Assembly (NCBI GenBank): GCA_903889915.1
Contig: CAISZK010000284.1
Span: forward strand, 1-34,990
Source of the DNA: an uncultured Bacteroidota bacterium
GTDB lineage: Bacteria; Bacteroidota; Bacteroidia; Bacteroidales; CG2-30-32-10
Direction of reading: 5' to 3'
Length of the DNA stretch: 34,990 nucleotides
Shown here one piece after another: positions 1 to 34,990 of this stretch. Under the pieces are notes generated by a model, which searched no databases, was not told where the DNA came from, and saw only the letters and a program-made list of their open reading frames with translations. The position numbers and the translations under genes are program-made. The first letter of the stretch is position 1, and each line of letters starts with the position of its first letter.

Positions 1-118
1 ATTCCCCTGCTTTACATTTTACATTTCCCGTCACTTTTACATTTTACATTCCCCTGCTTTACATTTTACATTTCCCGTCACTTTTACATTTTACATTCCC
101 CTGCTTTACATTTTACAT
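1..118. repeat. 47-bp tandem repeat, about 2.5 copies
   Basis: The block beginning ATTCCCCTGCTTTACATTTT recurs at 1, 48 and 95, so the period is 47 bp. Copies 1 and 2 are identical as far as I can read, and the third is cut at about 118. Each unit itself contains smaller words (TTTACATT, CCCCTG, CCCGTCA). The block lies just downstream of the minus-strand kinase gene and may extend left of the window. No coding potential is evident. Confidence 0.9.
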
Positions 119-128
119 TAACTTTTAA

Positions 129-177
129 ACCCTTCAACCATTTCAAACCCTTCAACCATTTCAAACTCTTCAAACCC
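129..177. repeat. 18-bp tandem repeat, about 2.7 copies
   Basis: ACCCTTCAACCATTTCAA occurs at 129-146 and 147-164, followed by a decayed third copy that runs into the stop codon of the kinase gene. It directly abuts the 47-bp repeat. Related CTTCAAAC words reappear at about 4376-4412 ahead of hutU, so these are probably lineage-specific spacer words. Confidence 0.85.
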
Positions 178-3100
178 TATTTCGGTATCGAAAAATAAAA
201 CACTGTTCCTTTCTCCAACTCCGATTCAAGCCATATCCTCCCCTCATGCCGGTCAATGATCCTCTTGCAAATTGCAAGTCCTATCCCCGTCCCTGAATAT
301 TCATTTCGCGAATGCAATCTTTGAAAAATCCCGAAAATGCGTTCATGGAACTGCTTGTCTATCCCAATCCCGTTATCTTTTATACTGAATATCCATTCCG
401 ATTTTTCTTCCTTTGCCGAAATATGTATGTGAGGCGTTTCAGACTGATTGTATTTTATCCCGTTGCTTATCAAATTTTGGAACAACTGTATAAATTGAGT
501 TTCATCAACCTTCACTTGTGGCAATTCATCATTTGTGATGATCACTTTTCTTTCTTCTATCATCATCGAAAGATTCATCCTTACTTTTCCAAGCAATTCA
601 TGCATATCAACATCTGTTATGGCTTTCTTTCTTGTATTCAAACGTGAAAACTCAAGCAGGTCATTGATCAGTTTCTGCATCCGCATTGCGCCGTTCACAG
701 CATATCCAATAAATTCCTGTGCATCCTCATCAAGCTGATCCCTATACCTCTTTGATAAAAGTTGTGTGTAACTCGAAACCATGCGCAAAGGCTCCTGCAA
801 ATCGTGCGATGCAACGTAAGCAAATTGTTCAAGTTCCTTGTTCGATTTCTCCAATGATGCCAATGTTTTTTTACGTTCAGTGATCACATCAAACACCGCA
901 ACAAAATATTCTTTTTCCGGACTGTAAATGGAAATCGAAAACCACATCTTCAATCCTTCAACATAAATTTTAATGATCTCAGGTTTGCCTGTTTCTGCAA
1001 CTCTTCCATAGATCTCAAGCAATCCTCCATCTGTTTCTTTGAACCCCGGAATAACTTCCGATACTTTTTTACCTACCACATCTTTCAATCCTGTTAAAGT
1101 TTCGAATGATTTGTTTACGCTGATATAAGTAAAATCATCCGCCTTTCCTTCCAGATACTTCATCCTGCAGTAGGCAAATCCGTTCAGCATATTCTCAAAC
1201 AATATACGGTAAAGTTCTTCACTTTCTTTTAAATATTGTTCAGTCTTTTTACGCTCTGTTATATCTATGATCGTACTTAGCTGACACGTTTTTCCTTTTA
1301 GTTTGATAAATACCACCGACAACAACCCTGTAAGGATCTTTCCGCTTTTAGTGCGAAGATGGCATTCATAACCAAAAACAAATTCCTGTTTTCTCAATAC
1401 CTCTATCAGGTTTTTTCTGTCTTCGGGATTATCAAAGATCCCAAGCTCCACGGATGTATGCCCTTTCAACTCTTCAATGCTGTACTCCATATCCCGCAGA
1501 AATGTTTCATTGGCATCTATGAAAGTGCCTTCATAAGGTGTTGTCAGAATAATTGCAACAGGGCTTTTATTCAATATTATTGAAAGCGTATTTTCCGATT
1601 CCCGAAGCTCTTCTTCTGCTCTTTTTCTGTCAGTAATATCTCTTGCTGTAACAACTGAACCGACAATATCACCCTGATCATTTCTGACAGGAGCAAAACT
1701 ATAACTTCCCACCCATGATTCACCTGTGTCTTTTCGCCGTAAGATATACTCCGAACTTTTCGACACTTCACCGCTCAATGCTCTTGGAACAGCCCATTTT
1801 TCTAGCGGCATCAATTCTCCGGCCATATTCATCACATCAAGAAATACCGGATATTCGCTCAATGTTTTTGCACATTCTTCTTTATTTCTGAACTTATGAA
1901 ATGTGGCAAAGGCTTCATTGAACTCAACAAATTTCCCATCCACATCCGATATAAATATAGCGTCAGTCATGCTCTCCAGCGCAGTCTCCAGTTTCACTTT
2001 GCTTGCAAGCAACTCGGCTTCCATTCGTTTTCGTTCAGTAATATCATTCGAGAGAATAAAAACTCCTTCCGGCACCGGCTGTATGCTCAGGTCAAACCAG
2101 CCTTTGCTACCATCGGGATAGTCAAATTCATTCAAAAGGTGATGAGTAGTTTTTTCTTCCATGCATTTTCTCATAATGCAGAAAAGTTCGGTTTTTTCAC
2201 TTCCGGGCCACAGATCCATATATCTTTTCCCAAGTAGCTCTTCCTTTGGGCGTCTGCTATGTGCTTCTGCAACATCGTTGAGATAAATATACTTCCAGTC
2301 AAACCCAATGATCTGGCATCCTTCCAGCATTTGATCAAGGGTCGAACGATACCTTTTTTCACTCACTTTCAATTCATGCTCTGTTTGTTTCCTAACCGTA
2401 ATATCATTTCCCTGTGCAATGGTTGAAATAATCGTAACACCATCATCAGCCAACACAGGTGCAGAGTTCCATTGAACAATTTTGAGCGAACCATCTTTAT
2501 GAAGAATACAAATTTCAACAATTTCCCATCTCTCGCCCTCATGCGTTTTTCTGATCAGTTCCATTGATTTTTCAACCTGGTCTGCCGGGAAAAGGATATC
2601 CAGAGTTTTTCCGATAACTTCATCAGCCTTTCTTCCTGTCAACTCTTCAAATGCCGGGTTGAACCTTGTTATCCTGAACTGATGATCCCAAACAATGATT
2701 GGCGCATTGGCATATTTGAAAAGCTTTTCAAGATATTCGTTTGTTGTGTTTAATTCTTTTGTACGCAGCTTAACCTTTTCATCAAGTTCGTTATTTACAT
2801 CAGCAAGTTTTTTGTTGTTATGTTCAATTTCTTTGCTTTGCCGCTCTATGTTTTGATAAGCAAATTTCAATTCATCCAATGTAAGCATCAAAAGTTTTTC
2901 GTCATGATGTATCTTCTCATTCGACTCCACTTCCCGCCTCAGCAATTGGTTCGCTTCCTTAACAAATCGCTTTATAGGTTTTCCAATCAATCCCGACAAA
3001 TACCAGATTAAAAACAACACTACAATTACTGAAACGATCAGGAGAAAAATCGAAAAGTAAATCGCAAAGTTTTCATGCTTAGTAACCCTCTCAAGTATAG

Positions 3101-3614
3101 TGTTGGCTTTATTCTGTGCAAAATCACGGATTTTATTCAGGTGATAAAAAATTTCATTGAATTTCGAATTTACACTGGTCCTTAAAAGATAATTGATACT
3201 GTCTGTTTTATTTTCTTTCTTTAATTCATAAAATCTGCTCCACGAGTTTACCCACACTCCATAATCAATGATGGCGCTATCTTTATCCTTTGGATTACCC
3301 AGATATTTTAAAGAAATGATCTTAAAACAACTGTCAACATTGCGTGAACTGATCATTATCTCTCTTTTCAAACTGTCAGTATAACGGTCGTTGTCTGCCA
3401 GTGTAACCTCGCCCAGCAACTGCGATATTTTATGAAGATCAATTTTAATTTCCCTTAGAGTATTGCTTACCAGAAAAGGGTGTTCATAAAGGGTTTCTGT
3501 GTCTTTTCCAACCGAACGGAATTGAATAAATAAATAAAGGGCAACAACAAACATGATGGCAAACACGCACAGAAGTGATAATCGTATCCTGGTAGTTATT
3601 GTTGTTTTTCCCAT
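177..3614 (-). CDS. Membrane-bound multi-PAS sensor histidine kinase
   Basis: This 1145-residue protein is read as a hybrid-free sensor kinase. Residues 9-29 form a first membrane helix, 30-183 a probable periplasmic helical sensor region, and 184-206 a second helix. A HAMP/coiled-coil stretch follows (about 207-290), then five PAS/PAC modules at roughly 293-415, 418-535, 538-665, 668-793 and 795-915, several ending in the linker DITERK or DITDRK. The HisKA domain holds the H-box FAYVASHDLQEP, with phosphoacceptor His937. The ATPase domain shows the N-box (LFQNLISNGIKYN), G1 (DNGIGID) and G2 (GTGIGLAICKRI). There is no receiver domain, and no response regulator gene lies in the window, so its partner must be elsewhere. 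Such kinases autophosphorylate on His and pass the phosphate to a regulator. The signal cannot be inferred. The ATG at 3612-3614 is followed at once by a hydrophobic segment, which supports this start. Confidence 0.93.
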   Translation of the reverse strand: MGKTTITTRIRLSLLCVFAIMFVVALYLFIQFRSVGKDTETLYEHPFLVSNTLREIKIDLHKISQLLGEVTLADNDRYTDSLKREIMISSRNVDSCFKIISLKYLGNPKDKDSAIIDYGVWVNSWSRFYELKKENKTDSINYLLRTSVNSKFNEIFYHLNKIRDFAQNKANTILERVTKHENFAIYFSIFLLIVSVIVVLFLIWYLSGLIGKPIKRFVKEANQLLRREVESNEKIHHDEKLLMLTLDELKFAYQNIERQSKEIEHNNKKLADVNNELDEKVKLRTKELNTTNEYLEKLFKYANAPIIVWDHQFRITRFNPAFEELTGRKADEVIGKTLDILFPADQVEKSMELIRKTHEGERWEIVEICILHKDGSLKIVQWNSAPVLADDGVTIISTIAQGNDITVRKQTEHELKVSEKRYRSTLDQMLEGCQIIGFDWKYIYLNDVAEAHSRRPKEELLGKRYMDLWPGSEKTELFCIMRKCMEEKTTHHLLNEFDYPDGSKGWFDLSIQPVPEGVFILSNDITERKRMEAELLASKVKLETALESMTDAIFISDVDGKFVEFNEAFATFHKFRNKEECAKTLSEYPVFLDVMNMAGELMPLEKWAVPRALSGEVSKSSEYILRRKDTGESWVGSYSFAPVRNDQGDIVGSVVTARDITDRKRAEEELRESENTLSIILNKSPVAIILTTPYEGTFIDANETFLRDMEYSIEELKGHTSVELGIFDNPEDRKNLIEVLRKQEFVFGYECHLRTKSGKILTGLLSVVFIKLKGKTCQLSTIIDITERKKTEQYLKESEELYRILFENMLNGFAYCRMKYLEGKADDFTYISVNKSFETLTGLKDVVGKKVSEVIPGFKETDGGLLEIYGRVAETGKPEIIKIYVEGLKMWFSISIYSPEKEYFVAVFDVITERKKTLASLEKSNKELEQFAYVASHDLQEPLRMVSSYTQLLSKRYRDQLDEDAQEFIGYAVNGAMRMQKLINDLLEFSRLNTRKKAITDVDMHELLGKVRMNLSMMIEERKVIITNDELPQVKVDETQFIQLFQNLISNGIKYNQSETPHIHISAKEEKSEWIFSIKDNGIGIDKQFHERIFGIFQRLHSRNEYSGTGIGLAICKRIIDRHEGRIWLESELEKGTVFYFSIPK

Positions 3615-3733
3615 AACTTCAATTTCATTTTAAAAAAAATGTCCCTTATCCGCAAACCCTAACAAACAACAAGGCTTCTGAAAGAATTCCCTCATCTGAT
3701 GTCCTGGAAAAGTCCTTATCCAGAAATGATGTA

Positions 3734-3767
3734 CGAAAGTATAAAATAATTTTGGAATATCTCCAAA
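3734..3767 (-). promoter_or_regulatory. Candidate Bacteroidota-type promoter for the kinase gene
   Basis: On the minus strand, TTTG (3767-3764) is followed after 22 nt by TACTTTCG (3741-3734), one base off the -7 consensus TAnnTTTG. The spacer is at the long end of the usual range. The start codon is about 120 nt downstream. The match is plausible but weak. Confidence 0.3.
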
Positions 3768-3907
3768 GAAATCCGAATTAATTTCTTAAAATCCTAAGAA
3801 AATTTTCCTGATCAAATAAAAAAATGAAAAATATCAGCAACCGGCTTTATTCATTAATTTTCGAAAAAGCAATCAGGAAAGGATTTAATATTTATAGTGC
3901 GATTTTA

Positions 3908-4160
3908 AATTGGAATTGTAATGACCTCAATTGGAAAAGTAACACTTACAATTGGAAATGTAAATTTAAAAGGGCAAAATTTAAAAAATACCTTTGCATT
4001 ACGTTAAGTAATGGCTACCTTTCTTTATTTGATGATTACCTTAGGTAATGTAAGTGTTACATTGGGTAAGGTAAGAGTTACCTTACCTTAAGTAACAAAC
4101 AAATAATCTATCCATTAGTGAAAGTCTCCAATCTCTCAGCAAAAGTCTCCATTTACTCAG
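3908..4160. repeat. Degenerate array with 21-bp period (about 12 units)
   Basis: AATTGGAA starts at 3908, 3929 and 3950, exactly 21 bp apart, each followed by a GTAA word. Units at 4034, 4055 and 4076 form a second family (TTAC near the start, GTAA near the end; GTAA ends at 4053, 4074 and 4095). Units at 4118 and 4139 form a third (AAAGTCTCC at 4121 and 4142). All three families keep the same 21-bp register over about 250 bp. Neighbouring units in between are too diverged to align. In one forward frame the first units read as heptads with an Asn-Trp pair, but a stop ends that frame at 4048, inside the array. Confidence 0.7.
4035..4087. repeat. Three consecutive perfect hairpins
   Basis: ATTACCT/AGGTAAT around one central base (4035-4049), AATGTAA-GTG-TTACATT (4047-4063), and GGTAAGGTAA-GAG-TTACCTTACC (4065-4087) are perfect inverted repeats with loops of 1, 3 and 3 nt. 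The first two overlap by 3 bp, so they could be alternative cruciforms or RNA hairpins. A weaker relative, ATTAC-N5-GTAAT, lies at about 3998-4012. No T-tract follows, so these do not look like intrinsic terminators. Confidence 0.75.
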
Positions 4161-4412
4161 CATTTGGACTATCAATAAATTTAACACATGCATTTAATTA
4201 TTCAACAGCCAATTGCAAGGTATTTAACAAATGCAATTGTTTCAGATGTCTTAAATAAAGTTACTTTTAAAGTTTGATAAAAGGAGGATTTTTCGAAGTT
4301 TTAGTCCGAAAAACTCTGACAACACCCCTTTCACCATCCATGCTCTCCCCTCTAACCACTAACTACAAACCACAAACCCTTCAAACTCTTCAAACCACAA
4401 ACTCTTCAAACA

Positions 4413-4444
4413 TTTGAATAATTCCCCGCGAAACCGTAATTTCG
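4413..4444 (+). promoter_or_regulatory. Probable Bacteroidota-type promoter of hutU
   Basis: TTTG (4413-4416), a 20-nt spacer, then TAATTTCG (4437-4444), one base off TAnnTTTG. The hutU start codon is 25 nt after the -7 element, giving a short leader. The spacing agrees with the phylum's sigma factor preference. Confidence 0.5.
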
Positions 4445-4469
4445 CCCCGCAAAATAAACACACATTTTT

Positions 4470-6476
4470 ATGAACCAAACAGATTTTGAAAACGAAATTC
4501 TCCAGGGTATTCCTGACATTCTTCCCGAACCAAAACCTTACGATCCTTCGCTCAACCATGCCCCGCGCCGCAAAGACATACTGTCGAAAGACGAAAAAAT
4601 GCTCGCACTCAAAAATGCCCTGCGTTATTTTGATAAAAAACATCATGCAACCCTTGCCCCTGAGTTTGCCAATGAATTAAAAGAGTATGGACGCATTTAC
4701 ATGTATCGCTTCCGTCCTTCCTATAAAATCTATGCCCGCAGCATCAATGAGTTTCCCCACAAATCTCAGCAGGCTGCCGCAATCATGCTCATGCTTTCAA
4801 ACAATCTCGACACCGCCGTTGCCCAGCATCCCCATGAACTCATCACCTATGGCGGCAATGGCGCTGCTTTCATGAACTGGGCACAATACCGCCTCACCAT
4901 GAAATATCTTGCTGAAATGACCGACGAACAAACACTGGTTTTATATTCCGGTCATCCAATGGGACTGTTTCCTTCGCACAAGGATGCCCCCCGTGTTGTG
5001 GTGACCAACGGCATGGTGATCCCCAATTATTCCAAACCCGACGACTGGGAACGATTCAATGCCATGGGTGTTTCGCAATACGGACAAATGACTGCCGGTT
5101 CCTTTATGTATATTGGTCCGCAGGGCATCGTCCACGGAACAACCATTACCGTACTGAATGCAGGCCGTAAGATTGCAAAGAACAATGAAGATCTTGCAGG
5201 AAAATTATTTGTTTCATCAGGTCTTGGCGGCATGTCGGGCGCACAGGCCAAGGCTGCCGTCATTGCAGGTGCAATAGGTATAATTGCGGAGGTTAACCCA
5301 AAGGCTGTGCACACCCGCCATTCGCAGGGTTGGGTTGACGAAGTTTATGACGATTTAAATAAATTGCTCGAAAGGATCATTAAAGCCAAAGCCAACAAAG
5401 AAGCCGTTTCTCTGGCATTCCAGGGCAACATTGTTGATCTCTGGGAAAAATTTGTAAAAGAAAATATCACCGTCGAACTTGGCTCCGACCAGACCTCACT
5501 TCACAATCCGTGGGCAGGCGGCTATTATCCCGTTGGAATTTCCTTCGAAGATTCTAAGGAAATGATGACATCCAATCCCGTTCTTTTCAAAGAAAAAGTG
5601 CAGGAATCACTGCGACGCCAGGTGACAGCCATCAATGCACTTTCAAAAAAAGGAATGTATTTCTTCGATTATGGCAATGCATTTCTGCTCGAAGCAAGCC
5701 GCGCAGGCGCTGATATCATGAAGCCAAACGGCGATTTTATTTACCCTTCCTATGTGCAGGACATCATGGGACCCATGTGTTTTGATTATGGTTTCGGTCC
5801 TTTCCGCTGGGTTTGCACTTCATCAAAGCCCGGAGACCTTGATACCACTGATAAAATTGCAATGGAAATGCTGGAAGAAATTGCAAAAACCGCTCCTGCT
5901 GAAATCAGGCAACAATTGAGAGATAACATCCAATGGATAGATGGCGCAAAGAAAAACAAACTGGTTGTCGGCTCGCAGGCACGCATACTTTATGCCGATG
6001 CCACAGGCAGAATAAAAATTGCAGAAGCATTTAACAACGCTATAAAGTCAGGAAAAATTACAGCCCCCGTTGTTCTTGGCCGCGACCATCATGATGTCTC
6101 AGGGACCGATTCACCTTATCGCGAAACTTCCAATATTTACGATGGTTCAAAATTCACTGCCGATATGGCTATTCAAAACGTAATAGGCGATTCTTTCCGC
6201 GGCGCCACCTGGGTTTCCATTCACAATGGCGGTGGCGTAGGCTGGGGCGAAGTGATCAATGGCGGCTTTGGCATGCTCCTCGATGGCAGTCCCGACGCTG
6301 AAAGAAGATTAAAAATGATGTTGTTTTGGGACGTCAACAATGGCATTTCCAGGCGCAGTTGGGCACGTAACGAAGGAGCAATCTTCGCCATCAAACGCGC
6401 CATGCAGGAAGAGCCTATGCTAAAAGTTACCCTGCCCAATATTGCGGATGATAAATTGTTGGAAGGATTGTTTTAA
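4470..6476 (+). CDS. hutU: Urocanate hydratase (urocanase), long form
   Basis: Urocanase (EC 4.2.1.49) converts urocanate to imidazolone propionate, the second step of histidine breakdown, using tightly bound NAD+ in the cytoplasm. The 668-residue product matches the longer urocanase type (about 660-680 residues, as in vertebrates) rather than the 550-560-residue proteobacterial one; the extra length is mainly at the N terminus. The glycine-rich nucleotide-binding segment SSGLGGMSGAQ is at 249-259. The conserved active-site region DYGFGPFRWVC ends at Cys449. The N-terminal region has the ITYGGNGAAF motif. hutH, hutI and ftcD are not adjacent, so other pathway genes must be elsewhere if the route is complete. 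A promoter lies at 4413-4444 and a terminator at 6512-6547, so it is probably transcribed alone. No internal stop or frameshift is seen. Confidence 0.97.
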   Translation: MNQTDFENEILQGIPDILPEPKPYDPSLNHAPRRKDILSKDEKMLALKNALRYFDKKHHATLAPEFANELKEYGRIYMYRFRPSYKIYARSINEFPHKSQQAAAIMLMLSNNLDTAVAQHPHELITYGGNGAAFMNWAQYRLTMKYLAEMTDEQTLVLYSGHPMGLFPSHKDAPRVVVTNGMVIPNYSKPDDWERFNAMGVSQYGQMTAGSFMYIGPQGIVHGTTITVLNAGRKIAKNNEDLAGKLFVSSGLGGMSGAQAKAAVIAGAIGIIAEVNPKAVHTRHSQGWVDEVYDDLNKLLERIIKAKANKEAVSLAFQGNIVDLWEKFVKENITVELGSDQTSLHNPWAGGYYPVGISFEDSKEMMTSNPVLFKEKVQESLRRQVTAINALSKKGMYFFDYGNAFLLEASRAGADIMKPNGDFIYPSYVQDIMGPMCFDYGFGPFRWVCTSSKPGDLDTTDKIAMEMLEEIAKTAPAEIRQQLRDNIQWIDGAKKNKLVVGSQARILYADATGRIKIAEAFNNAIKSGKITAPVVLGRDHHDVSGTDSPYRETSNIYDGSKFTADMAIQNVIGDSFRGATWVSIHNGGGVGWGEVINGGFGMLLDGSPDAERRLKMMLFWDVNNGISRRSWARNEGAIFAIKRAMQEEPMLKVTLPNIADDKLLEGLF

Positions 6477-6511
6477 AAATATTTATTCAAAAAACAGGTT
6501 GCTGTATCTTA

Positions 6512-6547
6512 CTTTTCCAAAGTTTTCTTCACTTTGGAAAAGTTTTC
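6512..6547 (+). terminator. Rho-independent terminator after hutU
   Basis: CTTTTCCAAAGT (6512-6523), a 7-nt loop, then its perfect complement ACTTTGGAAAAG (6531-6542), followed by TTTT. The 12-bp stem is 36 nt past the hutU stop. On the other strand no T-tract follows, so it most likely serves hutU only. Confidence 0.8.
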
Positions 6548-6689
6548 AGCGCCCTGCCATCAATAGTTGTTTTTTGAAACAGCTATTTTTATAGCTTCAG
6601 GATTTAGCAGAATAATCAACTATGAGTAAATCTGAATAATTATTTCAATATCAAATTAAAATCAGTTGAAATCATAATCATCAGTTTCA

Positions 6690-7301
6690 TCAGTGTTCTA
6701 TCACTTTAAAAACCTTATTCGTTTCTTCAATAAAATCCAAAATTTCGTCTTTCCCGTTTTTATCCAGCGCTGACGAAATGATCATTTGCGGCAATTCATC
6801 CCAACCCTGTTTCAGCACCTTTTTATAATGCTCCACATTGCTTGCCAATTCACCTCTTTTTAATTTATCACACTTCGTAAAAACAATAACAAACGGAAAC
6901 CTGCTTGTGCCCAGCCATTCCATGAAATCAAGATCGCTTTGCTGCGGTTCTATCCTGGAGTCAATAAGAATAAAGGTGTTCAACAAATTCTCTCTGTGCA
7001 GCAGATATCCCCTGATCATTTTCTCCCATTTGGCCCGCATTTCCTTTGAAATCTTAGCATAGCCATAACCCGGAAGGTCCGCCAGGTACCAGCTTTCGTT
7101 AATGATAAAATGATTGATCAGTTGAGTTTTTCCCGGTGTTGAAGAAGTCTTGGCAAGTTTCTTTTCCCCCGTGATCATATTGATCAAGGACGATTTTCCC
7201 ACATTCGATCTGCCGATAAATGCATACTCAGGCATATTCGCTTTCGGACATTTTTCATAAGTGCTGCTGCTAATAACGAATTCTGCTTTTTTTATCTGCA
7301 T
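6690..7301 (-). CDS. engB: Ribosome biogenesis GTP-binding protein EngB (YihA/YsxC)
   Basis: This small TRAFAC-class GTPase is needed for assembly of the large ribosomal subunit. Its 203 residues are the normal family length. The G1/P-loop GRSNVGKSSL is at 30-39, the switch region STPGKTQ around 54-60, G3 DLPGYGYA at 75-82, G4 TKCDK at 142-146, and a G5-like SSAL near 175. The whole protein is one G domain, with the characteristic PGYGYA after G3. It is the last gene of a minus-strand run of three, 102 nt downstream of the GlsB-like gene, and may share its transcript. It converges with hutU. No abnormality is seen. Confidence 0.97.
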   Translation of the reverse strand: MQIKKAEFVISSSTYEKCPKANMPEYAFIGRSNVGKSSLINMITGEKKLAKTSSTPGKTQLINHFIINESWYLADLPGYGYAKISKEMRAKWEKMIRGYLLHRENLLNTFILIDSRIEPQQSDLDFMEWLGTSRFPFVIVFTKCDKLKRGELASNVEHYKKVLKQGWDELPQMIISSALDKNGKDEILDFIEETNKVFKVIEH

Positions 7302-7403
7302 GTGAATTGAATTGTAAAATTTTATTAATGAAAAAACCGATCGAAATTAGAAACTCTTTTGCTTCAACCGCACCTTGAACTTTGAACAACAACAAACAAC
7401 AAA

Positions 7404-8342
7404 CTACTTCTTGCCTTTTTTATAGTCCGGCAAATGTCTTTCCTTTTTCATATCATAGATGTCGCTAATCGTAACAAGGATCCCAGTTTCTTCAACTTCG
7501 CCAAAAGTGTCATTGAGTGTCGTTCCAAATGTCAGCATCGAAGGAGACAAATTCATATAGGCATTGACAAGAGGCGGTATATTTTCATTCAGACTTCGCA
7601 CACGTTGTGATAATATTTTGTAATCCTCCTGATAGCTCTTACCGATAAATAATGCATCCAATTCCTTCTTGCTTGTAGCGATTTTAATGGACTTGTGCGG
7701 AACCACCAGCTTTTCTTTATCCGGGAAATATTTGTGTAAAAAGAAAAGGATCATATCCCTTGCCTGCTGATGAAAACTCAGGTACATCGTAAATTTCCCA
7801 AAGAAATATTTCACATCAGGATTGTCGGTAACAATAGCGCCAAGACCGTCCCAAATATTATCCAGTGCATAAAGTCCTTTGCGCGGATCGTTCGCCGGCT
7901 GATAAATTGGCTGAACAAATGACCTTCCCAATTCTATGGTGTAAGGCATATATTCCTTAATGAATTTTTTCGAAAAAGAAAAAAGATGAGAAGTGGCCAG
8001 ATGATATTCTCCTTTTTTGTTTTTTGCAGCATCAGAGCAACGAATAAACCTGTAACCACCAACAATCTCTTTTTCTTTTGGGTCCCAAACGATCAACTGT
8101 TTGTAAGGATTTTTACCCATATCAAATTCGTCAAGATCCAGCGATTTTCCTGTCCCTCCACCTGCTCTGCGAAAAGTAATTTCCCTGAGACGGCCTATCT
8201 CTCTCAGTATATTTGGTGAGTCATCACAACCAATAATGTAAATTTCATTATTGCTATTATTCGTAAAACGGATAAACTTACTTTTATTAAATTCCTTTGC
8301 GAGTAAGCTCCTGTCAACCGGTTGAATCACCTCTTCAATCAT
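7404..8342 (-). CDS. GlsB-like N-acyltransferase (GNAT/hemolysin-type)
   Basis: The 312-residue protein resembles the GNAT-fold acyltransferases often annotated as putative hemolysin. These include OlsB and the Bacteroides GlsB, which attach a 3-hydroxy fatty acid to the amino group of ornithine or glycine. Recognisable segments are RLREITFRRAGGGTG (51-65), the strand IVGGYRF (93-99), and ELGRSFVQP around 137-145. The C-terminal half holds a helical region before the basic tail. The gene upstream on the same strand encodes an O-acyltransferase of the GlsA type. Such a pair is known to make glycine lipids in Bacteroides, so this is probably the first enzyme of that pathway. The amino acid substrate (glycine or ornithine) cannot be read from sequence. 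The gap to the upstream gene is 92-93 nt with no evident terminator. Confidence 0.78.
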   Translation of the reverse strand: MIEEVIQPVDRSLLAKEFNKSKFIRFTNNSNNEIYIIGCDDSPNILREIGRLREITFRRAGGGTGKSLDLDEFDMGKNPYKQLIVWDPKEKEIVGGYRFIRCSDAAKNKKGEYHLATSHLFSFSKKFIKEYMPYTIELGRSFVQPIYQPANDPRKGLYALDNIWDGLGAIVTDNPDVKYFFGKFTMYLSFHQQARDMILFFLHKYFPDKEKLVVPHKSIKIATSKKELDALFIGKSYQEDYKILSQRVRSLNENIPPLVNAYMNLSPSMLTFGTTLNDTFGEVEETGILVTISDIYDMKKERHLPDYKKGKK

Positions 8343-8434
8343 TGGTCAGTTTATGCTGTTTGGTTTATGTTTTATTTAAAAAAAAATTGTGTTTTCTGGT
8401 TCAATAAGTATGTACGATTATTGCCAATTATCTG

Positions 8435-9295
8435 TTACCGCTGTTTTCCGCTGTCAGTTTTAAACTCTTTTTTACTGTCTTTCCCGAGTTCGTAAATATG
8501 ATCTTTCATTTTTTGCGCCCATTCATTTGACTTGAATCTGTTGTCAAAAACTTTAAACGAAACAGGCTTGCCAAAAGTGATGTTGATGTCTTTATTATGC
8601 TGCTTATACATTTCATCAACCAGGTAAAGCATTTCAATATTCCCCTTGATGCCTAGCCGTTTTCTCCAGTTCGCTAAATTATAGAAAAAATTCGAATTCC
8701 TCCCGTCAATATGAACAGGGATAATATCGCGCTCAAACTGTATTGCTTTTTTAATAAAAGTATTTTTCCAGGGCAGGTCCATGATTTCACCCTTCTGTTT
8801 TCTTGAGCACAATCCTGACGGAAAATAAAGTATCATGATCCCTGATGCAAACGCATCGTCAATGATTTTTTTGTTCTCAAGATTATTCCCGTGTTTGTTG
8901 ATAGGGAGAAATAATTTCTTCAGATTTCTAAGGTTTAAAAGAATGTCGTTAACGGGAAAGACTATATCACTCCTGACTTTACCGACTATCAGCAGCAATG
9001 CCATTCCATCCAGCCCACCAAGCGGATGATTTGATGCTATAAGATACCTGCCTGTTGTTGGAATATTTTCAGGATTTATGACATTGATGTTTGCACCAAA
9101 GTCTCGCAGAAAATTCTCAATAAAATCAACGCCTTCAAATTCCTTATACCTTTCAAGCGCTTCATTGATTTGCTTCTCGTGAATGATTTTTTTAAGGTAG
9201 CTGATCACAAAGCGTGGAATTACTTTGAGAAGCTTAGGATTCTTGCTCCTTATAACTTCCTCAACTTCTATTTTATCAGCTTTGATCTCTGTCAT
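8435..9295 (-). CDS. GlsA-like O-acyltransferase (1-acylglycerol-phosphate acyltransferase family)
   Basis: The 286-residue PlsC-superfamily protein has the acyltransferase motif SNHPLGGLDG at 88-97, with the catalytic pair His90/Asp96 spaced as H-x5-D rather than the usual H-x4-D. The substrate-binding motif FPSGLCSRK is further on. Paired with the downstream N-acyltransferase gene, it probably adds the second acyl chain, through the hydroxyl of the first, to make a diacylated glycine or ornithine lipid, as GlsA does in Bacteroides. The frame extends upstream to an ATG at 9328. The ATG at 9293-9295 is preferred because the predicted -7 promoter element (9326-9333) overlaps the longer start and leaves a leader of about 20-30 nt. 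It is the first gene of the glsA-like, glsB-like, engB run. A general lysophospholipid acyltransferase is the alternative. Confidence 0.75.
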   Translation of the reverse strand: MTEIKADKIEVEEVIRSKNPKLLKVIPRFVISYLKKIIHEKQINEALERYKEFEGVDFIENFLRDFGANINVINPENIPTTGRYLIASNHPLGGLDGMALLLIVGKVRSDIVFPVNDILLNLRNLKKLFLPINKHGNNLENKKIIDDAFASGIMILYFPSGLCSRKQKGEIMDLPWKNTFIKKAIQFERDIIPVHIDGRNSNFFYNLANWRKRLGIKGNIEMLYLVDEMYKQHNKDINITFGKPVSFKVFDNRFKSNEWAQKMKDHIYELGKDSKKEFKTDSGKQR

Positions 9296-9325
9296 TAAAC
9301 TAAATTGTATTGAAATTCTAAAATA

Positions 9326-9355
9326 CAAAATTAGGCTTTATTCGGATAATTTCAA
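9326..9355 (-). promoter_or_regulatory. Bacteroidota-type promoter for the acyltransferase operon
   Basis: On the minus strand TTG (9355-9353), a 19-nt spacer, then TAATTTTG (9333-9326), a perfect TAnnTTTG. It lies 30 nt ahead of the preferred start at 9295 and supports that start over the one at 9328. Confidence 0.7.
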
Positions 9356-9607
9356 TATACCCGCTCAAAATAGAGTTCGTGTTTTAAAAATTTATTCAAT
9401 GAAAAATGCCTGATTAATTAATAATCACACTATATGATGGGTCAAAATAATTTTAGAGTGTGAAAATTTTCTGATCCTGATGAAGCAATTATTGAAGTGA
9501 CGCTGTTTTTCGCAATAAAAAGCAGTTATTTTTTTACCCAAAAAAGGGCTGAAAAAGTCTTTTTTTTTGAATTTTTTTTCACAAAATCGAAAAAGTTATC
9601 AACAAAG

Positions 9608-9632
9608 TGGGATTAAGTGGTAGATGGTGGGA
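9608..9632 (+). promoter_or_regulatory. MraZ operator: three TGGGN-type repeats at 10-bp spacing
   Basis: TGGGA (9608-9612), TGGTA (9618-9622) and TGGGA (9628-9632) are separated by exactly 5 nt each. GTGG recurs at 9607, 9617 and 9627. E. coli MraZ binds three TGGGN direct repeats separated by 5 nt upstream of its own gene. The layout here is the same with one mismatch in the middle repeat. The site sits 46-70 nt before the mraZ ATG, just ahead of a TACTTTAG -7-like element, so binding would be expected to block transcription start. Confidence 0.75.
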
Positions 9633-9642
9633 GAATTTTATT

Positions 9643-9650
9643 TACTTTAG
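9643..9650 (+). promoter_or_regulatory. Possible -7 element of the dcw operon
   Basis: TACTTTAG followed by CA resembles the TAnnTTTG element, with one mismatch, 27 nt before the mraZ ATG. I find no TTG at the expected distance upstream, where the operator repeats lie instead. The promoter may therefore be weak or differently built. Confidence 0.4.
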
Positions 9651-9677
9651 CAACTTCAAATTAAAGTAGTGTTTTTT

Positions 9678-10154
9678 ATGTCAAACCTTATCGGCGAATT
9701 TGAATGTAAAATTGATGCAAAAGGCAGGTTTATGCTGCCGGCAGGCATCAAGAAACAACTCCCTGTTGAAGAACAGGACAAGTTTGTTGTGAACAGAGGT
9801 TTCGAAAATTGCCTTGTTCTCTACCCATACTCTGTTTGGCAAACCATCAGTGATGAAGTGAACCGCTTAAATCTGTTCAATAAAAAAAACAGGGATTTTG
9901 CAAGGTATTTTTTCCGTGGAGCAACAGAGTTGACAGTTGATTCCGTCAGCAGACTATTACTCCCTAAACCCCTGATGCAATATGCAAATCTCGATAAAGA
10001 GATGGTGATGTTCGCATTTGCAAACAAGATTGAAATTTGGGCAAAGGATGCTTATTATGCACTTCATGTAAATGAACCAGATGATTTTTCCAGTCTTGCA
10101 GAAGAAGTGATGGGTAAGAAAGATAACAAAGGAAGCAGTAATGAACTATCATGA
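9678..10154 (+). CDS. mraZ: Transcriptional regulator MraZ
   Basis: MraZ is a DNA-binding protein with two AbrB-like SpoVT domains. It forms a ring-shaped oligomer and represses the dcw cluster. The product is 158 residues from the ATG at 9678. It starts SNLIGEFECKIDAKGRFMLP, typical of the first SpoVT domain, and the second copy appears as ATELTVDSVSRLLLPKPL in the C-terminal half. The frame can be extended to a GTG at 9669, but the ATG begins at the conserved N terminus. Direct repeats at 9608-9632 match its known operator, implying autoregulation. Its last 14 nt overlap the start of rsmH, so the two are translationally coupled. Confidence 0.95.
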   Translation: MSNLIGEFECKIDAKGRFMLPAGIKKQLPVEEQDKFVVNRGFENCLVLYPYSVWQTISDEVNRLNLFNKKNRDFARYFFRGATELTVDSVSRLLLPKPLMQYANLDKEMVMFAFANKIEIWAKDAYYALHVNEPDDFSSLAEEVMGKKDNKGSSNELS

Positions 10155-11037
10155 AACTGTTCTTTTAAATGAAAGCATAAAAGGTCTTGAGGTCAGGCCT
10201 GGCGGGACATATGTTGACGCCACTTTTGGTGGAGGAGGGCACTCGATTGAAATTTTGAAGAGTCTGGAAAATGGAAAATTGATAGCATTTGATCAGGATG
10301 AAGAAGCAAATGCAAATAAAATAAATGATGAACGTTTTACGCTGGTGAATGCTAATTTCAGGTTTTTGAAAAATTTCCTGATGTACTATAAAGTTCTACC
10401 CGTTGACGGAATAATCGCTGATCTGGGGATTTCATCACATCAGATCGACAACGCTGAAAGAGGATTTTCAGTAAGGTTCGAAGCAGATCTGGACCTTCGG
10501 ATGAATAGAAAAAATAAAGTGAATGCACGCAATGTTCTTGCGGAATATAGTGAAGAGGCATTAAGGAAATTGTTCTTTGAATTTGGTGAATTAAAACAAG
10601 CTTATAAGATCGCAAAAACTATTGTAGAGAAAAGAAAGGATAAGGCAATCGTTACTCTTGATGATCTGAAAAACACAATAGGGCAATTTGCGGAAAGAGG
10701 AAAAGAGAATAAATTCTATGCAAAGGTTCTTCAATCACTGAGGATAGAAATTAATGATGAAATGAATTCTCTGAAAGAACTACTTATGCAAAGCATAGAT
10801 GTTTTGAAGCCGGGAGGAAGGCTTGTAGTAATCGCATATCATTCGTTAGAGGACAGGTTGGTAAAAAATATAATGAAGACAGGAAATTTTGAAGGGGCAG
10901 TTGAAAAAGATTTTTATGGTAATGAAAAGGTCCCGTTAAAGGTGGTAACCAGACAGCCAATTGTTCCCGGTCCTGATGAAATTGAAAGAAACAAAAGAGC
11001 AAGAAGTGCAAAACTTAGGATAGCAGTAAAAAACTAG
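10141..11037 (+). CDS. rsmH: 16S rRNA (cytosine1402-N4)-methyltransferase RsmH
   Basis: RsmH (MraW) methylates N4 of C1402 in 16S rRNA using S-adenosylmethionine. The 298-residue protein has the SAM-binding loop YVDATFGGGGHS at 24-35, the acidic strand end AFDQD, the conserved DLGISSHQ near 95-102 with RGFSVRFEADLDLRM behind it, the late motif VIAYHSLEDRLVK, and the C-terminal NKRARSAKLR. Length and order of motifs are normal. The start lies inside mraZ (14-nt overlap), and the next gene begins directly after its stop codon. Confidence 0.97.
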   Translation: MNYHETVLLNESIKGLEVRPGGTYVDATFGGGGHSIEILKSLENGKLIAFDQDEEANANKINDERFTLVNANFRFLKNFLMYYKVLPVDGIIADLGISSHQIDNAERGFSVRFEADLDLRMNRKNKVNARNVLAEYSEEALRKLFFEFGELKQAYKIAKTIVEKRKDKAIVTLDDLKNTIGQFAERGKENKFYAKVLQSLRIEINDEMNSLKELLMQSIDVLKPGGRLVVIAYHSLEDRLVKNIMKTGNFEGAVEKDFYGNEKVPLKVVTRQPIVPGPDEIERNKRARSAKLRIAVKN

Positions 11038-11475
11038 ATGAAAGAAAACACTTTTAAAGAACCGGAAATAAAGGAAGAACCGGAAGTAATAAAGGAAAAG
11101 CCTCCCCAAAAGAAAAGGAAGGTCAATCCTGTTATCCGACTTATCCAAAGTGTTATGGACGGTACTATTTTGACGAGGGAAAAAGTCGTAAAGACTTTGC
11201 CTTTCCTGCTGTATATTGCTTTTTTGGCCATACTGTATATTGCAAACACTTACTATGCTGAAAAAAAAGTTATTGAAATAGAAAAAGTCAAAAGAGAGTT
11301 AAAAGAATTGAGATCTGAGAGTATTTCGATCGAGTCAAGACTGATGTATTACAGCAGACAAACAGAGGTGATGAAACGAATAATACCTTATGGTATAAAG
11401 GAATCGTTAATTCCACCAAAGAAAATATTTACAGAAAAAGATACAACAGAAAAAGCAGGAGCACCCAGGAAATAA
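11038..11475 (+). CDS. FtsL-like cell division protein
   Basis: This 145-residue bitopic membrane protein has a basic, Pro/Lys-rich cytoplasmic N terminus (1-52), one membrane helix (about 53-73, LPFLLYIAFLAILYIANTYY), then a charged heptad-like helix (75-110). That is the architecture of FtsL/DivIC, which pair with FtsQ (DivIB) and activate FtsW-FtsI. Primary sequence of FtsL is poorly conserved, so the assignment rests on architecture and position: it lies between rsmH and ftsI, the usual ftsL slot. Its ATG abuts the rsmH stop, and ftsI follows after 1 nt. Confidence 0.85.
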   Translation: MKENTFKEPEIKEEPEVIKEKPPQKKRKVNPVIRLIQSVMDGTILTREKVVKTLPFLLYIAFLAILYIANTYYAEKKVIEIEKVKRELKELRSESISIESRLMYYSRQTEVMKRIIPYGIKESLIPPKKIFTEKDTTEKAGAPRK

Positions 11476-11476
11476 A

Positions 11477-13906
11477 ATGAAAGACGTTAAAAAAGACATA
11501 TTGTGGAGAGTATATCTGGCATATTTCATTGTACTGCTGTTTTCACTTGTCATTATCGGACAGGTAATGCACATTCAATTTATTGAAGGTGATAAGTACA
11601 AAAAAATATCTAATGAACAGACGATGGATACCATGAAAGTTGAGGCTATCCGTGGCAATATTTGTTCAGAAGATGGAAGCCTGCTTTCAACGTCAATACC
11701 CATTTTCGATATTTATTGGGATGCCCAGATCGTCCCTGATGATGTTTTCGCAAAAAATGTTGATTCGCTTGCTTATGATCTGGCTAATATTTTTAAGGAT
11801 AAAACAAAGAATGAATACTTAAAGATACTCCGCAAAGCAAAAGAGGAAGTTAAAGAATATGCCGCCATTCATAAATCAATAATGTCGGATGAGAAATCGC
11901 AGACATCATTTGAAGATCTTAAAAAGATCAAGACTTTTCCAATTTTCAGGTTGGGTAAGAATAAAGGAGGTCTCATTGTCGAGCAAAGAGAAAAAAGAGT
12001 TAAACCTTATCAGTTGCTGGCAAAAAGAACTATTGGATATTTAGGTAATGACTCAATCAGAAAGAGAAAAGATAAATCAGGGAAAATTATCATTGATACA
12101 ATAAGAGTCAAAGTAGGACTTGAAGGTTATTATTCAAAAAAACTAGAAGGTATCAGTGGGTTAAGGTTGAAAAAGAAAATCGCAGGCAATGTTTGGATGC
12201 CAATGAATGAGAATGAAATTGAACCTCAGGATGGCAATGATGTTATTACAACAATTGACATAGGAATACAGGATGTTGCCGAAAATGCTCTGATGAAAAA
12301 CCTGATTGCAAATGATGCAGATCATGGCTGCGCAATTTTAATGGAAGTAGCAACAGGTCACATTAAGGCTATTGCAAATCTTAAAAGAGGTTCGGATGGA
12401 AAATATGATGAAGAGGAGAACTTTGCTATAAGAGAAGCAACTGAGCCGGGATCAACTTTTAAATTGATGTCAATGGTTGCCGCAATTGATGATGGTAAGG
12501 TCAAACTGGATGATCAGGTTCTTATTGGGAAAATGAAATATTCTGATAGGGAAATGAAAGACTCACATATCAGTGGTTATGGACCAATTTCGGTAAGAAA
12601 AGCTTTTGAAGAATCTTCCAATGTCGGAATATCCCAGGCAATCTATAAAAATTATTCAGGAAATCCAATTCGATTTACGAATAAATTGAACAGCATGCGC
12701 GTTGATACGCAATTATTGGGTCTGGATATTTTGGGTGAATCACACCCTGTAATCAAATCACCAAAAAGTAAGAGTTGGTCAAGTGTAACTTTGCCATGGA
12801 TGGCCGTAGGATATGAGGTTGCATTGACACCTTTACAAATACTTACATTTTATAATGCGATCGCCAATAATGGCAAGATGGTAAAGCCTCTTTTTGTAAA
12901 AGAAATTCGTAAACTGGGTAAAGTGGTAGAAACATTCAATCCTGTTGTTCTTAAAGATTCTATTTGTTCAAAAAAAACAGTTGCATTGGCAAGGTCACTA
13001 TTAGAGGGTGTTGTTGAGAATGGAACCGGAAAGGGTTTGAGAAATTCAGTATATAAAATCGCCGGTAAAACCGGAACTGCTCAGGTCGCAAAAGGAAACA
13101 AAGGATATGGTGATGAGGGGGCAGTAAATTATAAGGCCTCTTTTGTTGGATATTTTCCAGCAGATAATCCAAAATATTCCTGTATAGTGGTTGTCAATAA
13201 TCCTTCAAAAGGCGCATATTATGGCGCTCTTGTGGCTGCACCTGTATTTAAAGAAATAGCAGACCGGGTTTATGCAACACACCTTGATATTAATCAGAAA
13301 AAATCAGACACAGTAATAACCTATCAAATTCCTTCGATAAAGGCAGCTAACCAAAAGGATCTTTTTACCATTTACAAAAGACTCGATTTTACAGCTCTTT
13401 CTCAAAGTCCAAACAGTGAGTGGGTATCATCAACAGCAGATACTAAAAATGTGACGTTAAAAGAAAAACAGATCAAATTCGGATTTGTACCTGATGTTAT
13501 CGGGATGGGTCTGAAAGATGCAATATATGCCATGGAAAGTGATGGTCTTAAAGTAAAAGTAACTGGTAAAGGGAAAGTGGTTACCCAGTCAATTCCGGCA
13601 GGGACTTCTGCAAAGAAGGGCAGTCTGGTCACACTGGTTTTATCAAAAGCTTCCGTTTCGATAGAATTGAAACAAAATGCAGGCGCAGATAGCTTAAAGT
13701 TAGCAAGTGCTAAAGATACATTAAAGAAAAACGGAAAAAACCAGTCAGTAAAAGGGAGTGCCAATGGTGATCAGAACAAGAAACCACCAGTGGATAAAAA
13801 TAAAGGTAATACAAAGGATAAACCTACAAATAATAAGGTAGCAGTAAAAGAAAAAAATAATGGTAAGGTCCCGGTAAAACATAAGGACTCGGTTAAAGTG
13901 CATTGA
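11477..13906 (+). CDS. ftsI: Septal penicillin-binding protein (transpeptidase) with PASTA domain
   Basis: This class B PBP cross-links septal peptidoglycan together with FtsW. It has a short cytoplasmic N terminus, a membrane anchor (about 10-31), a dimerisation/pedestal domain (about 55-230, with the early VEAIRGNICSEDG motif), and a transpeptidase domain. That domain has the catalytic motif S-T-F-K at Ser326, the SSN motif at 380-382, and KTG at 531-533. A single PASTA domain follows (about 669-731, starting GFVPDVIG). The last 75-80 residues are a low-complexity Lys/Asn-rich tail that looks disordered. At 809 residues it is longer than many FtsI proteins because of the PASTA and tail. Its stop overlaps the murE start by one base. 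SpoVD-type naming is an alternative; the role is the same. Confidence 0.95.
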   Translation: MKDVKKDILWRVYLAYFIVLLFSLVIIGQVMHIQFIEGDKYKKISNEQTMDTMKVEAIRGNICSEDGSLLSTSIPIFDIYWDAQIVPDDVFAKNVDSLAYDLANIFKDKTKNEYLKILRKAKEEVKEYAAIHKSIMSDEKSQTSFEDLKKIKTFPIFRLGKNKGGLIVEQREKRVKPYQLLAKRTIGYLGNDSIRKRKDKSGKIIIDTIRVKVGLEGYYSKKLEGISGLRLKKKIAGNVWMPMNENEIEPQDGNDVITTIDIGIQDVAENALMKNLIANDADHGCAILMEVATGHIKAIANLKRGSDGKYDEEENFAIREATEPGSTFKLMSMVAAIDDGKVKLDDQVLIGKMKYSDREMKDSHISGYGPISVRKAFEESSNVGISQAIYKNYSGNPIRFTNKLNSMRVDTQLLGLDILGESHPVIKSPKSKSWSSVTLPWMAVGYEVALTPLQILTFYNAIANNGKMVKPLFVKEIRKLGKVVETFNPVVLKDSICSKKTVALARSLLEGVVENGTGKGLRNSVYKIAGKTGTAQVAKGNKGYGDEGAVNYKASFVGYFPADNPKYSCIVVVNNPSKGAYYGALVAAPVFKEIADRVYATHLDINQKKSDTVITYQIPSIKAANQKDLFTIYKRLDFTALSQSPNSEWVSSTADTKNVTLKEKQIKFGFVPDVIGMGLKDAIYAMESDGLKVKVTGKGKVVTQSIPAGTSAKKGSLVTLVLSKASVSIELKQNAGADSLKLASAKDTLKKNGKNQSVKGSANGDQNKKPPVDKNKGNTKDKPTNNKVAVKEKNNGKVPVKHKDSVKVH

Positions 13907-15360
13907 TGAGATCGTTAAAAGAAATACTATATAAAACAGGGATTGAAAGCATCGTTGGAACTACTGATGTTTTGATCACCAATATATCCTTTGATTCAAG
14001 GAATGTTTCTGAAGGGTGCCTGTTTATTGCAATTAAAGGTACCAACACTGATGGGCATTTGTACATTGATAATGTTGCAAAGTCAGGTGCGAGTGCCATC
14101 GTTTGTGAAAATCTTCCGGCAGTCATGATGGATGGTGTTACTTATGTAAAGGTAAAAGACAGCAGTGAGGCTTTGGGATGGATTGCATCAAATTTCTATG
14201 ATAACCCTTCAACCAGGTTAAAATTGGTTGGCATCACCGGCACCAATGGAAAAACAACCACTGTAACATTGCTTCATGGGTTATTCAGAGAGTTGGGTTA
14301 CCAGGTTGGGATGCTATCAACAGTTTGCAATAAGATCAATGAGGATATTATTCCTTCAACACATACCACTCCTGATGCAATACAATTAAACTCTCTTCTT
14401 AAAAACATGGTTGACAAAGGCTGCACTTATTGTTTTATAGAAGTAAGTTCTCATGCAGTTGTCCAGCATCGGATCACCGGGCTGGATTTTGCCGGTGGTA
14501 TATTCAGTAATATTACTCATGATCATTTGGATTATCATAAAACGTTTGAAGAATATCTGAATGCGAAAAAGAGATTTTTTGATCAGTTGGGTAGTCATGC
14601 ATTTGCTTTAAGCAACACTGATGACAGGAATGGAGCTGTAATGTTGCAAAATACCAAAGCAACAAAATTAACGTATGCACTGAAGAATCCGGCTGATTTC
14701 AAAGCAAAGATCATTGAGAATGGGTTCACCGGCCTTCAGATGAATGTTGACGGAATTGAGACCTGGTTCAAACTTGTCGGCAGTTTCAATGCCTACAATC
14801 TCCTTGGAATTTATGCATGCGCAGTTTTACTTGGACAAGACAGATCTGAAGTGCTGAGAATATTGAGCAAATCTGAGGCCGTTGAAGGAAGGTTTGAATG
14901 TTTAAGATCAGCAAACGGTATTATTGCAATAATTGATTATGCTCACACTCCCGATGCATTGCAAAATGTGTTGAGTACAATTCAATCTGTCAGGGAAGGA
15001 AATGAAGATGTTATTACTGTTGTGGGTTGTGGCGGTGACAGGGATGTGAAAAAAAGACCTGTCATGTCGAGGATAGCATGTGAAAACAGCAACAAAGTGA
15101 TACTAACTTCAGACAATCCAAGATCTGAAAATCCTGATGCAATTATTGAAGAAATGATGAAGGGTGTTGACATTGTTTCTAAAAGAAAAGTCCTTTCAAT
15201 TGTAAACAGGAAAGAAGCAATAAAAACCGCTTTTGCATTGGCAAAACCTGGTGATATCATTCTTGTCGCCGGAAAAGGACATGAAAAATATCAGGAGGTA
15301 AAAGGAGTGAAATATCCTTTTGATGACAAAGAGATAGTTAAAGAAATATTTGAACAATAA
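13906..15360 (+). CDS. murE: UDP-MurNAc-L-Ala-D-Glu:meso-diaminopimelate ligase MurE
   Basis: MurE adds the third stem-peptide residue to UDP-MurNAc-dipeptide with ATP. The 484-residue product has the N-terminal UDP-binding domain ([17 protein letters not shown]), the ATP loop [11 protein letters not shown] (109-119), the central HDHLDYHKT region, and the C-terminal DNPR at 403-406 followed by SENP. DNPR is the established signature for meso-diaminopimelate rather than lysine, which fits a Gram-negative cell wall. The ATG at 13906 overlaps the ftsI stop by one base. A TTG one codon upstream is possible but less likely. Confidence 0.97.
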
Positions 15361-15371
15361 AAAAGAGACCT

Positions 15372-16628
15372 ATGTTCTATTATTTATTTGGTTATTTACA
15401 AATGCATTTCAGATTTCCCGGAGCGGGGGTTTTCCAGTATATTAGCTTCAGGGCGCTGATGGCTATCATATTCTCCTTACTAATTTCTCTGTTTATTGGT
15501 AAGAGAATTATCAGGTACCTGAGAAAAAAACAAGTCGGAGAAGATATTCGCGACCTGGGCCTGGAAGGACAAATTCAGAAAAAAGGAACGCCAACGATGG
15601 GAGGTTTGATACTTCTTGCCTCAATCATTATTCCCACAATTTTATTTGCAAAGCTTCTCAATATCTACATCCTTTTAATGATAGTCGCCACGATTTGGCT
15701 AGGTGCTATTGGATTCATTGATGACTACATTAAAGTTTTCAAGAAAAATAAAAAAGGACTTGCAGGTAAATTTAAAATTTTGGGACAGGTTGGATTAGGT
15801 CTTATTGTTGGCTGCACTTTATACTTCAGTGATTCTGTAGTAATCAAAGAAAAAGCTGTAAAAGCACAGAAATTCGTAAGCACTACGAATCTCATGAAAA
15901 TTGATAATACAAATGAAGCTCCATTGTTATTTTCAAAAAAGGAAATCAAATCAACCAAGACAACAATACCTTTCTTTAAGAACAATGAATTTGACTATGC
16001 TGATCTTCTTTCATGGCTTGGAACAGGGTATAAGAAATTTGCGTTTCTGATTTTTATTCCATTCGTGATTTTCATAATTGTAGCAGTTTCAAATGGTGCA
16101 AATCTGACAGACGGGCTTGATGGGCTTGCGTCAGGAACATCGGCTATCATTGGTGTGACACTGGGCATTCTTTCTTACGTATCAGGTAACATCATTTTTG
16201 CAGATTATTTGAACATTATGTACATCCCTAACCTTGGAGAGATGACTATTTATGTTGCGGCATTTGTGGGTGCATGCATAGGATTTCTATGGTATAATTC
16301 TTTTCCGGCGCAGGTGTTCATGGGTGATACAGGAAGCCTTGCTTTGGGTGGTATTATTGCAGTTTTTGCCATAATTATACGTAAGGAACTCTTAATACCT
16401 ATTATGTGCGGAGTGTTTTTCATTCAAAGTTTGTCTGTCGTATTGCAAGTGTCCTATTTTAAGTACACTAAACGGAAATACGGCGTCGGAAAAAGAGTGT
16501 TTAGAATGTCACCCTTGCACCACCATTTCCAGATGAAAGGTTATCATGAAGCAAAAATTGTGATGCGTTTTTTGATCATCGGAATATTTTTAGCAGTAAT
16601 GACTGTTGTTACTTTAAAATTAAGATAA
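15372..16628 (+). CDS. mraY: Phospho-N-acetylmuramoyl-pentapeptide transferase MraY
   Basis: MraY transfers phospho-MurNAc-pentapeptide to undecaprenyl phosphate to form lipid I at the inner membrane. The 418-residue polytopic protein has the conserved [10 protein letters not shown] near residue 70, the Mg2+/substrate motif [14 protein letters not shown] starting at Asp117, the Asp in GLDGLASG (Asp250), and the HHH-F-Q motif (His383-His385). Compared with the 360-residue enterobacterial enzyme it has an extra hydrophilic insertion of about 50-60 residues at roughly 155-215, between membrane helices. Bacteroidota MraY proteins commonly carry such an insertion. It lies 11 nt after murE and 29 nt before murD. 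Confidence 0.97.
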
Positions 16629-16657
16629 CGAACAAATGAATAAAGGTTTTTCAATGT

Positions 16658-17998
16658 ATGTCAGCAAAGAAGATCGTCATATTGGGTGGAGGAGAGAGTG
16701 GTGCAGGCGCTGCAATACTTGCAAAGAAAAAAGGATTTGAAGTTTTTGTTTCGGATCAGGGTATAATTAAAGAAAAATATAAAAGCGTTCTTTTAAAAGC
16801 TGGTGTTAATTGGGAGGAAGGGCAACATACTTTGTCACAAATCCTGACTGCTGATGAGGTCATAAAAAGCCCGGGCATCCATGATGAAGCAGAGGTTATA
16901 GGGAAGATTAAAGGGAAAAACATTCCTGTAATTTCTGAAATTGAATTTGCATCAAGGTATTCAAACGGGAAAAAGATCTGCATTACCGGTAGTAATGGCA
17001 AAACAACAACCACCTTGCTTACTTACCACATTTTACAGAAAGCAGGAATAGATGTTGGTCTTGCAGGAAATGTAGGGAAAAGTTTTGCAGGAGAAATTGC
17101 CGAAGGGGATCATGATTGGTGGGTAATTGAATTGAGCAGTTTTCAGCTTGATGGAATAATTGATTTTAGAGCGGACATTGCAATTTTACTCAATATCACT
17201 CCTGATCATTTGGATAGATATGATAACGATTTTCAAAAATATGTTGATTCGAAATTCAGGATAATTAATAACCAGCAGGAAGTAGATTACTTTATTTATT
17301 GGGGAGATGATGAAACAATAAATAAAGGTATCACTGAAAGAGAAATTAAATCAATAAAAATTCCTTTTTCAATACGGAACAATGTTACAGAAGGTGTTTA
17401 CGATAGGAATAATAAATTAAGTATAAAAATAAACCAAACAGAACTAAGCATGTATATTCACGAATTAGCGCTACAAGGCAGACATAACCTTTACAACTCA
17501 CTTGCTGCGGGAATAGCATCAAGAATTCTCGACATCAGGAAAGATACAATTAAAGAATGTCTGATGGACTTCCAGGGTGTTGAGCACAGGCTCGAGTATG
17601 TGACAAACGTTCATGGAATAGAATTTATAAATGATTCAAAAGCCACAAACGTCAATTCAACTTGGTATGCACTTGAGTCTATGTCTAAAAATGTCATTTG
17701 GATTGTTGGCGGAAAGGATAAGGGAAATGATTATGGTGCACTCCAGGAGATAGTCGGTAAGAAGGTGAAAGCGATTGTCTGTATGGGTTTGGATAATAGA
17801 AAAATTCATAAAGCTTTTTCAGGAAGTGTAAAAGTTATTGATGATGCGATAACTGCCAGTGATGCTGTAAGAGCTGCTTATCGTTTGGCAAAACCGGGAG
17901 ATGTTGTTCTGCTTTCGCCTGCTTGCGCCAGTTTCGATCTATTCGAAAACTATGAAGAAAGAGGAAGAAAATTCAAAGAAGCTGTTCGTGAATTATAA
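16658..17998 (+). CDS. murD: UDP-N-acetylmuramoyl-L-alanine:D-glutamate ligase MurD
   Basis: MurD adds D-Glu to UDP-MurNAc-L-Ala. The 446-residue protein has an N-terminal dinucleotide-like fold (KIVILGGGESGAGAA), the ATP loop CITGSNGKTTTT (108-119), the central ELSSFQLD and NITPDHLDRY motifs, the conserved FINDSKATN, and VWIVGGKDKG in the C-terminal domain. It ends with LLSPACASFDLFENYEERG, a typical MurD signature. The ATG at 16658 is chosen; an upstream ATG at 16635 is in another frame. Neighbours are mraY and ftsW. Confidence 0.97.
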   Translation: MSAKKIVILGGGESGAGAAILAKKKGFEVFVSDQGIIKEKYKSVLLKAGVNWEEGQHTLSQILTADEVIKSPGIHDEAEVIGKIKGKNIPVISEIEFASRYSNGKKICITGSNGKTTTTLLTYHILQKAGIDVGLAGNVGKSFAGEIAEGDHDWWVIELSSFQLDGIIDFRADIAILLNITPDHLDRYDNDFQKYVDSKFRIINNQQEVDYFIYWGDDETINKGITEREIKSIKIPFSIRNNVTEGVYDRNNKLSIKINQTELSMYIHELALQGRHNLYNSLAAGIASRILDIRKDTIKECLMDFQGVEHRLEYVTNVHGIEFINDSKATNVNSTWYALESMSKNVIWIVGGKDKGNDYGALQEIVGKKVKAIVCMGLDNRKIHKAFSGSVKVIDDAITASDAVRAAYRLAKPGDVVLLSPACASFDLFENYEERGRKFKEAVREL

Positions 17999-18009
17999 AA
18001 ATTAATACA

Positions 18010-19194
18010 TTGAAATTCTTTAGAGACATAAAAGGTGATAAAGTAATATGGTCAGTAGTGATCATATTGTCGATATTCTCGTTGCTGGCAGTATATAGCT
18101 CAACGGGTACGCTTGCCTACAGGTATCAGCAAGGGAATACGGAATATTACCTTGTGAAGCATTTTATTATTTTATTGCTTGGTCTTGGATTGATGTATGT
18201 TGCACACCTTGTCAAATACACATACTACTCAAGAATATCCCAGCTTGCAATGATAGTTGCAGTGCCGTTGTTGATGTTTACTTTATTTACAGGAACGAAT
18301 GTAAATGAAGCAAGCCGCTGGCTTACCCTGCCTGTAATAAATCTGACATTTCAGAGTTCTGACTTTGCCAAACTGGCGCTCATTATTTATGTCGCAAGAT
18401 TGCTTTCAAAAAAACAGGATCAGATCAAAGATTTTAAGTCTGCTTTCATCCCGATAATGGTTCCTATTTTAATTGTGTGCGGACTTATTTTACCTGCAAA
18501 TTTTTCAACGGCAGCAGCATTGTTCACAACAAGTATGGTGATGCTTTTCATCGGCAGGATAAATTTGAAATTTATTTTTGCACTGCTTGGAATTGCCATT
18601 GTTCTTATGGGTATTTTTGTTTTTATCCTAATGCACTCAACAAATCAGGGAAGGTTGGGAACATGGAGAAACCGTATAGAAAATTTCAGCAGTGGTGAAA
18701 AGGTTGAAAATTTCCAGGTAGAACAGGGGAAAATAGCCATTGCAACCGGTGGGATCATTGGAAAATTGCCCGGTAATAGCACTCAGAGAAACTTTTTGCC
18801 ACATCCTTATTCCGATTTTATCTATGCAATTATTGTTGAGGAGTACGGTCTCATTGGTGCAATCGTTGTTGTTCTGATGTATTTGATTTTGCTGTTTCGC
18901 GGGGTTAGAATTGTTTCAAGATCACCCGGAACTTTTGGTGCATTTCTGACATTTGGCTGTTGCTTCAGTCTGGTGTTTCAGGCATTCATCAATATGGCTG
19001 TAGCTGTAAATATTTTGCCTGTAACAGGACAACCATTACCTATGGTTAGTATGGGGGGCACGTCAATATGGTTCACAGGTATTACGATCGGAATAATGCT
19101 AAGTGTTAGTAAGGAATCGGACAAAGAGCAGGCAAAATCACTTGAGGGTGATGCGAAAAATATTGTTGAGGAAAAAAGCAAACAACAGGTTTAG
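18010..19194 (+). CDS. ftsW: SEDS-family septal glycosyltransferase FtsW
   Basis: FtsW polymerises lipid II into septal glycan strands in complex with FtsI. The 394-residue protein is a polytopic SEDS protein with about ten hydrophobic segments, starting at residues 12-30. It has the large extracytoplasmic loop with GKIPGN-like GKLPGNSTQRNFLPHPYSD and the late PLPMVSMGGTSIWF motif, equivalent to the PFVSYGGSS of other FtsW proteins. No ATG is available near the N terminus, and the start is a TTG at 18010, 11 nt after the murD stop. The C-terminal tail is charged and cytoplasmic. In this context, between murD and murG, FtsW is favoured over RodA. Confidence 0.94.
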   Translation: MKFFRDIKGDKVIWSVVIILSIFSLLAVYSSTGTLAYRYQQGNTEYYLVKHFIILLLGLGLMYVAHLVKYTYYSRISQLAMIVAVPLLMFTLFTGTNVNEASRWLTLPVINLTFQSSDFAKLALIIYVARLLSKKQDQIKDFKSAFIPIMVPILIVCGLILPANFSTAAALFTTSMVMLFIGRINLKFIFALLGIAIVLMGIFVFILMHSTNQGRLGTWRNRIENFSSGEKVENFQVEQGKIAIATGGIIGKLPGNSTQRNFLPHPYSDFIYAIIVEEYGLIGAIVVVLMYLILLFRGVRIVSRSPGTFGAFLTFGCCFSLVFQAFINMAVAVNILPVTGQPLPMVSMGGTSIWFTGITIGIMLSVSKESDKEQAKSLEGDAKNIVEEKSKQQV

Positions 19195-19225
19195 AAAATA
19201 GAATTTCAAACTAGCAAATAAGATT

Positions 19226-20341
19226 TTGGAAGACACAGGAAAAATAAAAGTTATCATCAGTGGAGGGGGCACAGGAGGTCATGTGTTTCCTGCTATAGCC
19301 ATTGCAAATACTTTAAAGATGAAATGCAATGACATTGATATTTTATTTGTAGGTGCAAAGGGCAGAATGGAGATGGAGAAAGTGGCTGCTGCCGGCTACA
19401 GGATTGAAGGTTTATGGATAAGCGGTTTGCAAAGAAGATTAACCTTGAAAAACTTTTCAGTTCCTTTTAAAATAATTTCAAGTTTATTCAAATCAAACAG
19501 AATTCTTAAAAAGTTTAAACCTGATGTTGTGATAGGTGTTGGCGGTTATGCCAGTTGGGCTGTTGTGAAAGTGGCCTCAATAAAAGGGATCCCAACACTC
19601 ATTCAGGAACAGAATTCTTATCCTGGCAAATCGAATATTAACCTTTCTTTCAAAGTTGATAAAATTTGTGTTGCTTTTCCAAATATGGAAAGATTTTTCC
19701 CCAAGGCAAAGATCGTTATCACAGGCAACCCTGTCAGAAAAGAAGTGGTAGATATTGAAAGTAAAAAGGAAGAAGCCATGAATTTCTTCGGTCTTAAAGC
19801 AGGTAAAAAAACAATCTTTGCTGTCGGCGGAAGTTTAGGTGCGCGTACGATAAATGAAAGCATTCAGGAGTATCTTGAGTTATTCATAACAGAGGATATT
19901 CAGGTGATCTGGCAGACCGGTAAATTCTTTTTTGAAACTGCAAAAGAAGCCGCTAATAAAATCAGTAAAGAAGGGATCAAAGTTTTTGATTTTATTAACA
20001 GGATGGATTATGCTTATGCCGCTGCGGATATAATTATTTCGCGGGCAGGAGCAATTTCAGTTTCGGAATTATGTATAGTAGGCAAGCCGGTGATCCTTAT
20101 TCCTTCGCCAAATGTTGCAGAAGATCATCAGACAAAAAATGCTGAAGCGTTAATGAAAGAACATGCAGCCAAATTCATTAAGGATTCACAGTGCAAGACA
20201 ATACTTGGCAAAACAGTTTTGGAGCTCGTGCAGGATGAAGAAAAATGCAGTGAGCTGAGTAAAAATATTAAAACCCTGGCAAAGCCATTCGCAGCAGAAA
20301 CGATAGTGTCAGAAGTAATGAAATTAGTTAACAGGAAATGA
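19226..20341 (+). CDS. murG: UDP-GlcNAc:lipid I GlcNAc transferase MurG
   Basis: MurG adds GlcNAc to lipid I to give lipid II at the cytoplasmic face of the membrane. The 371-residue GT-B enzyme starts with KVIISGGGTGGHVFPA (8-23), the family's first glycine-rich loop. It has GVGGYASW, the LIQEQNSYPGK region, the second glycine-rich segment AVGGSLGARTINE, and the donor-binding run ADIIISRAGAISVSEL, followed by PSPNVAEDHQTKNA. Because the first motif sits only 12 residues from the beginning, the true start must be the TTG at 19226 or a neighbouring ATT; the next in-frame ATG would delete the motif. murC follows after 3 nt. Confidence 0.96.
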   Translation: MEDTGKIKVIISGGGTGGHVFPAIAIANTLKMKCNDIDILFVGAKGRMEMEKVAAAGYRIEGLWISGLQRRLTLKNFSVPFKIISSLFKSNRILKKFKPDVVIGVGGYASWAVVKVASIKGIPTLIQEQNSYPGKSNINLSFKVDKICVAFPNMERFFPKAKIVITGNPVRKEVVDIESKKEEAMNFFGLKAGKKTIFAVGGSLGARTINESIQEYLELFITEDIQVIWQTGKFFFETAKEAANKISKEGIKVFDFINRMDYAYAAADIIISRAGAISVSELCIVGKPVILIPSPNVAEDHQTKNAEALMKEHAAKFIKDSQCKTILGKTVLELVQDEEKCSELSKNIKTLAKPFAAETIVSEVMKLVNRK

Positions 20342-20344
20342 TCA

Positions 20345-21721
20345 ATGATGAAATTAAGCGACATTAAAAATATTTATTTCCTGGGAATCGGTGGTATTGG
20401 CATGAGTGCTCTTGCCCGTTATTTCAAAGCAAATGGTGTGCAGGTGAGCGGTTATGATAAAACAAAAACTTCATTAACTGAAGAACTGATAAAAGAGGGA
20501 ATTCTTGTCCATTTTGAGGATGATGTTAATAGCCTTCCTCAGGAAATTGATCTGGTAATCTATACTCCTGCAATTCCCGCAGAGCATAAAGAATTCCGCT
20601 TCCTGAAAGAGAAAGGTTATCAAATGATGAAGCGTGCTGAAATTCTTGGCCTGATCACCGGGGATTCCTTTACTGTTGCTGTAGCTGGAACTCATGGCAA
20701 AACAACCACCACTTCAATGATTGCCCATATCCTGAAACAATCCGGTAAAGATGTTTTTTCATTTATTGGTGGCATCACAAAAAATTACAATTCAAATTTA
20801 ATTCTTTCTGAAAAGAACTCATTAGCCATTGTTGAAGCTGATGAATTTGACCGTTCCTTTCTTCATCTGCGACCTGATATCGCTGTAATTTCTTCAATGG
20901 ACGCTGACCATCTTGATATTTATGGCAGCAAGGATTACATGGTGGAATCCTTTAAATTGTTTGCTGACCGGATAAAGCCGGGTGGTAAATTGATCATAAA
21001 GAAAAGCCTTGAATTACCCGCAGTGGCTGCACAATCACTAACATATTCTGCAAAAGAAAAAGCAGATTATTTTGTAAGTGATGTGAAAATAGAAAAAGGT
21101 AATTATCAGTATAAAGTCCACTGTCCTGATAATATAGTGATATCTGTTAAGACGGGTGTTCCGGGGATGCACAATGTTGAAAACGCTGTTGCTACAATTG
21201 CAGTGGCATTGAATCTTGAAGTAAAACCGGAAGAAATAGAGAATGCTATTCAAAGTTATACGGGTGTGATCAGACGTTTTGATTACCATATCAAAGAAGA
21301 TGAACTGGTTTTTATTGATGATTATGCCCACCATCCTGAGGAAATTAAAGCATGCCTGAGAACAGCAAGGGAATTATATCCGGGGAAGAAAATCACCGGA
21401 ATTTTTCAGCCGCATCTTTATACAAGAACCAGGGATCTGGCAGAGGGATTTGCTGATAGTCTTGCAATGCTGGATGAACTTATATTATTAGAAATTTACC
21501 CTGCACGTGAGTTGCCTATTGAAGGAATAACTTCTCAAATGCTTCTTGACAAAATTGAAATAAAGAATAAAATGATCTGTTCGAAAGAAAACCTTATTGA
21601 AGAATTGATCAAAAGGAAGCTGGAAGTGTTGATCACGCTTGGTGCAGGCGACATTGATCAGTTGGTTGTACCAATTGAAAAGAGCCTGAAGAATATTTTA
21701 AATGTTATGAAAACTTATTGA
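20345..21721 (+). CDS. murC: UDP-N-acetylmuramate:L-alanine ligase MurC
   Basis: MurC attaches the first amino acid, L-Ala, to UDP-MurNAc with ATP. The 458-residue product has the N-terminal FLGIGGIGMSALARYF (12-27), the ATP loop VAGTHGKTTTTSM (113-125), EADEFDRSFLHL in the central domain, the DADHLDIYG motif, and FIDDYAHHPEEIKA and FQPHLYTRT in the C-terminal part. All are family hallmarks. Two adjacent ATG codons (20345, 20348) could start it. Its stop overlaps the ftsQ start by one base (TGATG). Confidence 0.97.
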   Translation: MMKLSDIKNIYFLGIGGIGMSALARYFKANGVQVSGYDKTKTSLTEELIKEGILVHFEDDVNSLPQEIDLVIYTPAIPAEHKEFRFLKEKGYQMMKRAEILGLITGDSFTVAVAGTHGKTTTTSMIAHILKQSGKDVFSFIGGITKNYNSNLILSEKNSLAIVEADEFDRSFLHLRPDIAVISSMDADHLDIYGSKDYMVESFKLFADRIKPGGKLIIKKSLELPAVAAQSLTYSAKEKADYFVSDVKIEKGNYQYKVHCPDNIVISVKTGVPGMHNVENAVATIAVALNLEVKPEEIENAIQSYTGVIRRFDYHIKEDELVFIDDYAHHPEEIKACLRTARELYPGKKITGIFQPHLYTRTRDLAEGFADSLAMLDELILLEIYPARELPIEGITSQMLLDKIEIKNKMICSKENLIEELIKRKLEVLITLGAGDIDQLVVPIEKSLKNILNVMKTY

Positions 21722-22515
21722 TGAAAAGAACTGTTATCATATTGATATGGGTTATACTGATAGTTGGTTTGTTCAGCGTACTGGGTTTTGCATACAGATC
21801 TCACCAGGAAATGATTTGTAATAAAGTGGACATTCAGATAAAATACAACAGCGGCGATTATTTTATAACTACGAAAGACATCAATGATTACTTTGCTTTG
21901 AAAAAAATCAGAATAAATGGAGCCTCTTTATCTGAAATAAATACCAGCGAAATTGAAACAGCTCTGTATGGTATTCCCTGTATTGAAGCAGCAGATGTAT
22001 ACACAAATATTGATGGCGACGTTGAAATTTCAATCACCCAGAGAATGCCAATTGTAAAAGTTTTTAATAAATTCAACCAGCCATACTACATTGATGATAA
22101 AGGAAAACTGATGCCTTCGAGCGATAATTACACAGCGCGTTTACCAGTAGCGAACGGGAACATACCGCAACTATTTAATCCAGGAACCATGCTTGATGTC
22201 AGCGATTCAACAGGGACCGATACAGTGATCATGAAAACGCCCTTGTACAAGATTTTCAGACTGACACAATTCATCAGGAAAGATGACTTCTGGAATGCGA
22301 TGATAGAGGAGATATTCATCAACAATGACGGGGAAATTGAGCTTTATACCAAGATAGGTGATCAGACAATTATTTTCGGTGACATTGACAATATGGGTGA
22401 GAAATTTAATAAGCTTTTGGTGTTTTACAAAAAGGGGCTGAATAAGTTCGGCTGGGATAAATACAAGACAATAAACATAAAGTATAAAAATCAGGTAATT
22501 TGTTCAAAAATTTAA
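21721..22515 (+). CDS. ftsQ: Cell division protein FtsQ (DivIB family)
   Basis: FtsQ is a bitopic membrane protein that connects early and late divisome proteins and forms a subcomplex with FtsL- and FtsB-type partners. The 264-residue product has a very short cytoplasmic N terminus, one membrane helix (about 4-24), and a periplasmic region with a POTRA-like segment (about 40-105, with the typical VYTNIDGDVEISITQRMPIVKVFN) and a C-terminal beta domain. Assignment rests on this layout and on the position between murC and ftsA. The start is the ATG at 21721, which overlaps the murC stop; a TTG one codon upstream is unlikely. Confidence 0.93.
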   Translation: MKRTVIILIWVILIVGLFSVLGFAYRSHQEMICNKVDIQIKYNSGDYFITTKDINDYFALKKIRINGASLSEINTSEIETALYGIPCIEAADVYTNIDGDVEISITQRMPIVKVFNKFNQPYYIDDKGKLMPSSDNYTARLPVANGNIPQLFNPGTMLDVSDSTGTDTVIMKTPLYKIFRLTQFIRKDDFWNAMIEEIFINNDGEIELYTKIGDQTIIFGDIDNMGEKFNKLLVFYKKGLNKFGWDKYKTINIKYKNQVICSKI

Positions 22516-22525
22516 TAACAGAGAT

Positions 22526-23824
22526 ATGGAAGGTACAGAAATAGTAGTTGGCCTGGACATTGGTACAACCAAGATAGCAGCCATTGTTGGCAGTAGAAAT
22601 GAATACGGGAAAATAGAAATACTAGGCATTGGAAAATCCGAATCAATAGGTGTGACACGTGGTGTTGTTGCCAACATTGAGAAAACAGTGCAATCAATTA
22701 AGGCGGCAGTTGAAGAAGCGGAACAAAAATCGGGTGTAAATATTCACGTTGTGAACGTGGGTATAGCCGGGCAGCATATCAAGAGTATTCAGCATCGCGG
22801 CAATATCATGAGAAATTCTCTTGATGATGAAATCAAACAAGAGGATATTGATCTTCTTGTTGAGAACATGTACAAGCTGGTGATGCAGCCGGGCGAAGAG
22901 ATCATTCATGTGATCCCGCAGGAATACATCGTGGATAAAGAACCCGGAATTAAAGACCCGATTGGAATTTCAGGTATTTGCCTTGAAGCAAACTTTCATA
23001 TCATCACCGGGCAGGTAGCTGCTGCACGCAATATTCATAAATGTGTGAGCAAAGCGGAGCTTGAAGTTGCCGAACTGATACTCGAGCCACTGGCCTCTGC
23101 TGATGCTGTGCTGAGTGAAGAGGAAAAGGAAGCCGGAGTTGTACTTGTTGATATTGGTGGAGGAACAACTGATATAGCAATTTTCCAGGACGGCATCATC
23201 CGCCACACTGCAGTGATCCCGTTTGGAGGAAATGTTATCACTGAAGATATTAAAGAAGGATGTACCATCATTCGCAGCCAGGCAGAGGCATTGAAAATAA
23301 AATTCGGTTCTGCACTTGCAAAGGAAAACAAGAATGAAGAGATAGTTTCAATCCCTGGTTTAAGAGGAAGAGATCCAAAAGAAATTTCATTGAGAAATCT
23401 TGCAAGCATCATTCAGGCAAGAATGGAAGAGATCATCGAGCACATTTATTATGAAATAAAGAACTCGGGATACGAGAAAAAACTGATCGCAGGTATCGTT
23501 CTTACAGGTGGTGGTGCACAGTTGAAACATGTTGCCCCACTAACTGAATTTATCACAGGAATGGATACCAGGATAGGTTATCCCAATGAACATCTTGCAA
23601 AAAATGTTTCCGAAGAAATTGCAAGTCCAATGTTTGCCACAGGTGTTGGACTTGTCATCAAAGGATTTGACCGCCTTGAAAAAATGGAGAATGCAGGAAA
23701 AGCAAAGGAAACTGTAAAAGGAAAGAAACCTGTGAAGACTCATTCAAAGAAAACCAACGGCGGATTCTTTGATAAAATTTTTGCGAAAGGGAAAGAGTTT
23801 TTTGAAGATGGAGGAACAAATTAG
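22526..23824 (+). CDS. ftsA: Cell division protein FtsA (actin-like)
   Basis: FtsA is an actin-fold ATPase that tethers FtsZ to the inner membrane and signals to FtsW-FtsI. The 432-residue protein shows the phosphate-1 loop VVGLDIGTTKIAAI (7-20), the phosphate-2 region VDIGGGTTDIAIF (208-220), the VLTGGGAQL adenosine motif, and the 1C domain that distinguishes FtsA from other actin relatives. A Lys-rich linker leads to the amphipathic membrane-targeting helix FFDKIFAKGKEFFE near the C terminus. The order ftsQ-ftsA-ftsZ is standard. It begins 10 nt after ftsQ. A 262-nt gap separates it from ftsZ, unusually wide for this cluster. Confidence 0.97.
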   Translation: MEGTEIVVGLDIGTTKIAAIVGSRNEYGKIEILGIGKSESIGVTRGVVANIEKTVQSIKAAVEEAEQKSGVNIHVVNVGIAGQHIKSIQHRGNIMRNSLDDEIKQEDIDLLVENMYKLVMQPGEEIIHVIPQEYIVDKEPGIKDPIGISGICLEANFHIITGQVAAARNIHKCVSKAELEVAELILEPLASADAVLSEEEKEAGVVLVDIGGGTTDIAIFQDGIIRHTAVIPFGGNVITEDIKEGCTIIRSQAEALKIKFGSALAKENKNEEIVSIPGLRGRDPKEISLRNLASIIQARMEEIIEHIYYEIKNSGYEKKLIAGIVLTGGGAQLKHVAPLTEFITGMDTRIGYPNEHLAKNVSEEIASPMFATGVGLVIKGFDRLEKMENAGKAKETVKGKKPVKTHSKKTNGGFFDKIFAKGKEFFEDGGTN

Positions 23825-23871
23825 GGAATCATCGGGCAAGTGAAAAGTAATTTATATGAAGTAACCAGTTA

Positions 23872-23970
23872 ATGATAATGGGTGCAAAAATAAATTTTGA
23901 TCACAAAACTGAAACGCCTGAAACGCTTGTATGCTGCGGTTTTCAGCAATTAAGAGCAGACGTTCCATGA
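23872..23970 (+). CDS. Possible 32-residue small ORF between ftsA and ftsZ
   Basis: An ATG at 23872 opens a 32-codon frame with mixed, protein-like composition, including adjacent Cys-Cys-Gly and a Thr-Glu-Thr-Pro-Glu-Thr stretch. A second ATG follows two codons later. I recognise no family. It sits in the 262-nt ftsA-ftsZ spacer, in which I see no clear promoter or RNA structure. A frame this short is common by chance. Confidence 0.2.
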   Translation: MIMGAKINFDHKTETPETLVCCGFQQLRADVP

Positions 23971-24086
23971 AGCAAAATTGAACGAAAAACTATTAACAAT
24001 TTAAGTTATTATCGTGTTGATAAATTCATGAATTATATAATCCGTACAAAGTATCTTATAACTATTTTTATCCAACGAAAATCCAC

Positions 24087-25652
24087 ATGACTGAAATGAT
24101 ATTTGAAGCACCAAAAGGCCAATCCTCGATAATAAAGGTTATTGGCATTGGCGGCGGTGGAAGCAACGCCGTTAACCATATGTTTAGACAGGGAATAGAA
24201 GGAGTTGACTTCATAGTATGCAACACTGATGAACAAGCTCTCGACATTAGCCCTGTACCCGTTAAAGTTCAGATAGGCGCAAGTCTTACCGAAGGACGAG
24301 GCGCCGGATCTATTCCCGCAGTAGGAAAAAATGCGGCCATAGAGAACATTGACCAATTGAAAGCTCTGCTTGAGAAGAACACAAAAATGTTGTTCATCAC
24401 AGCAGGAATGGGTGGTGGTACAGGCACCGGAGCTGCTCCTGTGATAGCGGCTACTGCCAAAGAAATGGGCATTCTCACAGTTGCAATAGTGACAATTCCA
24501 TTTGCATTCGAAGGACGAAAACGTAAACAACAAGCGGAAGAAGGGATAAAAGAATTAAAGAAGAATGTTGACACATTGCTCGTGATCTGCAATGATAAAC
24601 TCAGGGAGCTTTATGGCAACCTCTGTTTGTCGGAAGCATTCAGTAAAGCTGACAATATTCTCACCACTGCAGCAAAAGGTATTGCTGAAATTATTACCGT
24701 GCCCGGTTATATCAACGTTGATTTTGAAGATGTCAAAACTGTGATGAAAAACAGTGGTGTTGCCATCATGGGTTCAGGATTTGCAGAAGGCGAAAACAGG
24801 TCGGTGAAAGCTGTTGAAATGGCATTGTCATCACCGCTGCTGAACGATAATCACATCAAAGGAGCAAGTAATATATTGCTCTACATTGCCTCGGGCAGCG
24901 AAGAGATCAGGATGGACGAAGTATCGGAGATCACCGAGTATATACAGAACGAGTCAGGCTCAACCGCCGAGATCATCTGGGGTAATGGTACCGACGAATC
25001 TCTTGGTAATATGATAGGCGTTACGCTTATCGCTACAGGTTTTGATTCATCGGGAACCTACGATTATACATCAATGGCAAAGCCGGCTGAAAAAACAATT
25101 ATTCCTCTCGACCAGGAAGTGATTGCTGAACCTGAAACCAAGGTGCCGTTCAATGACAATGTTGATTACAATGATTTTGTTCTGACAACAAAAAACTCAG
25201 AAATTCCACTTGAAATAAAGGAAGAGATACAAACCGAAATTCCTTTATTCACGCATGAGCAACCTATCGTGGAACAGAAAAAAGTTCTGGTTGAAAAAGA
25301 AGAGGTAGTTACTCCCTTAGGAGAACCTTTTCGTGTTGAAAAGAAAGAAGAAGTTATTGCTGAAAAGGTAGAGACCATTACTGAAGAAAACCATGAAGGT
25401 GAATCCGAAGCTGAATTGTTGCAGAAAAGCCAGGAACGTATTAAAAGACTCAGAGAACTTAGCACCAAAATTAAAACCACTCAGGGTCTGACAGAGATGG
25501 AGAAAGAGCCAGCTTACGTCAGGAAGAATATCATACTGACTGAACCCACTCCTTCTTCAGAGAGCAATATCGCACGCTATTCACTGAACGAAGGTGAAGA
25601 CAATAAATTTGAACTGAAACCAAATAATTATCTTCATGATAAACCGGATTGA
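24087..25652 (+). CDS. ftsZ: Cell division GTPase FtsZ
   Basis: FtsZ is the tubulin-like GTPase that forms the cytokinetic ring. The 521-residue protein has the nucleotide-binding GIGGGGSNAVNHM near 21-33, the tubulin signature GMGGGTGTGAAP (107-118), and the T7 synergy loop with NVDFED (210-215). The globular core ends at about residue 330. It is followed by an unusually long, Glu/Lys-rich linker of roughly 150 residues and a conserved-looking C-terminal peptide, FELKPNNYLHDKPD. That end differs from the proteobacterial DIPAFLR-type peptide that binds FtsA and ZipA. It is the last gene of the dcw block, with a terminator about 100 nt downstream. Confidence 0.98.
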   Translation: MTEMIFEAPKGQSSIIKVIGIGGGGSNAVNHMFRQGIEGVDFIVCNTDEQALDISPVPVKVQIGASLTEGRGAGSIPAVGKNAAIENIDQLKALLEKNTKMLFITAGMGGGTGTGAAPVIAATAKEMGILTVAIVTIPFAFEGRKRKQQAEEGIKELKKNVDTLLVICNDKLRELYGNLCLSEAFSKADNILTTAAKGIAEIITVPGYINVDFEDVKTVMKNSGVAIMGSGFAEGENRSVKAVEMALSSPLLNDNHIKGASNILLYIASGSEEIRMDEVSEITEYIQNESGSTAEIIWGNGTDESLGNMIGVTLIATGFDSSGTYDYTSMAKPAEKTIIPLDQEVIAEPETKVPFNDNVDYNDFVLTTKNSEIPLEIKEEIQTEIPLFTHEQPIVEQKKVLVEKEEVVTPLGEPFRVEKKEEVIAEKVETITEENHEGESEAELLQKSQERIKRLRELSTKIKTTQGLTEMEKEPAYVRKNIILTEPTPSSESNIARYSLNEGEDNKFELKPNNYLHDKPD

Positions 25653-25658
25653 TTGATC

Positions 25659-25706
25659 CAAGTCTCAAGATCCAAATTCCAAGATCCAAATTCCAAATTC
25701 CAAGAT
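25659..25706. repeat. 14-bp word repeat downstream of ftsZ
   Basis: AGATCCAAATTCCA is repeated back to back, with partial copies on either side (AAGTCTC and AATTCCAAGAT). It is short, AT-rich and non-coding, between the ftsZ stop and the terminator. Confidence 0.7.
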
Positions 25707-25755
25707 AAAGGAAGGATACTCAGTGTTGACATCACTGTCACAGATAAGAATTCGT

Positions 25756-25786
25756 AAAAATGGCATATTCACTATGCCATTTTTTG
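25756..25786 (+). terminator. Strong terminator closing the dcw cluster
   Basis: AAAAATGGCATA (25756-25767), a 5-nt loop, then the perfect complement TATGCCATTTTT (25773-25784), continuing into T residues. The 12-bp stem with A-tract and T-tract is symmetrical, so it could also work from the other side. Confidence 0.9.
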
Positions 25787-25814
25787 TTTAATACAGTGCT
25801 TTAGTTTATCTTTG
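25784..25814 (+). promoter_or_regulatory. Bacteroidota-type promoter of yqeY
   Basis: TTG (25784-25786), a 20-nt spacer, then TATCTTTG (25807-25814), a perfect TAnnTTTG. The yqeY ATG is 23 nt after it. The -33 element overlaps the T-tract of the dcw terminator, so the two signals are packed together. Confidence 0.75.
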
Positions 25815-25837
25815 TATTTGTTAAATAAATTAAAGTT

Positions 25838-26287
25838 ATGAGCCTAGTTGAAAAAATAAATGCCGACATTAAAACTTCAATGCTGGCAAAGGAAGTTGAA
25901 AAACTTGAAGCCTTAAGGGCGATAAAAGCTGAGTTGCTTCTCGCCAATTGTTCCGGACAAAATGTTACAGAAGAAACGGAAATCAAAATACTGCAAAAAC
26001 TGATCAAACAACGCAGGGAAGCTGCTGAGATTTATTCAGCACAAAACCGCCCTGAACTTGCCACTCACGACCTCTACCAGGCTGAGGTCACTCAACAATA
26101 TTTGCCAAAGCAGATAGATAATGATGAGTTGAGGAATATCATTCAAAACATCATTGGCAACTGTATTGCCACATCTCTGAAGGATATGGGAAGGGTCATG
26201 GGCATAGCTTCAAAAGAGCTGGCTGGGAAAGCCGACACCAAAATGATTTCGGAAATTGTGAAGGAATTGTTGGGCGCAGCAAAATAA
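25838..26287 (+). CDS. yqeY: GatB/YqeY domain protein
   Basis: The 149-residue protein matches the stand-alone YqeY family, related to the tail domain of GatB, the amidotransferase subunit that contacts tRNA. It has the N-terminal MSLVEKINADIKTSMLAKE, the ILQKLIKQRREAAEIY segment, the YLPKQ motif, and a C-terminal MGRVMGIASKELAGKAD helix, all typical. The free-standing protein's cellular role is not firmly established; tRNA-related function is inferred from the GatB relationship. It has its own promoter (25784-25814) and lies directly downstream of ftsZ. Confidence 0.93.
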   Translation: MSLVEKINADIKTSMLAKEVEKLEALRAIKAELLLANCSGQNVTEETEIKILQKLIKQRREAAEIYSAQNRPELATHDLYQAEVTQQYLPKQIDNDELRNIIQNIIGNCIATSLKDMGRVMGIASKELAGKADTKMISEIVKELLGAAK

Positions 26288-26318
26288 TATTTTCAAAATA
26301 ACTTCCCCATATTATTGC

Positions 26319-26392
26319 ATCGAAGTACGAATTCTCCGGCGTTTTCGTAGTTCGTATTTTCGTAATCCCGAAATTTCGGGACGTACTTCGAT
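26319..26392. repeat. Nested inverted repeat (repeat element or terminator)
   Basis: ATCGAAGTACG (26319-26329) pairs with CGTACTTCGAT (26382-26392) at the outer ends, 11 bp perfect. Inside lies the perfect palindrome CCCGAAATTTCGGG (26367-26380). Further TTCGTA/TACGAA words fill the middle. It stands 32 nt after the yqeY stop. It could fold as an RNA hairpin after yqeY or be a copy of an interspersed palindromic repeat. Confidence 0.75.
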
Positions 26393-26491
26393 GAAATAAA
26401 ATGGGACTTTGTTTTGAAGGTTTCATAAAAATACAAAGAAGCATTGATGGTCGTTAACATCGTACTGAAAAAATCAGTTGACTTACTATAA

Positions 26492-27751
26492 ATGAACATC
26501 AGTACTTTTAAAGCATTCCACAACCGCAATTACAGGCTGTATTTTTCCGGACAATCTGCATCGCTTATTGGAACATGGATGCAGCGCACCGCTGTTTACT
26601 GGCTCATTTATGTGCAAACGCACTCCACATTTATGCTGGGTTTGGCTGTATTTGCAACACAGTTCCCTTCTTTCCTTTTCTCGCCTTTGGGTGGTGTAAT
26701 TTCTGACAGGTATAACCGCTATAGTGTTTTGCTTTTCACACAAATTGCCTCCCTTATTCAGACAATTTTGCTCATGGCATTTGTGATGTTCACTGATTAT
26801 ACCGTATGGGAAATTTTTGCACTAAGTGTAATGCTCGGTATCATCAATGCCTTTGATGTGCCTGCGCGGCATTCGATGGTGAATGAGATCATCGGAAAGA
26901 AAGAAGATCTTCCGAATGCCATTGCACTTAATTCATCCATGGCAAACCTTGCAAGGATGATAGGTCCTGCTTTGTCGGGTATCGTCCTCGAAGAACTGGG
27001 CGCCGGAGTTTGCTTCATGATAAATGCATTGAGTTTTCTGGCAGTGATCGTATCCTTATTATTCATGCGGTTTCCCGAATTTGTTCCCAATCCTCATACA
27101 AAAAAAGTGTTCAGGGAATTTAAAGAAGGATTCAAATATTTAAGGCATACTCCATCCATCAGTTTTGTGATCTTATTGCTGGCGAGTGTGAGTTTGCTTG
27201 TGCTCCCGTTTATCACGCTGCTTCCCGTTTATGCGAAGGTAATTTTCATGGGCAATGCTTCGACTTTTGGGTACCTCAACAGCTTTATAGGTGTGGGTGC
27301 AATTGGTGGTGCGTTCTTCCTTGCATCATTGAAAACAGGCGCTAATCTGAAAAAGATACTGTTCATCAATCTTGTGATCTTTGGTGTTGCGCTGACTTTG
27401 TTTTCGCACATGACCAATTTCCCGGTTGCCTTGTTCTTTGTGATGTTTGCAGGCTTCGGGATGATGTCGCAGTCAACCATCAGCAACACCATCGTACAAA
27501 CCAATGCATCGGCCGAAATGCGCGGAAGGGTGCTTAGCTATTTTGCGATGGCATTTTTTGGAATGCAGCCTTTGGGCGGGCTTTTGATCGGCACGGTTTC
27601 GCAGTATATCGGAGCGCCAGACACCATACTGGCGGAAGGTATTGCAGCCATCCTGATCGCTGCTATCTTTCTACTTATTCTCAGGAAAAACAGGTTGAAA
27701 GTGAAGGATAAAATAGTCAATGGTCAATCGTCAATAGTCATTTGTCAATAG
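26492..27751 (+). CDS. Major facilitator superfamily transporter (MFS_3/EntS-like)
   Basis: The 419-residue polytopic protein begins with FKAFHNRNYRLYFSGQSASLIGTWMQ, a hallmark of the MFS_3 branch that includes the enterobactin exporter EntS. The loop 2-3 signature appears as GGVISDRYNRY. About twelve hydrophobic segments are seen. A further conserved block around residues 125-160 contains DVPARHSMVNEI and IALNSSMANLARMIGPALSG. It probably exports a small molecule using the proton gradient; the substrate cannot be inferred. The last seven or so residues are encoded by a heptanucleotide repeat, suggesting the original stop was lost or displaced. No operon partner is evident. Confidence 0.9.
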   Translation: MNISTFKAFHNRNYRLYFSGQSASLIGTWMQRTAVYWLIYVQTHSTFMLGLAVFATQFPSFLFSPLGGVISDRYNRYSVLLFTQIASLIQTILLMAFVMFTDYTVWEIFALSVMLGIINAFDVPARHSMVNEIIGKKEDLPNAIALNSSMANLARMIGPALSGIVLEELGAGVCFMINALSFLAVIVSLLFMRFPEFVPNPHTKKVFREFKEGFKYLRHTPSISFVILLLASVSLLVLPFITLLPVYAKVIFMGNASTFGYLNSFIGVGAIGGAFFLASLKTGANLKKILFINLVIFGVALTLFSHMTNFPVALFFVMFAGFGMMSQSTISNTIVQTNASAEMRGRVLSYFAMAFFGMQPLGGLLIGTVSQYIGAPDTILAEGIAAILIAAIFLLILRKNRLKVKDKIVNGQSSIVICQ

Positions 27752-27764
27752 TCATTTGTCATTG
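27716..27764. repeat. Heptanucleotide tandem repeat, seven units
   Basis: Seven consecutive 7-nt units start at 27716: GTCAATG, GTCAATC, GTCAATA, GTCATTT, GTCAATA, GTCATTT, GTCATTG. The first five form the end of the transporter gene and its stop codon. The later units supply the left arm and loop of the following hairpin. Confidence 0.85.
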
Positions 27765-27793
27765 GCTAATGACTATTGATAAATGACTTTTTT
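27737..27793 (+). terminator. Hairpin with T-tract after the MFS gene
   Basis: GTCATTTGTCAATAGTCATT (27737-27756) pairs with AATGACTATTGATAAATGAC (27768-27787), 19 of 20 positions matching, with an 11-nt loop and then six T residues. It overlaps the last codons of the transporter and ends directly at the ATG of the next gene. It could terminate the transporter message or occlude the next start codon. Confidence 0.65.
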
Positions 27794-28375
27794 ATGGAAC
27801 AGAACAAAATTAATCAAAACACAGCCCTGCTGGTGATGGATGTGCAGGTGGCAACAGTGAAAATGCTGGAGAATAGTGAAGTTTTTTTTCATTCTCTGCA
27901 GAAAGCAATTCAAACGGCGCGCAACAATAAAATGCCGGTCATTTATGTGGTGGTTGGCTTTAGAAAAGGTTATCCTGAAGCAAGCCCGGACAACAAGGCT
28001 TTTTCAGGAATAAAAGAGAGAGCAGTGAGCTTCGACACGGAAGAGGCTTCCAAAGTTCATGAATGGGTGGCGCCATTGCCCGACGATATTGTGGTCACTA
28101 AAAAAAGAGTAAGTGCTTTTACGGGTAGCGACCTCGAGGTGGTACTGCGGTCGCTCGGAATAAAACACCTGGTGCTGACCGGAATTGCCACCAGCGGAGT
28201 GGTGTTGTCAACAGTGCGTGAAGCGGCCGACAGGGATTATATCCTCACTGTTCTTTCTGATTGTTGTGCCGACAGAGATGAGGAAGTGCACCGAGTTCTT
28301 ACAACCAAAATTTTTCCGCGACAGGCGGATGTAATGAGTGCGGATGAATGGGCCGGAACGTTTAAGAAAATTTAA
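27794..28375 (+). CDS. Isochorismatase-fold protein lacking the catalytic cysteine
   Basis: The 193-residue product has the cysteine hydrolase/isochorismatase-like alpha-beta fold. The general-acid Asp16 (LLVMDVQ) and Lys103 (TKKRVSAF) of the usual Asp-Lys-Cys triad are present. The nucleophile position, Cys in TxxCV of active amidohydrolases such as nicotinamidase or RutB, reads TSGVV at 133-137, so Val136 replaces it. From memory, a subgroup of relatives reads TSGVVLSTVR here, so this looks like a lineage property rather than a sequencing error. Function is unknown: a non-hydrolytic role or a different nucleophile is possible. The frame extends upstream to a TTG at 27776, but that is within the terminator stem; the ATG at 27794 is preferred. 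Confidence 0.88.
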   Translation: MEQNKINQNTALLVMDVQVATVKMLENSEVFFHSLQKAIQTARNNKMPVIYVVVGFRKGYPEASPDNKAFSGIKERAVSFDTEEASKVHEWVAPLPDDIVVTKKRVSAFTGSDLEVVLRSLGIKHLVLTGIATSGVVLSTVREAADRDYILTVLSDCCADRDEEVHRVLTTKIFPRQADVMSADEWAGTFKKI

Positions 28376-28381
28376 TGCAAA

Positions 28382-28492
28382 ATGAAAATGGAGATCAAAC
28401 ATCATGACCTGGGAATGGTAAACACCTATATGGTGAAAACCAAGAATGATTTGTTTAGGTTGATACCCGAATTGCCTGAGAATGAAAAGTAA
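28382..28492 (+). CDS. Possible 36-residue small ORF
   Basis: It starts at an ATG 6 nt after the isochorismatase-like gene. The frame has a balanced, soluble composition (KMEIKHHDLGMVNTYMV at residues 2-18) and ends in an acidic stretch. I recognise no family. It may be a real small protein in the same transcript or the remnant of a longer gene. Only its position and composition support it. Confidence 0.3.
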   Translation: MKMEIKHHDLGMVNTYMVKTKNDLFRLIPELPENEK

Positions 28493-28811
28493 TAAAAATT
28501 GCAATTCCCCAATTTCTAAGAATATCCCTGAAGGGATTTCATGTTTATAGCAAAGATGTTGCGCCGGGAGTTAGTTACTATAAACATTTGAATTCTTTGG
28601 ATTCATCGTTGCTTTAGGTTTGACAAACTTTTAAAGTTTGTCAAACCATAGGAACTCAATAGTTATTTATTATGAAATAATTCAATAACTATCAACGGTC
28701 AAGCTCGCCTTTGTTATTTTAGAGCGGGTAAAGTAATATGAAAAGATTTAGAATTTTCTAAAAATCCAATCCGCATTTTACTATACTCTACTCTCCCAAT
28801 GGCTTACGACG
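28493..28811. other. Gene-free region with four palindromes
   Basis: About 320 nt without a convincing gene. It contains the stem ATCCCT/AGGGAT (28524-28537), a 10-bp inverted repeat ATGTTTATAG/CTATAAACAT (28541-28550 and 28578-28587), a 15-bp perfect palindrome (28617-28647), and ATAGTTATT/AATAACTAT (28659-28667 and 28684-28692). The remainder up to 28811 shows no clear signal. Confidence 0.7.
28617..28647. repeat. 15-bp perfect inverted repeat
   Basis: GGTTTGACAAACTTT (28617-28631), one central T, then AAAGTTTGTCAAACC (28633-28647). The stem is perfect and symmetrical. No T-tract follows, so it is more likely an interspersed palindromic repeat or protein-binding site than a terminator, although it could end transcripts from the left. 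Confidence 0.85.
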
Positions 28812-29273
28812 TTGATTGAAGAGACTAGAGCATTGATTGAAGAGACTACAGCATTGATTGCAAAGGGTACAGCATTGACCGAATTGACTACAGCATTGAC
28901 CGAATTGACTACAGCGATGTTCGCATTGACTACAGCGATGACCGCATTGGGTACAGCGATGGCTGAATTGACTACAGCGGTGTTCGCATTGACTACAGCG
29001 ATGGCTGAATTGACTACAGCGTTGACCGAATTGACTACAGCGATGTTCGCATTGACTACAGCGATGACTGCATTGACTACAGCGATGAACGAATTGACTA
29101 CAGCGGTGTTCGCATTGATTACAGCGATGTTCGCATTGACTACAGCGTTGACCGAATTGACTATAGCGGTGTTCGCATTGACTACAGCATTGACCGAATT
29201 GACTATAGCGGTGTTCGCATTGACTACAGCGATGAACGCAAAGAGTACAGCATTGATTGCGGAGAATACAGCA
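28812..29273. repeat. Array of 22 tandem 21-bp units without indels
   Basis: The stretch divides exactly into twenty-two 21-bp units. Typical units end in TTGACTACAGCG or TTGACTACAGCA. The first base varies (A, T or G before TG), bases 4-6 take one of about six triplets (ATT, ACC, TTC, GCT, AAC, ACT), and base 8 is A or C. Bases 16-20 (ACAGC) are nearly invariant. Edge units differ: the first three and last two carry AAG or GAG where the core has TTG. Decayed units continue on the right to about 29315. Because 21 is divisible by three, several frames on both strands remain open. Confidence 0.95.
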
Positions 29274-29279
29274 TTGTAG
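28812..29279 (+). CDS. Possible heptad-repeat protein encoded by the 21-bp array
   Basis: Read forward from the TTG at 28812, the array gives 155 residues in 22 heptads of the pattern (L/M/V)-x-(A/E)-L-T-T-A, with a stop right after the last unit. Position 1 is always Leu, Met or Val and position 4 mostly Leu, so hydrophobic residues alternate at 3 and 4 spacing as in a coiled coil; the rest is mainly Thr and Ala. The end heptads carry Glu and Lys. There is no ATG before the repeats, no ribosome-binding site and no family match. The minus strand offers a rival open frame (28781-29353) of 190 residues with an ATG outside the array. Either may be a by-product of the repeat period. Confidence 0.25.
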   Translation: MIEETRALIEETTALIAKGTALTELTTALTELTTAMFALTTAMTALGTAMAELTTAVFALTTAMAELTTALTELTTAMFALTTAMTALTTAMNELTTAVFALITAMFALTTALTELTIAVFALTTALTELTIAVFALTTAMNAKSTALIAENTAL

Positions 29280-29457
29280 GTAAAATGTAATGAATTGAAT
29301 GCGGAGAGATAAAATACGAATGCAGTAGATGTGGGGGTCACTGTAATAATCACCTGTTTATTCTAAGAAAAGTGAATTCTTATTTAAAACATTTGAAGGT
29401 TCATAGAAAAGTATGAGTAAAATTACACACACGATACTTAATAAAATTCTGTGAGGG

Positions 29458-29546
29458 GTGACGGGGCGACTACTTCCTGTCACCCCGTCACTCAGCTATC
29501 GGTTTATTAAGGACTGACGGGGTGACGAGAAAAAGTCGCTCCGTCA
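29458..29546. repeat. Paired GACGGGG palindromes
   Basis: GTGACGGGG (29458-29466) pairs with CCCCGTCAC (29483-29491), 9 bp perfect. TGACGGGGTGAC (29515-29526) pairs with GTCGCTCCGTCA (29535-29546), 10 of 12 positions. The two hairpins share the same core, are GC-rich in an AT-rich setting, and lie 23 nt apart. They resemble a two-copy palindromic repeat element. Confidence 0.75.
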
Positions 29547-29560
29547 GGTTGGCAGGCTAT

Positions 29561-29749
29561 TTATAGAGGAAGGTTAATGTTATGGTGATTTAACATATCT
29601 ATTAAGGTTGAAAAACCGGGAAAAATAAAGTTGTTATTAATTGAGATACCAATGAAATATTGTATGTTCCTGGAGTAAAATTTTAAAATTTCCTTTTGGC
29701 TGTTCGTGCTTTCTTTAAATTTCAAATAGAAAAACCAATCGCTTCTCAT
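29561..29749 (-). CDS. Possible 62-residue hypothetical protein
   Basis: A minus-strand frame starting at the ATG at 29749 reads MRSDWFFYLKFKESTNSQKE, then a mixed, protein-like sequence. The frame stays open upstream for a further 13 codons, after a stop, without another ATG; these contain a Gly-Ser-Phe-Pro-Ile-Lys-Gly segment, so the true start could be earlier or the gene truncated. No family is recognised. It lies 49 nt downstream of the T9SS cargo gene on the same strand and just before the GACGGGG palindromes. Confidence 0.3.
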   Translation of the reverse strand: MRSDWFFYLKFKESTNSQKEILKFYSRNIQYFIGISINNNFIFPGFSTLIDMLNHHNINLPL

Positions 29750-29798
29750 TCCTTTAATGGGAAAAGAACCGGCGTTACAACTTTTATTTTAAGCAAAA

Positions 29799-30638
29799 TT
29801 ATTTTTCGATTATGATTTTTTTATTGAAAATTCCATTGCTGGTTTCTATGCGAACAAAATATACACCTTCCTGCAATTTGCTGACGTCAATATTTTTTTC
29901 TTGAGTATGCATTACTTCTTTTCCGCAGACATCATACAAAATTATTTCGCGGATTTTGTCATTATCTGAATTTGTAATGTGCACCGTGCCGGTAGCGGGA
30001 TTGGGGAAAATATTTAATAGGCTTGATGCAGTATATTGAACAATATTTTGAAAATTCTTTTGACATGCAAAGGAACCTAGCTTTACGAAAGAAGATGCTC
30101 CCCATGTACAATCACAATAGATCTCGACGATTTTGATCCAACCCAAATATGATAGTGTTCCTGAATTTACCTGCAATGCAACATATCCTGAATCGCCGGC
30201 ATGGCTTGAAAAAGAACTGTTACATGGGCTATCCACATTGTAAAGATATGCTAAACTATCCCAATCAGAAGTTTTCTTTATTGTGTCATTTATATTAAAA
30301 CTCTGTGCCATTTTCGAACCCGGAGTGCAGGAATTATCAGCGCCTGCGGCAATTTTATTGCTGTTTTTCGCAATGATGTAACAAAATGCGGGATGTTGCA
30401 TGCCCATTGGTCCGAGACTTAAACATATTGAGAACATAAAATCGGTAGTATCATCATGATTAATATCAATCGGGAAATTGATAGTACAATCATCACAACT
30501 GTAAAGTATGCTTGAGTCGGGCACAAAGTCATGATAATAATCAAGCCCTGTATGCTGTCCGGCAATTATAAAATTTTGTGCATTCGAATAAAAACTAAAA
30601 AATGATAGCAGTATAAATAAGCATCTAACTTTTTTCAT
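29799..30638 (-). CDS. Secreted protein with type IX secretion C-terminal sorting domain
   Basis: The 279-residue product has a signal peptide (1-20, cleavage likely near SNA-Q) and a Cys-containing middle region. It ends in a sorting domain of about 74 residues beginning LLNIFPNPATGTVHI, with EIILYDVCGKEV, LQEGVYFVRIET and a final KKIIIEK. This is the established signal for export by the type IX (Por) system and cell-surface anchoring or release. Residues 57-67 (PIDINHDDTTD) form a calcium-loop-like D-x-N-x-D pattern, as in FG-GAP or thrombospondin type 3 repeats. The middle domain is not recognised. It is divergent from the large repeat protein at 31173, also probably secreted, but no shared operon is implied. 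Confidence 0.88.
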   Translation of the reverse strand: MKKVRCLFILLSFFSFYSNAQNFIIAGQHTGLDYYHDFVPDSSILYSCDDCTINFPIDINHDDTTDFMFSICLSLGPMGMQHPAFCYIIAKNSNKIAAGADNSCTPGSKMAQSFNINDTIKKTSDWDSLAYLYNVDSPCNSSFSSHAGDSGYVALQVNSGTLSYLGWIKIVEIYCDCTWGASSFVKLGSFACQKNFQNIVQYTASSLLNIFPNPATGTVHITNSDNDKIREIILYDVCGKEVMHTQEKNIDVSKLQEGVYFVRIETSNGIFNKKIIIEK

Positions 30639-31172
30639 CTTCTTTGTTTTTTAATCCTTTCAAGATTCCATTTTTATTGAAGATTGAGTATTCGGATCTA
30701 TCCTTCCCGGCACTGGTATGAAAGCTTAGGATTGGTTACCTTTCAGTTTTTAAAGAAATAAATCTTCATTATTCTCAATCACAAAATTATCATTTTTATT
30801 AGAAATGAAGGAAGAATTTTAAAAATTACTCCCGGTAAAAACTTTCATTTTTGAAGAAAATCCCGGTAAGTACAGGCTGCAGGAAATAGATTTATCAAGC
30901 ATCGGAAAACCTGCAAACACGAAAGTTGTAAAAGGCGTGAAATCATAGGAAAAAGGGATGTGTGAAGTGTCAGAAAACCAATAGTAGGTAAAAATACTAG
31001 TAGTTTTTATTTGATTCATATGTTTAAAATAGTGTTTTTACTGATGCGACAAGGCAAACAGGAAGAGTACTTTTATGATCGTTAGTTTGTATGTATTGAA
31101 CATGAACACTTTCAATACACTTTGAAAAGATTTCATTAATAAACTCATTAAATAATATTAGGAGTTAGAGTC
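30639..31172. other. Divergent intergenic region between two secreted-protein genes
   Basis: This 534-nt region has no full gene. It holds a plus-strand, protein-like fragment at 30823-30948 without a start codon (listed as a possible remnant). A TAATTTTG-like -7 box reads on the minus strand (30789-30782) without a matching -33 element. Just before the next gene there is an AGGAG ribosome-binding-like word, starting 13 nt from its ATG. Confidence 0.6.
30823..30948 (+). pseudogene. Possible gene remnant
   Basis: After a stop at 30820-30822, the plus frame reads 41 codons of balanced sequence (for example FEENPGKYRLQEIDLSSIGK) up to TAG at 30946-30948. It then continues in the same frame with 11 more protein-like codons before another stop. 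There is no start codon. The composition looks like the end of a degraded gene, but no family is recognised and chance cannot be excluded. Confidence 0.2.
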
Positions 31173-34100
31173 ATGAAAAAAACAATCTACTTCTTTGTCC
31201 TGTACATTTTATTTCAATTGATTACGCTGTTTAATCAATCTTTATTTTCGCAGCCGATATGGCATGATAATTTTGATGTTGATACGTTGCATCATTTTCC
31301 CATGAACTGGATTGCTTCCGGAAATGGAATGACAAGCACCATCACGGATACAAACTACGTGTCACTACCATATTCATGCGAAATGACCGGGATAAGTGGT
31401 GAAAATTCGGAGGCCCTGCTGCACAGACAATTTGATTCGGCATTTTCATGTTATCAATTTCAATTTTATTATTTATTCACAGGCATCGGACAGGTTGGAG
31501 GCCATGCATATCATGGGGTTTTCGGGTTGCAAAAAGATCCGGTTACACCGACATCAGATTATCGGGATATAGTGATTTTTGACACCAACCATACCATCAA
31601 GACCTGGCTTTCACAAACAGTGATCGGGCACTACAGCGATAATCAATGGGTGAAAATAAAGGTGGTCTATGAAAGACCGGGAGCCCAGATAAGGATATCG
31701 TACTACGTTAATGATCTTTTTATAATGTCGGAATCAACACCTGCTTATGCCTATGAAAGCCAGTTGAAATATTGCACATTGAAAAGCGGGGATACGAAGT
31801 GTTTGTTTGAAGATATTGTTGCATCGGTGTACAATCCTAAAATAGTAGCCGGGCACGACACCACGGTTTGTTTTGGTCAGCCGGTCACTCTTACTGCAAC
31901 AGGGGGTACAACATTTAACTGGAATCACGGAGTTATACAAGGTGTTCCTTTCGTACCATTAACAACCATGACTTATACTGTGACCGGTGCTTCATGCGGT
32001 GGAGTTGACACTTCCGCTGTTACTGTTTTTGTAAATCCAAATCCGGTGGTTGGTATTTCGGCATCGTCAACAACAATTTGTGCAGGCAATACAATAACAT
32101 TGACAGCAAGCGGAGCAAACGGATTTTTGTGGAGTAACGGATTGGGAACTTCCAATACAGTGACAGTGGCACCTGTCACTACAACGACTTATGTTGTTAC
32201 CGGCACTTCAGCAGGATGCACAAGCACTGCAAGCATTACCATAACTGTTAATCCACTGCCGGTTCTGAATGTTTCAACAACTGCAAATCCGATTTGCACA
32301 GGTTCTTCAACAACACTCATCGTTAGTGGAGCAACAACATACACATGGAGTAATGGTTTGGGAACATCGGCCCATGTTGGGGTTACACCGGCAACCACAA
32401 CAACCTACACAGTTACCGGCACAACTATGGGCTGCACAGCTTCGGCAGCAGTTACAGTAACTGTAAACACTATTCCTGTTGTGAATGTTTCTACTTCAGC
32501 CGGCGCCATATGTCCGGGAACTTCAGCAACGCTGACAGCAAGCGGAGCTGCGACTTATCAATGGAGCAATACGCCCGCAACTTCAAATCCATTAACCGTT
32601 ACACCTGCTGCCACAACAATCTATACTGTGACCGGCACACTTGCAGGATGCACTGCCACAGCAAGTGTTGGGGTGACTGTTAGCCCGATAGTGAGCATTT
32701 CAACAACTGCCGGCCATATTTGTGCAGGAACTTCGGTAACGCTGACTGCAAGTGGTGCTGCATTGTATTCATGGAACCAGGGACTGGGAAATTCCTGCCA
32801 GGTTTCAGTGACGCCTGCAACTACAACCACATTTACAGTAACAGGGATATTGAATGGTTGTTCAAATGCTGCAAGTGTGACGATCACAGTGAACCCTATT
32901 CCAATTGTGAACATATCTGCAACGCTGACGAGTTTATGTGCCGGAAATTCAACCATACTTACAGCAAGCGGGGCTTCAAATTACACATGGAGCAATAGCC
33001 TTGGAACTTCAAATCCTGTGACAGTGTCACCCGCAGCAGCAACGATCTATACTGTGACAGGAACTTCAGCAGGGTGTTCAGGAGCTGCAAACATCACTAT
33101 CCATGTGAACCCAATTCCAATTGTAAGCATTACAGCACCGGTAAACCCAATTTGTGCAGGAACGTCAACCACACTGACAGCAAGCGGGGCTACCACATAT
33201 ACCTGGAGTAACGGGCTGGGCACTTTAAGTCATGCTACAGTGACTCCGGCTGCAACAACAACCTACACCGTTACCGGTACTGCAAACGGATGTGTTGCCA
33301 CAGCAAGTTATACGGTAACTGTAACCCCTCACCCGGTGGTGACCATATCACCATCTTCAAATCCGATATGTGCAGGAAATCCGGCAACGCTTACTGCAAC
33401 GGGAGCTACAACTTATAACTGGAGCAATGGTTTGGGAACGGTGAACCATGTAACAGTGACTCCTGCTTCTGCAACTACCTACACTGTTACAGGTACAACA
33501 AGTGGATGCACCAGCTCTACAAGTATTACAGTAAATGTTAATCCAATTCCCATTGTCAGCGTTGTGGCATCAGTAAATCCTGTATGCCCTGGCTCACCAA
33601 CTATTTTAACTACGAACGGAGCGACAACTTATAACTGGAGCAATGGATTGGGAACAACAAATTCTGTGACAGCTTCACCAACTGCAACAACGACATATAC
33701 TGTTACCGGTACTTCCGGAGGTTGTACGAATACAGCAAGTATTACTGTCATTGTAAATCCAATTGTTACAATTGCTGCATCAGCCAATACAATTTGTAAT
33801 GGAACATCAACCACATTGACAGCAAGCGGCGCATCAGGATATTCATGGTGCAATGGTTTAGGAACATCAAATCATGTTACAGTGGCTCCGGCTTCAACAA
33901 CAACATACACGGTGACCGGCACATTGAACGGTTGTTCAAACACTGCAAATATTACCATTACTGTAAATCCAATTCCAACTTTAAACACTACAGCTTCACC
34001 AAACCCTATCTGTCCGGGAAATTCATCAACCTTGACTGCAACAGGTGCCACAACTTATAACTGGAGTAATGGTTTGGGAACATTGAACCATGCAACTGTG

Positions 34101-34990
34101 ACACCGGCTGCAACAACGACCTACACGGTAACAGGAACATCAAACGGATGCAGCAACACGGCTACTGTTGTTGTGAATGTAAATCCAACTCCGGTGATCA
34201 ATGTTACAGCATCGGTGAACCCGATTTGTCCAGGAACTTCAACTACATTAACTGCCAGTGGGGGCACTTCCTACACATGGAGCAATGGCCTGGGAACAAT
34301 AAACCCCAGAACTGTTTCACCTGCAACAACCACAACATATACTGTTACCGGTACAAATGGAGGCTGCACAAATACAGCAAGCATAACCATTGTTGTGAAT
34401 CCAATTGTTACCATCACAGCAACTCCAAGTACAGTTTGTTCAGGTACTTCATCAACACTGACAGCAAACGGAGCTGCAACTTATTTATGGAGCAACGGAT
34501 TGGGGGCATCAAATCCGTTGATCGTAAATCCTGTTGCAACGACAATTTATACAGTAACCGGAACATTGAACGGATGCGCCAATACGGCCAATGTAACAGT
34601 AAATGTGATCCCAATTCCACCTATCAATATTTCCGCTTCGCCAACTTCAATTTGTCCGGGATCTTCAACAACTCTGACAGCAACCGGAGGTACAACTTAT
34701 AACTGGTGCAATGGTTTGGGAACTTTAAATCATGTTACAGTTTCTCCGGTTACAACAACAACCTATACTGTCACCGGTACATTGAACGGATGCACAGGGA
34801 CAGCAAATATTACTATTGTGGTGAATCCAATTCCAAATGTAAGTGTATCGGCATCGGTGAATCCAATATGTCCGGGATCTTCAACAATATTAACTGCAAG
34901 CGGTGCCACTTCTTATACCTGGAGCAATGGTTTGGGAACGACAAATCCTGTGACAGCAACACCTCCAACAACAACAACCTATACAGTTAC
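31173..34990 (+). CDS. Large secreted repeat protein (Ig/PKD-like repeats), truncated at window end
   Basis: The frame opens at the ATG at 31173 and stays open to the window edge: at least 1272 codons with no stop. A signal peptide (about 1-27, ending LFSQ) is followed by a globular N-terminal domain (about 28-225) of concanavalin/LamG-like appearance. From residue about 230 come tandem Ig/PKD-like repeats of 70-72 residues. Each contains a Cys in an IC-x-G segment, LTASGA-T-Y-WSNGLGT, a TTTTYTVTGT strand, a second Cys in GC, and a VNP-type linker. Such proteins are usually cell-surface adhesins or gliding-associated proteins and end in a type IX sorting domain, which would lie beyond the window. 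AGGAG lies just upstream of the ATG. Exact function is unknown. Confidence 0.9.
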   Translation, partial: MKKTIYFFVLYILFQLITLFNQSLFSQPIWHDNFDVDTLHHFPMNWIASGNGMTSTITDTNYVSLPYSCEMTGISGENSEALLHRQFDSAFSCYQFQFYYLFTGIGQVGGHAYHGVFGLQKDPVTPTSDYRDIVIFDTNHTIKTWLSQTVIGHYSDNQWVKIKVVYERPGAQIRISYYVNDLFIMSESTPAYAYESQLKYCTLKSGDTKCLFEDIVASVYNPKIVAGHDTTVCFGQPVTLTATGGTTFNWNHGVIQGVPFVPLTTMTYTVTGASCGGVDTSAVTVFVNPNPVVGISASSTTICAGNTITLTASGANGFLWSNGLGTSNTVTVAPVTTTTYVVTGTSAGCTSTASITITVNPLPVLNVSTTANPICTGSSTTLIVSGATTYTWSNGLGTSAHVGVTPATTTTYTVTGTTMGCTASAAVTVTVNTIPVVNVSTSAGAICPGTSATLTASGAATYQWSNTPATSNPLTVTPAATTIYTVTGTLAGCTATASVGVTVSPIVSISTTAGHICAGTSVTLTASGAALYSWNQGLGNSCQVSVTPATTTTFTVTGILNGCSNAASVTITVNPIPIVNISATLTSLCAGNSTILTASGASNYTWSNSLGTSNPVTVSPAAATIYTVTGTSAGCSGAANITIHVNPIPIVSITAPVNPICAGTSTTLTASGATTYTWSNGLGTLSHATVTPAATTTYTVTGTANGCVATASYTVTVTPHPVVTISPSSNPICAGNPATLTATGATTYNWSNGLGTVNHVTVTPASATTYTVTGTTSGCTSSTSITVNVNPIPIVSVVASVNPVCPGSPTILTTNGATTYNWSNGLGTTNSVTASPTATTTYTVTGTSGGCTNTASITVIVNPIVTIAASANTICNGTSTTLTASGASGYSWCNGLGTSNHVTVAPASTTTYTVTGTLNGCSNTANITITVNPIPTLNTTASPNPICPGNSSTLTATGATTYNWSNGLGTLNHATVTPAATTTYTVTGTSNGCSNTATVVVNVNPTPVINVTASVNPICPGTSTTLTASGGTSYTWSNGLGTINPRTVSPATTTTYTVTGTNGGCTNTASITIVVNPIVTITATPSTVCSGTSSTLTANGAATYLWSNGLGASNPLIVNPVATTIYTVTGTLNGCANTANVTVNVIPIPPINISASPTSICPGSSTTLTATGGTTYNWCNGLGTLNHVTVSPVTTTTYTVTGTLNGCTGTANITIVVNPIPNVSVSASVNPICPGSSTILTASGATSYTWSNGLGTTNPVTATPPTTTTYTV
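31921..34990 (+). repeat. Fifteen in-frame tandem repeats of 216 or 210 bp
   Basis: The conserved TGG-AGY-AAY-GG region marks unit positions at 31921, 32131, 32347, 32563, 32773, 32989, 33205, 33421, 33637, 33847, 34063, 34279, 34489, 34705 and 34921. Spacings are 216 bp except 210 bp after units 1, 4, 9 and 12. In units 4, 9 and 12 the 6-bp loss removes two residues of the inter-repeat linker (NPIV or SPIV in place of NPIPIV). Unit 1 is shorter in a loop. The last unit is incomplete because the window ends. Confidence 0.95.

Follow-up and report, generated by a model that had tools for sequence, protein, structure and literature searches.

Between two converging genes of a Bacteroidales MAG lies a tandem array whose units differ from one another in sequence and never in length, and it raises the question of whether such DNA encodes a repetitive protein, provides a set of regularly spaced sites or is ordinary satellite DNA. 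The array was analysed within a stretch of 34,990 nucleotides (the window), which is contig C284 of an assembly of 5.55 Mb in 476 contigs. Taken together, the results presented below suggest that it is a stray member of a module, made of a gene and its repeat array, that has not been described before. The features of the locus are as follows.

27776..28375, + strand: left neighbour, isochorismatase-like hydrolase, stop toward the array
28805..28820: 16 bp matching the C39 array exactly, in inverted orientation, at its gene-side edge
28812..29273: whole array, 22 x 21 bp, consensus (A/T/G)TG-NNN-G(A/C)ATTGACTACAGC(G/A)
28812..29279, + strand: 155-aa open reading frame spanning the array, called mechanically and not considered a gene
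28812..28874: left edge, units 1-3, GAAGAG / GCAAAG type
28875..29231: core, units 4-20, ATTGACTACAGC type, 63-bp higher-order pattern
29232..29273: right edge, last two units (21-22), similar to the left edge
29366..29418: inverted counterpart of the other C39 array flank, 53 bp at 83% identity
29799..30638, - strand: right neighbour, Por secretion (T9SS) C-terminal domain protein, stop toward the array

Structure of the array

Unit-by-unit reading and Tandem Repeats Finder (period 21, 0% indels) both gave 22 units of 21 bp at 28812-29273 without a single indel, exactly as described in the original prediction, which had been made from the letters of the sequence. The array thus belongs to a class defined here by a fundamental period of 20 or 21 bp without indel. 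Columns 2, 3, 7, 12, 15, 16, 18, 19 and 20 of the unit are invariant and column 17 has three exceptions among the 22 units, in agreement with the almost fixed bases 16-20 noted at the outset. The triplet at bases 4-6, for which about six values had been announced, takes six (TTC 7, ACC 6, ATT 4, GCT 2, AAC 2, ACT 1), and the first base is T in nine units, A in nine and G in four, the three bases expected. The proposed division into core and edge classes was also recovered: the first three and the last two units are unlike the core and like each other, as expected where edges retain older sequence. A decayed unit or two may follow the right edge (29274-29315).

The 22 units comprise 16 variants, and no two neighbours are identical. 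Identical units recur at distances of 2, 4 and 6, and Tandem Repeats Finder detected a 63-bp higher-order period (score 524, far above chance). Both observations suggest block-wise copying, which would explain the differing neighbours; the units of this array probably spread as multi-unit blocks. The similarity structure (the 63-bp period and the gradient from core to edge) is a trait of the minisatellite type.

Some further sequences of the window were recorded. Two dispersed palindromes lie upstream of the array: the one at 28577-28605 recurs at 97% upstream of the array of contig C453, and the one at 28616-28645 resembles a palindrome near the array of C440. The interval between the array and the T9SS-tail gene contains inverted-repeat-rich GACGGGGTGACG sequence (29440-29560). 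The contig end (window 1-119) carries a tandem repeat of 47 bp that also terminates contig C3 (L028 6016-6141), suggesting that the assembly breaks at a repeat common to several loci.

Coding potential

An open forward frame of 155 aa crosses the array, with hydrophobic residues spaced 3 and 4, and a secondary similarity at lag 9/12 is found in several arrays of the class; both would fit a heptad-repeat (coiled-coil) protein, one of the possibilities raised originally. We consider this reading barely credible. The frame has no ATG start, and its 155-aa translation gave no Pfam match. Codon changes between neighbouring units were non-synonymous in 60 cases and synonymous in five, so that the comparison proposed in the original prediction speaks against protein constraint, and they fell mainly on codon positions 1 and 2 (35/43/13 for positions 1/2/3). 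The statement that both strands stay open is correct for frames +1, -1 and -2, three of the six, and fails as evidence: column-permuted copies had 1.5 open frames on average and 17% of them reached at least three (P = 0.17), so these frames carry little weight. Over 42 arrays of period 21, the mean number of open frames was 1.83 versus 1.53 after permutation, no more than chance. Sister arrays hold stops or have a period of 20, some arrays have no open frame at all, and a heptad repeat is not encodable by the six arrays of period 20. A coding heptad repeat was consequently rejected; the window array belongs to a distinct class of non-coding DNA.

Higher-order tandem arrays have been described as prokaryotic satellites, whose long units in multiples of 3 were read as coding (Subirana and Messeguer 2019, PMC6749651). 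The arrays studied here share the tandem and higher-order organisation; unlike those satellites, they are non-coding, include 20-bp forms and are tied to gene families.

A sister array and the tandem repeats of the genome

The only DNA relative of the window array in its own genome is an array on contig C39 (73% over 319 bp, inverted), and the array DNA had no match in 60 relatives. The C39 array is located 73 bp upstream of a gene encoding a 299-aa helical protein ending in a CarboxypepD_reg-like domain. Similar genes on C360 (protein 54% identical to that of C39) and C8 have arrays 124 and 309 bp upstream. In the window, neither a helical + FN3 gene nor a helical + CarboxypepD-like gene was found (HMM for the FN3 type; tblastn), and the isochorismatase neighbour had no orthologue close enough for a locus comparison. 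Based on the same step, the lack of indels, the sister beside a family gene and the lack of such a gene in the window, the window array is probably an orphan of a gene-linked class, a relic.

The genome is rich in tandem repeats. In a sample of 523 kb of randomly chosen contigs, 80 of the 126 arrays with a period of up to 126 had a period that was a multiple of 7, and intergenic autocorrelation peaked at lags 7, 14, 21 and 42. Short intergenic repeats of period 7/14/21 (AATAGTC, TCCAAAT, others), the type dominating the tandem repeats of the genome, also occur in the window at 25655-25706 and 27712-27765. This spectrum suggested an origin from 7-bp heptamers, which was discarded: the large 21-bp arrays form a separate class without 7-bp sub-period, their sequences being mostly unrelated, and identity at lag 7 in the window array is 0.27 versus 0.25 expected. 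Published heptamer repeats (TAACTGA, PMC4679880; GGGAATC, PMC4692102) are likewise intergenic and tandem, and 7/14/21-bp runs are abundant in this genome too, but the window array and most 21-bp arrays lack their 7-bp sub-period. A recognised family gene is missing beside roughly half of the large arrays that were sampled in the genome. Arrays of 20 bp instead of 21 bp, equally indel-free, were observed in the window's genome and in other taxa (L075 3943-4315, L047 6740-6988, L208, L216).

Linkage of the arrays to two gene families

Two gene families, encoding helical + FN3 and helical + CarboxypepD-like proteins, have arrays of period 21 (or 20) beside them. A search with one FN3-type member gave 34 matches in the window's genome. 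The downstream sequence was long enough for a judgement in 27 members, and in 23 of these an array begins 82-534 bp past the stop codon. Of the 281 ordinary ORFs of random contigs, 5 are followed by such an array at a distance of up to 550 bp (Fisher P = 6e-26). The array class is thus not independent of the gene families, and the window copy is a member without a family gene nearby. The four members lacking a downstream array were two gene fragments and the genes of C401 and C77. In 3 of the 23 linked arrays a higher-order period (126, 63 or 40/80) prevails over a weak 20/21 step. The FN3-type members of C161 and C314 have their array 120-140 bp upstream instead.

Homologues in genomes G001, G003, G004, G007, G033, G043, G068 and G097, which include other families of the same order, also bear 20/21-bp arrays, mostly upstream; the side therefore varies, being downstream for most FN3 genes of the window's genome (G000) and upstream elsewhere. 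In G003, a relative of the same family, protein and array are identical to those of a MAG named Marinifilum; other relatives or matches included Paludibacter and further Bacteroidales. GTDB genomes were then scanned for FN3-type loci by the protein pattern alone, blind to the arrays (MAG names as deposited), and 55 loci were obtained in Bacteroidota, Methylococcaceae, Verrucomicrobia, Acidobacteria, Planctomycetes and others. The best lag at 50-650 bp upstream was 21, 42 or 40 in all 17 Bacteroidota loci and in 15 of the 22 loci from other phyla, and the mean excess identity at lag 21 was 0.196 and 0.076, respectively, versus 0.018 at 900-1450 bp upstream. CarboxypepD-type homologues elsewhere had a 21-bp array upstream in 7 of 10 cases. 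The carriers identified include the cultured Niastella vici and Methylobacter psychrophilus. These gene-linked arrays form one class, each with the sequence of its own locus, adjoining genes for small two-domain proteins in several phyla.

Only one of the upstream regions examined had a promoter motif of the Bacteroidota type (TAnnTTTG) between gene and array. The FN3-type protein had no match in phages and plasmids, and the open-access literature yielded nothing relevant on a 21-bp array tied to FN3 genes.

Proteins encoded beside the arrays

AlphaFold2 models of the FN3 type, based on 38 homologues, predict a helical N-domain (helices 15-30, 42-60 and 64-92) followed by a C-terminal beta-sandwich (mean pLDDT 88, pTM 0.51). 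This C-domain is FN3 by sequence and fold. For the helical part of both families, no named family was among the top matches in the libraries searched, and PHROGs gave weak matches of FN3 type only. A DNA-binding domain was not recognisable in either family, and the array-adjacent proteins tested gave no PADLOC match.

The many paralogues per genome, the patchy distribution across phyla, the duplicated flanks around C161/C314 and C270/C330 and the palindromes in many arrays would fit a mobile unit, in which array and gene move together and the array is a site of transposition or recombination, as REP palindromes are for RAYT transposases. REP/BIME elements are indeed also palindromic, multicopy repeats beside a small gene; unlike them, the arrays have no HUH/Y1 transposase, keep a strict 20/21-bp tandem step and are locus-specific in sequence. 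We regard a mobile unit as improbable: neither family has a nuclease or transposase domain, the array can be on either side of the gene, and flank homology runs past the array into the gene and its neighbourhood without common ends.

Length constraint and turnover

The fundamental period of 48 arrays was 21 in 42 and 20 in six. On average, 30% of the bases differ between neighbouring units, and 455 of the 461 unit steps have the exact length. In alignments of paralogues, the flanks that can be aligned show one gap opening for about every 18 substitutions, so that the deficit of indels in the arrays is roughly 30-fold. Indels do not accumulate alongside substitutions in this class, contrary to an ordinary minisatellite (VNTR). 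The original argument that slippage alone is insufficient, drawn from the lack of identical neighbours and of indels, is supported, and the lack of indels recurs in these 48 related arrays. The fixed 20/21-bp step and the missing indels also suit both of the non-coding options listed at that time, phased binding sites and a diversified non-coding array.

The almost invariable length of exactly 21 (sometimes 20) bp suggests a function at the DNA level: as the arrays do not code for protein, their indel deficit is most simply explained if a spacing of two B-DNA turns is what counts. Alternatively, units may always be copied whole, and the fixed length may have a purely mutational origin.

Sequence turnover was followed in several pairs. 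Different arrays are found between conserved genes and flanks in the paralogues L219/L224 (Verrucomicrobia), L209/L210 (Bacteroidales) and C161/C314. Swapping is not universal, as C270/C330/C370 keep similar arrays. In the orthologous pair L223/L228, from different MAGs, the array is colinear with 85% identity and one gap, like neighbouring intergenic DNA; random turnover with indels in relatives, which the original prediction counted among the marks of an ordinary minisatellite, is not the pattern of the relatives. L219 and L224, whose arrays differ completely, have 8-bp repeats GCCGTTCC at the outer flank.

An ordinary non-coding minisatellite, changing by unequal exchange or template switching in blocks, would be functionless, with its fixed length reflecting whole-unit copying. 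Satellite turnover typically leaves diverged edge units and higher-order periods such as the 42/63/84/126 seen here, and both the general abundance of tandem repeats in this genome and the missing partner gene of the window copy agree with it. It does not predict the linkage to two gene families across phyla, nor a near-identical period in unrelated sequences with about 30-fold fewer indels per substitution than the flanks, and we judge it unlikely for the class. The window array itself, having neither cognate gene nor palindromes, may be simply a relic or a plain minisatellite.

Palindromes and the RNA alternative

Arrays beside FN3-type genes fold better than their column-permuted copies (mean z -2.1 sense, -2.4 antisense), and about half to 60% of them have individually significant palindrome potential. 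This potential is absent from the window array (z +1.2) and from its C39 sister (+0.35). Inverted repeats, enriched in many arrays, were therefore dismissed as a universal feature, being absent in the window array.

Strong hairpin potential beside FN3-like genes, units about as long as many guide RNAs and a sequence peculiar to each locus would be compatible with a transcribed structured or guide-like RNA, with the 20-21-nt units acting as hairpins or small RNAs. This is a very unlikely explanation. The antisense strand folds as strongly as the sense strand, and the lack of strand preference points to palindromes in DNA rather than RNA; an Rfam search of the window gave no match, neither family supplies a nuclease partner, and the window array has no hairpin potential. 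CRISPR/TIGR guide arrays also combine constant and variable segments beside a gene, but the arrays described here have no unique spacers, their unit is 20-21 bp, and no Cas or Nop-domain protein was found by Pfam or PADLOC among the array-adjacent proteins tested.

Proposed role of the arrays

The best explanation of the whole, to which we give about even chances, is that the arrays are gene-linked, phased cis DNA elements of which the window copy is an orphan. As putative cis-acting elements they would be read as double-stranded DNA. A step of two helical turns would place all units on one face of the helix, along which an oligomeric protein could bind; indels would break the helical phase and be removed. 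The unit sequence could drift or be replaced freely, making the array a locus-specific tag for its gene, used in regulation or in cognate recognition as with plasmid iterons or centromeres, and the neighbouring protein possibly recognises its own array. Copies would spread via duplication of multi-unit blocks. The window array would have lost its gene and now be decaying at its edges.

Plasmid iterons and partition centromeres consist of direct repeats in tandem, with units of about 17-22 bp spaced by nearly two turns of the helix, adjacent to a gene and with replicon-specific sequence. The arrays resemble them in being tandem direct repeats of about two turns beside a gene, with their own sequence at each locus. 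Unlike them, they are chromosomal and numerous in each genome, and their proteins are helical + FN3/CarboxypepD-like, not Rep or Par: no Rep- or Par-type gene was found beside the arrays, the adjacent families matching FN3, CarboxypepD_reg or nothing. Cognate binding is a proposal here.

More tentatively, and as a less probable extension, the arrays and genes might make up a module conserved among prokaryotes. Each small helical + beta-sandwich protein would then have a phased array of its own as the address of its locus, to be read by the protein itself or by a partner that senses structure. This would amount to a new addressing, partition or regulation system across several phyla.

If the cause of the fixed length is mutational, it would point to a copying process exact in length while 30% of the bases change. 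If the linkage to the two gene families reflects function, the arrays would represent a DNA element widespread among bacteria, its step fixed at two turns and its sequence free to change, and apparent junk satellite DNA would become a testable system, through the questions of whether each protein binds its own array and why the arrays of close paralogues within a genome often differ.
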